Source of the DNA: Thermosinus carboxydivorans Nor1
GTDB taxonomy: Bacteria > Bacillota > Negativicutes > Sporomusales > Thermosinaceae
Direction of reading: 5' to 3'
DNA: 55,751 nt
Assembly (NCBI RefSeq): GCF_000169155.1
Contig: NZ_AAWL01000014.1
Location: 1 to 55,751, forward strand
The translations under genes and the position numbers were made by a program. Positions 1 to 55,751 of this stretch are shown piece by piece. The notes beneath the pieces are model-generated. The model ran no database searches. It was not told the origin of the DNA and saw nothing but the letters and a program-made list of their open reading frames with translations. Numbering within the stretch: the stretch's first letter is position 1; every line of letters begins with the position of its first letter.

Positions 1-543
<543 letters not shown>

Positions 544-692
544 TTTATCTATCGGAGCCTGTCTAGGCTCACTTATAAACCGGAATTATTTGTGCTTCTT
601 TTTTAAGAAGCGCCGCACATCTGGCGTTTATGCTTACATTGTTCAGTTTTCAAGGAACACAGCCCGCCGCCACAGGGCGACGACAGTTATTT

Positions 693-721
693 ATGTTAAC
701 ACAACTTGTACGCTGTGTCAA
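693..721 (-). promoter_or_regulatory. rrn promoter, 16S-proximal
   Basis: On the minus strand a TTGACA -35 (721-716) is followed after 17 bases by TAACAT (698-693). It lies about 150 bases upstream of the 16S 5' end. rRNA operons commonly have tandem promoters and this is the proximal of two seen here. The 543-880 stretch holds only these promoters and leader sequence; no gene is seen in it. Confidence 0.6.
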
Positions 722-771
722 CAGCTTTTTTCTTGTTAATTTTTGCCGTTCGCCACAGCGACGACTTTTTT

Positions 772-800
772 ATAATAGCACAACAAAAGTTGAATGTCAA
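772..800 (-). promoter_or_regulatory. rrn promoter, distal
   Basis: On the minus strand TTGACA (800-795), a 17-base spacer and TATTAT (777-772) give a near-consensus vegetative promoter. Together with the copy about 80 bases downstream it forms a tandem rrn promoter pair. The stretch between the two carries short GTCGTCG/GTGGCG-like repeats. Confidence 0.7.
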
Positions 801-879
801 CATCACGCTGAACAATAAAAATAGCCGATTGGCACATTAGCGAAGACAGCCATAACCGCTAATTTCATTAAAACAAAAA

Positions 880-1833
880 CTAAACGCCTTCCTCGACGAA
901 TTTTCGCACCGCCGGCCCGTTTAAATAAATGCACCGCTTACCTTGATAAGTATTGCGTTCTTCAAGGAGCTGTTCAATCCGCTCTTTGATTTTCCACCAG
1001 CCTGTCTGCCAGTTTGCAAACAGCGTATTAGTCTCGGGGGCGCGGCCAATCAGCCGCTGCACGACAATATCTGGATGGAGATACTCCAAAAAAGTTATAA
1101 CCCGCTCAATATACTCCTCTTTACTGACCAGTGTCAGCTCCCCCTGCTCATACCATTTGGCCATGGGCGTCCCTTTAACGATATACAAGGCGTGAAGTTT
1201 TACTTGCTGGACCCCCAGCGCCGACAGGACTTTGGCATTTTCCACCACGTCGGCCATTTCATCCCAGGGAAGGTTCAAAATGAGGTGGGCGCAAACGTCG
1301 AAGCGGTACTGCTTGAGGCGAAGCACCGCATCGATAAATTCAGCCAGCGTATGTCCCCGGTTAATTTTGGCCAGCGAATGGTAGTTTACCGTCTGCAAGC
1401 CTAGTTCCACTGCAATGTCTACGCCCCGGGCAGCTTGCACTTTGGCCATTGCCTCCAAATAAGCGTCGTTAATACAGTCAGGCCTGGTGGCAATAGCAAT
1501 GCCAACGATATCAGGCTGACATGCCTCCTCCAGATAAGCAGCAAAATCTTTCACTGGCAAATAGGTGTTGCTAAAGTTTTGAAAGTAGGCAATAAACTTA
1601 TTAGCCTTATACTTTGGCGCAATATGAGCTTTATTAGCCGCGATTTGCTCTCTGACCGTCATAGAAGCAGGCAGGTTTTCATAGCCGGCGCCAATTTCAC
1701 CGCAAAATACACACCCGCCCACCCCGCACGTCCCGTCCCGGTTGGGACAAGTAACAGGCAAGCCAATCGGCAGCTTATACACTTTCGTCCCGTAACGCCG
1801 GCGTAAATAGTCCGAATAAACCCGGTAACGCAT
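880..1833 (-). CDS. TIGR01212-type radical SAM protein (YtqA/YhcC-like)
   Basis: This 317-residue protein has its cluster-binding cysteines near the N-terminus at C29, C41 and C44 (C-x11-C-x2-C), the spacing of the YtqA/YhcC (TIGR01212) radical SAM family, whose role is poorly defined. The following TIM-barrel part contains the usual strand motifs such as VELGLQTVN and HLILNLPWD. The start follows an AGGGAGAG ribosome-binding site. It lies 12 bases downstream of the DUF4080-type radical SAM gene and is very likely co-transcribed with it. An inverted repeat (ATTAGCG/CGCTAAT, about 839-869) follows the stop and could end transcription, but it has no clear T-run. Confidence 0.88.
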   Translation of the reverse strand: MRYRVYSDYLRRRYGTKVYKLPIGLPVTCPNRDGTCGVGGCVFCGEIGAGYENLPASMTVREQIAANKAHIAPKYKANKFIAYFQNFSNTYLPVKDFAAYLEEACQPDIVGIAIATRPDCINDAYLEAMAKVQAARGVDIAVELGLQTVNYHSLAKINRGHTLAEFIDAVLRLKQYRFDVCAHLILNLPWDEMADVVENAKVLSALGVQQVKLHALYIVKGTPMAKWYEQGELTLVSKEEYIERVITFLEYLHPDIVVQRLIGRAPETNTLFANWQTGWWKIKERIEQLLEERNTYQGKRCIYLNGPAVRKFVEEGV

Positions 1834-1845
1834 GGCTTTCTCTCC

Positions 1846-3585
1846 CTACATCCCAAAGTCATGAGGCTGCACAATCTGATAGTTTATCCTATCTTGCGCA
1901 TAGGAAAATAGAATGACTGTCCTTTCTTCCCTCAGCTCGCCGCCGGCAAGATAGTGCGGTATATTGACCTCAAAAACTTCGATATGGTAATTTCGCTTAA
2001 TTTCCCGCCAACTAGTAAAACAATAACCAGGCAGATACTGACGAACGGTAGCTTCGTCCCGCCAAAACCTTGTTTTAACATACTCCCATTCATCACCGTT
2101 CCAGGGCAAGAATTCAGGGCGCACACCGCCTTCACCCGCCAGGGCGTCGAACTTAAGCAATTGAAGGCAAATAGCATCCTTCAACCGGTGATAGCGGCAA
2201 AATTCGGCCATGTGTCCAAACAAAGATTTGGCACTGTGCGAAAGGCTATGCAGGCCCCGCTCTTCCCAATAAGCAGCCAAATCGGCGTACAAGCGAAAAG
2301 CATCACCGCTATAGCAATCAACCAACCAGCGCAGCGTCGCCGGAAAACGACCGCTATTGTACGTTTGATTGAACACTTCCTCGAGGATGTGGAGCTTGCG
2401 CACTTCGCCATAAGTCAGATAATTATTGGCTAGCACCTGATAGGGCGCCGTGTCCATAAATACATAACCATGTTGTCCGGCCCGACGGCGAATACCTGAA
2501 CCTTTCAGCAGCTTGAGAAACCCGATTTGGAGCATATGGGGCTGCAAGGCATAGAGATCATTAAACGACCGGCCAAAACGTTCGTATGTTTCATAAGGCA
2601 GACCGACAATAAGATCAAGATGCAGATGAATATTATCGTAGGAGCGCAGCTTAAGCACATTGCGGGCAATCCGGGACCAATCATTGCGCCGCTTTATTTC
2701 CGCAAGCGTGGGTTCATAAGTTGACTGGACGCCAATTTCAAACTGAAAGCGGCCCGGCGGTACCTGCGCCAAAAACGCCAGTACCTCATCATCCAAAATA
2801 TCGGCCGCAATTTCAAAATGAAAATTAGTCCGGCAGTTCTGGCGGGCCAAAAACTGCCACAAGGGAAAGTAATGTTCCTTTTTGGCATTAAAGGTGCGGT
2901 CGACAAATTTCACTTGCTTCACATCGTGGCGAATGAAAAATTCCATGTCACGATAAACGCGCTCCAAAGGCAAAAACCGTACCCCTGTGGTAGCGCTTGA
3001 CAAGCAGTATTGGCAGGAAAAAGGACAGCCACGGGAACTTTCGTAATAGATAATTTTATCCGCGAGCTGCGCCATATCTTCATCGCTATATGGAAAGGGA
3101 ATACATGAAAGGTCGTGCACAATCTGCGGACCGCCATTGATCACTACCCGTCCACCACGGCGAAAGGCAAGACCCTCAATTGTTTCCACGTCCCTGCCGC
3201 TTTGCAGCGAGCTGAGCAGACGGTAGAGCGTTTCTTCGCCCTCGCCTTGTACAATATAATCAACCGCTGCATGACCAGCCATCACCTCGGCGGGGTCATA
3301 GGAAACTTCCGGTCCTCCCAGGACGATCGCCGTGTCAGGGAGCACTTTCTTAATGAGCCCCGCGAGCGTAAGCGTCATTTCGATGTTCCAGATATAACAG
3401 GCCATACCGATAACGCCCGGCTTTTCCCGGTAGATATCACCGAGAATATCGAGCAGCCCGTTGTTGATGGAATATTCTCTTACCAATATGTCGGCGCATA
3501 CCGGACGGCAATATGCCTTTAAATAGCGTAAGGCCAGAGATGAATGAATATATTTTGCGTTAAGCGTTAACAAAAGGACCTTCAT
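1846..3585 (-). CDS. B12-binding-domain radical SAM protein (DUF4080 C-terminus)
   Basis: The 579-residue protein starts with a cobalamin-binding-like Rossmann domain (about 1-135, with VLGGPEVSYDP near 88-98), followed by a radical SAM domain with CPFSCQYC (C187, C191, C194). Its C-terminal third matches the DUF4080 type. The substrate is unknown; such enzymes often do methylations or rearrangements. An open frame continues 57 codons upstream, but the start is placed at 3585 because CTGGGAGG lies 7 bases before this ATG and the protein then begins MKVLLLTLNAKY, as expected for the B12 fold. The upstream extension would overlap the promoter area of the divergent amidase gene. It is the first gene of a two-gene unit. 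Confidence 0.88.
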   Translation of the reverse strand: MKVLLLTLNAKYIHSSLALRYLKAYCRPVCADILVREYSINNGLLDILGDIYREKPGVIGMACYIWNIEMTLTLAGLIKKVLPDTAIVLGGPEVSYDPAEVMAGHAAVDYIVQGEGEETLYRLLSSLQSGRDVETIEGLAFRRGGRVVINGGPQIVHDLSCIPFPYSDEDMAQLADKIIYYESSRGCPFSCQYCLSSATTGVRFLPLERVYRDMEFFIRHDVKQVKFVDRTFNAKKEHYFPLWQFLARQNCRTNFHFEIAADILDDEVLAFLAQVPPGRFQFEIGVQSTYEPTLAEIKRRNDWSRIARNVLKLRSYDNIHLHLDLIVGLPYETYERFGRSFNDLYALQPHMLQIGFLKLLKGSGIRRRAGQHGYVFMDTAPYQVLANNYLTYGEVRKLHILEEVFNQTYNSGRFPATLRWLVDCYSGDAFRLYADLAAYWEERGLHSLSHSAKSLFGHMAEFCRYHRLKDAICLQLLKFDALAGEGGVRPEFLPWNGDEWEYVKTRFWRDEATVRQYLPGYCFTSWREIKRNYHIEVFEVNIPHYLAGGELREERTVILFSYAQDRINYQIVQPHDFGM

Positions 3586-3732
3586 TGCTAGTCCTCCCAG
3601 TGTCAAAGTATAGTCGTACATAGTAGTTTCCGCGCCTCCTAGGAAATATCCTTTTAGGAAAGCCGACGCACCGTGCCGAATGCCGGTGCATAAAATAGAA
3701 TGACTAAAAGGACTGGAAAGGAAGAGGAGGAC

Positions 3733-4515
3733 ATGCAGATTATCATAGATGGCCACAAAGTCCCCATAAACCCCCGCGTTTCAAAAGACCTCCTAATTAC
3801 CCTGAAGAGCATTGCAAGAAGCCTTCACTGGGGAATTTTGTATGATACCAACCGCGAAACTGTATACATTAATACCAAAAGCGCCAGTGTGCCGGTACCA
3901 CCCCACGAGCGTCCCGCATCTTCCCCCGCGGAGGCGGAAAGCAACCGTCTGGCCGGCAAAACCATCTGCATCGACCCTGGCCATGGCGGCAGCGATCTAG
4001 GTGCTATTGGCCCAACGGGCACAATAGAAAAAGATAACACCCTGGCTATCGCCCTTTTGCTCTGCGACAAATTGGAAAAAAACGGCGCAACAGTAATTAT
4101 GACCCGAGAAACTGACCGCGATGTCAGTATGCCGGACGCGGAAACGGAAGTGGAACTAGGGGCTCGCGTCGATATTGCCAATGGCGCCGACGCTGACATC
4201 TTTATCAGCATCCATAACGACTCCTTCACCAACCCGACGGCAGCAGGCACGACCACATTCCACTATGGCCACCCCGAGTCCATCCGGCTGGCCAACTGCA
4301 TCCAAAAAAGCCTGGTGGAAGGGCTTGGGACCCGCGATCGTGGCGTGCGGTTTGCCAGCTTTTTCGTCATCCGCTATACCAAGATGCCGGCTGTGCTGGT
4401 CGAAGTAGCGTTTATCTCCAACCCTGAGGAAGAAGTAGTTCTGGCCAGTATTGACGGACGGTATAAAGCAGCCGAGAGTATTTTCCAAGGAATTGTTAAG
4501 TATTTCAAAGTCTGA
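3733..4515 (+). CDS. N-acetylmuramoyl-L-alanine amidase, CwlD-like (Amidase_3)
   Basis: This 260-residue protein has a short N-terminal domain (about 1-50) resembling copper-amine-oxidase-N/stalk modules, a linker rich in Pro and Ser, and an Amidase_3 catalytic domain from residue ~75. Zinc ligands are visible: His in IDPGHGG, Glu in TIEKDN and His in ISIHND; the catalytic Glu lies in LVEVAFISN. It would cut the amide between muramic acid and the peptide stem. No signal peptide is visible, so how it reaches the wall is unclear. The start at 3733 is preferred over 3700 because GAGGAGG precedes it. CwlD enzymes make muramic lactam in spore cortex, which would fit a spore former; the exact subtype is inferred. 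Confidence 0.85.
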   Translation: MQIIIDGHKVPINPRVSKDLLITLKSIARSLHWGILYDTNRETVYINTKSASVPVPPHERPASSPAEAESNRLAGKTICIDPGHGGSDLGAIGPTGTIEKDNTLAIALLLCDKLEKNGATVIMTRETDRDVSMPDAETEVELGARVDIANGADADIFISIHNDSFTNPTAAGTTTFHYGHPESIRLANCIQKSLVEGLGTRDRGVRFASFFVIRYTKMPAVLVEVAFISNPEEEVVLASIDGRYKAAESIFQGIVKYFKV

Positions 4516-4632
4516 CGCTGCCGATATAAAAAAGAATATTTCGTGGGCAAACTATACAGGAGTTGTCGTCTTAATTGCCAATATTATACATGGCACAAGT
4601 TGAAGCAAAAAAGGAGCGTGTTGACTTAAACA

Positions 4633-6510
4633 ATGGCAAAGCTAATTCCTTTCTTAGCAGACGCCGTATTCTTCCCAACAGCCGCAAAAACGTCCAGCAC
4701 TGCCGGTCTGCCGGTGAGGGAGGAAATCCCGGATAAATATAAGTGGCGCCTCGAAGATATTTATGCCTCTGAGGAGCTTTGGGAACAGGACTTTGCAAAA
4801 CTAAAAAACAGCTTGCCGCAGCTGGCCGCTTATAAAGGACAATTAGCCCACTCGGCCCAAAACCTGCTTAAGTGCCTGAAAGCCCGAGATGAAGCCGGCA
4901 TAACCGCTGGCAAATTATACGCCTACGCCAGAATGCGCCGGGACGAAAACTCAGCCAACGCTAAATATCAGGCCCTGACCGGTAAAACCGAAGCACTGCT
5001 GGCCGAAATGGGAGCGGTGACAGCCTTCATTGAACCGGAAATTATTGCCATGCCGGAGGAAAAGCTGAACGAATTCCGCCGCCAGGAACAAGGACTGGCA
5101 GAATACAGCTTTTACTTTGACAATTTAATGCGCCAGAAAAAGCATGTCTTGTCCCCGGCAGAAGAAGAAATTCTCTCGCGCGCCAGTGAAGTTACCCAGG
5201 CGGCGGAAAACATTTTCAACATGCTTGCCCATGCCGATCTGCGGTTCCCGCAGATTCAGAATGAAAGCGGTCAAACCGTCACGCTTAGCGAGGGCCGGTT
5301 CCGCTCTTTTATCATGTCGCCTGATCGCCGTGTCCGCCAGGCGGCGTTTACCGGGCTGTTCAATACGTATAAACAATTCCGTAATACCTTTGCCGCCACC
5401 TTGGGCGGCAGCGTGAAAAAGAATATTTTTTACACCCGTACCCGTAAATATAATTCCACGCTGGAAGCTGCGCTTGAACCTGATAACGTGCCGCTGGCGG
5501 TGTACAATAACCTTATCGCTACCGTACACGAACACCTACCGCTCCTGCACCGCTATGTCGCCTTAAAAAAGCAAGCCCTAAGGCTGGACGAAATTCATAT
5601 GTACGACCTGTATGTCCCGCTCGTCAGCGATGTTAGAATTACCATACCGTATGACGAAGCTCTGCAAATGGTACAAGAAGCTCTTAAACCCCTTGGCGCG
5701 GAATACAGTGAAATTCTGAATAAAGGTCTCACATCCGGATGGATTGATGTTTACGAAAATCAAGGAAAACAGACTGGCGCCTATTCGTGGGGAACTTATG
5801 GCGTTCACCCCTTCGTCCTACTCAACTACAATGACCGATATGACGATGTTTCCACCCTCGCCCATGAAATGGGGCATGCCATCCATAGCTACTATAGTCA
5901 CGCTAACCAACCCTATGCCACCGCCTCCTATACCACTTTTACCGCCGAAGTCGCCTCCACAACCAATGAAATTCTGCTTATCGACCATATGCTGAAGGTA
6001 ACGCATGACAAGCGCCAAAAGCTGTATTTCCTCAACCAGTACCTCGAAGCCGTCCGAGGCACTGTTTACCGGCAAACCATGTTCGCTGAATTTGAGAAGC
6101 TTTTATATGAAAAAGCGGAAGACGGCGAAACGATCACGGCTGACATGCTAGATGACTTGTGGCGGGAGCTTAACCGCAAATACTATGGCCCCGACATCGT
6201 AGTAGATGAAGAAATCGCTGTGGAGTGGGCCCGTATCCCCCATTTCTATTGGCATTTCTACGTTTACCAGTATGTTACCGGCTATGCGGCGGCAACCGCA
6301 CTGGCTGAACAAATCCAACGCGAAGGAGAACCCGCACAAAAACGGTATATTGAATTTCTCAAGAGCGGCGGCTGCGACTACTCGATCAATATTCTTAAAC
6401 GGGCCGGTGTTGATATGTCTTCACCGCAGCCGGTCGCCGTCACCCTGAACAAGTTTGGCGAACGGCTGAATGAACTGGAAAAGTTGTTAGCGGCTATTGA
6501 CAACGCCTAA
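4633..6510 (+). CDS. pepF: Oligoendopeptidase F (M3 family)
   Basis: This 625-residue protein has the M3 zinc site HEMGH (411-415) and the downstream Glu in TFTAEVASTTNE. The N-terminal part REEIPDKYKWRLEDIYA is the usual start of PepF proteins, so about 30 residues before it are extra. It would degrade short peptides in the cytoplasm. ATG 4633 is the first start after an in-frame stop, but the best ribosome-binding site (AAGGAG, 4611-4616) is 16 bases away, so initiation may occur elsewhere. It stands alone on the plus strand. Confidence 0.93.
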   Translation: MAKLIPFLADAVFFPTAAKTSSTAGLPVREEIPDKYKWRLEDIYASEELWEQDFAKLKNSLPQLAAYKGQLAHSAQNLLKCLKARDEAGITAGKLYAYARMRRDENSANAKYQALTGKTEALLAEMGAVTAFIEPEIIAMPEEKLNEFRRQEQGLAEYSFYFDNLMRQKKHVLSPAEEEILSRASEVTQAAENIFNMLAHADLRFPQIQNESGQTVTLSEGRFRSFIMSPDRRVRQAAFTGLFNTYKQFRNTFAATLGGSVKKNIFYTRTRKYNSTLEAALEPDNVPLAVYNNLIATVHEHLPLLHRYVALKKQALRLDEIHMYDLYVPLVSDVRITIPYDEALQMVQEALKPLGAEYSEILNKGLTSGWIDVYENQGKQTGAYSWGTYGVHPFVLLNYNDRYDDVSTLAHEMGHAIHSYYSHANQPYATASYTTFTAEVASTTNEILLIDHMLKVTHDKRQKLYFLNQYLEAVRGTVYRQTMFAEFEKLLYEKAEDGETITADMLDDLWRELNRKYYGPDIVVDEEIAVEWARIPHFYWHFYVYQYVTGYAAATALAEQIQREGEPAQKRYIEFLKSGGCDYSINILKRAGVDMSSPQPVAVTLNKFGERLNELEKLLAAIDNA

Positions 6511-6637
6511 TCCGGTGTGTTATTATTAGTTCATAACGAAAATAATTGCGTCCTGGTCCGCTTGCGTAGTGTACGACTCAACCAACCGACCGGCAATTGT
6601 TTTGCGTAATATCAAGTCCAAAGGAGGTTGGTGAGCG

Positions 6638-6933
6638 ATGACCTACCAAGACAAGGCGCTAACCTGCAAAGAATGTGGTACTACTTTTGCTTTTTCAGCA
6701 GCAGAGCAGGCTTTTTACGCCGAAAAGGCTTTCAGAATGAACCTGCTCGCTGCCCGGAGTGCCGTAGTGCCCGCAAACAGGCGACCGGTCGTGGCCCTGC
6801 CGCTCGTCCGCAGCGTGAACTGTTTGCGGCCGTGTGCAGTGCTTGCGGTGTAACCACTCAGGTTCCCTTTAAGCCTACGGCCGGCAAACCGGTATATTGC
6901 CGTGCGTGCTTCCAAACCAATAAAAACTACTAA
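6638..6933 (+). pseudogene. Zinc-ribbon domain protein, single-base frameshift
   Basis: The protein is split over two frames. Frame 1 from ATG 6638 (after AAGGAGG) reads MTYQDKALTCKECGTTFAFS...FYAEK. A second frame then continues GFQNEPARCPECRSARKQ and ends with CSACG and CRACF, giving three CxxC pairs in all. Restoring one G in the AAAAGG run at 6723-6728 gives a continuous 98-residue zinc-ribbon protein of a type common in Firmicutes. Its function is unknown; nucleic-acid binding is possible. Either the gene is broken or one base was missed in sequencing. A strong terminator follows directly. Confidence 0.8.
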
Positions 6934-6934
6934 C

Positions 6935-6966
6935 AATAAGGCCGGATGTTCCGGCCTTATTTTATT
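6935..6966 (+). terminator. Intrinsic terminator after zinc-ribbon gene
   Basis: A perfect 12-bp stem (AATAAGGCCGGA / TCCGGCCTTATT) with a 3-base loop starts one base after the stop codon and runs into TTTTATTT. Confidence 0.9.
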
Positions 6967-7023
6967 TGAAATATGCCGCCGTTTGCCCCGCTAGGAGCCC
7001 GCTGCGGCGCTGCCGTCCCGTCT

Positions 7024-7062
7024 GGAACCAAGCGTTTCTAAACGCTTGGTTCCATTTTTTTC
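7024..7062 (+). terminator. Intrinsic terminator upstream of the NHEJ operon
   Basis: A 14-bp perfect inverted repeat (GGAACCAAGCGTTT / AAACGCTTGGTTCC) is followed by ATTTTTTTC. It is a second terminator after the zinc-ribbon gene and would insulate the downstream ligase operon. Confidence 0.85.
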
Positions 7063-7123
7063 AAGGCGACGCTCTTCATTATTTAAGCCACAGTTTAAAA
7101 TAATAAAGCCTAGGAGGAATATT

Positions 7124-8110
7124 ATGCAAATTATCCCGCCGATGCTGGCCAAACCCGCCACTCTTCCCGCTGATGAAAAAGACTATGGTTTTGAAATTAA
7201 GTGGGACGGTATCCGCGCCGTGATTTATCTCGCTAGCGATAACTTGCGGATACTTAGCCGCAATTTAAAAGACGTTACGCGCCAATATCCTGAGCTGATG
7301 CCGCTGACCCAAGCCTTAGCAGGACACTCCGTTATTTTGGATGGAGAAATTGTGGCGTTTGACATAAATGGACGCCCTTCTTTCGCTCGCTTACAAAACC
7401 GCATGGGCCTGGCTTCAGACCGGACTATCGCCCGCAAAACTACTGAAATCCCGGCAACCTATATTATCTTTGACCTGCTATATATTGACGGCCAATCAAC
7501 ACTCTCCCTTCCCTACATCGAGCGGCGCCGGCTGCTGGAAGAACTGGACCTTAACGGTCCTAACTGGCAGACGCCGGCCTACAAAACAGGACAAGGCCGG
7601 GAGCTGCTACTTGCTAGCAGGCGCCTTGGTCTGGAAGGTATCGTCGCCAAAAAACTGGACAGTATTTATTTGCCCGGCAAGCGGCCCGGCACCTGGCTGA
7701 AGATCAAAAATGTACGCCGCCAGGAATTCGTCATCGGTGGCTGGCTGCCCGGCCAAGGGACGCGAACCGGAATGATCGGTGCTCTGCTCCTGGGCTATTA
7801 TGACCGGACACCGAAAGAAGCGGCAAAAGCCGGCCAACCACAGCGGCTGCTGTTTGCCGGCGCGGTAGGAACAGGCTTTACCCATACGACACTAAAAAAG
7901 CTCCAGCATCTTTTAAAGCCGCTCGAGCAGGCCGAACCGCCGTTTGCTGAGTCACCGCCGCTCAAAGGGGCGGTTTTCGTAAAACCCGCATTAGTAGGCG
8001 AAGTTGAATTTACCGAATGGACACCGGGCGGCACGCTTCGCCACCCATCCTTTAAAGGCCTTCGGAATGATAAAGATCCTCGCGACATTCTCTGCGAAAC
8101 CAAGGGCTAA
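7124..8110 (+). CDS. ATP-dependent DNA ligase (LigD ligase-domain type)
   Basis: This 328-residue protein consists only of an ATP-dependent ligase core. The adenylation Lys is in EIKWDGIRA, motif III is DGEIVAF, and motifs IV/V are EGIVAKK and WLKIKNV; an OB-fold follows and ends with FTEWTPGGTLRHPSFKG, the typical LigD ligase C-terminus. It would seal breaks in non-homologous end joining with Ku. The start at 7124 follows AGGAGG; an open frame extends 26 codons upstream through the terminator and is rejected. The gene is first in a tight operon with ku and the polymerase gene, so LigD is here divided into separate proteins. Confidence 0.93.
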   Translation: MQIIPPMLAKPATLPADEKDYGFEIKWDGIRAVIYLASDNLRILSRNLKDVTRQYPELMPLTQALAGHSVILDGEIVAFDINGRPSFARLQNRMGLASDRTIARKTTEIPATYIIFDLLYIDGQSTLSLPYIERRRLLEELDLNGPNWQTPAYKTGQGRELLLASRRLGLEGIVAKKLDSIYLPGKRPGTWLKIKNVRRQEFVIGGWLPGQGTRTGMIGALLLGYYDRTPKEAAKAGQPQRLLFAGAVGTGFTHTTLKKLQHLLKPLEQAEPPFAESPPLKGAVFVKPALVGEVEFTEWTPGGTLRHPSFKGLRNDKDPRDILCETKG

Positions 8111-8128
8111 GCCAAAGGAGGTATCCTC

Positions 8129-8956
8129 ATGCCACGGCCAATGTGGAGTGGTTCAATCAGTTTCGGTCTCGTTAATATTCCTGTTAAGATGTATAATTCC
8201 GTGCGGAAAAGGACGCTCCATTTCCATCAGCTTCGCGCCGGTGACGGCTGCAAAATCCGGCTCAAACGGGTCTGCGCCCGTGACGGCCAAGAAGTTCCTA
8301 ATGAGCAAATCGTCAAAGGCTACGAAATTTCACCCCAGCGCTATGTTATCGTAACCACCGAAGAACTGGAAGCACTCAACCCGAAGGCATCCCGCACGAT
8401 TGAAATCGAAGATTTTGTTAATCTTGATCAAATTGACCCGATCTACTTTGAACAGTCGTATTATCTGGTGCCGGACAAAGGAGCTGGCAAAGCCTATACC
8501 CTGCTGCTGCAGGCCATGAAGCAGGCGGGAAAAGTCGCCATTGCCCGAGTAGTGTTGCGCAATAAACAGTACCTGGTTACCATCCGGCCTGCCGGTAAAG
8601 CTCTCTCCCTAGCTACTATGCACTATGCCGATGAAATAGTATCTCTGGAAGAACTGGAAGGACTGCCTGATACTGACATCAAGCCGAACCAGCGCGAACT
8701 TACCATGGCCGAAAAGCTGATTGAATCTTTGGCCGCAGATTTTAATCCTGCCAAATACCGCGATGAACACCGGGAAAAGGTGCTGGAAATGATTGAAAGG
8801 AAAGCGGAAGGCGAGACGGTGGTTGTTCAGCCGGTAGCACCAGAAGGCGACAAAATAGTAGACCTGATGGCCGCTCTCGAAGCCAGCCTGGCGGCCATTA
8901 AGAAAAAACAACCGGCTAAAGATACAAAAGACAGGAGACGAAAAGTTCGTGCCTAG
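8129..8956 (+). CDS. ku: Non-homologous end-joining protein Ku
   Basis: This 275-residue protein opens with MPRPMWSGSISFGLVNIPVK, the signature N-terminus of bacterial Ku, and has a Lys/Arg-rich tail (KKKQPAKDTKDRRRKVRA). Ku homodimers thread onto double-strand ends and recruit LigD. It starts after AAAGGAGG, 18 bases behind the ligase gene, and its end overlaps the next start by 8 bases. Confidence 0.97.
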   Translation: MPRPMWSGSISFGLVNIPVKMYNSVRKRTLHFHQLRAGDGCKIRLKRVCARDGQEVPNEQIVKGYEISPQRYVIVTTEELEALNPKASRTIEIEDFVNLDQIDPIYFEQSYYLVPDKGAGKAYTLLLQAMKQAGKVAIARVVLRNKQYLVTIRPAGKALSLATMHYADEIVSLEELEGLPDTDIKPNQRELTMAEKLIESLAADFNPAKYRDEHREKVLEMIERKAEGETVVVQPVAPEGDKIVDLMAALEASLAAIKKKQPAKDTKDRRRKVRA

Positions 8957-9869
8957 CCAGTACACCGATGTGATCATTGAGGGAGTTGAGCTCAGACTAT
9001 CCAACCTGGAAAAAATCTTTTACCCCCGAACAGGCTTTACCAAAGGCCAGGTAATTGACTACTATGTACGGATCGCCCCTGTTCTGCTTCCCCACCTTGC
9101 CAATCGCCCCCTCACGCTGAAACGTTACCCCGACGGAGCCCAGGCCGCCTTTTTTTATCAGAAACAATGCCCGAAGCACCGGCCAAAATGGTTAAAAACG
9201 GCGCCGGTGTGGAGCGAGCACAATAACGATCATATTAATTTTTGCCTTGTCAATGACCTGCCTTCACTGGTATGGGTCGTCAATCTGGCCACGCTGGAAC
9301 TGCATACATCTCTGTCTTTAGCCACCAACACGGCCTGCCCAACAATGATGGTTTTTGACCTGGATCCCGGTCCACCGGCAACCATCATCGAATGCGCTCA
9401 AGTCGCTTTATGGTTAAAAACTTTTTTTGACCACCAAGGGCTTTTAGCCTTTCCTAAGACATCAGGCGCCAAAGGTCTCCAGGTCTATGTTCCTCTCAAT
9501 ACCCCAACCGACTACGCCACTAGCAAACACTTCGCCCACGTCCTGGCCAAACTGCTGGAACGGGAGCATCCGGGACAAGTGGTCTCAAAAATGACCAAAA
9601 GCCTGCGCACAGGCAAGGTGTTAGTAGACTGGAGCCAGAACGACGAACACAAAACAACGGTATGCGTATATTCACTCCGGGCACGGGAATACCCTACTGT
9701 TTCCACGCCTGTTGCCTGGGAAGAGGTAGATGAGGCCTGGCAAAAAAAAGACCCTCGCCTGTTGACTTTTGATCCTGATAAGGTCTTGGCGCGTGTCGAC
9801 CGCTATGGTGACCTTTTTGCCCCTGTAACAACGCTAAAGCAAAGCCTTCCCTTGGCCGCGATAACCTAA
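8949..9869 (+). CDS. LigD-type NHEJ polymerase/primase
   Basis: This 306-residue protein matches the polymerase domain of LigD (archaeo-eukaryotic primase fold). Visible signatures are LSNLEKIFYP near the start, VFDLDPG with the metal-binding Asp pair, and the TSGAKGLQVYVPL motif. It would fill gaps and add ribonucleotides at ends held by Ku. It starts with GTG at 8949, overlapping the ku stop; GGAG lies about 12 bases upstream. No phosphoesterase domain is present in this operon, so end trimming must come from elsewhere. Confidence 0.93.
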   Translation: MPSQYTDVIIEGVELRLSNLEKIFYPRTGFTKGQVIDYYVRIAPVLLPHLANRPLTLKRYPDGAQAAFFYQKQCPKHRPKWLKTAPVWSEHNNDHINFCLVNDLPSLVWVVNLATLELHTSLSLATNTACPTMMVFDLDPGPPATIIECAQVALWLKTFFDHQGLLAFPKTSGAKGLQVYVPLNTPTDYATSKHFAHVLAKLLEREHPGQVVSKMTKSLRTGKVLVDWSQNDEHKTTVCVYSLRAREYPTVSTPVAWEEVDEAWQKKDPRLLTFDPDKVLARVDRYGDLFAPVTTLKQSLPLAAIT

Positions 9870-9878
9870 AGAAATCAA

Positions 9879-9910
9879 AAGGCTAACCACACGGGTCAGC
9901 CTTCGTTTTT
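9879..9910. terminator. Bidirectional terminator between ligD-pol and pckA
   Basis: AAGGCT/AGCCTT arms with an internal ACC/GGT continuation and one mismatch form a hairpin followed by CGTTTTT on the plus strand; A-rich sequence on the other side gives a T-run on the minus strand. The two flanking genes converge here. Confidence 0.7.
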
Positions 9911-9914
9911 GCGT

Positions 9915-11477
9915 CTACACGGTACGTGGACCAGCGGCGACAACCTCTACCGGAATGTTGCCGCTGAATTTGGCAAAGTTTTTGGCGAACAGCCGGGCCA
10001 GTTCCTGAGCCTGCCGATCATAGGCGTCCTTATCGGCCCAGGTATTGCGGGGTTTTAACAGATCAACTGGCACGCCCGGACATTCGATAGGTACATAAAC
10101 GTTAAAGACCGGATCAAGTTCATAAGCCACTTTATCCAATAACCCTTCGATAGCCGCGGTCACCATAGCGCGGGTATAAGGAATATTCATGCGCTTGCCA
10201 ATACCATAGGGACCGCCTGACCAACCGGTATTAATGAGAAAGACGCTGGTATTGTGCTTTTCCAATTTTTCTCCCAGCAGCTTAGCATAAACCAAAGGTG
10301 ACAAAGGCAGGAACGGTGCTCCGAAGCAAGCCGAGAAGGTTGCCTCCGGTTCGGTTACGCCCCGCTCCGTTCCGGCCAGTTTACTAGTATAGCCGGAAAG
10401 GAAATGATACATGGCCTGTTCTTTGGTAAGCTTCGCTACCGGCGGTAAAACGCCGAAAGCATCGGCTGTCAAAAAGATAATAGTCTTAGGGTGACCAGCA
10501 ACACCCGGGATAAGGGCGTTGGGAATGTGGTCGATGGGATAGGCCGCCCGCGTGTTCTCGGTTATTTCATCACTATCATAGTCAGGCGTGCGGGTAACAG
10601 GGTCAATAACCACATTCTCCAGCACGGCGCCGAAACGTATAGCTTCCCAGATTTGCGGCTCATTTTCCCGGCTTAGCCTGATGCACTTTGCGTAGCAACC
10701 GCCTTCGATATTGAAGACACCGTTGTCGTTCCAGCCGTGCTCGTCATCGCCAATTAGCCGGCGGTTAGGGTCGGCGGAAAGGGTGGTCTTACCGGTGCCA
10801 CTGAGCCCAAAAAACAGGGCCACATCTCCTTTAACGCCAACGTTGGCCGAGCAGTGCATAGATAAAATACCCTTTTGGGGCAGCAGGTAATTCATAACCG
10901 TAAAAATGGATTTTTTCATTTCACCGGCATAATGCGTGCCGCCGATCAGCACGATCCGGCGCTCAAAGTTGAGGATGATGAATGCTTCGGAGTTGGTGCC
11001 GTCAATTTCGGGTACGGCCTTAAATCCCGGCAGGCAAATAACCTGAAAATCGGGAGCAAAATCGCTTACCGGACCTTGGGGACGGACAAACAATTGGTGA
11101 ACAAAAAGATTATGCCAGGCAAACTCATTGATAAAACGGACGGTGATGCGGTGCTGTTCATCTGCACCGGCAAAACCGTCGAAAACAAAGACTTCGCGAT
11201 TTTGCAGATAGGCCAACATACGATGGTAGAGACGCTCAAATTTTTCTTGGTCAAAAGGCTTGTTGGTTCCCCAGGCAATGTCATTATGGACGGCGGGTGT
11301 ATCGACAACAAACTTGTCGTTGGGTGACCTACCCGTATACTTGCCTGTCGTTACCCGCAGCGCGCCACTATCAGTCAAAACCGCCTCACCGCGCCCACAG
11401 GCTAGTTCCACTAACTGCGCCGGCGTCAGGTTATAATAGACCTGTCTTGCCATCTCAAGGCCATTGATGGCGACCAT
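9915..11477 (-). CDS. pckA: Phosphoenolpyruvate carboxykinase (ATP)
   Basis: This 520-residue enzyme interconverts oxaloacetate + ATP and phosphoenolpyruvate + CO2 + ADP. The ATP-type is shown by the P-loop [14 protein letters not shown], the following GDDEHGW (kinase-2 region), and [10 protein letters not shown] near the N-terminus. Two ATGs lie close together; 11477 is preferred because AAAGGGG sits at normal distance from it, while it is directly adjacent to the one at 11483. It is a single gene with its own promoter and terminator. Confidence 0.96.
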
Positions 11478-11528
11478 AGTCATTCCCCTTTCATCTATTT
11501 CACATATAATTAGGGCCAACCGTTGCCA

Positions 11529-11556
11529 ATTATAACACAATTATTTTATATGTAAA
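11529..11556 (-). promoter_or_regulatory. Promoter of pckA
   Basis: On the minus strand TTTACA (11556-11551), a 16-base spacer and a perfect TATAAT (11534-11529) lie about 50 bases upstream of the pckA start in a very AT-rich stretch. Confidence 0.7.
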
Positions 11557-11675
11557 AGTATTATTTTGACCTATTTCGTAAATTTTAAACAAAACAGCAT
11601 AACATATTTTTTAATTAATTCTATGCTGTTACTCTAAACACATGCCGACTTTCCCTTTATGCTGTATGCAAGATA

Positions 11676-11710
11676 GCAAAAAGATAGCCAGGTAGCGGCT
11701 ATCTTTTTGC
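11676..11710 (-). terminator. Intrinsic terminator after thrC
   Basis: A perfect 14-bp inverted repeat (GCAAAAAGATAGCC / GGCTATCTTTTTGC) with a 7-base loop starts 1 base after the thrC stop. The T-run is part of the 3' arm. Confidence 0.8.
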
Positions 11711-11711
11711 G

Positions 11712-13202
11712 TTAACTCAATATGTCTTGTACTATAGCTTTCATATCGTCCCGGGCACATAAACGATGATGCCGTACGGGTTTTTGGGCAAGAGTAGCTA
11801 AAGCAGGTGGAATAGGCCACCCAGTGTTCTCGGATAATTGGCGTAGCATGGCAAATTCGTCACCGTCCGCCTGCTTGCCATCGGTAAGGGCAGACAGTAC
11901 GCTAGCATTAAATTTAAAGGGACTGGCCGTTGATACGACAACCGTCGGCGTAGCGTCATTCGTCTTTTCCCGGTACTGACGGAGAACATGCCAGGCAACA
12001 GCGGTATGAGGGTCAAGCAAGTAGCAGTGCTCCTCGTATACTTCCTTAATGGTAGTAAGCGTCACAGCGTCATCGGCCCAATCTGCCCAGAATATTTCCT
12101 GAATCCGGTCGAGATCCTCGTCCCGAACACGGTAACGGCCGTTAGAACGAAGCTGTTCCATCCACTGCTTAACCTGGGCACAGTCACCACCCGTAATATG
12201 ATAAAGCAACCGTTCGAGATTGCTCGAGATAAGAATATCCATAGACGGCGACAACGTAGTATGGAAAGGCCGATTGCGATCGTAGACGCCGTAACGTAAA
12301 AAATGGGTGAGGACATTATTGCTATTGGAAGCGCATAGCAGCCGGTTTATCGGCAGTCCCATCCGCTTGGCATAGTAGGCCGCGAGAATATTACCGAAAT
12401 TACCGGTGGGCACAACAAAGTTTACCGCATGTCCGGGAGCGACATTACCCAACCGCACCATGTCGGCATAGGCACTAAAATAATAAACTATTTGCGGCGC
12501 CAACCGTCCCCAGTTGATTGAATTGGCCGAAGATAAACGAAAGCCGCGCTCTGCCAGCGCTGTATTAAAGGCGCGGTCATTGAAAATTTCCTTTACCCCA
12601 TTTTGCGCATCGTCAAAATTGCCTTTGACCGCAACGACAGCCACATTGCCGCCTTCCTGCGTCACCATCTGCAAGCGCTGCATTTCACTAACGCCGCCAT
12701 GGGGAAAGAAAACGATAATGCGGGTCTGGGGAACATCCTTAAAGCCTTCCAGCGCCGCCTTGCCCGTATCGCCTGAAGTCGCAACAAGAATGACGATTTC
12801 CGCCTTCTCCCCTGTTTTGCGCAGGGCTTGGGATAAAAGGCGCGGCATTAGTTGCAGAGCCATGTCCTTAAAAGCGCTTGTCGGCCCGTGCCAAAGTTCC
12901 AAAACGGCAGTATCGGCGGTAATCGACCGCAGTGGTGCAACTTCCGGATCATCAAATTTTTCCGTGTTATAGGCGGCGGTAAGCGCGGCCCTGATTTCTC
13001 CGTCACTGTAGTCTGGCAGGTAGGGAGCCAAAATGACGGCGGCCCGTTCCCAATAAGACATCGTACCGAACTGAGCCAGCGTTTCCTGGCTTACCTGCGG
13101 TATCCGTGAAGGTACGAACAAGCCGCCATCATCGGCCAATCCGGTCTTAATCGCCTCCGCCGCCGACAAACCGGCTTGTCCTCCCCGCGTGCTTAGATAC
13201 AT
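11712..13202 (-). CDS. thrC: Threonine synthase
   Basis: This 496-residue PLP enzyme converts O-phosphohomoserine to threonine. The PLP lysine is K112 in GPTSAFKDMALQ, and the phosphate-binding loop is TSGDTGKAAL. The N-terminal YLSTRGG and the length mark the long (E. coli/fungal-like) class. It starts after AAAGGAG and lies 31 bases downstream of a B3/4-domain gene, probably in one transcript. Confidence 0.95.
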   Translation of the reverse strand: MYLSTRGGQAGLSAAEAIKTGLADDGGLFVPSRIPQVSQETLAQFGTMSYWERAAVILAPYLPDYSDGEIRAALTAAYNTEKFDDPEVAPLRSITADTAVLELWHGPTSAFKDMALQLMPRLLSQALRKTGEKAEIVILVATSGDTGKAALEGFKDVPQTRIIVFFPHGGVSEMQRLQMVTQEGGNVAVVAVKGNFDDAQNGVKEIFNDRAFNTALAERGFRLSSANSINWGRLAPQIVYYFSAYADMVRLGNVAPGHAVNFVVPTGNFGNILAAYYAKRMGLPINRLLCASNSNNVLTHFLRYGVYDRNRPFHTTLSPSMDILISSNLERLLYHITGGDCAQVKQWMEQLRSNGRYRVRDEDLDRIQEIFWADWADDAVTLTTIKEVYEEHCYLLDPHTAVAWHVLRQYREKTNDATPTVVVSTASPFKFNASVLSALTDGKQADGDEFAMLRQLSENTGWPIPPALATLAQKPVRHHRLCARDDMKAIVQDILS

Positions 13203-13233
13203 AATAACGCTCCTTTCCCAAAAAGCCTACCAC

Positions 13234-13908
13234 TTAAGCAGGACGGACAACCGTCTTGCATGCGATAACACCACCGTTATACCGCGTGAGCATATCGGCG
13301 GTGAAATCAAGGATTTCGGTTAATTCCCTATCAAACACCTCTTCGTCAGCGTAAACGACACACAATAAGTTGCGTGTCGCCAGGGTTACGGCCGTACGCC
13401 GCGCATCGGCCGTAGGATTGCCAAAAACGCCAACGTCATCGGTGAGAAAGGGCTTGCCTTCTGTCGATAGAACGCCGCCCGAAATATTTACATAAGTTCC
13501 AGTATCGGCGATACGGAAAACAATATCTCCCTGGATGCAGTCTAAATCGTAGATTCCAAACGGCAGCAAAAATTTGATGGAGCAGTAGTTGTTTACATCA
13601 ACGGCGCTGTTGACGAAATAGACCCCTTTGTTCTGAAGCACCCGGCGCACTAGCGCCTCAGAAGCCGGACGATAACGGAGCGGGTCGAAATGCAGTTTTT
13701 TATACATACTGCGCACCGCCATGATCCGCGGCATAGTGGGTAGAATATCAAGGTTATAAGTCTTGGCAACCTGGGCCTGCAATTCGTTGAACTCTTGTAC
13801 TAACGCCGGCGGCGTCCCCCGGACGTTGGCATTTTCAACAATAATGCAGCCCAGCCGGCAGCCGGGCATTACCTGGCGGATGTTTTCGTGGATGAAAATC
13901 TTCTTCAC
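13234..13908 (-). CDS. B3/4 domain protein (PheRS beta-like domain)
   Basis: This 224-residue protein resembles the free-standing B3/B4 domain of phenylalanyl-tRNA synthetase beta, with RYRPASEALVRRVL and the conserved NSAVDVNNYCSIKF segment. Such proteins are thought to bind or edit amino acids or aminoacyl-tRNA, but no precise role is established. The start is placed at GTG 13908 because GGGAGG is 5 bases upstream; an ATG 30 bases earlier lacks a site. It precedes thrC in the same direction, which hints at a link to threonine or tRNA quality control; this is inference. Confidence 0.8.
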   Translation of the reverse strand: MKKIFIHENIRQVMPGCRLGCIIVENANVRGTPPALVQEFNELQAQVAKTYNLDILPTMPRIMAVRSMYKKLHFDPLRYRPASEALVRRVLQNKGVYFVNSAVDVNNYCSIKFLLPFGIYDLDCIQGDIVFRIADTGTYVNISGGVLSTEGKPFLTDDVGVFGNPTADARRTAVTLATRNLLCVVYADEEVFDRELTEILDFTADMLTRYNGGVIACKTVVRPA

Positions 13909-13991
13909 GCTAGCCTCCCTCTCCCCACAGTATTTCAACCATAGTCTAATTTACATTACACTGTTTTACCCACACTCTGTAGGCGGCCTAA

Positions 13992-14462
13992 CTACCAGCG
14001 CGCTATGGCGCAGAATGTGGCCTGCACCGCCCTGGCCAAATCGTGGGGAGCAAGGATAATCAGGCAGCCCCGCACGCCAGCACTGAGCGAAACTCGTTCC
14101 CACTGCCGGGCACTTTCGTCGAGAAATACCGGGTATTTCTTCTTTGTTCCCAACGGCGACACGCCACCGCGAATATAGCCGGTAAGCGGCTGCACCTCTT
14201 TGAGGGGGACGAGCTCCACCCGCTTGTTGCCGCTGACGGCAGCTAAGGCCTTAAGGTCCAGTTCGGCGGCGCCAGGTACGCAAGCGAGGAGCACCCCGGT
14301 CTTATCCCCTCGCGCCACCAGTGTTTTAAAAACCTGCTGGGGCGGCAGGCCCAGCTTCGCCGCCACCGCCTCAGCGCTTAAATCGGCTTCATCCACCTCG
14401 TACTTCCGCAATTCATAACTAATCTTAAGCGATTCCAAAATACGCGCCGCATTAGTTTTCAA
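13992..14462 (-). CDS. ybaK: Cys-tRNA(Pro)/Cys-tRNA(Cys) deacylase, YbaK/EbsC family
   Basis: This 156-residue protein has the YbaK fold signatures: KTNAARIL at the start, [11 protein letters not shown] with the conserved Lys, [17 protein letters not shown], and a C-terminal hydrolytic loop. It clears mischarged Cys-tRNA(Pro) in trans. The start codon is TTG at 14462 with GAGGAAG unusually close to it; no better start is in frame. It follows the DUF362 gene by 12 bases. Confidence 0.92.
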
Positions 14463-14474
14463 ACTTCCTCGCCC

Positions 14475-15545
14475 CTATAGCGTAATAAGCTCGTAGTCCA
14501 ATGAGCCCATACCAATCTTGGCGGCATGTTCAATTTGAATCCTGGCATTATGGTGTTTATAGGCCATCTCGGCTAACGTCTGTCCATTTGCCTTGGCCGT
14601 CAAATCCAACGTGGCCACATCAATCGCCACCGGGTCAGCGGAAGCAAGAATACCAATATCAGGAATAAATTTAGTCTGATTAACGTTAAAGCAGTCACAG
14701 TCTTTGGTCATATTAATCATGACATTAAAGAAAAAGCATTTGCCCTGTTTCTCCTTAACTACACCATAAGCATGTTCCGCCATACTGCGCTGCATAAATC
14801 CTGATTCTGCGCCCCAGTCGTACTTTACGGCGTCAAAGCGGCAAACAGCCAAGCATTCGCCGCAGCCGATACATTTTTCAGTCATTATATACGCTTTGCC
14901 ATCTTTTTCAATGATCGCTTCCTGCGGGCACCACTTTAAACATTTTTGACAAAAGCGGCAATTATCAGTGAGCACTTCCGGAAGCATGGCCGAGTGCTGG
15001 CGCATCTTGCCCATCCGGCTGGCAAGCCCCATCCCCAGATTTTTAATGCATGCCCCCAGCCCGGCGGCAGGATGGCCGGTAGGATGCGAAACAACCAGCA
15101 TGGCGTCGGCGCTCATAATTTCGCGCGCCACTTTCACCGTCTTGTGTAGTTCACCGTTAATAGTGACTTCGTATTCCGTATTTCCTGTCAGCCCGTCAGC
15201 CATGATGAAAGGGGCGCCGACATTATCAATACCAAACCCGTGGCGGTGGGCATGGAGAAGGTGTTTTACGGCATTTTCCCGCTCGCCCTTATATAAAGTA
15301 GAGGTTTCGGTCAAAAAGGGTAGTGCCCCTTTCGCCTTGACTTTTTCCACCAGCTCCCGCACCAATTCGGGCTTGACATGAGTTGTATTCTTCTTTTCCC
15401 CTACATGCAACTTAATTGCCACAAAATCTTTTGGGCCAAATACCTCGTCGGCGCCGGAAGCTTCGTAAATTTTCCGCATCGCCGCAGCCTGCTCAGCCAC
15501 CGAAACGCCATCAGGCAATGGCAAAAAATACACTTTCGCGCTCAT
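14475..15545 (-). CDS. DUF362 domain protein with two [4Fe-4S] ferredoxin motifs
   Basis: The 356-residue protein has a DUF362 domain split around a ferredoxin insertion. Cluster motifs CRFCQKCLKWCP and CIGCGECLAVC (about residues 195-240) would hold two [4Fe-4S] clusters. The role of DUF362 proteins is unknown; a redox or metal-centre function is usually assumed. Start follows AGAGGAAG. It is the first gene of a pair with ybaK. Confidence 0.9.
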   Translation of the reverse strand: MSAKVYFLPLPDGVSVAEQAAAMRKIYEASGADEVFGPKDFVAIKLHVGEKKNTTHVKPELVRELVEKVKAKGALPFLTETSTLYKGERENAVKHLLHAHRHGFGIDNVGAPFIMADGLTGNTEYEVTINGELHKTVKVAREIMSADAMLVVSHPTGHPAAGLGACIKNLGMGLASRMGKMRQHSAMLPEVLTDNCRFCQKCLKWCPQEAIIEKDGKAYIMTEKCIGCGECLAVCRFDAVKYDWGAESGFMQRSMAEHAYGVVKEKQGKCFFFNVMINMTKDCDCFNVNQTKFIPDIGILASADPVAIDVATLDLTAKANGQTLAEMAYKHHNARIQIEHAAKIGMGSLDYELITL

Positions 15546-15631
15546 TTTATCACTTCCTCTATAATCTCCTTAAATTTTTCATCATTTTTTCACAGTATAT
15601 AATTGTTTCCTAGATTTGTCAACGGCGTCTC

Positions 15632-15662
15632 CTTTAAATAGAAAGAGGGCGCCGCAGCCCCC
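15632..15662 (-). terminator. Probable terminator at the end of the Tyr-controlled operon
   Basis: On the minus strand AGGGGGC-TGCG-GCGCCCT (one mismatch) follows directly on the stop of the small regulator gene, then CTTTCTATTT. It would end the aroF to aroA transcript. Confidence 0.6.
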
Positions 15663-15925
15663 TAAAAGTCCAATCTCATGCTCTTCACTTTGACGTGCGG
15701 CACGTCGGTCAACTCTTTTTCCAATTCGCTGACGGGAATGTTGTCGCCGCAAAGCTGCAGTAAAATCAGACCGGTATTGGTACAGTCATCTAAAGCCGCG
15801 TCGTGCAAACCGAGACGCACGCGGATGTAGCAACCATAACGGGTCAGAATATCCTGCACCTTAAGCGCTGTTTCGGTCCGGTTTTCCTGCAGAATGGCCA
15901 TAATGACAGAACAATTGCCGAGCAT
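15662..15925 (-). CDS. TM1266-family small regulator (iron-only hydrogenase system regulator type)
   Basis: This 87-residue protein matches the ferredoxin-like/ACT-like fold of the TM1266 family, with IMAILQENRTETALKVQDIL and a C-terminal beta strand VKVKSMRLDF. Members are often found near [FeFe]-hydrogenase maturation genes, but no such gene is here; it is last in the aromatic operon, after aroA. The start is placed at 15925, with a run of ten G as part of the ribosome-binding region. A frame opening at 15970 would read through this G tract and overlap aroA. Confidence 0.75.
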   Translation of the reverse strand: MLGNCSVIMAILQENRTETALKVQDILTRYGCYIRVRLGLHDAALDDCTNTGLILLQLCGDNIPVSELEKELTDVPHVKVKSMRLDF

Positions 15926-15962
15926 GCCACCCCCCCCCCTTTCTGAATTTATCTTTTCTATG

Positions 15963-17300
15963 TTAGCCATAATTTTTGTATTCTATGCATTTGTCGCTCT
16001 CTCCTGTCCGGGCTATGTTAGCGCCTAGGGTAGAGATAAGGGCGGCAAAACCGGGGAAAGACACATCTATGCATTCAGCGTTACCGATTACGGTGTCACC
16101 GTTGGCCATCAGTCCGGCAATCGCAAAGGCCATGGCGATTCGATGGTCGCCCTGGCTGTCTATGACCGCCCCCTTAAGCGGTCGGCCACCCTGAACCCTT
16201 AGTCCATCAGGCAAAGCCACCGCGTCTCCGCCCATTTGTCGAAGGCCGTTAACAATAGCCGCAATGCGATCCGACTCCTTAACCTTTAGCTCCGCAGCGT
16301 CACGGATGGTGGTGGTTCCCTCGGCAAAAGCGGCGGCAACGGCGATGACCGGGATCTCGTCAATCAGGCGGGGAATAATTGGCCCGGCGATGGTAATGCC
16401 GCGCAGACGACTATGGCGAACACGCACATCAGCTACAGGCTCACCGCACTCGTCCCGTAAGTTTTCAATATTAATATCGCCACCCATGGCCTTTAATACA
16501 TCAATGACCCCTGTTCGGGTAGGATTGACGCCGACATTGCGGATAATTACTTCTGAACCGGGAACAATTAGCGCCGCTGCCATAAGAAAGGCCGCCGACG
16601 AAATGTCGCCGGGTACAACTACATGCCGGCCGGTTAAACCAGACGCCGGTCGGACCTGAACCGACAGCCCTTCGCGCCGGATGTCGACGCCAAAATAGGC
16701 CAGCATACGTTCTGTATGGTCGCGGGAAACAGCCGGTTCCGTAACTGTCGTCGCACTTTGGGCGTATAAACCGGCGAGCAACAATGCCGATTTGACCTGG
16801 GCGCTGGCTACAGGCGTAGAGTAGTCGATACCTGATAATCCATTGACAGGATATACGGATAAAGGTGCAAAGTTTCCGTCGCCTTCTCCGTCAATGCGCG
16901 CCCCCATCGCCCGCAGGGGGACAACTACCCGCCCCATGGGGCGGCGGCAAATAGACTCATCCCCGGTTATAACGGTTCGAAACGGTTGGGCAGCGAGAAT
17001 ACCCAGCAAAAGCCGGATGGTGGTGCCGGAGTTACCTACATATAACACCTCCTGCGGTGCCCGCAGCCCCCGTAAGCCAACGCCTTCTACTTCTACCCGG
17101 CTCCCCGTCTGGCAGATGTTAACACCTAGTTTACGGAAGCAATCAATTGTCGCCAGGCAATCCTTCCCCGGCAAAAAACCGTCGATTGTTGTGATTCCTT
17201 CGGCCAAAGCGCCAAGCATAACTGCCCGGTGGGAAATGGATTTATCGCCAGGTACCGTCACGGTTCCCTGAAGCCCGTGATTACATTTCAAGACAATCAT
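15963..17300 (-). CDS. aroA: 3-phosphoshikimate 1-carboxyvinyltransferase (EPSP synthase)
   Basis: This 445-residue enzyme makes EPSP from shikimate-3-phosphate and PEP. Visible motifs are GDKSISHRAVMLGALA near the start, VGNSGTTIRLLLG, and DEIPVIAVAAAFAEG. It starts after GGGAGA, 22 bases behind an ABC permease gene, so this shikimate-pathway gene is separated from aroF-tyrA by a transporter but is still in the same run. Confidence 0.96.
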   Translation of the reverse strand: MIVLKCNHGLQGTVTVPGDKSISHRAVMLGALAEGITTIDGFLPGKDCLATIDCFRKLGVNICQTGSRVEVEGVGLRGLRAPQEVLYVGNSGTTIRLLLGILAAQPFRTVITGDESICRRPMGRVVVPLRAMGARIDGEGDGNFAPLSVYPVNGLSGIDYSTPVASAQVKSALLLAGLYAQSATTVTEPAVSRDHTERMLAYFGVDIRREGLSVQVRPASGLTGRHVVVPGDISSAAFLMAAALIVPGSEVIIRNVGVNPTRTGVIDVLKAMGGDINIENLRDECGEPVADVRVRHSRLRGITIAGPIIPRLIDEIPVIAVAAAFAEGTTTIRDAAELKVKESDRIAAIVNGLRQMGGDAVALPDGLRVQGGRPLKGAVIDSQGDHRIAMAFAIAGLMANGDTVIGNAECIDVSFPGFAALISTLGANIARTGESDKCIEYKNYG

Positions 17301-17322
17301 TTTCTTTCATTCTCCCAATAAC

Positions 17323-18114
17323 TTAGTTTTTCCAGGTAATAATCCGCCGCTCTATCCATTCGAGCGAAGAATTAAAAATAACGCCAAGCAACGATAATGT
17401 CAACACCCCTACCATAAGCTTGGTTGTAAGCATAAGGTCACCGTAGCGCAAAATTAGTGCACCGATGCCTTCTTTGGCAGCAATCATCTCGGCCGCAACC
17501 AATAATAACAGCGATGTTCCGGCAGCCATTTTTAGTCCGGCAAAAATGGCCGGCAATGCCGCCGGTAAGATCACTTTTGCGATGATGTGGGACCGGGTAG
17601 CCTTAAAGCTGATAGCTACCTTAATTAACAAGGGATCAACATTTTTTACGCCGGAATAAGTGTTGATAACTACCGGAAAAAAGACACCCAGGCTTATAAT
17701 TGTCACTTTTGATAATTCCCCGATGCCTAGCCAAAGAATAATGAGGGGCAAAAGAGCTATTTTCGGAATGGGATAAACGGCATAAATTAGCGGAATACCT
17801 ACCGCTTCGGCTAATTTTGAAAAGCCTGTTGCCAAGCCCATCAAAATTCCCAGCGAGCTACCAAGCAAAAAACCAAGAAGAATACGGCTTAAACTTGCCT
17901 GACTATTATCCAGCAGTTCGCCGCTAATAATCATATCCCAACCGGTTCGTATAATTACGGTTGGCGCAGGCAGATAAAGCTCCGAAATTAAACCACTTCG
18001 GCTGATTAGCTCCCATAAAACCAAAGCCGTTAGGATGGCTGCGCCAGCTGCCCAACGCGGCATTTGTTGTTCCATGAACGCCAAACGGTTCGTTATTTCA
18101 CGCCGGTATGTCAC
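17323..18114 (-). CDS. ABC transporter permease (SsuC/TauC type)
   Basis: This 263-residue membrane protein has about six hydrophobic segments and the BPD_transp_1 domain of the nitrate/sulfonate/taurine importers. It starts with GTG at 18114, overlapping the ATPase stop by 4 bases. An internal ATG (codon 14) is an alternative start. It works with the ATPase and lipoprotein encoded just upstream. The substrate cannot be told from sequence; the position in a Tyr T-box operon suggests an aromatic compound or precursor rather than a sulfonate. Confidence 0.9.
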   Translation of the reverse strand: MTYRREITNRLAFMEQQMPRWAAGAAILTALVLWELISRSGLISELYLPAPTVIIRTGWDMIISGELLDNSQASLSRILLGFLLGSSLGILMGLATGFSKLAEAVGIPLIYAVYPIPKIALLPLIILWLGIGELSKVTIISLGVFFPVVINTYSGVKNVDPLLIKVAISFKATRSHIIAKVILPAALPAIFAGLKMAAGTSLLLLVAAEMIAAKEGIGALILRYGDLMLTTKLMVGVLTLSLLGVIFNSSLEWIERRIITWKN

Positions 18115-18896
18115 TCCTTATTCCCCTCCCGTAGCGCATCCTCGGCGTCTTTGCGAATCAGCTGCCAGATTTGCTCAACATAACCATTAAACTGGGTAAT
18201 ATATTCATCTTGGTCCCGGCCAAATTTCGGCAAGTCAATCGAAATAATACTAATAACGCGACCAGGACGCCGCGATAAAACTACGACCCGGTCAGCCAAA
18301 TATACTGCTTCCTGAATATTATGCGTTACATAGAGAGTGCTAAGTCGCCGCTTTCCCCAAATTCTTAGCAGCTCTTCCTGCATTAACATTCTTGATTGGG
18401 CATCCAAAGCCGAAAAGGGTTCATCCATCAATAACAGGTCAGGTTGAATAGCTAATGCCCGCGCTATTCCTACCCGTTGACGCATCCCGCCGGATAACTG
18501 GTGCGGAAAAGCAGTTTCAAATCCTGCTAATCCAACCAACGAGACATAATAATCAACTCTTTCCCTTTGTTCCTGCTTGGATAGCCCCATTTCCTCTAAT
18601 CCGAAGGCTATATTCTGGCTAACGGTACGCCAGGGAAACAGCCCCACGTCTTGAAACACTATGCCGACTACCGGATCACGGTTGGCTTTAAGTCCCTCAA
18701 CGTAAATCTTGCCGCTAGTAGGACTTAGCAAGCCGCCAACCATATTCAACAGCGTTGATTTACCGCACCCGCTGGGCCCTACTAGCACAATAAACTCTTC
18801 ATCATGAACGGTAAGGTTAATATCCGCAAGCGCACAAAGCTGCCTGCCGTAACGTCCCGGATACGTCTTGCTTACCTGCTCAATAACTACTTTCAT
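18111..18896 (-). CDS. ABC transporter ATP-binding protein (SsuB/TauB type)
   Basis: This 261-residue ATPase has Walker A GPSGCGKST, the signature LSGGMRQR, Walker B LLLMDEPFSALD and the H-loop YVTHNIQEA. It starts after AGGAGG. It belongs to the three-gene importer between tyrA and aroA. Confidence 0.94.
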   Translation of the reverse strand: MKVVIEQVSKTYPGRYGRQLCALADINLTVHDEEFIVLVGPSGCGKSTLLNMVGGLLSPTSGKIYVEGLKANRDPVVGIVFQDVGLFPWRTVSQNIAFGLEEMGLSKQEQRERVDYYVSLVGLAGFETAFPHQLSGGMRQRVGIARALAIQPDLLLMDEPFSALDAQSRMLMQEELLRIWGKRRLSTLYVTHNIQEAVYLADRVVVLSRRPGRVISIISIDLPKFGRDQDEYITQFNGYVEQIWQLIRKDAEDALREGNKE

Positions 18897-18924
18897 AAAT
18901 TGTCCTCCTCGGCTCGGTCACCCA

Positions 18925-19953
18925 CTATTTGACCTGCCGCAGGGCTTCTTCCCACAAAGCGGTATTTACTATTTGCGAAGAAACGATTGGTTTATCTATC
19001 ATCTGATGTTTTGCATACCAAGTAATTTGCGTCTGAATATCATCGCTCAATAATTTACCATCACGGTCAATATAAGGCAGACCTGCTTTGATATCGGCCG
19101 CAGGCGCTCCCGTGTATTTCGCAATAATATTGATAACTTCATCATAATTGCCGCCGGCAGCCGGTTTGCCCTCTTTTTGCGCTAATACGGCGTCGTAATA
19201 ATACCTGGTTGCCTTGATATACCCTTTTAAAAAGCGGATTGCCGTGTCTTTATCTTTTACAAAATCGGGTGAAAAAAAGATAGCTGACGTTTGATATTCC
19301 ATCACATCCCCGACAGAGACCAAGACCTTGCCGTAACCGGCGGAAACCACTTTGCTAATATTAGGCTCATTTAATATTACGGCATCTACCTGCTTACTCT
19401 GCAATCCAGCCATCAGGGCGCTGACCTTGGCCAACGGAACGATCTGCACATCATTGAGCGATAATCCGTTTGCTTCTAACAATCGACCGATCATGTAATG
19501 GAAAGTAGACCCTGCTTGGGTAATCCCGATACGTTTCCCTTTCAAGTCCGCTATGTTTCGTGCACCCTGTTCCCAGAGTTCGGTAGTAACAACTACGGCC
19601 GACGATGAATATCCTTTTTGTTCCCGGCCTTTATCGGCTACCAGGGATAACTGCTGCCCACTGGCTACCATATTAAACAGGCTGGCAGTAATACCTGTCG
19701 CGCCAATATCCACTTTGTTGGAAGCCGTAGCCACAGCAATAGGCTGAGCGGCGTCAAACCACTGAACTTCCAATTCTATACCTTCGTCTTTGAAAAAGCC
19801 TTTCTCAATTCCGATGAAAATCGGAGCCGAACTAGTCAGTTTAAGCGCGGCAATGCTCACTTTTTTCTTGGCGGGAGCCTGACCGCAACCGGTTAATAAT
19901 AAGAATATTGCCAATATACATAGCAAGAAAACCTGTATCTTTTTATTTTTCAT
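18925..19953 (-). CDS. ABC transporter substrate-binding lipoprotein (NMT1/SsuA-like)
   Basis: This 342-residue protein has a lipoprotein signal (charged start, hydrophobic stretch, LLTGCGQ lipobox) and the NMT1/SsuA periplasmic fold with QAGSTFHYMIGRLL and a domain-closing DAVILNEPN segment. It would be anchored in the cell envelope and feed the adjacent permease. It lies 35 bases downstream of tyrA with no terminator visible between them, so it is probably transcribed from the Tyr T-box leader. Ligand unknown. Confidence 0.92.
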   Translation of the reverse strand: MKNKKIQVFLLCILAIFLLLTGCGQAPAKKKVSIAALKLTSSAPIFIGIEKGFFKDEGIELEVQWFDAAQPIAVATASNKVDIGATGITASLFNMVASGQQLSLVADKGREQKGYSSSAVVVTTELWEQGARNIADLKGKRIGITQAGSTFHYMIGRLLEANGLSLNDVQIVPLAKVSALMAGLQSKQVDAVILNEPNISKVVSAGYGKVLVSVGDVMEYQTSAIFFSPDFVKDKDTAIRFLKGYIKATRYYYDAVLAQKEGKPAAGGNYDEVINIIAKYTGAPAADIKAGLPYIDRDGKLLSDDIQTQITWYAKHQMIDKPIVSSQIVNTALWEEALRQVK

Positions 19954-19988
19954 CGTTTCTCCTCCCCAATTCCGGCCTGTAAAATTAC

Positions 19989-20879
19989 TTACTCATCCGC
20001 CATCTTCACAGGCTGGTATTTGCTATGAACCAAAGCCTCGCGCATCTCCCTGGCTTGGGAAAGAAATGCCGCTAATCCGGAAACATCGTTTTCTTCGAGA
20101 TTTTGGGTAACCCGTTGCAGCACTTCTTGCAATTGTTTTAAGGAGTTAATGATCTGCGTTCGGTTCGAAAAGCAAATATCGACCCATAACGCGGGATTGG
20201 ATGCGGCAATGCGGGTCATATCACGAAATCCACCGGCCGCTAGCGACAGACTTAAATGGGAGTGTTTGCCACTGCCCGCCAAATTTACCAGCGCGGCGGC
20301 CATAATATGCGGGATATGGCTGATTTGCGCGACCACCATATCGTGCAGTTCCCCGTCCATCACGACCGGAATAGCGCCTATGGCGGTAATAATTTGCCGC
20401 AATCTGGCCATGGCCTCATCGCTTGCCTTTTCCGGTTGGGTAAGGATATAGGGCCTGCCAACAAAAAGTTCGGCATGAGCGGCAGTGAAACCGCTTTTTT
20501 CCGAACCGGCCATGGGGTGACCGCCGATGTAGGTAACTTCCCGCGGCATAAGACCCGGTACCGTGGCTAATAGGCAGCCTTTGGCGCTGGCTACGTCCGT
20601 AATGACCGCCCCTGGCTTAAAATAAGGTGCCGCCTCAGCTATTGCGGCCGGAATATGGCTGACCGGCAAACAAAAAATTACGACATCGGCGCCGTTAACT
20701 GCCTCATGAATTTTTGTTTCCGCCCGGTCAACCGCGCCTGCCTGAAGCGCCTGCTTTAGTGTATCAGCCGAAATATCACAGCCGCATACGCTATGATTAG
20801 TATACTTTTTTAGAGCCAGCGCCAATGAACCGCCAATCAACCCTAGTCCAACAACGGCGACAACCAATCTGCCGTTCAT
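19989..20879 (-). CDS. tyrA: Prephenate dehydrogenase
   Basis: This 296-residue enzyme oxidatively decarboxylates prephenate to 4-hydroxyphenylpyruvate for tyrosine synthesis. The NAD-binding motif is [16 protein letters not shown] and the active-site region includes [13 protein letters not shown]. No C-terminal ACT domain is present, so allosteric control by Tyr may be weak and control may rest on the T-box. Its ATG overlaps the aroF stop (ATGA). Confidence 0.95.
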
Positions 20880-21891
20880 GCTGAATGCCTCCGCAAAAAG
20901 GCCGCCAGCTCTCGTACATCTTCCATAAGGGCGGCAAAATTCGCCGGATTTAACGACTGCGGCCCGTCGCTCAGCGCCTCGGCCGGATTGGGATGGACCT
21001 CAATGAGTAAACCGTCCGCTCCCGCCGCCACAGCTGCCATGGCCATCGGTCGCACCAAGCGCCATTTGCCGGTACCGTGGCTGGGATCAACAATGACCGG
21101 CAAGTGGCTTAAGTGTTTAATAGCGCCAACGGCACTAAGATCTAAGGTGTTGCGGGTATATTCCTCAAAAGTGCGAATACCGCGCTCACACAGTATGACA
21201 TTGTAATTGCCTTCGTTTAAAATATACTCGGCGGCATGGAGCCACTCGGCGATAGTGGCGGCAATCCCCCTTTTGAGAAGTACAGGTTTGCCGCATCGCC
21301 CTACTGCTTTTAGCAGATGAAAGTTCTGCATGTTGCGGGCGCCAATTTGGAGAATATCGGCATAGGCCGCCACCAGCTCCACCGATGCTGCATCCATTAC
21401 TTCGGTGACAATTTTCAGGCCTGTTGCCTCGCGGGCTTCCGCCAAATACTGCAGTCCTTGTTCTTCCAAGCCCTGAAAGGCGTAGGGAGATGTACGGGGT
21501 TTAAAAGCCCCACCGCGTAAAATTGCGCGCCGGCGGCGCGGACAATTTCTGCCGTTTCCAAAAGCTGCTCCCGGCTCTCAACGGCACAGGGCCCAGCCAT
21601 TACAACCAGTGAACCGTCACCGATCTTGACTCCGTTGATATCAATGATCGTATCTTCGGGCTTAAACTCCCGGCTGACCAATTTATAACTGGCGGTGATA
21701 GGCACCGCCTTTTCCACGCCGTCAAAGGCCTCAACAGGCAGCGAAGCAATTTTCTTTTTGTCGCCGATAATACCAATAATGGTACGATACTGCCCCTTGG
21801 AAAGGTGCGTTTTAAGCCCCGCCTCATGAATTCGGTCGATAACCTGCTGCACTTGTTCCTCGGTTGCCTCAGGATTCATAACGATTACCAT
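20876..21891 (-). pseudogene. aroF: DAHP synthase (Thermotoga/Bacillus-type), single-base frameshift
   Basis: The N-terminal part (from 21891) holds the ferredoxin-like regulatory domain and [13 protein letters not shown]. At about 21519-21525 the frame breaks: one lost base in CAATTTT changes [19 protein letters not shown] into an unrelated tail that stops at 21415. The remaining catalytic part ([24 protein letters not shown]) continues in another frame to 20876. The restored protein would be 338 residues, the normal length, and no other damage is seen. It catalyses the first shikimate step. As it heads a Tyr T-box operon, real loss would be surprising; sequence error at the T-run is quite possible. 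Confidence 0.88.
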
Positions 21892-21929
21892 ACTACCATC
21901 CTCCTAAAAACGTTATAAGTTGAAAATGC

Positions 21930-22215
21930 AAAAAATCTCGCCCCCTTAGGGACGAGATTTTACTCCCGCGGTACCACCCTGCTTGTATTGCTACCACTCG
22001 TCAGATACGGGAAGCACCTATTTGCTTCCGATATCCTATCCGGGTAACGGCGGCAGCCGGCACGGCCTACTTTCGCGGGGTAATACTCGTCCCCTAATTT
22101 CGGCCTACAACTCAGAGGTGTATTTCACTGCACGCATCCTCCGGTTTCCACCTACCACCGGCTCTCTGGGCGACACTATGCAGCTACTTCTCCTCATCAT
22201 CGTCTTTACTGGTAT
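21930..22215 (-). promoter_or_regulatory. T-box riboswitch, tyrosine (specifier TAC), for aroF-tyrA
   Basis: On the minus strand Stem I starts near 22210 with GATGATGAGGAGAAGTAG, and its 3' side reads GCAG-T-GAA-A-TAC-A, which places a Tyr codon TAC in the specifier position by comparison with glyQS-type leaders. The T-box core GGTGGTACCGCGG lies at 21980-21966 and is followed by a strong terminator, AAATCTCGTCCCT / AGGGGGCGAGATTT, with a T-run at 21960-21930. Uncharged tRNA-Tyr would favour readthrough into aroF. Confidence 0.93.
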
Positions 22216-22224
22216 TTTTTATTT

Positions 22225-22254
22225 ATCATACCAGGGCCGAAATACTTTTGTCAA
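22225..22254 (-). promoter_or_regulatory. Promoter of the Tyr T-box transcript
   Basis: On the minus strand TTGACA (22254-22249), an 18-base spacer and TATGAT (22230-22225) lie just after the pheA stop and upstream of Stem I. Confidence 0.7.
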
Positions 22255-22262
22255 TCGTTTTT

Positions 22263-23120
22263 TTATACAGCATACACAGGATAGGAGCCTAAGTTTTTAA
22301 ACCACAGGCTTTTAAGCTTCACCGCACTAACCGCGGCGTGAACATTGTCATCATCAATATCGCCATCAATATCAAGAAAAAAGATGTAAACACCTAAACC
22401 GGTACGGGCGGGGCGGGACTCAATCTTGGTAAGGTTGACATTTCTCCGGGCAAACTCTTGCAAAACATCACATAGGCTGCCTGGGCGCTCGCCATTAATT
22501 TGGCATACTACCGACGTTTTGCGGCGCCCGCTTCGCACATCTGCCGGTCGCTGTGCGAGCACGATAAAACGTGTATAATTATTAGGATTATCCTGAATAT
22601 CTGCTGCTACTGTCTCCAATCCGTAAATCTCACCAGCCCGGAGGCTGGCTATGGCGGCATGGTTTTTCGCTCCGCTGGCGACAAGATAGGCCGCCTCTGC
22701 CGTGCTCTCGACAGGTTTCAGCTCTACACCCGGATAAAAACGGGCGAGATAATGCCGGCACTGGGCCAGCGCCTGAGGGTGAGAAACAACTACGTTGATG
22801 TGCTTGGTACCGGCTTTAACCAGTAAGTTGTGCTTAACAGGCCATACCATTTCTCTTGTAATAAAAAGGTTAACATCGTGAGCTAACGTATCCAGCGTAA
22901 TATTAACAGATCCCTCAAGCGAATTCTCAACCGGTACCAAGCATTCCATGACTTCACCGGTTTCTACGGCTCTAATAGCTGCATCAATACTGGCAAAAGG
23001 TATAAATCGTCCTTTTTCTCCTCTGTAAAGGCAAAGCGCCACTTCTTCACTGTGCGTGCCACGCGGGCCAAGATAGCCTACAATACGTTCCGCCATAAAC
23101 TCGGTACTGACCAGAGCCAT
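22263..23120 (-). CDS. pheA: Prephenate dehydratase with ACT domain
   Basis: This 285-residue enzyme converts prephenate to phenylpyruvate. The catalytic part starts with RIVGYLGPRGTHSEEVAL and contains NNYTRFIVL; a C-terminal ACT domain shows the ERPGSLCDVLQEFA and KIESRP motifs that bind phenylalanine, so feedback control is expected. ATG 23120 follows GGGAGG; the longer open frame runs into the T-box leader. No chorismate mutase domain is fused. Confidence 0.95.
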   Translation of the reverse strand: MALVSTEFMAERIVGYLGPRGTHSEEVALCLYRGEKGRFIPFASIDAAIRAVETGEVMECLVPVENSLEGSVNITLDTLAHDVNLFITREMVWPVKHNLLVKAGTKHINVVVSHPQALAQCRHYLARFYPGVELKPVESTAEAAYLVASGAKNHAAIASLRAGEIYGLETVAADIQDNPNNYTRFIVLAQRPADVRSGRRKTSVVCQINGERPGSLCDVLQEFARRNVNLTKIESRPARTGLGVYIFFLDIDGDIDDDNVHAAVSAVKLKSLWFKNLGSYPVYAV

Positions 23121-23149
23121 TGTATTCCCTCCCGTTTTTGATAAATAAA

Positions 23150-23432
23150 ATAAAAAGCTCTCATCCGTAAAGGACGAGAGCTGCTCTCGCGGTACCACCT
23201 TTGTTATTCGCCTAACGGCGAATCACTTTGCAGAGTACGGGCACTAAGCCGATACCCCCCTTCCAATAACGGCGAAGGTCTCCGACGCCACCTACCATCC
23301 CTCCTGGGATTTCAGCACGCAACTCCGAGGCGAACTTCGGCATATTCCCTGTACCGGTTCTCATCCTTCCCGGCTCTCTGTAACAAAGGCAGTATGCGTA
23401 CTCTTCCTCTTCATCGTTGTTAAACTATCCAA
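23150..23432 (-). promoter_or_regulatory. T-box riboswitch, phenylalanine (specifier TTC), for pheA
   Basis: On the minus strand Stem I begins near 23425 (CGATGAAGAGGAAGAGTA). Its 3' side reads TATGC-C-GAA-G-TTC-G, giving Phe codon TTC in the specifier position. The T-box core GGTGGTACCGCG lies at 23199-23188, followed by the terminator AGCTCTCGTCC / GGATGAGAGCT and a T-run ending at about 23150. Confidence 0.94.
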
Positions 23433-23445
23433 TTTTATTGTTATT

Positions 23446-23474
23446 ACTATAGCATATGCCTTTGCCACAATCAA
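23446..23474 (-). promoter_or_regulatory. Promoter of the pheA T-box transcript
   Basis: On the minus strand TTGATT (23474-23469), a 17-base spacer and TATAGT (23451-23446) sit between trpG and the Phe T-box. Confidence 0.65.
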
Positions 23475-23502
23475 GTACCTATATATTTATTTTTCAGTAT
23501 AT

Positions 23503-24072
23503 TTATTTCAGTGGTGACAAAAAATTTTCTAAAAGTTTTATCCCTTCCGGCGTCAATATTGATTCCGGATGAAATTGCAGCCCTTCAACTGGAAAATGCC
23601 GGTGTCTCAGACCCATGATGAGGCCATCTGGGGTAGTAGCAGTCACTTCCAGACACGAAGGCAATTCTTGGTGATCGACCACTAATGAATGATAACGTCC
23701 GGCACTAAAAGGATTGGATAAGCCCTGATAAATACCTGAACCGGAATGCCGGATAAGTGAAATCTTACCATGTACCGGTTCAGGCGCCCGGACCACCCGT
23801 CCGCCGAAAACCTCACCGATTACCTGGTGCCCCAGACATACACCTAAAATAGGTATTTCTCCCGCAAAGCGGGCAACAACGGCTTTGCTGATGCCGGCGT
23901 CAGCAGGTGCACCAGGCCCGGGCGATATTATGATAGCCTTATAGCCGGCGGCCTCAATTTCATCTAATGTAGTTTGGTCATTGCGGACAACGCGTACCTT
24001 ATACCCTAAATCAGCCACGTACTGATAAAGATTGTAAGTAAAGGAATCATAATTATCGATAATTAACACCAT
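23503..24072 (-). CDS. trpG: Anthranilate synthase glutamine amidotransferase subunit
   Basis: This 189-residue class I amidotransferase shows the nucleophile Cys in GVCLGHQVIG and the His/Glu pair in LQFHPESILT. It supplies ammonia to TrpE; the same protein may also serve aminodeoxychorismate synthase (PabA), since no other copy is visible here. Its ATG overlaps the trpE end by 20 bases. Confidence 0.93.
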   Translation of the reverse strand: MVLIIDNYDSFTYNLYQYVADLGYKVRVVRNDQTTLDEIEAAGYKAIIISPGPGAPADAGISKAVVARFAGEIPILGVCLGHQVIGEVFGGRVVRAPEPVHGKISLIRHSGSGIYQGLSNPFSAGRYHSLVVDHQELPSCLEVTATTPDGLIMGLRHRHFPVEGLQFHPESILTPEGIKLLENFLSPLK

Positions 24073-25543
24073 GATTCCCAGCCTCCGCTATTACTTGAAA
24101 TAAAGCTTGCGCCTTATGCAGCACTTCCTGAAATTCTTTTTCCGGAACCGAATCGGCGACTATGCCGGCCCCGGTCTGAATGACGATTTCATCACCGTCA
24201 ATCGCCATCGTACGGATCGCAATGCACGTATCCATATTGCCGCGAAAATCCAGATAGCCTACAGCGCCCGCGTAGATACCCCGCCTATCAGTTTCCAGTT
24301 CATTGATAATTTCCATTGCCCGTACTTTCGGCGCGCCGCTCACCGTCCCCGCCGGGAAACAAGCGGCTAAAACATCCAGTGCCGAAAACTGCGGGTCAAG
24401 GCGGCCGGAAACCTCGGAAACCAAGTGCATGACATGGGAAAACTTCTCCACTTGCATCAGGCGCTCAACCCTCACTGTTCCCGGCAAACTGACGCGGCCG
24501 ACATCATTACGGCCAAGGTCAACTAACATGGCATGCTCGGCCCGTTCTTTAATATCGGCTAATAAATCAGCGGCAAGGCAATCATCCTCTGCAGCGTCTT
24601 TTCCCCGCGGTCGCGTACCGGCGATAGGACAGGTCAACACACGGTCACCTTCCAGCTTGACAAGCCTTTCCGGCGAAGCACCGATAAGCTGGTGGTTACC
24701 AAAATTGACATAAAACATATAAGGGGACGGGTTAACCTGACGCAACCGGCGGTACAAGGCAAACGGCTGGGTGTTGAGTTTTACGCGGAAAGGCTGGGAC
24801 AGGACCACCTGAAAAATATCACCGGCTGCAATATACTCTTTAGCCTTTCGTACTCCGGCCATAAACTGCTGTTTTATTTGTTCGCTAATATTCACCTTGC
24901 CCGGCTCAGCGGCACAATTACCGGCGGCCTCTGAAACTTTCACTTGCTGCTGTATTCTGCGCCAGAGGTCACGCAACTGGTCTACGGCCTGGTCGTATTT
25001 ACGACCGACGTCGGCAGAAGAATCTAGTCGAACTAAATAGACCAGGGTGGTACAATGGGTAAGGTGATCCACAATGGCTAACACCTGGCAAAATAAAAGC
25101 TCGGCTAATATCATATCCTCCGGGATGGTTTGCCCTCGTATCCGTTCCCAAGTTGCGGCAATCTCATAAGCAAAGTAGCCGACGGCGCCGCCGATAAAGG
25201 GCGGTAAGCCCGACAAAGCAGGGTACGAAAAACTGTTAAGAAAATTACGCAGCGCCAACATTGGCCGATCGTTAACCCGCACTGTTTCTTGTTCTACCGT
25301 AATTTCAGAGTATAGATGATAAGCACGAAAATGAGCGAAAGGCAAAGCCCCGATAAACGAATAGCGGCCAAAAGTTTTACCGTTCTCAGCACTTTCTAAG
25401 ATAAACCCTACATCATCCCCCAAAATCTTATAGTACAGCGAAACCGGCGTCTCCATGTCGGTTGCCAGCCTAGTATAAACAGGCACTATATTATGGGTCT
25501 GCGCCAAGCGACAAAATTCAGCTTTAGCGGGAAACACCTGCAT
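24053..25543 (-). CDS. trpE: Anthranilate synthase component I
   Basis: This 496-residue chorismate-binding enzyme shows FILESAENGKTFGRYSFIG near the N-terminus (Trp feedback site region), PSPYMFYVNFG, and the C-terminal GTVSGAPKVRAMEII and DTCIAIRT motifs. With TrpG it makes anthranilate. ATG 25543 has AAAGGAG at 11 bases; the longer frame into trpA is rejected. The trpE-trpG pair is at the end of the operon, after trpA, rather than first as in the usual order. Confidence 0.94.
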   Translation of the reverse strand: MQVFPAKAEFCRLAQTHNIVPVYTRLATDMETPVSLYYKILGDDVGFILESAENGKTFGRYSFIGALPFAHFRAYHLYSEITVEQETVRVNDRPMLALRNFLNSFSYPALSGLPPFIGGAVGYFAYEIAATWERIRGQTIPEDMILAELLFCQVLAIVDHLTHCTTLVYLVRLDSSADVGRKYDQAVDQLRDLWRRIQQQVKVSEAAGNCAAEPGKVNISEQIKQQFMAGVRKAKEYIAAGDIFQVVLSQPFRVKLNTQPFALYRRLRQVNPSPYMFYVNFGNHQLIGASPERLVKLEGDRVLTCPIAGTRPRGKDAAEDDCLAADLLADIKERAEHAMLVDLGRNDVGRVSLPGTVRVERLMQVEKFSHVMHLVSEVSGRLDPQFSALDVLAACFPAGTVSGAPKVRAMEIINELETDRRGIYAGAVGYLDFRGNMDTCIAIRTMAIDGDEIVIQTGAGIVADSVPEKEFQEVLHKAQALFQVIAEAGNHGVNYR

Positions 25544-26339
25544 CAGGCTGCTCACTCCTTTGATCGAGGGCCAGCCGGACAGACTCGGTAAAAGCCCTGG
25601 CCGCATCCACGCCCTTGTCTATAAGCTGCTGCATAATGGCACTGCCGATAATAACAGCATCAGCATAATCGGCGGCTTCACGCGCTGCCTGGGGACTGCC
25701 AATGCCAAAACCAATCGCCACCGGCAATGAAGTATACTGACGCACATTATTAATCAGAGAACCGATTTGGCTGTAATCTACCTGGCGTACGCCGGTAACG
25801 CCGGTAGCGGAAATGCAATACAAAAACCCGGCCGCCTTGTGGCAGATGGTGACGGCCCGCTCCGGGGCGGTAGTGGGGGCAATAAACTGAATTAGAGCAA
25901 GCCCGGCTTCCCGGCAATAGTTTTCTAACAGGGCCGACTCTTCAACCGGCAAATCAGGTACAATAAGACCGTCTAACCCTGCCTGGGCAAACGAACGGAC
26001 GAATTTTTCCACGCCAAACTGCAGCACCGTGTTAATATAGGTCATGACTACCAAGGGAATAGCCGATTTTTGCCGGATCTGCCTGACCAGTTCCAGTACT
26101 TTGCCGGTAGTCGCTCCGCCTTGGAGCGCCAAGGACGCCGCCTTTTGAATTACAGGGCCGTCAGCCATTGGATCGGAAAAGGGAATCCCGATTTCAATGA
26201 TATTGGCCCCAGCCGCTTCCACTGCCTGCACGGCTTCTAAAGTAGCTGCGAAATCAGGGCAGCCAGCGGTTAAATAGACAATTAGCCCTTTACGACCTTG
26301 GGCTTTCAGCTGGCAAAACACTTCGTTCAAACGTGACAT
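25524..26339 (-). CDS. trpA: Tryptophan synthase alpha subunit
   Basis: This 271-residue TIM-barrel protein has the catalytic Glu in [19 protein letters not shown] and the phosphate-binding region [11 protein letters not shown]. It releases indole from indole-3-glycerol phosphate and passes it to TrpB. It overlaps trpB by 13 bases and trpE by 20. Confidence 0.96.
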
Positions 26340-27520
26340 GCCAATCCCCCCAGTATATTTGCTGCCATCTGGACATCTTTATCCCCGCGGCCAGACAAGC
26401 AAACGACCACGATATCATCCGGATTTGTCGCCGGCATCAGCTCATCTAAAAACGCTAGGGCATGAGCACTTTCCAGAGCAGGTATGATGCCTTCCAGCTT
26501 AGCCAGGCGCTGAAAAGCGGCTAAGGCCGCTTCATCAGTAACGGCGGTATAGGTAACTATCCCTTCGTCTTTAAAAAAGGCGTGTTCCGGACCGACACCG
26601 GGATAATCAAGTCCGGCGGACACGGAATAGGCCGGAATAACTTGCCCGTCATCATCCTGCAGCAGGTAGCTCAAGGCGCCGTGCAACACGCCCGGCCGGC
26701 CCTGCGTAAGCGATGCGGCGTGCTGCCCGGTGGCCAACCCTTTGCCCGCCGCTTCAACACCGATTTTTTTAACCTCCGGTTGGTCATGGAAGGGATAAAA
26801 AATTCCCATCGCGTTACTCCCGCCGCCTACGCAGGCAATCAGATAACTTGGCTGGCGCCCCGCCATTTTAACCATTTGCTCCTTTACTTCTTCGCCAATA
26901 ACGGCCTGAAAATCCCGGACAAGCATCGGGTAAGGATGGGGGCCGACAACCGAGCCGATGATGTAATGGGTGTCGCGCACATTAGTCACCCAATCGCGGA
27001 TGGCTTCGCTGGTGGCGTCTTTTAACGTGCCCGTGCCGCTGGTCACCGGCACAACCTCGGCGCCTAACAGCCGCATGCGGAACACATTAAGAGCCTGGCG
27101 CTCCATATCTTCCTCGCCCATATACACCCGGCACTTTAGCCCAAACAGGGCGGCAACCGTCGCGGTTGCCACACCGTGCTGGCCGGCGCCGGTTTCGGCG
27201 ATAATCCGTCCTTTGCCCATGCGCCGCGCTAGTAAAGCCTGGCCGATCGCATTATTAATTTTGTGAGCCCCGGTATGCAGCAAATCTTCCCGTTTTAGAT
27301 AAATTTTGCCGCGGCCATAGTAGGCCGTAAGATTTTCCGCAAAATACAATCGTGTCGGCCTCCCGGCATATTGGCCGAGATAAAACGCCAGTTCCTGCTG
27401 AAAGGCAGCATCGTCTTTTAACTTTAAGTAGTAATTCTCAAGTTCGATTAAGGCCGGCATGACAGTCTCAGGTACAAACCGGCCGCCATATCGACCATAG
27501 CGCCCATTTTTATCCGGCAT
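26327..27520 (-). CDS. trpB: Tryptophan synthase beta subunit
   Basis: This 397-residue PLP enzyme carries the lysine in [13 protein letters not shown] and the phosphate-binding loop [10 protein letters not shown]. The N-terminus [14 protein letters not shown] is typical. ATG 27520 follows GGAGGGAG. It condenses indole with serine. Confidence 0.97.
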
Positions 27521-28304
27521 GGTATCTCCCTCCATTTTGGGTATTTGCTAAAGCTAATTCTCGTGTTTTCGCGGCAATATTCTCCGCTTTGACCAACCCT
27601 TCACCGACCAATATGCCCTGAACCCCGGCCGCTTTTAGGCGTAAGGCGTCTTCTCCCGTCTTCACGCCGCTTTCACTGATAATGATCCGGCGCTTGTCAC
27701 AGTGGGGCAGAAGGGAAAAAGTCGTCATAAGGTCAACGGTAAATGTCTTCAAATTACGGTTATTAATGCCCACAAGTAAAGCCGGTGTCTGCTGTACCCG
27801 GTTTAGTTCGACCTCGTTATGCACTTCTACCAGACAATCCAAACCGATCCCATGCGCCACCGTTAAAAACTCCTCGAGCTCGCCATCTGACAGAATCCCG
27901 GCGATTAATAGCACGGCATCGGCCCCGACAGCCCTAGCTTCATAAATTTGGTACACGTCAACGATGAAATCCTTGCGAAGGATTGGCAGCTCCGTGACGG
28001 CCCGCACCGCTTCTATATCCGCTAAAGCGCCGCAAAAATGACTGTCTGTAAGTACAGAGAGCGCAGTTGCGCCATGGGCGGTATAAATTTTGGCTAGTTC
28101 GGGCACGGAATATTGGGTACATAACCGTCCTTTCGCCGGCGAAGCTAATTTGCATTCAGCGATAAGCGACCAGGCAGATTGTTTCAATGCCGTACGCAAC
28201 GCGAAATTGCCCGGTTTTATATCCTGAAGCAAACTTGGCAATGGTCGTCTCTGTTTAGCTGTTTTTACTTCCTGATATTTCTTAGCTAAAATGGTTTTCA
28301 GCAT
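27510..28304 (-). CDS. trpC: Indole-3-glycerol phosphate synthase
   Basis: This 264-residue TIM barrel starts [13 protein letters not shown] and contains [23 protein letters not shown] and IISESGV. It closes the indole ring. ATG 28304 has a G-rich site (AGGGGTGGGGG); the open frame extending upstream lies inside trpF and is rejected. Its start overlaps the trpF end by 23 bases. Confidence 0.95.
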
Positions 28305-28923
28305 TGCCCCCACCCCTTTGCGCCGCCCGTACGGCTTGAATGAACCGGTAAATTTTTTCACTATCCTTTGTTCCGTTTGTTTCAACCCCACCGGATACAT
28401 CAACCCCGTCCGGACTCAGTATGCGAATGGCTTCCCCCACATTTTCCGGTGTAAGGCCGCCGGCCACCATCACGCGGTTTTTTAGCCGCCAGCGTAAAGT
28501 TTGCGCATCATTCCAGGCAAAAGCCACTCCCGTTCCGCCGTACTGGCCCGGAACCAAACTGTCAAGCAGCACCCAATCAACGTCATAAGCCTCTATATCG
28601 GCAATATCGAAGCCGCTCCCGATCCTTACCGCTTTAATGACAGGATGTTTTACCGCACGACAATACTCCGGCGTTTCGTCACCATGCAGCTGGACAAAAT
28701 CTAACTGACACTGGCCGGCAATCTCCTGCACCTCCGCCAGCGGCGCATTGACAAACACCCCGACCTTCCCGATTCCCTTAACTGCCCTGGCTATTTTTTG
28801 CGCCGCGTTTAGCTCAATCCGGCGCCGGCTATCGGCAAAGACGAACCCCAGCAAATCGGCGCCGCTTTCTTTGGCGGCCTGAGCAGCCGCAAGTGATGTT
28901 ATGCCGCAGATTTTTATGATAAT
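28282..28923 (-). CDS. trpF: Phosphoribosylanthranilate isomerase with non-standard start codon
   Basis: The frame contains the full TrpF N-terminus IIKICGITSLAAAQAAKESG, including the catalytic Cys, and the active-site segment VQLHGDE. Between an in-frame TAG (28944-28942) and KICG there is no ATG, GTG, TTG or CTG; the codons are TCA ACG GGA GGA GTT ATT ATT ATC ATA AAA. A GGGAGG site (28936-28931) is 7 bases before the second ATT (28923), which is chosen as start, giving 213 residues. A conventional ATG at 28854 would remove the catalytic Cys. The start overlaps the trpD stop, so coupled translation is likely. Confidence 0.85.
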   Translation of the reverse strand: MIIKICGITSLAAAQAAKESGADLLGFVFADSRRRIELNAAQKIARAVKGIGKVGVFVNAPLAEVQEIAGQCQLDFVQLHGDETPEYCRAVKHPVIKAVRIGSGFDIADIEAYDVDWVLLDSLVPGQYGGTGVAFAWNDAQTLRWRLKNRVMVAGGLTPENVGEAIRILSPDGVDVSGGVETNGTKDSEKIYRFIQAVRAAQRGGGNAENHFS

Positions 28924-29942
28924 AATAACTCCTCCCGTTGACTAAATTCTTTTAACTCTTCCAGCTTCGCTAAGGCGGCGCCGCTATCGATGCTGGCGGC
29001 GGCAATGGCTAAGCCGTCTTTTAAGTTGGGCGCCATATCGGCAACCATCAAAGCTGCTGCCGCATTAAGAAGCACAATATCCCGTTTAGGACCGCGCTGA
29101 CCCTGAAGAATGGCCAAGGTAATCGCCGCATTTTTTTCCGGCGAACCTCCTTGATACGCTTCTGAATTAGCGGGAGTAAAGCCATACTCGAGGGGATCAA
29201 TGACATATGACCTTATCTCGCCGTGGTTTACCTCCGCTATCTGGGTAGGCGCCGCTGTCGATATTTCGTCCATGCCGTCAAAGCTGTGCACCACCATTGC
29301 CCGCTGTACGCCAAGCCCAACCAATGCCTCGGCAACCTTTTCCGTTAGCGACCGCTCATAGACGCCAACCAACTGGCAGGTAGCGTTAGCCGGATTAGTT
29401 AGTGGCCCCAGCAGGTTGAAAACCGTTCGGAACCCTAAATCCTGGCGCGGCTTGGCGGCATATTTCATGGCCTGATGAAACAACGGGGCATACAAGAAGC
29501 CAACCTTAACTTCATCAAGGGCTCTGACAACCGCTTGCGCTGGCAAATTGACGTTAATACCTAAAGCGGTGAGCACATCGGCACTGCCACAGGAGCTGGA
29601 AACGCCGCGGTTGCCGTGCTTGGCGACCGTAAGACCGGCGCCGGCCAAGACAAAGGCTACGGTTGTTGATATGTTAAAAGTCCCTTTTTTGTCTCCCCCA
29701 GTACCACAAGTATCGATTACTTGTTTACTGCTGCACTGGATTCTGATGGCATGATTTCGCATCGTTTCGGCAAAACCGGTCACTTCGTCACTTGTTTCGC
29801 CTTTGATCCGCAAAGCGGTAAGAAAGGCGCCGATCTGGGCTTCACTCGCCTGGCCGGACATGATAATATGCATTGCCTGTTTGGCTTCCTCCCGGCCAAG
29901 ATTTTGGCCGCTGACTACTTGAGCGAGAAATTCTTTTAACAT
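28914..29942 (-). CDS. trpD: Anthranilate phosphoribosyltransferase
   Basis: This 342-residue enzyme transfers phosphoribose to anthranilate. Motifs: DTCGTGGDKKGTFNIST for PRPP binding, KHGNRGVSSSCGSADVL, and GPLTNPA. Three ATGs lie together; 29942 is chosen because AGGAGG is 6 bases upstream. It is the first gene of the trp operon, 24 bases after the tandem T-box terminators. Confidence 0.96.
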   Translation of the reverse strand: MLKEFLAQVVSGQNLGREEAKQAMHIIMSGQASEAQIGAFLTALRIKGETSDEVTGFAETMRNHAIRIQCSSKQVIDTCGTGGDKKGTFNISTTVAFVLAGAGLTVAKHGNRGVSSSCGSADVLTALGINVNLPAQAVVRALDEVKVGFLYAPLFHQAMKYAAKPRQDLGFRTVFNLLGPLTNPANATCQLVGVYERSLTEKVAEALVGLGVQRAMVVHSFDGMDEISTAAPTQIAEVNHGEIRSYVIDPLEYGFTPANSEAYQGGSPEKNAAITLAILQGQRGPKRDIVLLNAAAALMVADMAPNLKDGLAIAAASIDSGAALAKLEELKEFSQREELLLS

Positions 29943-29965
29943 TGCCATCCTCCTCACTGTATAAA

Positions 29966-30253
29966 AATAAAAACCATTTCACCCGTAAGGGGCGAAATGG
30001 TTCGCGGTACCACCCTTATTCAGAAAACATAATGTTCTCCCTTTTCAGGCACGGGAACCAAATCCGATACCCTAGCCTGCTAACAGTGGCAACCGACTCG
30101 GCCTACGAAAAATAAAAACCATTTCACCCGTAAGGGGCGAAATGGTTCGCGGTACCACCCTTATTCGGAAAACATAATGTTCTCCCTTTTTTCAGGTACG
30201 GGAACAAAATCCGATACCCTAGCCTGTTAACGGTGGCAACCGGCCCGGCCTAC
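29966..30253 (-). repeat. Tandem direct repeat of T-box 3' module (2 x ~142 bp)
   Basis: Copies at 29966-30106 and 30111-30253 are the same length apart from a 2-base indel in a T-run, and differ by about seven substitutions by eye. They include the Stem III region, the T-box core and the terminator. The terminators are identical. Confidence 0.95.
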
Positions 30254-30400
30254 TTGCCTGTGCGTTCGGGGGGCAGCTCGCGGGTCCATTCAACATGGGC
30301 TTTGGGCCGGTCATCACACCTCCGGTTGCCCGGTCACCGGCTCGCTGCGCCAAAGCTTGCATGCCTACTCTTCCCGTTCACAGCTTTTAACAATTCAATT
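29966..30400 (-). promoter_or_regulatory. T-box riboswitch for trp operon, with duplicated antiterminator/terminator
   Basis: On the minus strand a single Stem I (about 30390-30260) has GAACGGGAAGAGTAGG on its 5' side and CATGTTGAATGGACC on its 3' side; TGG (Trp) is the likely specifier, one base closer to the GA than in the Phe and Tyr leaders here. Two T-box core/terminator modules follow, at 30253-30111 and 30106-29966. Each carries GGTACCGCG and a perfect AACCATTTCGCCCCTTA / GGGTGAAATGGTT terminator with T-run. The second module has no Stem I of its own. Confidence 0.92.
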
Positions 30401-30408
30401 TTAATTAA

Positions 30409-30437
30409 ATCTTAAAACGCGTTGTTCATGTTGTCAA
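30409..30437 (-). promoter_or_regulatory. Promoter of the trp operon
   Basis: On the minus strand TTGACA (30437-30432), a 17-base spacer and TAAGAT (30414-30409) lie directly upstream of the T-box Stem I. Confidence 0.65.
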
Positions 30438-30474
30438 GAGTTTTTTTAAAAATCTATTCTATAGTGTAATGGTG

Positions 30475-31434
30475 TCAAGCGTTTTGAATTGTGGCGAACA
30501 GTTCACCGGCCTGACGGACATCGACATTGCCGCCACTGATGATGACGCCCACCCGCTTGCCTTCGATCGGAAGCTTACAGTGCATTAACGGCGCGAGGCT
30601 AACGGCACCAGAGGGCTCGACGACAATTTTGAGGCGCGTCCATAAAAATTCCATTGTCCTAATAATTTCTTCTTCAGTCACCGTCACCATATCGTCGACG
30701 TATTGCCGTATCAGCGGAAAAGTAATTTTCCCCAGACTGGCCGTCCGCAAACCGTCGGCAATGGTAGGCGGATTATGCACACTTTGCAGCTCGCCGGTTT
30801 TAAACGACCGGGTAGCATCGTCGGCCAAGGCGGGCTCAACACCAATAACCTGACAGCGGGGAAGCAGATGCTTAGCTGCCACAGCACACCCGCTTAATAG
30901 ACCGCCGCCGCCAACCTGAACAAAAAGGTAATCGAGGCTCAGCACCTCTTCAATGAGTTCTTTGGCCACCGTGCCTTGTCCGGCGATAACATCGTAATGG
31001 TCAAACGGAGGAATAAGGGTATAACCGTGCTCACGAATGAGCTTTTCAGCCACTTCTTCCCGCGAAACGGCAGCACGGTCGTAAGTAATGATGGCGGCGC
31101 CATAGTCTTTCGCAGCCGCCAGTTTAACGGCCGGCGCGTCGGCAGGCACGATGACGGTAGCTTTCACTCCCAGGAGCTTGCTGGCCAGCGCTACCGCCTG
31201 GGCATGGTTACCGGACGAATAAGTAATCACCCCTTTTTCCCGCTGCGCCGCCGACAAAGAGCTGATAGCGTTGTAGGCCCCGCGAAATTTGAACGCGCCC
31301 ATACGTTGAAAATTTTCACACTTTAAAAAGACCATGTTGCCTGTCCGTTCGTCCAACAAACGGGAAGTCAGCACCGGAGTTTTGTGAGCGACACCGGCCA
31401 ACCGGCTGGCGGCAGCCGCAATTTGTTCATACAT
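30475..31434 (-). CDS. Threonine/serine dehydratase (short, without ACT domain)
   Basis: This 319-residue PLP protein shows the lysine K49 in MGAFKFRGAYNA and the glycine loop VGGGGLLSG. It lacks the C-terminal regulatory domain of biosynthetic IlvA, so it is closer to the catabolic TdcB or short IlvA type; the two are hard to separate by eye. ATG 31434 follows AAAGGAGG. It stands alone upstream of the trp promoter; its stop is close to that promoter. Confidence 0.9.
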   Translation of the reverse strand: MYEQIAAAASRLAGVAHKTPVLTSRLLDERTGNMVFLKCENFQRMGAFKFRGAYNAISSLSAAQREKGVITYSSGNHAQAVALASKLLGVKATVIVPADAPAVKLAAAKDYGAAIITYDRAAVSREEVAEKLIREHGYTLIPPFDHYDVIAGQGTVAKELIEEVLSLDYLFVQVGGGGLLSGCAVAAKHLLPRCQVIGVEPALADDATRSFKTGELQSVHNPPTIADGLRTASLGKITFPLIRQYVDDMVTVTEEEIIRTMEFLWTRLKIVVEPSGAVSLAPLMHCKLPIEGKRVGVIISGGNVDVRQAGELFATIQNA

Positions 31435-31611
31435 GGAATAGTTCCTCCTTTGGGTTTTGATAGAGGACATTGAAAGAAAACAGAGAATTGGTATATAGTT
31501 CTTTTTCCATGCCTGACGGAATTTTCCTGTTTAAATTGACACAATCCGTTCAGAATTATTAGAAATAATCGGTTAGCTGCCTCGACCGGGCAGCCTAAAA
31601 CGGCCCATGAG

Positions 31612-33525
31612 GTGAAAACGTTGCTACGAATTGCAATGGCCCAAATGGAGGTCATTCCCGGAAGACCGGACATCAATACTAAAACCATGCTGCGGATGAT
31701 AAACGAGGCGCGTCAACAACGAGCCGACCTGGTAATATTTCCGGAAATGGCTATTCCCGGTTACCTGCTCGGCGACACTTGGGAGCAGCCGGCATTTTTA
31801 CGTGACTGCGACTACTATGGACGTAAAATTATCGCCGCCTCCGACGGCATCTGCGTCGTATTTGGCAATGTCGCCGTCGATTGGGACAAGCGGGGCGACG
31901 ACGGGCGGGTCCGCAAATACAATGCGTGTTTTGTGGCGCAGAACGGCGCACTGCTCGGTGGCGAAAACTTCCCCTATCCCTTCCGCATCAAGACGTTACA
32001 CCCCAATTATCGCGAGTTTGATGACACCCGCCATTTTTTCAGCCTACGCAAGCTGGCCCTGGAACTAGGCGTTACGGCTGAAGAACTGCTGCAGCCCGTG
32101 ACCGCTTGGGTGAACGGTCGCCCCCTGCGTCTGGGATGCCTGCTTTGCGAGGACGGCTGGAGCGATGATTATTTTACCAAGCCTATTGAGATTCTGCGGC
32201 AAAAGGAAAGGCTGGACGCACTTATTAATATTTCCAGCTCACCTTTCACTCTTGGCAAAAACAACAAGCGCAACCGGGTATTCTCCAAACAAGCCGCTGA
32301 TAGCCGCATCCCCTTGATTTATGTAAATAACGTAGGCCTTCAGAACAATGGCAAGACGGTTTATACTTTCGACGGATTCAGCACCGCCTACAATTGCCGG
32401 GGCGAAATCATCGCCTATTGTCCGCCGTTCCAAGAGATGCTCCACTGTTTCGACCTGGATCTTGCAAACGGCGGGCTGCAGCAACCGCCGCTTGCCGTAC
32501 CGGATGACAGCGGCATCGACAGCATCTACCAAGCTTTACGTTATGGCGTGGAAAAATTTCTGGCCGCTATTGGCATGAAGCGAGTCGTTATCGGCGTATC
32601 CGGCGGCATCGACTCGGCTGTTACCGCCGCCCTGTACACGCAGGTCCTTGGCCCTGACCGGGTGCTGCTCGTCAACATGCCCAGCCGGTATAACTCGCCG
32701 ACGACCAAAAGTTTGGCCGCTGACCTGGCCCGCAATCTGGGCTGCTTATACACTGTTGTACCCATTCAGCAGTCGGTAGACCACACAGTAGATCAAATCA
32801 GCCGTACGCCCATTGTCAATTTGAGCGCCGGCGGCGAACAGACCCTGGAGGTTACGCCATTTATGACGGAAAACATCCAGGCCCGCGACCGCTCTTCCCG
32901 CGTCCTTGCCGGCCTGGCCGCCGCGTTTGGCGGCGGCTTTACCTGCAACGCCAATAAAAGCGAACTGACGGTTGGCTATTCCACATTATACGGCGACCAA
33001 GCGGGTTTTCTCGCCGCCCTGGCCGACCTCTGGAAACACCAGGTATATGCTCTGGGTCAATACCTTAACGATGAGGTATATAAACAGGACGTCATCCCTC
33101 GTAAAACCTTCGAACTTGTACCAAGCGCCGAGCTATCGGTCGAACAAGCAGTTGACGAAGGCAAAGGCGACCCGCTTATTTACCCGTATCATGATTACCT
33201 CTTCCGCGCCTTTATTGAACACTGGCACCGCGCTGCCCCTGAGGACATTCTGGAATGGTACCAGGCAGGCATACTGGAAGAAAAGCTTGGCTGCCAGCCC
33301 GGTCTTGTCAACCGCCTGTTTGCGACGCCGCAAGCGTTTATTGCCGACCTGGAACGTTGGTGGACGCTGTTCACCGGTATGGCCGTAGCCAAGCGCATCC
33401 AGGCGCCGCCCGTCCTCGCTGTCAGCCGCCGGGCCTACGGATTTGATTACCGTGAAGCCCAGAACGGGCCCTATTTTACGGCCCGCTATCGCCAGCTCAG
33501 GGCCGAATTGTTACAGGAAGGTTGA
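31612..33525 (+). CDS. nadE: Glutamine-dependent NAD+ synthetase
   Basis: The 637-residue protein joins an N-terminal nitrilase-type glutaminase (Glu in FPEMAIPGYLLGD, Cys in GCLLCEDGW) to a C-terminal synthetase with the PP-loop GVSGGIDSAVTAAL. It amidates deamido-NAD. The annotated start is GTG 31612; TTG 31621, with GAGGTG 6 bases before it, is at least as likely and loses only three residues. The following radical SAM gene starts 7 bases after the stop. Confidence 0.94.
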   Translation: MKTLLRIAMAQMEVIPGRPDINTKTMLRMINEARQQRADLVIFPEMAIPGYLLGDTWEQPAFLRDCDYYGRKIIAASDGICVVFGNVAVDWDKRGDDGRVRKYNACFVAQNGALLGGENFPYPFRIKTLHPNYREFDDTRHFFSLRKLALELGVTAEELLQPVTAWVNGRPLRLGCLLCEDGWSDDYFTKPIEILRQKERLDALINISSSPFTLGKNNKRNRVFSKQAADSRIPLIYVNNVGLQNNGKTVYTFDGFSTAYNCRGEIIAYCPPFQEMLHCFDLDLANGGLQQPPLAVPDDSGIDSIYQALRYGVEKFLAAIGMKRVVIGVSGGIDSAVTAALYTQVLGPDRVLLVNMPSRYNSPTTKSLAADLARNLGCLYTVVPIQQSVDHTVDQISRTPIVNLSAGGEQTLEVTPFMTENIQARDRSSRVLAGLAAAFGGGFTCNANKSELTVGYSTLYGDQAGFLAALADLWKHQVYALGQYLNDEVYKQDVIPRKTFELVPSAELSVEQAVDEGKGDPLIYPYHDYLFRAFIEHWHRAAPEDILEWYQAGILEEKLGCQPGLVNRLFATPQAFIADLERWWTLFTGMAVAKRIQAPPVLAVSRRAYGFDYREAQNGPYFTARYRQLRAELLQEG

Positions 33526-33531
33526 TGACAT

Positions 33532-34431
33532 ATGTTCTTTGACTATTTCGATGATGCCGAAGGCATGGTTTTCCGCCCGCCTAGTGAAGCCAAAAGTCTA
33601 ATCCTCCGGGTAACTATCGGGTGTTCGCACAATGCTTGCACCTTTTGCTCCATGTACCGCGACGTCCGCTTCCGCGCCCGTCCGCTTGAGGAAATAGCTG
33701 CCCTCATCACCAAAGCCGCCCGGTACTATCCGGATGTCCGGCGCGTCTTTCTCGCTGACGGCAACGCCCTGGTACTGGCAACGGACAAACTGCTGGCCAT
33801 CATGAACATGCTGAAAAACGCCTTCCCCAAGCTGAGCCGTATCACCATTTATGGCGGTCCCCGCGATATTCTCCGCAAGACGCCGGAGGAACTTGCCGCC
33901 CTGCGGCAAGCCGGCCTGGCCATTATTTACCTCGGTATTGAAAGTGGCGACGACGCAGTATTGGCGAAAGTGAACAAAGGCGTCACTGCCGCTGAAATGG
34001 TTGCCGCCGGCCGTAAGGTCCTGGACGCCGGCATTAAGCTGTCTACCATGGTCATCCTCGGCCTGGGCGGCCGCGAACGGACAGAGGAGCATGCCCTCCA
34101 CACCGCGGAAGTAGTCAGTGCTATTAATCCAACCATGCTCAGTGCTCTCACCCTAATGCTCCACAAGGGTACGCCACTGCGCCAGGCCGCCGAGCAAGGC
34201 GAGTTTCAGCCCCTTTCTCCTTATGAGTTTTTGGTTGAACTGCGCCAGATGTTAAAACATATCACCCTCAGCGAACCCTGCCTATTTCGCAGCAATCATG
34301 TCTCCAACCTGCTGCCGCTGGCCGGTACGCTGCCGCAGGATAAAGAACAGCTGCTTGCCGACATTGACGAAGTACTCACCCACTTCAAGGATAAACGAAC
34401 TCCTACCTTCAATGATGAAGGCCCGTTCTGA
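33532..34431 (+). CDS. Radical SAM protein of unknown substrate
   Basis: This 299-residue protein has GCSHNACTFCSMY, a C-x4-C-x2-C cluster that is typical for a widespread Firmicute radical SAM subfamily. LGIESGDDAVLAKVNKG is the usual mid-barrel motif. The reaction is unknown. It is 7 bases after nadE and shares its terminator, so the two are probably co-transcribed. Confidence 0.88.
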   Translation: MFFDYFDDAEGMVFRPPSEAKSLILRVTIGCSHNACTFCSMYRDVRFRARPLEEIAALITKAARYYPDVRRVFLADGNALVLATDKLLAIMNMLKNAFPKLSRITIYGGPRDILRKTPEELAALRQAGLAIIYLGIESGDDAVLAKVNKGVTAAEMVAAGRKVLDAGIKLSTMVILGLGGRERTEEHALHTAEVVSAINPTMLSALTLMLHKGTPLRQAAEQGEFQPLSPYEFLVELRQMLKHITLSEPCLFRSNHVSNLLPLAGTLPQDKEQLLADIDEVLTHFKDKRTPTFNDEGPF

Positions 34432-34433
34432 AA

Positions 34434-34475
34434 AAATATCCCGGAACCTGTTATACTCAGGTCCGGGATATTTTC
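34434..34475 (+). terminator. Terminator after nadE-radical SAM unit
   Basis: The AAAATATCCCGGACCTGA-like arms, with their complement TCAGGTCCGGGATATTTT, form a long GC-rich hairpin directly after the stop, ending in TTTT. A-rich sequence on the other side makes it usable by the converging small gene. Confidence 0.85.
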
Positions 34476-34478
34476 GGC

Positions 34479-34827
34479 TTAACGGCGAAAAAAACGAAAC
34501 AGCAGCCACCCTATGGCGAAAGCACCGGCCAACATGATGCCGAGGGGCAATACGACAAAAACAATCGCGGCCACTGCAGCGGCAATAGCCAGCTTTGTCA
34601 GCCAACCCCCCCCGCCAGTCCAGGGTTATATGACGGATAAACACGCCCCGGCCCGCGTGGTGGCTCTGGTTATAATCCCGCTGCTGTTCTCCGACATCGA
34701 TGGTAATGCCGGTAAACCGGTCCCGCTCGTCAGGAGTCAGTACCTGCACATCGGCTTGGGCCTGACGACAGCGGTCACATACCCTCTGCGCGTCGCCCGT
34801 TTCGGCGCCGCATATACTGCAACGCAT
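34479..34827 (-). pseudogene. Zinc-ribbon single-pass membrane protein, frameshift in G8 run
   Basis: The frame starts MRCSICGAETGDAQRVCDRC (two CxxC pairs), continues through a soluble part to TLDWRGG, then shifts. With seven instead of eight G at 34606-34613 it reads WLTKLAIAAAVAAIVFVV and on to a basic RFFRR end, i.e. one transmembrane helix, 115 residues in all. In the sequence as given the frame instead runs on to 34282 through the neighbouring gene. Function unknown. The homopolymer makes a sequencing error likely. Confidence 0.75.
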
Positions 34828-34908
34828 AAACTCCTCCTACTCAGGAATTTAGCCGGACGCTGCGGCCCGGGGATTCTGGGCAATGCAGCGCCCTAAAGAT
34901 AACAAAAT

Positions 34909-36441
34909 TTAAGACGAAAACAAGGAAAAGACAAAACCTTCTTCATTTAAATAGCGGGGATCATGTTTTTCCAGTTGAAGCAATTCACATAGCTTGCCGC
35001 GGTTAGTATAAATGCTTCCGGCCGATATCCCCAGCTCCTGAGCCAGTGGCTCCGCCGGAATGCCCACCGGTAGATTAATCTGGGCAAAAGTATAAATAAC
35101 GGCGGCCGCCCACGCCTCAGGCTTGCGTATCGTTGCCGGCGTAAGCTGACAGTAATCATGCCAAAGTTTTTGCGCCAGTTTAATATCATAGCAGGAGAAA
35201 CCGTACTCAGGCATTACCCTGGCAATGATCGCGCTAACGTCCTGGTTAGGTTCCCGCACAGAAACAATCGGCGGAAAACGGCGGTCGGTGAGATGCCGGG
35301 GCGTCACATTGACTTTGGCCAAAGTAGTGAGAATGTCGATGGTGTGGCGAACGGCCGCACTATGGCGCGTCAAAAACTCCGTCCAGGTAGCTCCCGGCTG
35401 CTGCAGTTCATAAATCTGTTTTTGGCGAATAACCTCTTCGCGCAAGCGCCGGCGCAAATTGGGACTCACTTCTACGCTGGTAACGTAGTTAATCATGGTA
35501 CGTTCCCGCTGGAAAATATGGCCGGTGAAAAGCAGCCGTTTAAGAAGGCGGTAGTCCATATCCGGATAGGGAAGTTCAAACTTCTCCTCGGTAAAAAGAT
35601 TGACGCATTCCACCCATTCCTGGTTAACAATACGGCTTACATAGAAAACGCAAAATTGGGCATTTATGAAATCACTGAGAATAAGCCGTTCCTCGGGAGC
35701 TAGTGTCTGGTCGTGAAGTTCATGGAAATACTGCAGTGGGGTACGGTCATTGGCAATAAGATGATAGTCGAACAGAAAATAATCCCAAAACCCCAACCAA
35801 AACTCGTCCTCCTCTTCGTCCGGAATGTCAATCATCGGCCCAGTATAAAGCATGAGCGCCCGGTGAAAATCATCGCGAAATTCTTTTTGCTGAAAAAAAC
35901 TTCCCAATTTATGCATCAGGCGTTCTACCACTTCTCCGATTAGCGGCGCTAATTCAGGTAACACACCTTCTTCCAGCATCTTGTCAAAAGGCGCCGCCTG
36001 TTCTCGGGCCGGAGGGCGGAGGGCGTCAAGGTTAACCTTGCGGCCGCCGGCAATAATCTCGGCTGCCCGTTCCAGTTGTTCGGTATTGAGAATAATGCGC
36101 CTGTTCGCCAAATACTTATAAAAATCCATGAGAATACCAAAAAAATAGCGCACCGGTTTCAAGGATTTTTTAAAACCAGCGAAATGGTGATCCATCCACT
36201 TTATGGCCTCGGCATACTCCCAATCAGGCATGGCATCCAAAAACTCGCTGTAATCCGTTTCAGCATGGGCCAGATAAGTCTCAAACATCTGCAGGTAATG
36301 CCAGGTTTTTTGCAGTTCGTCATCACTGACTCCCTGCCACGCCTTATGCCGAAGATATCCTTCCACCCACTCGCGTTTAATGACAGGCTGCCACTCGATA
36401 TTCTCTTCGTAAAAGGATCGAACCAGTTCGTAAACATTCAT
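34909..36441 (-). CDS. Unknown 510-residue protein, possible HTH at C-terminus
   Basis: I do not recognise a named family with certainty. The protein is acidic and Trp/Tyr-rich, with many helices. Around residues 425-500, IRKPEAWAAAVIYTFAQ followed by LAQELGISAGSIYTNRGKL looks like a cyclin/TFIIB-like or helix-turn-helix DNA-binding end, similar to the DUF6398 type. No signal peptide or membrane segment is seen. AAAGGAG is 16 bases before the ATG, and an in-frame stop excludes earlier starts. Single gene, with a GC-rich hairpin (about 34858-34890) after its stop. Confidence 0.75.
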   Translation of the reverse strand: MNVYELVRSFYEENIEWQPVIKREWVEGYLRHKAWQGVSDDELQKTWHYLQMFETYLAHAETDYSEFLDAMPDWEYAEAIKWMDHHFAGFKKSLKPVRYFFGILMDFYKYLANRRIILNTEQLERAAEIIAGGRKVNLDALRPPAREQAAPFDKMLEEGVLPELAPLIGEVVERLMHKLGSFFQQKEFRDDFHRALMLYTGPMIDIPDEEEDEFWLGFWDYFLFDYHLIANDRTPLQYFHELHDQTLAPEERLILSDFINAQFCVFYVSRIVNQEWVECVNLFTEEKFELPYPDMDYRLLKRLLFTGHIFQRERTMINYVTSVEVSPNLRRRLREEVIRQKQIYELQQPGATWTEFLTRHSAAVRHTIDILTTLAKVNVTPRHLTDRRFPPIVSVREPNQDVSAIIARVMPEYGFSCYDIKLAQKLWHDYCQLTPATIRKPEAWAAAVIYTFAQINLPVGIPAEPLAQELGISAGSIYTNRGKLCELLQLEKHDPRYLNEEGFVFSLFSS

Positions 36442-36654
36442 AATCTATAATCAATAATCTCCTTTGTAACACAGCAGTTTTCCTTTCATTATATCATTTT
36501 TCTTTGCTGTCAACCAGAGTGATACCCTAACCATCTACGAACTTAGCACGCCCTTTGTATCGGACAGGCACTGCCAGCATGGAAAAAAGCCCGGCGTAAG
36601 GGCGCACTTTTCCCGAATCCCTGTATTGTTTCCGCTGTAGCTTCCTGAATCATA

Positions 36655-36705
36655 AAAATACGACAGAACTATTGCTAAAAGTTCTGTCGTATTTTCGCTT
36701 TTTTG
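36655..36705 (+). terminator. Orphan intrinsic terminator
   Basis: AAAATACGACAGAACT / AGTTCTGTCGTATTTT forms a perfect 16-bp stem with a 9-base loop, followed by CGCTTTTTTG. No gene on the plus strand lies upstream between 34475 and here. The rest of 36442-36845 shows no open frame; a small RNA ending here is possible. AbrB-type gene starts 140 bases later. Confidence 0.75.
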
Positions 36706-36845
36706 TAATATTTTTTATTTCCGGCGCCTATTACCCGTCTAGCGCTTCCTGTCTTCAAAAGCGCCTTTTGCTTTATTCGCGCATTGTCACCGTTCACTTT
36801 AAAAAAACAGCGAAATCAGTTATATTTTTTAAAAGGTGATAATTT

Positions 36846-37919
36846 ATGCTAGCAAAGTCCTTCCCCGTGTTTTTTGTTGCTTGTGCCGGCGGTGCATTGT
36901 TCAGTTTTAGCCATATTCCGCTTCCCTGGACACTGGGACCGATGGTTGCGGCCGTTTTGTGGAAAACTTGGCTTAAAAAACCTGTTTACTGGCCGAAAAA
37001 AATGCGGAATATCGGTATGCTTGTTCTGGGGTATGTCATGGGAAGTCCGTTTACGCCTGAAACAGGCCACCAGATTATTGGACAACTCCCAACAATGCTT
37101 GCCGCCACATTACTAATTGTTGTTGTCTGTCTGGCAACAAGTTATCTTGCCGGCCGGGTAACCGGCATCGGAACGGCCAACAGTCTAATTGGTGGTATGC
37201 CGGGCGGACTGTCGCAAATGGCCATGATCTGCGAAGAAACAAAAGGTACTGACGTTTCCGTGGTAACGATTATGCAAACCATTCGCCTGCTTACCGTCGT
37301 ATTTACCGTACCCTTCGTGGCTTTGCACGGAATAGCCGACAAAACCAGCGCCGTCAAGCCTCAGGCTGTACCAATTACGATACAGGATATCCCGATGCTT
37401 TGTGTATTTTTCGTGGCCATAACTTGCGCAATCAGTTTTATTAAACACATAAGATTTCCCAGTCCGTATGTTATCGGACCAGTCTTAGGCACCGCCGCCC
37501 TGACCTTGGCCGGGATCCATGCACCCGTACTGCCCCCTCCGGTCATAGCGGCAGCGCAAATATTGGTCGGCATCAAAATGGGCCTCGACCTAGAAGTTAC
37601 CAGGCTGAGCAACTGGAGAACAATTGCCTTATCCAGCTTTGCGAGTGTTATTGCGGCCATTTTCTTGCTTTTGGGCGCAGCCTATCTGTTTTCACTATTA
37701 ACATCAATTCCGCTAATAACCGTTTTTATCAGCATGGCCCCCGGCGGAATGTCCGAAATGGCATTGACGGCTATGATCGCCAATGCCGACTTATCTACTG
37801 TTGTGGCCTATCAGCTGTTCCGCCTGCTGTTTATTTTGGTTGTTGCCGTACCAACCGCCCGATGGTGGCTCTCAAGAAATGAGCAAAATTTATGCAGTAG
37901 TATCGGCATCCACAAATAA
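36846..37919 (+). CDS. AbrB-family membrane protein
   Basis: This 357-residue protein has about ten hydrophobic segments arranged as two similar halves, each with a GGMPGGLSQMA/APGGMSEMALTA motif. This is the duplicated AbrB (ammonia monooxygenase-like, TIGR03082) membrane family. Despite the name it has no AbrB DNA-binding domain. A transport role is likely but the substrate is not known. It starts after AAAAGGTG and ends just before the converging larA-like gene; it may supply the same catabolic system, which is only a guess. Confidence 0.85.
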   Translation: MLAKSFPVFFVACAGGALFSFSHIPLPWTLGPMVAAVLWKTWLKKPVYWPKKMRNIGMLVLGYVMGSPFTPETGHQIIGQLPTMLAATLLIVVVCLATSYLAGRVTGIGTANSLIGGMPGGLSQMAMICEETKGTDVSVVTIMQTIRLLTVVFTVPFVALHGIADKTSAVKPQAVPITIQDIPMLCVFFVAITCAISFIKHIRFPSPYVIGPVLGTAALTLAGIHAPVLPPPVIAAAQILVGIKMGLDLEVTRLSNWRTIALSSFASVIAAIFLLLGAAYLFSLLTSIPLITVFISMAPGGMSEMALTAMIANADLSTVVAYQLFRLLFILVVAVPTARWWLSRNEQNLCSSIGIHK

Positions 37920-37941
37920 GAGAACAACTAAATCAGCGTCT

Positions 37942-39207
37942 TTATTTTTTCACATATGGTATGGTCAATGGTCCAAGCGGCAACACGGCTATTGTCGCGT
38001 CTGGGCCATATTTTTTCAGGAGCTCATAGAGCGTGTCTTCAATACTGTGAATCGGAGTAAACATGGCCCGGCGGACGGTATCGTCATCTAAGGTCGAGTA
38101 CAAGTAACACTCCGCTTTGAGCTGAATCATTGCCTGAACCTGTACCTGCCACTGATCAAACATCAAAAATGACGGGTCATTGATCATGTCCAAAAGCTCC
38201 TGCGGGGTAGATCTCATCTGCAAAATCTTAGCATAATTACCATGGTCAGGAACGCCGTCAGAACACTCCGACGCGCTGATAATACTACCACCCTGCTTTA
38301 CAATTTGCGCGGCCGCACTCATCCCCTTCACTGTCTGGTACAGGTTTTGATCCAACGGATATCCGGAATTAGTGGTAATGACAATATCAAATGGGCTATC
38401 TACAGCATACATGGCATGTTCCTTGACGAACTCGCAGCCAAGACGATGCGCTTTGATAACGTCGCCGGCAAAAACGTTAGTTATCTCTTTTTTACCATTA
38501 AGCGTCACATTTAGCATGAAGTCCGGCTTCGCCATTAGGCAATTCTGGGTTGCTGCGTCCTGCAAAATATTACCCTCAATGATTCCCCAAGTACTGTTAG
38601 GATGGCCAATCATTTGGGCATTATGAAAATCCAAAATAGTGCTGATCCCGGCAACTCCCGGCGAAATACCTTTTGGTCCGCCTGAAAATCCTGCAAAAAA
38701 ATGGGGTTCAATAAACCCGGTAACAATTTTAAATGACGCCTCCACATAGGTCTTGTTCAAATATACCTTGGAGCCATAGCCATTCACGCCAACAAAAGTC
38801 AGCTCCGCATCGTCAAAGGCATTGTGGTTGATAACCCGGTAATTCTCCACTACCTCGCGACCAAGCATGCTGATGAGTTCTTCCCGAGTATTGGCGCGAT
38901 GGCTGCCCAGACCGTTAATAATCACAAAGTTTTCGCGCGGCACATGATTGAGTTCTTCAATCAGCCATGGCACCAGCTTATGATTGGGGGTCGGCCGGGT
39001 TATATCTGAAATAACAATAGCCACCGTATCCGTTGGTTTCACCATGTCTTTCAATGGCGGTGTGCCAATGGGGTTGCGGATAGCAGCTAAAACAGCCGCC
39101 TTTTCGTCGGCCAAGCCCTCAAGATGGCGGGGCTCGATTACAACCGCCTGGTCCGGAACGCGAATGACTAAATCAGTACGACCATATGCCAATTTAACTG
39201 TCTTCAC
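37942..39207 (-). CDS. LarA-like nickel-pincer racemase/epimerase homologue
   Basis: This 421-residue protein matches the LarA (DUF2088) family. Recognisable parts are SDITRPTPNHKLVPWL, the His-Arg in GLGSHRANTREE, and GFIEPHFFAGFSGGPKGI with the cofactor-region Lys/His. LarA uses a nickel-pincer nucleotide to invert C2 of 2-hydroxy acids; homologues act on lactate, malate, gluconate and others. GTG 39207 follows GGGGGAA. It is last in the UxaA-KdgT operon, so an aldonate is a more likely substrate than lactate (inference). LarB, C and E needed for the cofactor are not in this window. Confidence 0.87.
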   Translation of the reverse strand: MKTVKLAYGRTDLVIRVPDQAVVIEPRHLEGLADEKAAVLAAIRNPIGTPPLKDMVKPTDTVAIVISDITRPTPNHKLVPWLIEELNHVPRENFVIINGLGSHRANTREELISMLGREVVENYRVINHNAFDDAELTFVGVNGYGSKVYLNKTYVEASFKIVTGFIEPHFFAGFSGGPKGISPGVAGISTILDFHNAQMIGHPNSTWGIIEGNILQDAATQNCLMAKPDFMLNVTLNGKKEITNVFAGDVIKAHRLGCEFVKEHAMYAVDSPFDIVITTNSGYPLDQNLYQTVKGMSAAAQIVKQGGSIISASECSDGVPDHGNYAKILQMRSTPQELLDMINDPSFLMFDQWQVQVQAMIQLKAECYLYSTLDDDTVRRAMFTPIHSIEDTLYELLKKYGPDATIAVLPLGPLTIPYVKK

Positions 39208-39264
39208 AACTATTCCCCCATATCTATATATTTGATATTATGTTTGATATTCACTTACCGAGAA

Positions 39265-40233
39265 TTAGCCACCAATCTTTTGGTTTTCGCAAGTTTTTAC
39301 CCGTTTAGCCCACCAAGCTGTAGCAATTGGCACTAAGATTGCGGTTACGATGACGCATGTAGCGACAAGCATGGTTGCAGCAGGGGCCACCGGGGCATAA
39401 GACTTGTCGATCGCCGCAATAGCGGCTGGTACGGCGGCTGCGTTGCCGGCAGTGGAAGCGGCCGCAATACCGGCAATTCCGTTGCCGCCCGTGAGCTTGT
39501 CGGCCAAAATTAGTACGGTGCCTGTAATGACAACGACAGCAACGCCCATTAGTATTCCAAGCAGTCCGGCCTTCCAAACATTCATAAAGTTCAGAGTATT
39601 ACCAAGAGCAAAAGCGAAAAAGGGGATCATTACCGGAACAGCTCGGGAAAGAAACTCGCGCATATCACGGTCTAGATTGCCGAGAACCATGCCGATAACA
39701 AGCGGTAAAATCGTCCCTATGAAAGCAGGCAGGGGAAAGTCGGCCAGACCAGCAACTCCAAGGGTAACCATGGTAAAGAACGGGCCTGATTCCAGACTCA
39801 TAAGAGAATAAGCGGCAGCTTCTTCTTTACGGCCAAACTGGCTGATCAGGGCCATATATAAACCGCCGTTGGTGTCATTCATAGCTGCGACAATAGCCAG
39901 AACGGAGAGCCCAGCAAAGAAGCCGGATTGGATGCCAGTGGCGGGAATGAACTGGGCAGCCAAAATCCCTAATGTGGCTCCGCAGAGAAGTTTGGCGCCA
40001 AGCAAAGCCCCACCTTTTTTTAGGATATACGGCGTAGCCTTAAGGTCAATAGTAGCGCCGATGCAGACGAAGAATACCGACAAGATCGGTAACGCTCCAG
40101 TCATCCAGGCATTGGTAAAAGACCCGAGCGTTTTACCAAGATTGGGGAAAAAGGTATTTATTAATGCTCCAAGTAAAAGGGGAATAATCATCATGCCGCC
40201 GGGAACCCGTTCGATGTTTTTTTTGATTTGCAT
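39265..40233 (-). CDS. kdgT: 2-keto-3-deoxygluconate permease family protein
   Basis: This 322-residue membrane protein has about ten hydrophobic segments and the KdgT-family start [20 protein letters not shown]. Such carriers import 2-keto-3-deoxygluconate or related sugar acids with a proton. ATG follows AAGGAGG. It lies between the dehydratase genes and the larA-like gene and would bring in their substrate. Confidence 0.92.
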
Positions 40234-40266
40234 AATACTCCTCCTTGTTAAATTATTTTTGCTTTT

Positions 40267-40578
40267 TTAGCCGTCCTGCCGGGTAGCAATAGCCACCTTA
40301 TCGCCACGTCCCCGACAGCTTTCGAGGTTGTGGACATGGACATGCTGGCCGGATTGAATATCTTGGGTGGCTAGCCCAATAGTTTCGCCGTACTTAATAA
40401 TTGGTTGCCCTGCAGGAATGTTTTGGAGTGCAATTTTGTGACCGAAAGGGATACGTTCGGTCGCCAATACAGTAATAGTCTTGCCATCGATTTCAGCGGT
40501 GACTTCTGTAGGCGGTTCTACGGTCTCCACTACGGTACAGACATTGTCAATAGCTTTCATGATTATTGCGCGCGCCAT
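40267..40578 (-). CDS. UxaA-family dehydratase, small (SAF) subunit
   Basis: This 103-residue protein is a single SAF domain, equivalent to the N-terminus of altronate or galactarate dehydratase, ending in VHVHNLES and RGRGD. It pairs with the large subunit encoded 18 bases upstream. ATG 40578 is preferred over GTG 40587 because AAAGGAG is 8 bases upstream. Confidence 0.9.
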   Translation of the reverse strand: MARAIIMKAIDNVCTVVETVEPPTEVTAEIDGKTITVLATERIPFGHKIALQNIPAGQPIIKYGETIGLATQDIQSGQHVHVHNLESCRGRGDKVAIATRQDG

Positions 40579-40596
40579 GCTATCCACTCCTTTTAC

Positions 40597-41760
40597 TCAC
40601 ATTGTCGGACCGATGCGATTGATGGCAAAATCATTGAAACCTAAAACTTCTGCTTTGGTCAGTTTGCCGGAAGCCACTTTGAGTATTTCGCGGAAAATAC
40701 GTTGCCCGACCTCTTGCACTGTTTCTCTGCCTACAATGATGGTACCGGCATCGAGGTCAATATTGTCGTTCATCCGTTCAAACAGTTGGGTGTTAGTAGA
40801 AACCTTGATTGTCGGCGCAATCGGCGAACCGCAACAAGTCCCCCTCCCGGTAGTAAACACAATAAGGTGACAGCCGCCAGCTACCATCCCTGTCATTTGT
40901 TCAATATCCTGACCAGGGGTATCCATCCAAATTAGTCCTTTCTGGGTTATAGGATCGGCATAACCGATCACGTCTTGCAAGGGTTTAGATCCTGCCTTAT
41001 AGATACAGCCAAGCGATTTTTCTTCAATAGAGGAAAGACCGCCTTCGATATTACCTGGCGTAGGTTGTCCGCCGCGCATATCAACTCCCATTTGTTTGGC
41101 CATATCTTCACACCGTTTAATAACCTCAAAACATTTTGCGGCTACCTGGGGATTGACCGCCCGGGAAGCGATGATATGTTCGGCGCCGATTATTTCTGTT
41201 GTTTCAGCAAGAACCACTGTACCACCAGCGTTTATTAAAAGATCGCTGGCATAACCAAGAGCCGGATTGCCGGATATACCGGAACAAGCATCCGAACCGC
41301 CGCACTCTGTACCCAAAATTAGTTCCGCGGCATCAATTAGCTCTCGTTCTAAACATGAAGCCTCGCTAACCATTGCGCGTGCAGCGCTAACACCGGCGGC
41401 AGTTGCTTTGACCGAACCACCTTCATCCTGGATTATCACCAGATGGACCGGCTTGTAAGGGCACTGTTTTCTTATGGCTGCGGCAATATCTTGGGCGCGG
41501 ATGGTCTCACAGCCTAACCCGACAACAACTACGCCGTATACGTTAGGATGCGTGCCATGATTTACAAGCACCCGGAAGGTAAGTTCGGCGTCCGCCCCCA
41601 ACTGGGTACAGCCATGTTGATGTTCCACCCACGTCGCTCCAGCTACTTGCTGGGCAATTCCACGGGCAACCCGGTTAGCACATACTACTGAAGGAATAAC
41701 CAGCACATGATTGCGTATCCCCACCTTCCCGTCTGGGCGTCGGTAACCACTGAACTTCAT
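40597..41760 (-). CDS. UxaA-family dehydratase, large subunit
   Basis: This 387-residue protein matches the C-terminal catalytic domain of altronate/galactarate dehydratases, with YRRPDGKVGIRNHV, EHQHGCTQLG, TECGGSDACSGISGNPALG and FTTGRGTCCG. Several Cys/His residues probably bind an iron centre. It would remove water from an aldonate to give a 2-keto-3-deoxy acid. It is first in the operon, after AAAGGGGG, behind a sigma-54 promoter. Confidence 0.92.
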   Translation of the reverse strand: MKFSGYRRPDGKVGIRNHVLVIPSVVCANRVARGIAQQVAGATWVEHQHGCTQLGADAELTFRVLVNHGTHPNVYGVVVVGLGCETIRAQDIAAAIRKQCPYKPVHLVIIQDEGGSVKATAAGVSAARAMVSEASCLERELIDAAELILGTECGGSDACSGISGNPALGYASDLLINAGGTVVLAETTEIIGAEHIIASRAVNPQVAAKCFEVIKRCEDMAKQMGVDMRGGQPTPGNIEGGLSSIEEKSLGCIYKAGSKPLQDVIGYADPITQKGLIWMDTPGQDIEQMTGMVAGGCHLIVFTTGRGTCCGSPIAPTIKVSTNTQLFERMNDNIDLDAGTIIVGRETVQEVGQRIFREILKVASGKLTKAEVLGFNDFAINRIGPTM

Positions 41761-41789
41761 TTAGATACACCCCCTTTACTGATTATTTA

Positions 41790-41816
41790 GCGGCAAATTA
41801 ATGCTTAGTTTGCCGC
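41790..41816 (-). promoter_or_regulatory. Inverted repeat in the leader of the dehydratase operon
   Basis: GCGGCAAA and TTTGCCGC are perfect inverted arms separated by 11 bases, between the sigma-54 promoter and the first start codon. It may be an operator or a leader hairpin; nothing further can be said. Confidence 0.4.
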
Positions 41817-41829
41817 AAACTGTTCTATA

Positions 41830-41845
41830 TGCATAAACCGTGCCA
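41830..41845 (-). promoter_or_regulatory. Sigma-54 (-24/-12) promoter of uxaA-kdgT-larA operon
   Basis: On the minus strand TGGCACGGTTTATGCA matches TGGCAC-N5-TTGCA except for one T to A change. It lies 70 bases upstream of the first gene and next to a divergent gene for a sigma-54 activator. Confidence 0.75.
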
Positions 41846-41884
41846 GCAGGATTAAAACAGAAAGCGCGGAATATCTCAAAAAGT

Positions 41885-41944
41885 ACTGTATTATTTTTGA
41901 ACATTTGTAAAAAAACTTACTAAAATGTTCAAAAATAATACAGT
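41885..41944. promoter_or_regulatory. Perfect 22-bp inverted repeat, likely activator binding site
   Basis: Left arm 41885-41906 (ACTGTATTATTTTTGAACAT plus TT) and right arm 41923-41944 are perfect reverse complements, with a 16-base AT-rich spacer. It sits about 40-115 bases upstream of the sigma-54 promoter, the normal place for an enhancer, and just before the activator start, so autoregulation is possible. It has no T-run on either side and is not a terminator. Confidence 0.75.
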
Positions 41945-41969
41945 GGTCAAATTTCAGGAGGAAATTGGG

Positions 41970-43916
41970 ATGACCAAGATTGCGTTTATTGCGCCGTATC
42001 CTGAACTGGCGATATTGGCGCGTGAGGTCTGCGGCGAAAAGTATTCTGATGTCGCAATCTTCTATGGTTTGCTGGAAAATGGGCTTATTTGCGCCCAAAA
42101 AGCCTTGAGCGAAGGGTTTCAAGTAATCATTAGTAGAGGGGGAACCGCCAACTTAATCCGAAACCATATTGGCATTCCTGTTGTAGAAGTGCGGGTAACA
42201 GGCTATGATATTTTACGGACGTTCAGCGAGTTTATAGGTACAAATAAAACCATTGGGGTAGTCGGTTACCGCAACGTTGTGGAAGGCTGCAGGTCGGTAA
42301 GCCAGATGTTGGGGATACCTTTACGTGAGATGCTAACACTAAATAATGAACGCCCTGACTGGGAGGTCATGCGGGCTTATTTGCAAGCGCAACTGGAAAG
42401 AACACCTGTGGATGTAGTAGTAGGGGACGCCTTGGTTGTGAGCAAACTCCTTCTTGAAGTTCGCGAGGTCAGACTCATCATGTCAGGTGCTGAAGCTGTT
42501 TGCGAAGCCATCGAGGAAGCCCAGCGAATTATTAAAGTCCAGGACAAGGAAAAAAAATCAGCTGAGCAATTACGCACAATTTTAAGTTTTATCCACGATG
42601 GTGTTATTGCGATAGACAATACCGGGAAAATTACCGTCATTAATCCCAGCGCCGAAAGTATTTTTAAGCTAAAAAACACCCAGGTGATTGGTAAAAATAT
42701 CAAACAGGTTATACCTAACACCAAGATGCTTGATGTCCTAAAGCATGGTAAGGCCGAAATCGAACAACTGCAAAATACTCCTTCCGGAATGGTAGTGACT
42801 AACCGTGTTCCCATTGAGATAAACGGCGAAATTATGGGCGTAGTAGCAACTTTTAAAGAAGCTGGACGCATTCAACAAACAGAACAAAAGATACGTACAA
42901 AGCTGTATTCCCAAGGTTTATATGCCAAGTACTCATTTGAAAACATTATGGCATGGGATCCAGAGATGCGCCGGATTATCGAAAGAGCCAAACGCTATGC
43001 GCGGACAGACGGCACCGTGCTTATTGAGGCTGAAAGCGGGTGCGGCAAGGAACTATTTGCCCAAAGCATCCACCAGGCCAGCAGCAGGTGCCGGGGCCCG
43101 TTTGTTGCTATCAACTGTTCGGCACTTCCGACACAGCTTTTGGAAAGCGAGCTTTTCGGGTATGTTGAAGGAGCTTTTACGGGAGCCCGCAAAGAAGGCA
43201 AGCCGGGACTGATCGAGCTTGCGCATGGGGGTACCCTCTTTTTGGACGAAATTGGCGATATGGAACTTACCTTGCAAGCCCGTCTGTTGCGGGTTTTGGA
43301 GGAACGGCAGGTTATGCGGTTGGGGGCTGACAAATGGCTTCCAGTAGATATTAGGATAGTGGCCGCAACCAATGCGCCGCTAAAACAACGGGTTTTACGA
43401 GGACAGTTTAGGATGGATCTATTTCACCGGTTAAATGTTTTGAATCTGTCAATTCCCCCCTTGCGTCATCGACGGGAAGACATAATACCTCTGGCAGAAT
43501 ATTTTTTAGCTGAATTTGCTAATAAGTATGGTCAGCGTCCTATTGAACTAACAGCAGCAGCCAAAGACATTTTGCTGCGGTATTCTTGGCCGGGAAACGT
43601 CCGGGAATTGCGCAATATTATGGAAAGAATTAGCCTGGTATATGAAGAAGCACAAGACGTATCAGCTATATTGCGCGACTTTCTCGGTAACAGCGATTAT
43701 TGCAATAATTCAGACTATAGCACTCTGGAATTGGCTAAAACCGGCATGCTGGCAGTAACACCAGAACGGTTCTTATTACCACAGAGCATTAGAGATATGA
43801 AACGACAGCTAGCTATTTCTACCTTAGCGGCATGTGGAGGAAACAAGAGCAAGGCAGCAAAGCAGCTAGGCATAACAAGAGCTACCTTAGACAGATTGTT
43901 GCGCCAGCAAGAATAA
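41970..43916 (+). CDS. Sigma-54-dependent activator, PrpR_N-PAS-AAA+-HTH
   Basis: The 648-residue protein has a PrpR-type sensor domain (about 1-175, with VIISRGGTANLIRN), a PAS domain (about 190-300), an AAA+ sigma-54 domain (Walker A ESGCGKE, GAFTGA loop, LFLDEIGDM) and a C-terminal Fis-type HTH (KSKAAKQLGITRATLDRLL). ATG 41970 follows AGGAGG; the frame opening at 41925 would start inside the inverted repeat. It most likely activates the divergent operon on binding a small acid. Confidence 0.93.
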   Translation: MTKIAFIAPYPELAILAREVCGEKYSDVAIFYGLLENGLICAQKALSEGFQVIISRGGTANLIRNHIGIPVVEVRVTGYDILRTFSEFIGTNKTIGVVGYRNVVEGCRSVSQMLGIPLREMLTLNNERPDWEVMRAYLQAQLERTPVDVVVGDALVVSKLLLEVREVRLIMSGAEAVCEAIEEAQRIIKVQDKEKKSAEQLRTILSFIHDGVIAIDNTGKITVINPSAESIFKLKNTQVIGKNIKQVIPNTKMLDVLKHGKAEIEQLQNTPSGMVVTNRVPIEINGEIMGVVATFKEAGRIQQTEQKIRTKLYSQGLYAKYSFENIMAWDPEMRRIIERAKRYARTDGTVLIEAESGCGKELFAQSIHQASSRCRGPFVAINCSALPTQLLESELFGYVEGAFTGARKEGKPGLIELAHGGTLFLDEIGDMELTLQARLLRVLEERQVMRLGADKWLPVDIRIVAATNAPLKQRVLRGQFRMDLFHRLNVLNLSIPPLRHRREDIIPLAEYFLAEFANKYGQRPIELTAAAKDILLRYSWPGNVRELRNIMERISLVYEEAQDVSAILRDFLGNSDYCNNSDYSTLELAKTGMLAVTPERFLLPQSIRDMKRQLAISTLAACGGNKSKAAKQLGITRATLDRLLRQQE

Positions 43917-43966
43917 AAACACGATAAATGGTTCTGCAATTAGCTGGCAAACAGACTGAGTTTGCG

Positions 43967-44018
43967 ACACACTCCACATGCAGCGGACCGTTTTATTGAA
44001 TGAAAAGAAAACACATGG
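43967..44018 (+). repeat. Short dispersed repeat, copy A
   Basis: ACACACTCCACATGC, 21 unrelated bases, then AAAAGAAAACACATGG. The second copy at 49924-49975 has the same order, spacing and direction. It may be the end of a lost insertion element or a regulatory site. Confidence 0.7.
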
Positions 44019-44035
44019 CTATCTACCCTTCAAGC

Positions 44036-44068
44036 ATTATAAAAGTAAACCCTGGGTTACCCCAGGGT
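44036..44068 (-). terminator. Terminator after the diguanylate cyclase gene
   Basis: On the minus strand ACCCTGGG-GTAA-CCCAGGGT forms an 8-bp GC-rich stem, followed by TTACTTTTAT. Confidence 0.7.
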
Positions 44069-44083
44069 CGATAAATTCAATAA

Positions 44084-45745
44084 CTATTCACATTTATCAC
44101 TATACCGCACACAATTCCTGCCAGCGGCTTTGGCCTCGTACATCAGGGCGTCCACCCTTTGCATCAATGTATCAATCGTATCTCCCGGACAATAACCGAC
44201 CACTCCGAAGCTGGCTGTTACCCTGCCCACCCCCGGAATATCCATTTGGCTTAAACTTTCCCGAAGTTCTTCCACTAAAACTACAGCCTTATTTACTGTT
44301 GTTTCCGGCAGTAGCATGACAAATTCTTCTCCGCCCCAGCGGGCCAGGGTATCGATTTTGCGGATTCTATTCTTAATCATTTCTGCCATGCTTTTAAGAA
44401 CTAAATCTCCAGCGTTATGGCCAAAGCGGTCATTGATGCTCTTAAAGCGGTCTATATCCAGCATGACCAGGGAAAACTTACTGCCTGCCCGTTTGGCGCG
44501 CTCTATTTCTTCTTCCAGTTTTTGTACAAAATAGCGGCGGTTATAGACGTTTGTCAAGGAATCAGTTACAGATAATTGACGCAGTTCCTCTTCCATTTTT
44601 TTGTACCTGGTAACATCAGTAGCATAATGAAGATAAATGTCCTCTCCCAACGGAATCCACCAGGTATCCCAGATGCCCCCTGCAAACTCCACTTCGCTGT
44701 TTATTGGTGCATTTTTATCCAAAGCTTCGTCTCCGCGGCAGAAATAGCATTTCGTACCAAGCAGCGGCGAGCCGTTTTTTTCTAATGCCTCCCTGTATTC
44801 ATCCGACAGGTATTCCCCGCCAAGGACTCTTTCCCAGCAATAATCTCCGACTTTTGTCCCAAATAATGATGCCGCCGCTTTATTCTGTGCCAAAATACGG
44901 TGCTCCTTTGATACCAGCCAGGCCGGACTGGGAATGCCCTCCAGCATCAGGCGGAGCATTTCGTCTTTGCGCCTGTTTTCCTCTTCCATCGCTCTGCGTT
45001 CAGTCAGGTCAACAACCGACGCCAGACATAATTTTTCTCCCCCGTAATCGAAAAGCTGCAAATTTATTTCCACAGGGTACAGAGTACCGTCCTTCCGGCG
45101 GTGTACTGTATTAAATAAGACCTGCTCCTGTTCCCCGCTGACCAGTGGATTAAGGAGTTTTTGGAAACTCTCCAGGTCAAATTCTGGTTTGAGGTCGAGA
45201 GGGGTCATGGTGTTCAGTTCTTCAATTGTATATCCCAGGTTTTTTCTGGCAACGCGGTTTACAGCAACAAATTTTAAGGACTTCGGATGAAAAATATAGA
45301 GTTCATTTAGGGAGTTTTCAAAAAGCCGCTCAAACATCCTAGCATGGGCATTTGCTTCATGAAGTTTCACAGCCATTTCCACTGTGGATAGCAATGCAGC
45401 TTTGTCCGTGTTTTTTAACACGAACCCATAAGCCTTAACCTCTTTTATTTTTTCAATAATTTCCCCGGATGTGTTGGCGGTGAGAAATACAACGGGAATA
45501 TCCCAGGATTTAAGTATTATGCGGGCAGCATCTATTCCGTCCATTTTCCCCGCCAATTCGATATCCATCAGAACCAGGTCTGGCGGGATGCCGCCACTTA
45601 TCTTTTGCACCGCTTCTTCCCCTGTAAAGGCAGTTTCCGTCTCATAGCCGTTTTTGCGTAAAAGATCCGAAATAACCAGCTGCGTTAAGCGGCTGTCTTC
45701 CACCAGCAGTATCTTTTTATTTTTCAAAATATTCCCCATCGGCAT
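44084..45745 (-). CDS. Response regulator diguanylate cyclase (REC-PAS-PAS-GGDEF)
   Basis: This 553-residue protein has a receiver domain (about 8-125, phospho-acceptor Asp in LVLMDIELAG, Lys in GFVLKNTDKAA), two PAS-like sensor domains (about 140-385; the second contains Cys-rich CYFCRGD) and a GGDEF domain with the active motif GGEEF. RKID five residues before GGEEF is an inhibitory I-site. It would make cyclic di-GMP after phosphorylation by an unknown kinase. ATG 45745 follows AGGGGTG. No partner kinase gene is adjacent. Confidence 0.9.
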   Translation of the reverse strand: MPMGNILKNKKILLVEDSRLTQLVISDLLRKNGYETETAFTGEEAVQKISGGIPPDLVLMDIELAGKMDGIDAARIILKSWDIPVVFLTANTSGEIIEKIKEVKAYGFVLKNTDKAALLSTVEMAVKLHEANAHARMFERLFENSLNELYIFHPKSLKFVAVNRVARKNLGYTIEELNTMTPLDLKPEFDLESFQKLLNPLVSGEQEQVLFNTVHRRKDGTLYPVEINLQLFDYGGEKLCLASVVDLTERRAMEEENRRKDEMLRLMLEGIPSPAWLVSKEHRILAQNKAAASLFGTKVGDYCWERVLGGEYLSDEYREALEKNGSPLLGTKCYFCRGDEALDKNAPINSEVEFAGGIWDTWWIPLGEDIYLHYATDVTRYKKMEEELRQLSVTDSLTNVYNRRYFVQKLEEEIERAKRAGSKFSLVMLDIDRFKSINDRFGHNAGDLVLKSMAEMIKNRIRKIDTLARWGGEEFVMLLPETTVNKAVVLVEELRESLSQMDIPGVGRVTASFGVVGYCPGDTIDTLMQRVDALMYEAKAAGRNCVRYSDKCE

Positions 45746-45775
45746 TATTACACCCCTAAATAACACTCTACTCTG

Positions 45776-45957
45776 CCTTATTATATTAGATTTTAAACCT
45801 CGCCACAAGGGAACTCAGCTTCTCTGCAATTTCCGCCTGAACCTGGTAGTTTTAGCTATACCCTCCACAGCTTTGGCTGTTTCTGTAGCACTGTTGGCAA
45901 TTTCCTGGAAAGATGCTGTGGCTTCTTCAATGGCTGCCGCCACTTTTTCACTGTCAG
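45776..45957 (-). pseudogene. 3' remnant of a methyl-accepting chemotaxis protein
   Basis: On the minus strand the frame reads SDSEKVAAAIEEATASFQEI and ANSATETAKAVEGIAKTT, then, after a single-base shift near 45855, QVQAEIAEKLSSLVARFKI and stop. This is the usual end of a chemoreceptor signalling domain. The 5' part of the gene is missing; the sequence beyond about 45957 is unrelated, so this is a truncated and frameshifted leftover. Confidence 0.7.
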
Positions 45958-46109
45958 ACTATGAACGCCAGCTTTTAAAAACATTTCTCGCCAAAATAGA
46001 TCAGTTGCAGTCAGAAATTGGCGATAATATTAGCAATTATAATGATCTGGCGCAACCATTTAAACTTACAATCGAAAATTTAAACGCGAAATGGGTGTCG
46101 TCTACATAA
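45958..46109 (+). pseudogene. Possible 3' remnant of an unknown gene
   Basis: On the plus strand an open frame ends YERQLLKTFLAKIDQLQSEI and NLNAKWVSST and is directly followed by a terminator. The amphipathic, coding-like composition starts right where the chemoreceptor remnant breaks off, so this looks like the 3' end of another gene joined by a rearrangement. No start or family is recognised. Confidence 0.4.
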
Positions 46110-46138
46110 AAGACGACGCCCATTTCGCGTTCTCTTTT
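46083..46138 (+). terminator. Strong intrinsic terminator
   Basis: A 21-bp stem (AACGCGAAATGGGTGTCGTCT with one G-U against 46111-46131) and a 7-base loop, then CTCTTTT. It ends the plus-strand remnant. Confidence 0.85.
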
Positions 46139-46186
46139 CAGCAAAGTATTATGCCCAGACACTTTTTTTAGGGAAAATCCCTGCTG

Positions 46187-46609
46187 TCACTCCCGGATGA
46201 CCATAACCGGAAGCTTGGAATAGCTTACGACTTTTTGCGCCACACTGCCCATGAGCAACTTTTTGAAGCCCCCTAAGCCGCGGGTCCCGATGACTATTAG
46301 ATCCACCTGGTTATCCTCGGCATATTGCAATAACTGTTCTGTCGGATTGCCCTTCAGGATCACCGTCGTAATGTCACACCCGAGCGTTGACCCATAAGCC
46401 TGTACCTCCTGCAGCAAAGGCTGGTAGTACTTCTCTGCCTGCTCAAGTTCCTCTACTTCGCCTCCGCCTGGGCTGAAATCCGGTAAATGCACAACCGTCA
46501 ACGTTGTGACCTTGGCATTGAGTTTCCGGCTTAAATCCAGGGCGGCTTGCAAGGCTTTTCTGCTGCTTTTTGAACCGTCAAAACCAACAAGAATGCTGCG
46601 AATATCCAT
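46187..46609 (-). CDS. Universal stress protein, UspA family
   Basis: This 140-residue protein has the UspA fold with the nucleotide-binding motif GTRGLGGFKKLLMGSVAQKV (G-x2-G-x9-GS/T), so it is of the ATP-binding type. It starts after AAGGGGG, 63 bases behind the yeiH-like gene, and is probably in the same transcript. Confidence 0.9.
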   Translation of the reverse strand: MDIRSILVGFDGSKSSRKALQAALDLSRKLNAKVTTLTVVHLPDFSPGGGEVEELEQAEKYYQPLLQEVQAYGSTLGCDITTVILKGNPTEQLLQYAEDNQVDLIVIGTRGLGGFKKLLMGSVAQKVVSYSKLPVMVIRE

Positions 46610-46672
46610 TAAGAAAAACCCCCTTTTATTTTCATAGGACTTTTTTAGCAGTCGCTACGTCCAGATTATTAC

Positions 46673-47743
46673 TCAGAACTGCAAAGTAAAGTAAGAAACG
46701 ACGGACAGTACAAGTGAAGCAGCAAACATAGCCGTTAAGGGACGCAAGGCTCGCTTTTTCAGGTTAGCAAGATGTACATTCAATCCTAAACCGACCATAG
46801 CTGCAGCCAAGAGAAAGGAGGCAATGGTGGAAATGGCATTTAAAACGGTTTGCGGGATCGGCAAGTATGTTCCCATGAGGCTGGTCAACATGAACCCGAC
46901 AAGAAACCACGGGAACGGGGCGCTTTGTTTGACTCCGGCATTTCCTTTCCGGCGCATCCAGGAAGCCAGAATAAAGCTCAAAGGAAGCATGAGGAAGACA
47001 CGCCCCAACTTGGCAAGCAGTCCTTCTGCCAAAGCCTCCGTGCCGGCGGGTGCCGCCGCAGCGGCGACATGAGCAATCTCATGCAGACTGACACCGCTCC
47101 ATACTCCGTATTCCACAGGACTCAAGGGAAGGTAGCCGCGCAAGAAAGTGTAAGTGAGAGTAAAAACGGTGCCCACAAGTGCAACGATGCCCACCCCGAT
47201 GGCGGTTTCTTCATCATCCGTATTCAGGATCGGAGCAACCGCGGCAATGGCTGCCGCCCCGCAGACCCCTGTTCCGATCCCCAGAAGAAGGGACAGCTGT
47301 TTTTCGGCCCCTATCAACCTGGCAACCAGCATCGTTACTCCAATGGCCAAAACGATGCTCAGCGCATCATAGAGCAGTAGCGTCATCCCCTTATGCAAAA
47401 CAACATCAATATTTAATTTAAAGCCGTAAAGGATGATGGCAAAACGCAGTATTTTGTGCCCCGAAAAGCGGATTCCTTCCCTCAAGGACACGGGATATCC
47501 CTTTATATTTCGGTAAACGACAGCAAGCAGGATCGAAGTTAACATCGCCCCGACATGATTTAGCCCTGGAAGATAAGCCAAAGCAGTTCCTGCTGCGGCA
47601 ATGGTCAGAGTAAACAGAATGCCTAACGTAAACGGACCCCAGTTTGTTTGTTCCGCATCAGGTGCTGAAAAAGACACTTCTTTCCTCACTTGTCGCAACA
47701 CATCCTGGTTGCGAAGTGAAGTCTCTCTTTCTTGTTGTAACAT
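46673..47743 (-). CDS. YeiH family membrane protein (putative sulfate/sulfite exporter, UPF0324)
   Basis: This 356-residue protein has about ten hydrophobic segments and the UPF0324 motifs LNHVGAMLTSILLAVVYRN, LRFAIILYGFKLN and GVCGAAAIAAVAP. The family is linked to export of sulfur oxyanions or organosulfonates. ATG follows GAAGGAGG. A LysR gene lies nearby, as with yeiE-yeiH in enterobacteria. Confidence 0.88.
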   Translation of the reverse strand: MLQQERETSLRNQDVLRQVRKEVSFSAPDAEQTNWGPFTLGILFTLTIAAAGTALAYLPGLNHVGAMLTSILLAVVYRNIKGYPVSLREGIRFSGHKILRFAIILYGFKLNIDVVLHKGMTLLLYDALSIVLAIGVTMLVARLIGAEKQLSLLLGIGTGVCGAAAIAAVAPILNTDDEETAIGVGIVALVGTVFTLTYTFLRGYLPLSPVEYGVWSGVSLHEIAHVAAAAAPAGTEALAEGLLAKLGRVFLMLPLSFILASWMRRKGNAGVKQSAPFPWFLVGFMLTSLMGTYLPIPQTVLNAISTIASFLLAAAMVGLGLNVHLANLKKRALRPLTAMFAASLVLSVVSYFTLQF

Positions 47744-47959
47744 TCAACGTCCTCCTTCATTGTCTGATACTCCCTGCAGGTTTGACATGAACCACTATAA
47801 ACGACTCATGACTAAGCGGTCAATATCGATATCCTATACAGACAATAAGGAAGACTTATGATACAGAAAGCGGGTTAGCCCATAATGCTTCGATGTTGGA
47901 CGAAGCTTACCACGTTAGAGCCGCAAAAGGGATGAATGTTGTATGCAGAGTGGTAAAGA

Positions 47960-48264
47960 GGAGTGAATACAAGCAGAGCCGGGGAGATTCATCAGCTTTT
48001 CTAAAGGGGCCAAATGATGTACCGCCGATGAAGCTGCCGACGCTAGGCAGGCAGTAGACAGGCGCCAGGGGGTTGATATGGAGCCCGATGTCCTGGCCGT
48101 GAGGATGCCAGGGTTGTAACCAAACCGACTTGGTGTTCAAGCGCAAGGCGCAGCCGGTCGATATCCGCCCGGTTGTCCGTTGGAGTCGGAGGCGAAAGCT
48201 GCAAAAGAACCTTCCGGGTCAAAGGGTCTAAGTCACCGAGGTCCACTTGAATTTGTTCACACAA
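47960..48264 (-). pseudogene. Fragment of an ASKHA/DUF4445 ferredoxin-type activator gene
   Basis: On the minus strand one frame reads PLTRKVLLQLSPPTPTDNRAD and then, after a shift near 48095, HGQDIGLHINPLAPVYCLPS and VGSFIGG. These resemble the RACo-like (DUF4445) corrinoid-protein reactivators, which have an LPPPSxxDNRxD-type linker followed by a nucleotide-binding domain. The ferredoxin N-terminus and most of the ASKHA domain are missing. The remainder of 47744-48277 shows no intact gene. Confidence 0.5.
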
Positions 48265-48277
48265 AATTGACGCTTAT

Positions 48278-48667
48278 TCAAGGTTTGACATAACCGTAAC
48301 CCTCAGCCTGTTTCTTGACGATCTCCGTAATACCTGCCGGGATGACGGTCACGAAGGGGTGGAGAGACTTCTCTTCCACGGCATTCATCTTCAAGGCATT
48401 AGCACAGGCAAGAAAAGGAATGCCCAGCTCCCGAAGCTCCTGCATGTCGCGCAGGAGCTGTTGACGGAATTCACCGCTCCAGGTTGGCGGCAGTTTTTCC
48501 CCGATCTCCGGGGAAGTAGCATAGAGAAGAACCGCGGGGCCGTTGGCGACGACCTCAGCTTGGATGTTTTCTGATCCGATGTCTTTAATCAAGTTGCGCA
48601 GGTTAAGCAAAGCGACAGGCCAACGGTTAAGCTCATTAACGTGAAACAGAATCTTGTAGGGCAACAT
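48278..48667 (-). CDS. DsrE/DsrF-like family protein
   Basis: This 129-residue protein starts MLPYKILFHVNELNRW and has the DsrE-like layout with AVLLYATSP, a conserved Cys in FLACANALK and a C-terminal VTVIPAGITEIVKKQAEGYG. Such proteins often take part in sulfur relay. ATG 48667 follows GGAAGGAGG; the longer frame from 48868 is rejected. It is divergent from a lysR gene and upstream of the yeiH-like gene. Confidence 0.87.
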   Translation of the reverse strand: MLPYKILFHVNELNRWPVALLNLRNLIKDIGSENIQAEVVANGPAVLLYATSPEIGEKLPPTWSGEFRQQLLRDMQELRELGIPFLACANALKMNAVEEKSLHPFVTVIPAGITEIVKKQAEGYGYVKP

Positions 48668-48871
48668 CAAAAGACCTCCTTCCAGTAATTTTTCAACATT
48701 GTAACTTGAATGGGGAGACGGAAAATTGTAGTGATTTGTCGAGCAATCGAAATACCTTATTCGTAGTATTAAGAAATCAAATCTTTTCGCCGGCGTATTC
48801 TGTGCTATCCACTTAAATTTTGATTTATAATAATCTAAGGTAATGGTCCTTTTAAGGAAGGAGGACAACTA

Positions 48872-49756
48872 ATGATTGTTGACACACTCAAAGTATTCGT
48901 CACCGTCATCGAACAAAAAAGTTTTTCGCGTGCAGCCGACATCCTATATATATCTCAACCCAGTGTAAGCTTACACATCCGGAACCTCGAAAATGAACTG
49001 GGAACAAAACTCCTTCATCGATCATCGAAACATGTAGAGCCAACCCAGTCTGGCGATATCCTCTATCAGCACGCCAAAAATATTCTCTTGCTTTATGAAG
49101 AAGCCAAACAGAAGATCAACCTGTTGAAGAATGAGGTTACAGGTTCTTTAAAAATTGGTGCCAGTTTTACCATCGGGGAATACATCCTTCCAGCACTCCT
49201 GGCAGAGTTGGCCGTCCAGTATCCCAAAGTTGATATAGAGGTTACTATTGACAACACGGAGGAGATTGCCCAGAAAATCCACTCCAATCACCTTGACATT
49301 GGACTGGTGGAAGGGAACGTTAGTCATGTGGATTTGAATATCCAAACATTCGCCAAAGATGAAATGATTTTAGTGGTGTCAAACAATCATCCCTTGGCCC
49401 GTCTGCCCGTTGTCACAACTGAAGATTTGCAAGATCAGGTATGGATTCTCAGGGAAAGCGGATCCGGTACCCGTGCTTTTTCCGACCTTCTGATTGAGGA
49501 TTTAGGACTACGAGTTAAGCGATCTTTTGTTTTTGGAAGCAATGAAGGGGTGAAACAGGCGGTTATTGCAGGCCTGGGCATCGCCCTGGTTTCCTGTTTA
49601 ATCATACGCAAAGAGTTAGATGCAGAGGAACTAACCGCTTTACGCATCAAAGAAAAACGCCTCTTCCGCTCCCTGTCTATCATAAGGCCAAAAGAGCCAA
49701 CAACCTCCAAAGCGATAGAAATATTCATGGAAAAACTCCTATCCTCAGAAAAATAA
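48872..49756 (+). CDS. LysR family transcriptional regulator (CysB/YeiE-like)
   Basis: This 294-residue protein has an N-terminal winged HTH (1-60, with SFSRAADILYISQPSVSLH) and a LysR substrate domain. It starts after AAGGAGG. It is divergent from dsrE-like and yeiH-like genes, the usual position for a regulator acting on its neighbours, so a sulfur-oxyanion signal is plausible but not shown. Confidence 0.92.
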   Translation: MIVDTLKVFVTVIEQKSFSRAADILYISQPSVSLHIRNLENELGTKLLHRSSKHVEPTQSGDILYQHAKNILLLYEEAKQKINLLKNEVTGSLKIGASFTIGEYILPALLAELAVQYPKVDIEVTIDNTEEIAQKIHSNHLDIGLVEGNVSHVDLNIQTFAKDEMILVVSNNHPLARLPVVTTEDLQDQVWILRESGSGTRAFSDLLIEDLGLRVKRSFVFGSNEGVKQAVIAGLGIALVSCLIIRKELDAEELTALRIKEKRLFRSLSIIRPKEPTTSKAIEIFMEKLLSSEK

Positions 49757-49758
49757 CC

Positions 49759-49790
49759 GACCGGGATTTATTATCTGAGATACCGGTCGG
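49759..49790 (+). terminator. Possible terminator after lysR
   Basis: CCGACCGG / CCGGTCGG are perfect 8-bp arms with an 18-base loop just after the stop. There is no T-run, so it is a weak or Rho-assisted terminator, or a protein site. Confidence 0.4.
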
Positions 49791-49923
49791 GCGATGCTGT
49801 ATATATCTCAAAATGGTTAATTTGCTCTTTATTCCTAAAGTCTTCACCATCGGCATTAAAGCTAAAAAGCCTCGCAGCCTCTTAATACTAAGATTTCAAC
49901 TATTTCTTCCTTGTATTCTTGCC

Positions 49924-49975
49924 ACACACTCAACATGCTTCGTGGGGTGAAAAGCCGTTAAAAGAAAACACATGG
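49924..49975 (+). repeat. Short dispersed repeat, copy B
   Basis: ACACACTCAACATGC, 21 bases, AAAAGAAAACACATGG. The first block is 14/15 identical and the second 16/16 identical to copy A at 43967, with the same spacing. The rest of 49757-50050 shows nothing else. Confidence 0.7.
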
Positions 49976-50050
49976 ATATGTTTCCTTAATTGTTATCCTA
50001 TAACTGCATAAATTCTGTATAGGTTAAGAAGTAGAGTTTTTATCTCAAAA

Positions 50051-53000
50051 CTAATATTCCATATCCCTCCTCTCTGCTTCTTTATCCTCTCGTATTGCCT
50101 CGTTCTCGTAGCCCTCCGCAATCTTTGTTAGTACACCAGCAGTTCTTGGGTAACGAATAGCCCATTTGTCTGCATATTGTCGGAATCTTTCAGCTAACTC
50201 TCTTTCTTGTTGTCCACCTTCAAAAAGGGATTTGGTAACCGTTCCTCTTTTGTTATAAATACCTATGCTGAATCCGTTGTCCAATTCTTTACTCTGGATT
50301 TCATCAATTATTTTGCAGACTGGTTCGGGGGGCCAAATATTATTATCTTCACTTCTTGCATGTGCTAATATTTGGCCAATGTGAGAGTCACCAACCTCTC
50401 TTCGTTCTGATTTTTCGCATAATTCTCTTGCGTTTACTACCCATGCTTTCAATTTCTCATAGTCTATTTGCCCGTTAATATCACTTCCGGGAGGAGTTTT
50501 CCAACTATGAAGCAAGTCATATGCAAAACGCGCACGTTGCTCTAATAATTCTTGAGGAAGGGATTCTTCCTCTTCTTTTGGGTCGTTATCTTCATTCCTT
50601 GGTTTATAAACGTACTTAAGAACTTCAACAAAAAACTCAGGTTTATTTGATAATTCCCTATGCAACGTTTTGGGAGGTCGCGCACTAGCCACCCCTGCAA
50701 GAATAGGTAAATATAACCACTCCAATCGAGCTATAACTTCCTCATCTATCTCAGTAGATTTATCCAGTTTATCAAACAATTTTTCAATATCATAAGATCT
50801 GAGCCTTTGAGAGTCATCTGAACTCGCTTCCGTAGCTGCCTTTTGAAGCACCTGTGCGATTAATATTGCTGGGATTTCTTCTGCAAATAAAGCAGCACAA
50901 TCAACAGCTGTAAAATATCTCTTCACACGAAGTAACTGATGTATGGCATAAATTTTATCTTCTACTGGTAAATCGAAAATCCGCAATGTACAGTGTCTCC
51001 AGTAAGCTTCTTGGACTGCTTCATCTGATGACTCTAACAAATCCCACACCGTACGATTTTGTGGAAATGCCAAAAAAAGATTAACGATCTTATTGGGCTG
51101 CCATTGTTGCGAACGTGCTTTTTCAACTAGGCTACTTATCCACTCATCTCCTTCTTTTAGAGCTCGTTGAAGTATATAACTTTGAACAAAATCGACTTTC
51201 TTATTTTCTTCCCCTTCAAGCAAAGAAAACATTGCCTGTTCTTCCTCGATACTTATACCTGCTTCAGATACTGTAATACCAACTTGCCAAGGATTGTTAG
51301 TATGTTCTGCAAGCTTTACTAATCCTTGAAATCCGTCCTTACTCTTAATTGCTTTTACCGCTTCTAATCTACGTTGTGCAATAATAAGTTCTAATTTTTT
51401 GTAATCACCTCTTTCTTTACCTTCGGGGAGGCTAGGCCAATGTTCATCAAAGAGCCAGCTAAAACGCTTTATAGTATCTTCTGGTTCAAGAAGAGAGTAA
51501 GCTACTTCTATTTTTCTTAATTCTTTTTCCGAAAGAGCCCAATCAGCATCAGAAAAAGAGCGGTGTCTTGACAAAAGGATTCTCAGGCTATTCCACAATT
51601 CGAGACGGCCATTGGAGATTTCCTTTGCATTGGACAGCAGTTGTTCTATGACATTGCTTCTGTCTTCCGGCGGTAAGATAGAAAAACTTTCAATAACTTC
51701 TGCCCATCGATAACCATTAGTGCCAACATGGATAAGCAAGCGGCTTGTTACTGCTTTTATACCTTCCAAATGCTCGGCTATACTAATTTCAACGTCTGTT
51801 TTCTCGGAAAACTGCCTCCAGCGTGGTTTGTGGGTAGGGGTGCAAGTATCATGGTAACGTGGCATTAAACTAACCAAAAGATCCCACCCAATTTCAGGTT
51901 CTCGCTCGATTAATGTGTCTATAGCCTCCAAACGTTGTTCTAGAGAGGCATATGTATTAGGGAACCATAATAGAAAAATATCACGTAGACTGTTAATTGG
52001 CCTATTGGATAATTTCCCTCCCGGGTCTAACTTCGCCAGCTTCCCTAAAATGAGGGTTACACGTCCAAGCAGTAGTGGATTCCAAGCCAAACCTTCTAAC
52101 GCCCACAGTAAACCAGGATGAGCGCTGGACGAACTTATTAGACTCTCTGTTTCTGAAAACATAGCCATGATAGGTTTATCATCTTGAGAAAGTGACAATT
52201 CCACCGCCTCGAGAAATGATAAAGGAGATGCTTCAGCAATTAACGGAAGCACATCAGATAGAGAATACCAGAGCTTCCAGTCTGCATCGCACAACAATTC
52301 CGATACTATGTTATCAACATATGTCTGAGTCGTTGACGAAACAGGTATTCCTGTATCATCGCCAAAGACAGCTATGAGAACAAGCGTCTGGGCAACTCCT
52401 TCTCGCAAAGTTTCTGAATATATCATCTCCTTCCCGTATATTGGGGCTAACCAACGATTTTTTGGTTCAAGTTCAAGAGCAGGGTTTCTTATCCCGAGGA
52501 CTTTTAGCGCAACCGTTTTAAATGTTTGAAGGTCTGCTTCAGTTAGAAACGGAGCAAGTGCAAACCAGGCGTCTATTGGTGATACCAGACGCCAAAATTC
52601 GCCAATCTTCAGTATTGGGGTATCTGATTTATGCAGCCATGTTGATAGTTTTTTAGAGAAATCTTCATAAGTTTTTCCTGCAAGTTGACCGATGATATTC
52701 TTGTCTTCTTCCTTTTTTTCTGTCCAGCGCCCTACCAAAAGCGCAGGAATGATATCTCTAGCCGTATCTGCTTTAGCCCATTCGGGCTGATTAGCTACCT
52801 TTATTAATTGTCTGCGAAGTACAGTAAGGCTTCGACCTGTTTCTTTGGAATATTTTTGAGAGTCAGTTTCCGGCAAACCCATCTTTTTTAGGGCATCAAT
52901 AAATGCCTCACGGCCAAGCCGAGGGAGTTCAATTTTTTCAGAGGTAACTTTATTATCTGGACCTAATGGGATGAAGACATGATGTCCCCTTTGTGTGGCC

Positions 53001-53833
53001 TGAGAAACCCCTTCAATTTCTTCAAATCGCGGAATAAGCAACAGTCCTTTTCTTCCGGTTACAGTTATATGTCTAAAGGATTCTGTATTCTCTAGAACAA
53101 TAGCCTTGGACAAGAAAAACTCTCTTTCTATTTCCGGTAAGGTATTTATTACCGATGCCAAAAATGCTAGAGCTTCGTCACTCGTTGCTGCTTGTACCGC
53201 AAGTGGTGAGGGAGAAGAACCCAACCACTTGCGAACCGATTCAACTTGTTTATCTCTGCCTGCCACAACAACTTCTGATGTAAGAGGAGGATTAGAGATT
53301 GAACTCCATTCGCTCCAGAAAACCTCAAGTGGTACGGCACCTTTCGGATATATTCCTAAACGTCTGGCTAACCATGAAGCCACAGCAGGAGCCTGTTCAA
53401 GCCACTCTTCCAATACTCTCGCATCGTAAACCCTAACATCTTTCCAAAATCCTTCATTTATCTTTTCTGTACACCATTCATCTTTTTTTATCCAAATTCT
53501 AGGAGTAACAAAAATAAAAGTTGTTTCTCTAGGATTAACTCCCAAAGGGTTTTCTTTTCGTTTCTGGTAATCCTCTTCTGCTTTCTTCTTGATATCTTGG
53601 TTAGTCCCAAATTCCCATACAGAAAGACCTTCGGGAAGGTATTCGTTACCTACAGTCGTTTCAAGGATCCCGTCCCAGCCAGGATAAACAATGCTATCTC
53701 CGGCGGGGATATTTATATGAGAAATATCAATTGCAGTTGCTCGTATAAGGCGACGGATTACAAGCGGCAGATATTCCTGGCAATCTCGTCTTGAAGCCCA
53801 ATTCCCGAGAGTAGTAGTATCGATCCATTGCAT
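50051..53833 (-). CDS. Large PD-(D/E)xK-like nuclease protein, probable defence factor
   Basis: This 1260-residue protein starts MQWIDTTTLGNWASRRDCQE. Residues ~45-100 look like a restriction-endonuclease fold: an Asp in PGWDGILE, then SVWEFGTN with Glu, then a helix DIKKKAEEDYQKR that may carry the catalytic Lys. From ~185 (VVVAGRDKQVESVRKWL) it resembles a STAND-type ATPase layout, but no GxxxxGK[ST] loop is present. The long middle part is helical and repeat-like; the end, SLFEGGQQERELAERF, and the tail with alternating Glu/Arg seem conserved. Start 53833 follows AAGGGGTG. The region is AT-rich and next to an SRA-HNH gene. I do not know a named system for it. Confidence 0.7.
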   Translation of the reverse strand: MQWIDTTTLGNWASRRDCQEYLPLVIRRLIRATAIDISHINIPAGDSIVYPGWDGILETTVGNEYLPEGLSVWEFGTNQDIKKKAEEDYQKRKENPLGVNPRETTFIFVTPRIWIKKDEWCTEKINEGFWKDVRVYDARVLEEWLEQAPAVASWLARRLGIYPKGAVPLEVFWSEWSSISNPPLTSEVVVAGRDKQVESVRKWLGSSPSPLAVQAATSDEALAFLASVINTLPEIEREFFLSKAIVLENTESFRHITVTGRKGLLLIPRFEEIEGVSQATQRGHHVFIPLGPDNKVTSEKIELPRLGREAFIDALKKMGLPETDSQKYSKETGRSLTVLRRQLIKVANQPEWAKADTARDIIPALLVGRWTEKKEEDKNIIGQLAGKTYEDFSKKLSTWLHKSDTPILKIGEFWRLVSPIDAWFALAPFLTEADLQTFKTVALKVLGIRNPALELEPKNRWLAPIYGKEMIYSETLREGVAQTLVLIAVFGDDTGIPVSSTTQTYVDNIVSELLCDADWKLWYSLSDVLPLIAEASPLSFLEAVELSLSQDDKPIMAMFSETESLISSSSAHPGLLWALEGLAWNPLLLGRVTLILGKLAKLDPGGKLSNRPINSLRDIFLLWFPNTYASLEQRLEAIDTLIEREPEIGWDLLVSLMPRYHDTCTPTHKPRWRQFSEKTDVEISIAEHLEGIKAVTSRLLIHVGTNGYRWAEVIESFSILPPEDRSNVIEQLLSNAKEISNGRLELWNSLRILLSRHRSFSDADWALSEKELRKIEVAYSLLEPEDTIKRFSWLFDEHWPSLPEGKERGDYKKLELIIAQRRLEAVKAIKSKDGFQGLVKLAEHTNNPWQVGITVSEAGISIEEEQAMFSLLEGEENKKVDFVQSYILQRALKEGDEWISSLVEKARSQQWQPNKIVNLFLAFPQNRTVWDLLESSDEAVQEAYWRHCTLRIFDLPVEDKIYAIHQLLRVKRYFTAVDCAALFAEEIPAILIAQVLQKAATEASSDDSQRLRSYDIEKLFDKLDKSTEIDEEVIARLEWLYLPILAGVASARPPKTLHRELSNKPEFFVEVLKYVYKPRNEDNDPKEEEESLPQELLEQRARFAYDLLHSWKTPPGSDINGQIDYEKLKAWVVNARELCEKSERREVGDSHIGQILAHARSEDNNIWPPEPVCKIIDEIQSKELDNGFSIGIYNKRGTVTKSLFEGGQQERELAERFRQYADKWAIRYPRTAGVLTKIAEGYENEAIREDKEAERRDMEY

Positions 53834-54007
53834 GTAAACTACACCCCTTTTAGTAATCTCTCTACCGATTTTAATAAAAAATTTCACCCTAAACCTGAAT
53901 TTATATTTACTTACCTGACCAAATGATTCGCTCTGGTCAGGTTATAAGCCAAATCCTATGCCAATGAGCAAACAAGTCCCCTATATCGGCTGGGATTCGT
54001 AATTTTT

Positions 54008-54250
54008 TCAATAAACTGGTTCTTGCTTCTTCACCATCTCAAAATAGTTGGGGGATACTCCGAACCGAAGCTGCTCTCCGTGTTGTTTTAGGTCCTTAGT
54101 CTGCCTTTGACCGGAACACTGATACGCCCTAACCCTTATTCTCCAAGTTTCTACTATCTTTGAAAGCCGGTTTTTTCTTGTCGATAAGGTACATTCTCGC
54201 TTTAATACCCCCTGAAAACAAATAAAGTGCACCTTTTTTATTAGGTACAC
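54008..54250 (-). other. Short open frame, possible gene remnant
   Basis: A frame ending LKQHGEQLRFGVSPNYFEMV (then KKQEPVY and stop) looks protein-like, but no ribosome-binding site or family is recognised. It lies in the gap 53834-54269 between the two defence genes, which otherwise holds no gene. A terminator-like A/T-rich stretch (GTGCAC...TTTTTT, about 54218-54240) sits near its start. Confidence 0.3.
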
Positions 54251-54269
54251 CTAAATTATACCATATTTT

Positions 54270-55097
54270 TCATACAATTATGGCAACTTTTTTAAGCTTC
54301 GACCTATCCTCTTCAAGGTCTAAGCTATGCATTTTTCTATGACAGTTTGGGCATAAAGCCACAGTATTATCTAGAGTATCAGTTCCACCTCTTGATAACC
54401 ATTCTATATGGTGTGTTTCTAAATATGGCTCTCCATCTTTATTTTTAAACGGTGCCTCCCTTTCACAAAGCTGACAAATGCCATTTGCTCGTCTTTTGGC
54501 GTATTCTGAAACATAAGCATTGCGTTCATATATAGTTGTTACAGCATTTCTCACGCTTGTTTTTTCTGACTGTGACTCTTTTGCTCTTTTGGCAAGCGTT
54601 TCATTATCTAATCTTTTAGCTTGCTTTTCCTTTTCTTCATATTTAGTTTGAATTAAAGAGGAGTCAACAGCTATAGCCGCACTTTCCTGAATAACTTTAA
54701 CTGGAAATATCCAGACTTTTCTTGGAACACCATCTTCCCCTTTTTGCACCTCTTGATAAGGTTTTTCAACAAGTTTTACTTGTCCCATATATACATACTC
54801 TTTTTCTTTAAAAACCTCAAAGAGATGCACATCTACTCCGTTTTCATTTGACTCTGCTAATGTTCTATTCTGAGCAAAATTCAAACTTTGGTCGCCGTTT
54901 TTTCCCATACCGGTATAATGAAGAACATCACCAACCCATTTGTCTTCATAAAGTCCCTTAGTATGGTCCGAGATAATGACTAAGGTATTAGTTTTTTGGG
55001 AACGCCTCATTCCGCCCATATTCCCACACTTAAAAATATCAAGCAGACGATCGTGAGTAATAACTTCGCCAATTTTTAATCCTGGGTCAAAGCTCAT
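54270..55097 (-). CDS. SRA (YDG)-HNH modification-dependent endonuclease
   Basis: This 275-residue protein has an SRA/YDG-like N-terminal domain (LHYTGMGKNGDQSLNFAQNR and VHLFEVFKEKEYVYMG) and a C-terminal HNH nuclease: CQLC, then LETHHIEWLSRGGTDTLDN and ALCPNCHRKMH. SRA domains bind 5-methyl- or hydroxymethyl-cytosine, so it probably cuts modified foreign DNA, as ScoMcrA-type enzymes do. Its ATG overlaps the stop of the restored NUDIX frame (ATGA). Confidence 0.9.
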   Translation of the reverse strand: MSFDPGLKIGEVITHDRLLDIFKCGNMGGMRRSQKTNTLVIISDHTKGLYEDKWVGDVLHYTGMGKNGDQSLNFAQNRTLAESNENGVDVHLFEVFKEKEYVYMGQVKLVEKPYQEVQKGEDGVPRKVWIFPVKVIQESAAIAVDSSLIQTKYEEKEKQAKRLDNETLAKRAKESQSEKTSVRNAVTTIYERNAYVSEYAKRRANGICQLCEREAPFKNKDGEPYLETHHIEWLSRGGTDTLDNTVALCPNCHRKMHSLDLEEDRSKLKKVAIIV

Positions 55098-55479
55098 TGC
55101 AACTCCTCCTTTAGCTTCTTAACAAAAGGAATGTCTGCCGGGGCAAAATCGTAGTTTTCTAGTTCATATGGTTTTACCCACTTTATTTGACTGTGTGCCG
55201 TCGGTTTATATTCACCATCAATCCATTGTGCCTTATATGCGAGGAGTTTTATTTCTTCCATATCATATTGATATACACTTTACCAAAGAAATCATTCACT
55301 TCAATGTTAATACCAAGTTCCTCGTTAATTTCACGTATCAAACATTCTTCCGGAGTTTCGCCAGACTCAATTTTACCTCCAGGAAACTCCCATTTACCGG
55401 CCAACTTTTGATTTTCAGCCCTTTGAGCTATCAATACTTTCCCATCATTTATAATAATCGCTGCAGTAACTTCTTTCAT
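55094..55479 (-). pseudogene. NUDIX hydrolase (MutT/8-oxo-dGTPase type), single-base frameshift
   Basis: From ATG 55479 the frame carries the whole Nudix box, GGKIESGETPEECLIREINEE as G-x5-E-x7-REUXEE. It then ends early at 55249. With one base added near 55270-55277, the frame continues as YQYDMEEIKLLAYKAQWIDG and on to a stop at 55094, giving 128 residues, a normal MutT length. It overlaps the SRA-HNH start by 4 bases, so the two genes form an operon. The site is not a long homopolymer, so true inactivation is possible. Confidence 0.8.
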
Positions 55480-55595
55480 GTGTTGTATCTCCTGTTCGTG
55501 CAAAATAACGGATAAACCCCTTAATTTTGGAGTCTTGTCTTAAAATGCTCACTATCTCACAGACACACGTGTTTTTTCACGCTTTCTCATATGCG

Positions 55596-55623
55596 AGTAT
55601 AGCCCATGCTTGTCATATGTCAA
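55596..55623 (-). promoter_or_regulatory. Promoter of the NUDIX-SRA-HNH operon
   Basis: On the minus strand TTGACA (55623-55618), a 16-base spacer and TATACT (55601-55596) lie about 120 bases upstream of the NUDIX start. The -35 is part of an inverted repeat (see findings). Confidence 0.7.
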
Positions 55624-55658
55624 GGCACGCTTCGCTCTGCTAATAGCAGGCCTTGACA
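55618..55658. repeat. Inverted repeat with divergent TTGACA boxes
   Basis: TGTCAAGGC (55618-55626) and GCCTTGACA (55650-55658) are perfect inverted arms. Each contains a -35-like TTGACA, pointing outwards. Beyond this, to 55751, no gene is seen. Confidence 0.5.
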
Positions 55659-55751
55659 TCATGACTGCGCATAAGCTTTAGTGCCATTAGCGAAAGCTTG
55701 TTAAACCTTAACTATAAACGGGCTTTTTCCGGCAACCAAGGCGTTAAACCT

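Follow-up and report, generated by a model that had tools for sequence, protein, structure and literature searches.

The window, meaning the whole 55,751-nucleotide stretch of the Thermosinus carboxydivorans Nor1 genome that was analyzed, carries a T-box leader on its minus strand (30390-29963) between a PALP-family gene (30475-31470; PF00291) and trpD. Its sequence and the Rfam alignment give it a tRNA-Trp-type UGG specifier and place it ahead of trpDFCBAEG, in a position to regulate that operon. Pfam domains put the genes 3′ of the leader in the order trpD, trpF, trpC, trpB, trpA, trpE, and trpG, the last being assigned from a GATase domain together with its place in the operon. Translation of trpD probably starts at the ATG at 29942 and not at the GTG of the open frame; in relatives, trpD as read by eye starts at the corresponding ATG. 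A second candidate promoter, besides the one listed in Table 1, lies at 30478-30451.

A first-pass annotation of this DNA had described a tRNA-Trp T-box with a single Stem I and two tandem antiterminator/terminator modules that form two gates in series, and both parts of that description are borne out. The Rfam T-box model (RF00230) aligns to 30390-30130 with 115.7 bits against a gathering cut-off of 93, a span that corresponds to Stem I and module 1, and the UGG specifier matches the pathway encoded by the downstream trp operon. Module 2 gave no match to the Rfam T-box model at the gathering threshold. Since the model reports only the first gate here, surveys built on Rfam may undercount double-gated leaders. 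The second gate is instead apparent from direct repeats, with 29963-30045 matching 30108-30190 at 99% identity over 83 nt and 30042-30106 matching 30189-30253 at 91% over 65 nt (repeat spacing, 145-147). The T-box core GGGUGGUACCGCG is found at both 30160-30148 and 30015-30003, and an antiterminator with a UGGNACC bulge competes with a terminator twice, as judged by sequence and folds. The 132 nt separating the cores consist of terminator 1 and a copied Stem II strand, IIA/B, and Stem III, with no Stem I. The annotation's further statement that only the expression platform had been copied falls somewhat short, as the copy begins within the 3′ strand of Stem II (the only part of Stem II that recurs in the direct repeats) and takes in IIA/B and Stem III.

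Table 1. Features of the trp leader and its surroundings in the window
Feature	Position	Strand	Basis and remarks
Candidate sigma-70 promoter, TTGACA-17-TAAGAT	30409-30437	minus	Consensus scan, 10/12 matches; not evidence of function
Stem I	30276-30390	minus	RF00230 alignment, sequence; end placed by eye; specifier UGG (Trp) at 30288-30286
Stem II with AGUA of S-turn	30243-30275	minus	Rfam alignment, repeats; limits by eye
Module 1 (proximal repeat unit): Stem II 3′ strand, IIA/B with F-box CCGUUA, Stem III, antiterminator/terminator	30108-30253	minus	Direct repeats, Rfam alignment
Stem III of module 1, GGGAGAACAUUAUGUUUUCC	30167-30186	minus	Fold
Antiterminator 1, T-box bulge UGGUACC	30131-30163	minus	Fold, -10.1 kcal/mol; core
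Terminator 1, 14 pairs, U tract to about 30108	30116-30148	minus	Consensus scan, fold
Module 2 (distal repeat unit)	29963-30106	minus	Direct repeats; also in the second species (G001)
Stem III of module 2, complete and local	30022-30041	minus	Fold
Antiterminator 2, T-box bulge UGGUACC	29986-30018	minus	Same sequence as antiterminator 1
Terminator 2, 14 pairs, U tract to about 29963	29971-30003	minus	Consensus scan, fold
trpD, first gene of trpDFCBAEG	28914-29957	minus	PF00591, PF02885; ORF list

A consensus scan detected two terminators where shuffled sequences predict 0.9, and a U tract follows each. The 57-nt terminator stretches of the two modules are identical and fold at -22.9 kcal/mol (z -4.2). 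The antiterminator, also the same in both modules, reaches only -10.1 kcal/mol on its own, which is ordinary for its composition (z -1.2), and the far stronger terminator fold is what one expects of a switch that remains open only with assistance. When the whole leader is folded, which at 441 nt is weak evidence, the minimum-energy structure pairs Stem III of module 1 (30185-30167) with Stem III of module 2 (30022-30040) and lacks antiterminator 2. Folding also closes the foot of helix A2 with a G-C pair in both modules (30163-30131 and 30018-29986); a 2020 review names a G-U wobble at this place as the chief sensor of the aminoacyl group (PMC7583486).

The cognate tRNA can be identified in the same genome. 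A tRNA-Trp pattern hit three sites, two of which ARAGORN confirms as tRNA-Trp genes, and both of these have G73 and end in G-CCA. The bulges read UGGU, so the discriminator base would pair with the variable bulge position as a G:U wobble. According to the TBDB paper, U occupies this bulge position in 46% of the Trp T-boxes in that database, and the same wobble has been suggested (PMC7778990). In all 78 consecutive core pairs of the loci examined, the variable position holds U or C in each core, which means that the same tRNA end could be recognized by both.

With one Stem I and two antiterminator/terminator units, the leader has the makeup of a partially tandem T-box, and its single Stem I sets it apart from the fully tandem kind, which has a Stem I for each platform. 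We think it probable that the leader acts on transcription as a tRNA-Trp T-box riboswitch of the partially tandem type, in which two complete discriminators, each with its own intrinsic terminator, would test one tRNA twice. Duplicated terminator-antiterminator elements were reportedly described by Vitreschak et al. in 2008, and we take theirs to be the earlier report of cooperative double T-boxes that later literature cites. Citing an earlier report, one such paper states that double T-boxes may cooperate and respond more sharply (PMC9413887). The novelty that the first-pass annotation implied does not stand, as partially tandem T-boxes were already named in the 2020 review, which lists their mode of action as open (PMC7583486). 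By name, that group resembles the leader of the window in repeating the antiterminator/terminator without the full leader and in preceding amino-acid genes. Relative to these and to T-boxes with duplicated terminator-antiterminator elements, the copy in the window is long: it includes a Stem III of its own and what is left of Stem II and IIA/B. The window thus holds a long member of an already known kind; that two gates can share a Stem III, as discussed below, is a proposal.

A second species of the genus (G001) shares the layout, with 93% identity to the window over 501 nt, and a comparison of the two indicates which parts of module 2 are kept. The modules are 91.3% identical to each other in the genome of the window (G000) and 84.0% in G001; between species, module 1 is 95.3% identical and module 2 is 87.3%. 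Changed columns of the alignment (substitutions plus gaps) were counted per segment. The upstream/promoter region has 15/99 changed, Stem I 2/116, and Stem II 1/32. Module 1 has 2/50 in IIA/B and the stretch before Stem III, 1/27 in Stem III, and 4/59 in the antiterminator/terminator with its tail. The corresponding counts for module 2 are 15/61 for the Stem II strand, IIA/B, and the stretch before Stem III, 4/27 for Stem III, and 0/59 for the antiterminator/terminator. No column is changed among the 20 ahead of the start codon, and 9/127 are changed at the start of trpD. Within module 2, the difference between 0/59 and the 15/61 of the copied upstream stretch gives a Fisher value of 2e-5 from this single pair of species. 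The copied stretch also differs from its nearest module 1 equivalent (15/61 against 2/50, p 0.003), a comparison of unequal segments in that the module 2 stretch includes the Stem II strand. The antiterminator/terminator of module 2 is held while the copied Stem II and IIA/B drift at least as fast as the upstream region, and what is kept would amount to a second tRNA-end sensor with its terminator. Gene conversion between the modules could contribute to the 0/59. Strand exchange at Stem II was considered for the leader of the window and rejected, given that AGUA and the F-box are lost in module 2 of G001 and the region drifts; the Stem II 5′ strand forms duplexes of similar energy with either module (-9.8 with module 1 and -8.9 with module 2 in G000; -11.0 and -12.7 in G001).

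The first-pass annotation had suggested looking for the layout in related genomes. Beyond the second species, which has the same one, related double-platform layouts occur in many genomes of the class. A DNA search with the leader found matches in 78/100 relatives at E <= 0.001, the weak ones including other T-boxes. Leaving those weak matches aside, 68 Trp loci among the matches listed, 38 of them retrieved by hand, were classified by eye. One Stem I with two cores is present at 32, two Stem I-core units at 16, and a single unit at another 16; contig ends cut three (L027, L133, L138), and one (L137) is odd. A motif match between the cores of L022 was counted as spurious, the 86 nt there being too short for a Stem I, and L115 has one mismatch in its second core. 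The odd locus (G006:C59) shows two tandem units in which Stem I is without the specifier region, either a real arrangement or an assembly effect. A TrpD start lies downstream of 13 of the 17 Trp leaders read for it, the exceptions being L031, L118, L140, and L143. In two of the single-platform leaders, L029 and L032, a faint remnant that looks like a decayed second core (TAGGGTGCTGGTA and TAGGGTACTAGTA) follows core 1 and perhaps marks loss of a second gate. In some double-core leaders (e.g., G023:C39 and G053:C1:1736883), the arm before the T run appears by eye to be partly complementary to the T-box core and not to the 3′ strands of A1/A2, perhaps a different terminator design.

An exact pattern for short-spaced leaders (two cores, a T run between them, and no space for a Stem I) was matched by 113/380 genomes of the class. 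The pattern demands ACC in core 2 and consequently misses variants; its reversed control gave none among the matches listed for the same 380 genomes. In a sample of the phylum, 18/398 genomes match; members of the class make up 14/398 of those sampled and 4/18 of those matched (G000, G029, G059, and G066), and 14/384 match outside the class. A long-form pattern with an 88-118 gap matched only 2/100 relatives, both of this genus. A two-core pattern with a 60-90 gap, which is unable to match the window, found other forms in 9/380, including three triple-core leaders and two 107-nt Trp leaders. The genes that follow 30 of the class loci (L077-L106), named from their first residues by eye, resemble SerC, a sodium:solute symporter, TrpD, and DAHP synthase, and some are left without an assignment. 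Three successive cores occur in L108 (G053), L106 (G062), and L167 (G069). One apparent Phe Stem I precedes all three cores of L108, and a DAHP synthase-like gene follows the triple cores of both L108 and L106. Like the leader of the window, these short-spaced leaders have two and sometimes three cores with no space for a second Stem I; they differ in that the cores are about 60-107 nt apart and that, in most of those tested, gate 2 is not preceded by a good 5′ strand for a separate Stem III. The genome of the window itself holds a second two-core T-box (L107, G000:C3:105611-105711), with bulges UGGCAAC then UGGCACC and a transposase-like gene next to it on the opposite strand.

The cores of the relatives bear on whether module 2 senses tRNA at all. 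The ACC of the bulge stabilizes the tRNA-end sensor (PMC7583486). In 30 partially tandem Trp leaders outside this genus, its middle C is changed in 28/30 first cores and in 0/30 second cores; in the window, both cores have the consensus. If module 2 were a mere second terminator, cutting basal transcription by a fixed factor with the T-box irrelevant, the decay of its Stem II/IIA/B part would be expected, but its bulge and antiterminator strands would have no reason to be as unchanged as the terminator arms, its Stem III pairs despite the changed columns, and the middle C of core 2 is kept throughout the other partially tandem Trp leaders. This explanation survives best among the alternatives and is still unlikely. 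A weak core 1 was also considered as a mark of hand-over between gates and set aside as unspecific, the middle C being changed in 11/16 single-platform leaders too (8 of these 11 from one genus).

How a second gate could function without its own Stem III is suggested by the linker, the piece from terminator 1 to core 2, in the short-spaced leaders. The linkers of L005 and L135 include part of terminator 1 in the 26-leader shuffles, the alignment-direction counts, and the 11-nt counts described here. Among short Trp leaders, the structure of the linker itself lies above -4 kcal/mol in 22/26, and in L135 too (local fold 0.0). Many of these linkers can pair with the Stem III ahead of core 1, mostly through the 5′ strand and loop of that hairpin, and some with the entire hairpin and the AA that follows. 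Dinucleotide-preserving shuffles of 26 short Trp leaders (L008 was excluded for its 208-nt spacing) gave p <= 0.01 in 15, 0.01-0.05 in 4, and > 0.05 in 7. Shuffles that preserve base composition gave 0.083 for L005, 0.010 for L135, 0.010 for L115, 0.373 for L140, and 0.027 for L143, and the leaders above 0.05 among 29 number seven (L005, L125, L130, L131, L132, L140, and L142). Exchanging partners between genera is preferred, as it is a better control for composition and common descent. For 29 Trp leaders from 15 genera, the mean energy was -16.2 kcal/mol with the leader's own Stem III and -10.6 (sd 0.82) with permuted partners, a value reached in 0/40,000 permutations; 26 leaders from 14 genera with uncorrected linkers had the same outcome (-16.5 own, -10.8 permuted). 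Limiting the linker to its last 22 nt, with one leader per genus, gave -15.1 versus -9.4 (sd 0.87; 0/5,000). The result extends to 16 loci in 14 genomes outside the class (-14.3 versus -10.2 kcal/mol, sd 0.83; 0/5,000), where the own partner is best of its row in just 3/16, and to 14 mixed loci, of which two lie outside the class (-14.5 versus -9.0, sd 0.78; 0/5,000). At other loci, 22/51 core pairs reach p 0.05 by simple shuffling that preserves base composition and 29/51 do not; this set counts related loci apart, includes one TrpD-like locus and at least one linker (L147) that contains part of terminator 1, and excludes L077 for its short linker.

The pairing was also followed along an alignment of nine Sporomusa-type leaders, from which L017 was omitted because it hardly differs from L016. 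Bases can pair in 94.8% of the cells of the 13 proposed pairs, and a shift of one to three columns lowers this to 29-50%. The covariation score was matched by 19/500 shuffles and one pair alone changes on both sides, so support within this group is modest. By a rough count in which any part of the Stem III region may serve as partner, the 11 nt preceding the flank favor the first Stem III region over their own linker by >2 kcal/mol in 23/29 Trp leaders; five are undecided (L001, L004, L008, L142, and L145), and L135, whose linker was cut wrongly, goes the opposite way. The same count for other core pairs favors the first Stem III in 43/51, with six undecided and two opposite (L159 and L160). 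A plain decayed copy of Stem III was considered as the origin of the linker, as a copied hairpin would complement its original anyway. However, antisense alignment of the linker to Stem III beats direct alignment in 20/27 leaders (3 ties, 4 reverse), which argues that copying is not the whole explanation, and it may account for part of the complementarity. The window stands outside this proposed shared-Stem III subtype, in which the linker gives only the 3′ strand: its module 2 has a full local Stem III (-8.6 kcal/mol), and pairing with the Stem III of module 1 (-8.9 kcal/mol) is possible and not required.

Taken with what is known of the discriminator, these observations suggest a mechanism. 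Stem III belongs to the tRNA-end sensor, and the antiterminator alone binds tRNA poorly (PMC7583486). A gate 2 without a Stem III 5′ strand would thus have to borrow one, and the candidate is the Stem III of gate 1. Such borrowing would dismantle the sensor of gate 1 and build that of gate 2 at the same place relative to Stem I, so the linker pairing suggests that, in the short-spaced relatives, a tRNA bound to Stem I could move on from the first gate to the second by strand exchange. For the leader of the window, uncharged tRNA-Trp on Stem I would dock its 3′ end in bulge 1, allowing RNA polymerase to pass terminator 1. As module 2 emerges, that end could be freed when terminator 1 folds late or when the new Stem III pairs with the old one, and it would then be tested anew in bulge 2. 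Under this scheme, trpD would be reached only after both tests succeed, and leak would be multiplied down when tRNA-Trp is charged; we infer all steps in which the tRNA moves. As the first-pass annotation had suggested, the response might be steeper, or the same tRNA might act twice. More generally, we suggest tentatively, and short of calling it probable, that multi-gate T-boxes hand one tRNA along two or three gates by Stem III strand exchange to recheck its charge. Such a design would serve Trp, Ser, and Phe genes, and the window would hold a long form of it that retains its own Stem III.

A different use of the second discriminator would be to capture another uncharged tRNA independently of Stem I, with the first tRNA remaining at gate 1. 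Module 2 does carry a complete Stem III and antiterminator, and the discriminator has been called necessary and sufficient for sensing aminoacylation (PMC7583486). Yet codon specificity would vanish at gate 2, and the Stem IIIs of the short-spaced relatives appear to share one 5′ strand, so that their discriminators could not coexist, which argues for one tRNA passed on. We rank this reading next after a mere second terminator and find it likewise improbable. The comparative data favor one reused tRNA over two in the short-spaced relatives and do not bear directly on the window. Gate 2 there owns a complete Stem III, so the shared-strand argument is not directly applicable and a hand-over is something we infer; the tRNA may be released otherwise, for instance by terminator 1 folding behind the polymerase. 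A young neutral duplication without function, which the 91.3% identity of the G000 copies might suggest, is very improbable when the copy is present in both species of the genus with uneven conservation and similar layouts are spread across many families. Finally, an assembly duplication, which would have undone the first-pass annotation and is conceivable for a draft genome of 49 contigs, can be dismissed, as G001 has the same layout in a different sequence (the 93% over 501 nt) and its own copies have diverged.

The comparison with other tandem regulators helps to place a one-sensor, two-gate design. Fully tandem trp T-boxes (PMC12452182; L010, L109, L112, and others here) share two serial terminators and Trp specificity with the window but have a Stem I for each platform, as do 16/68 of the Trp leaders among the matches listed. 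The tandem glycine riboswitch (PMC12452182) likewise has unequal numbers of sensors and platforms; it combines two sensors with one platform, and the window is its mirror image. As far as the available part of that 2025 survey goes, contiguous riboswitches are repeated whole units or adjacent sensors with one platform, and a class with one sensor and several platforms was not seen there (PMC12452182). A Stem III common to two gates was not found described in the literature searched, part of it available only in part and with supplementary files and Vitreschak 2008 outside its scope. If the tentative mechanism is true, RNAs repeat a charge test in series on one bound ligand, a form of double-checking absent from the literature examined, which was available in part. 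With two autonomous, identical gates behind one sensor, the leader of the window is a natural construct well suited to asking if a single tRNA is able to undergo two tests, and the short-spaced relatives supply a specific and mutable prediction in the pairing of linker and Stem III.

The same window holds two further T-boxes of the aromatic cluster on the minus strand, assigned from specifiers and genes read by eye. One at 23423-23167 is apparently specific for Phe (UUC) and precedes a prephenate dehydratase-like gene; the other, at 22209-21945, is apparently specific for Tyr (UAC) and precedes DAHP synthase-like and prephenate dehydrogenase-like genes. Each has one core in the part scanned. 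The DAHP synthase-like frame looks split into overlapping minus-strand frames (21415-21891 and 20876-21469), owing to a frameshift that belongs either to the gene itself or to the draft assembly. A 16S rRNA gene runs off the edge of the window, with only its start present, at positions 1-542 of the minus strand.
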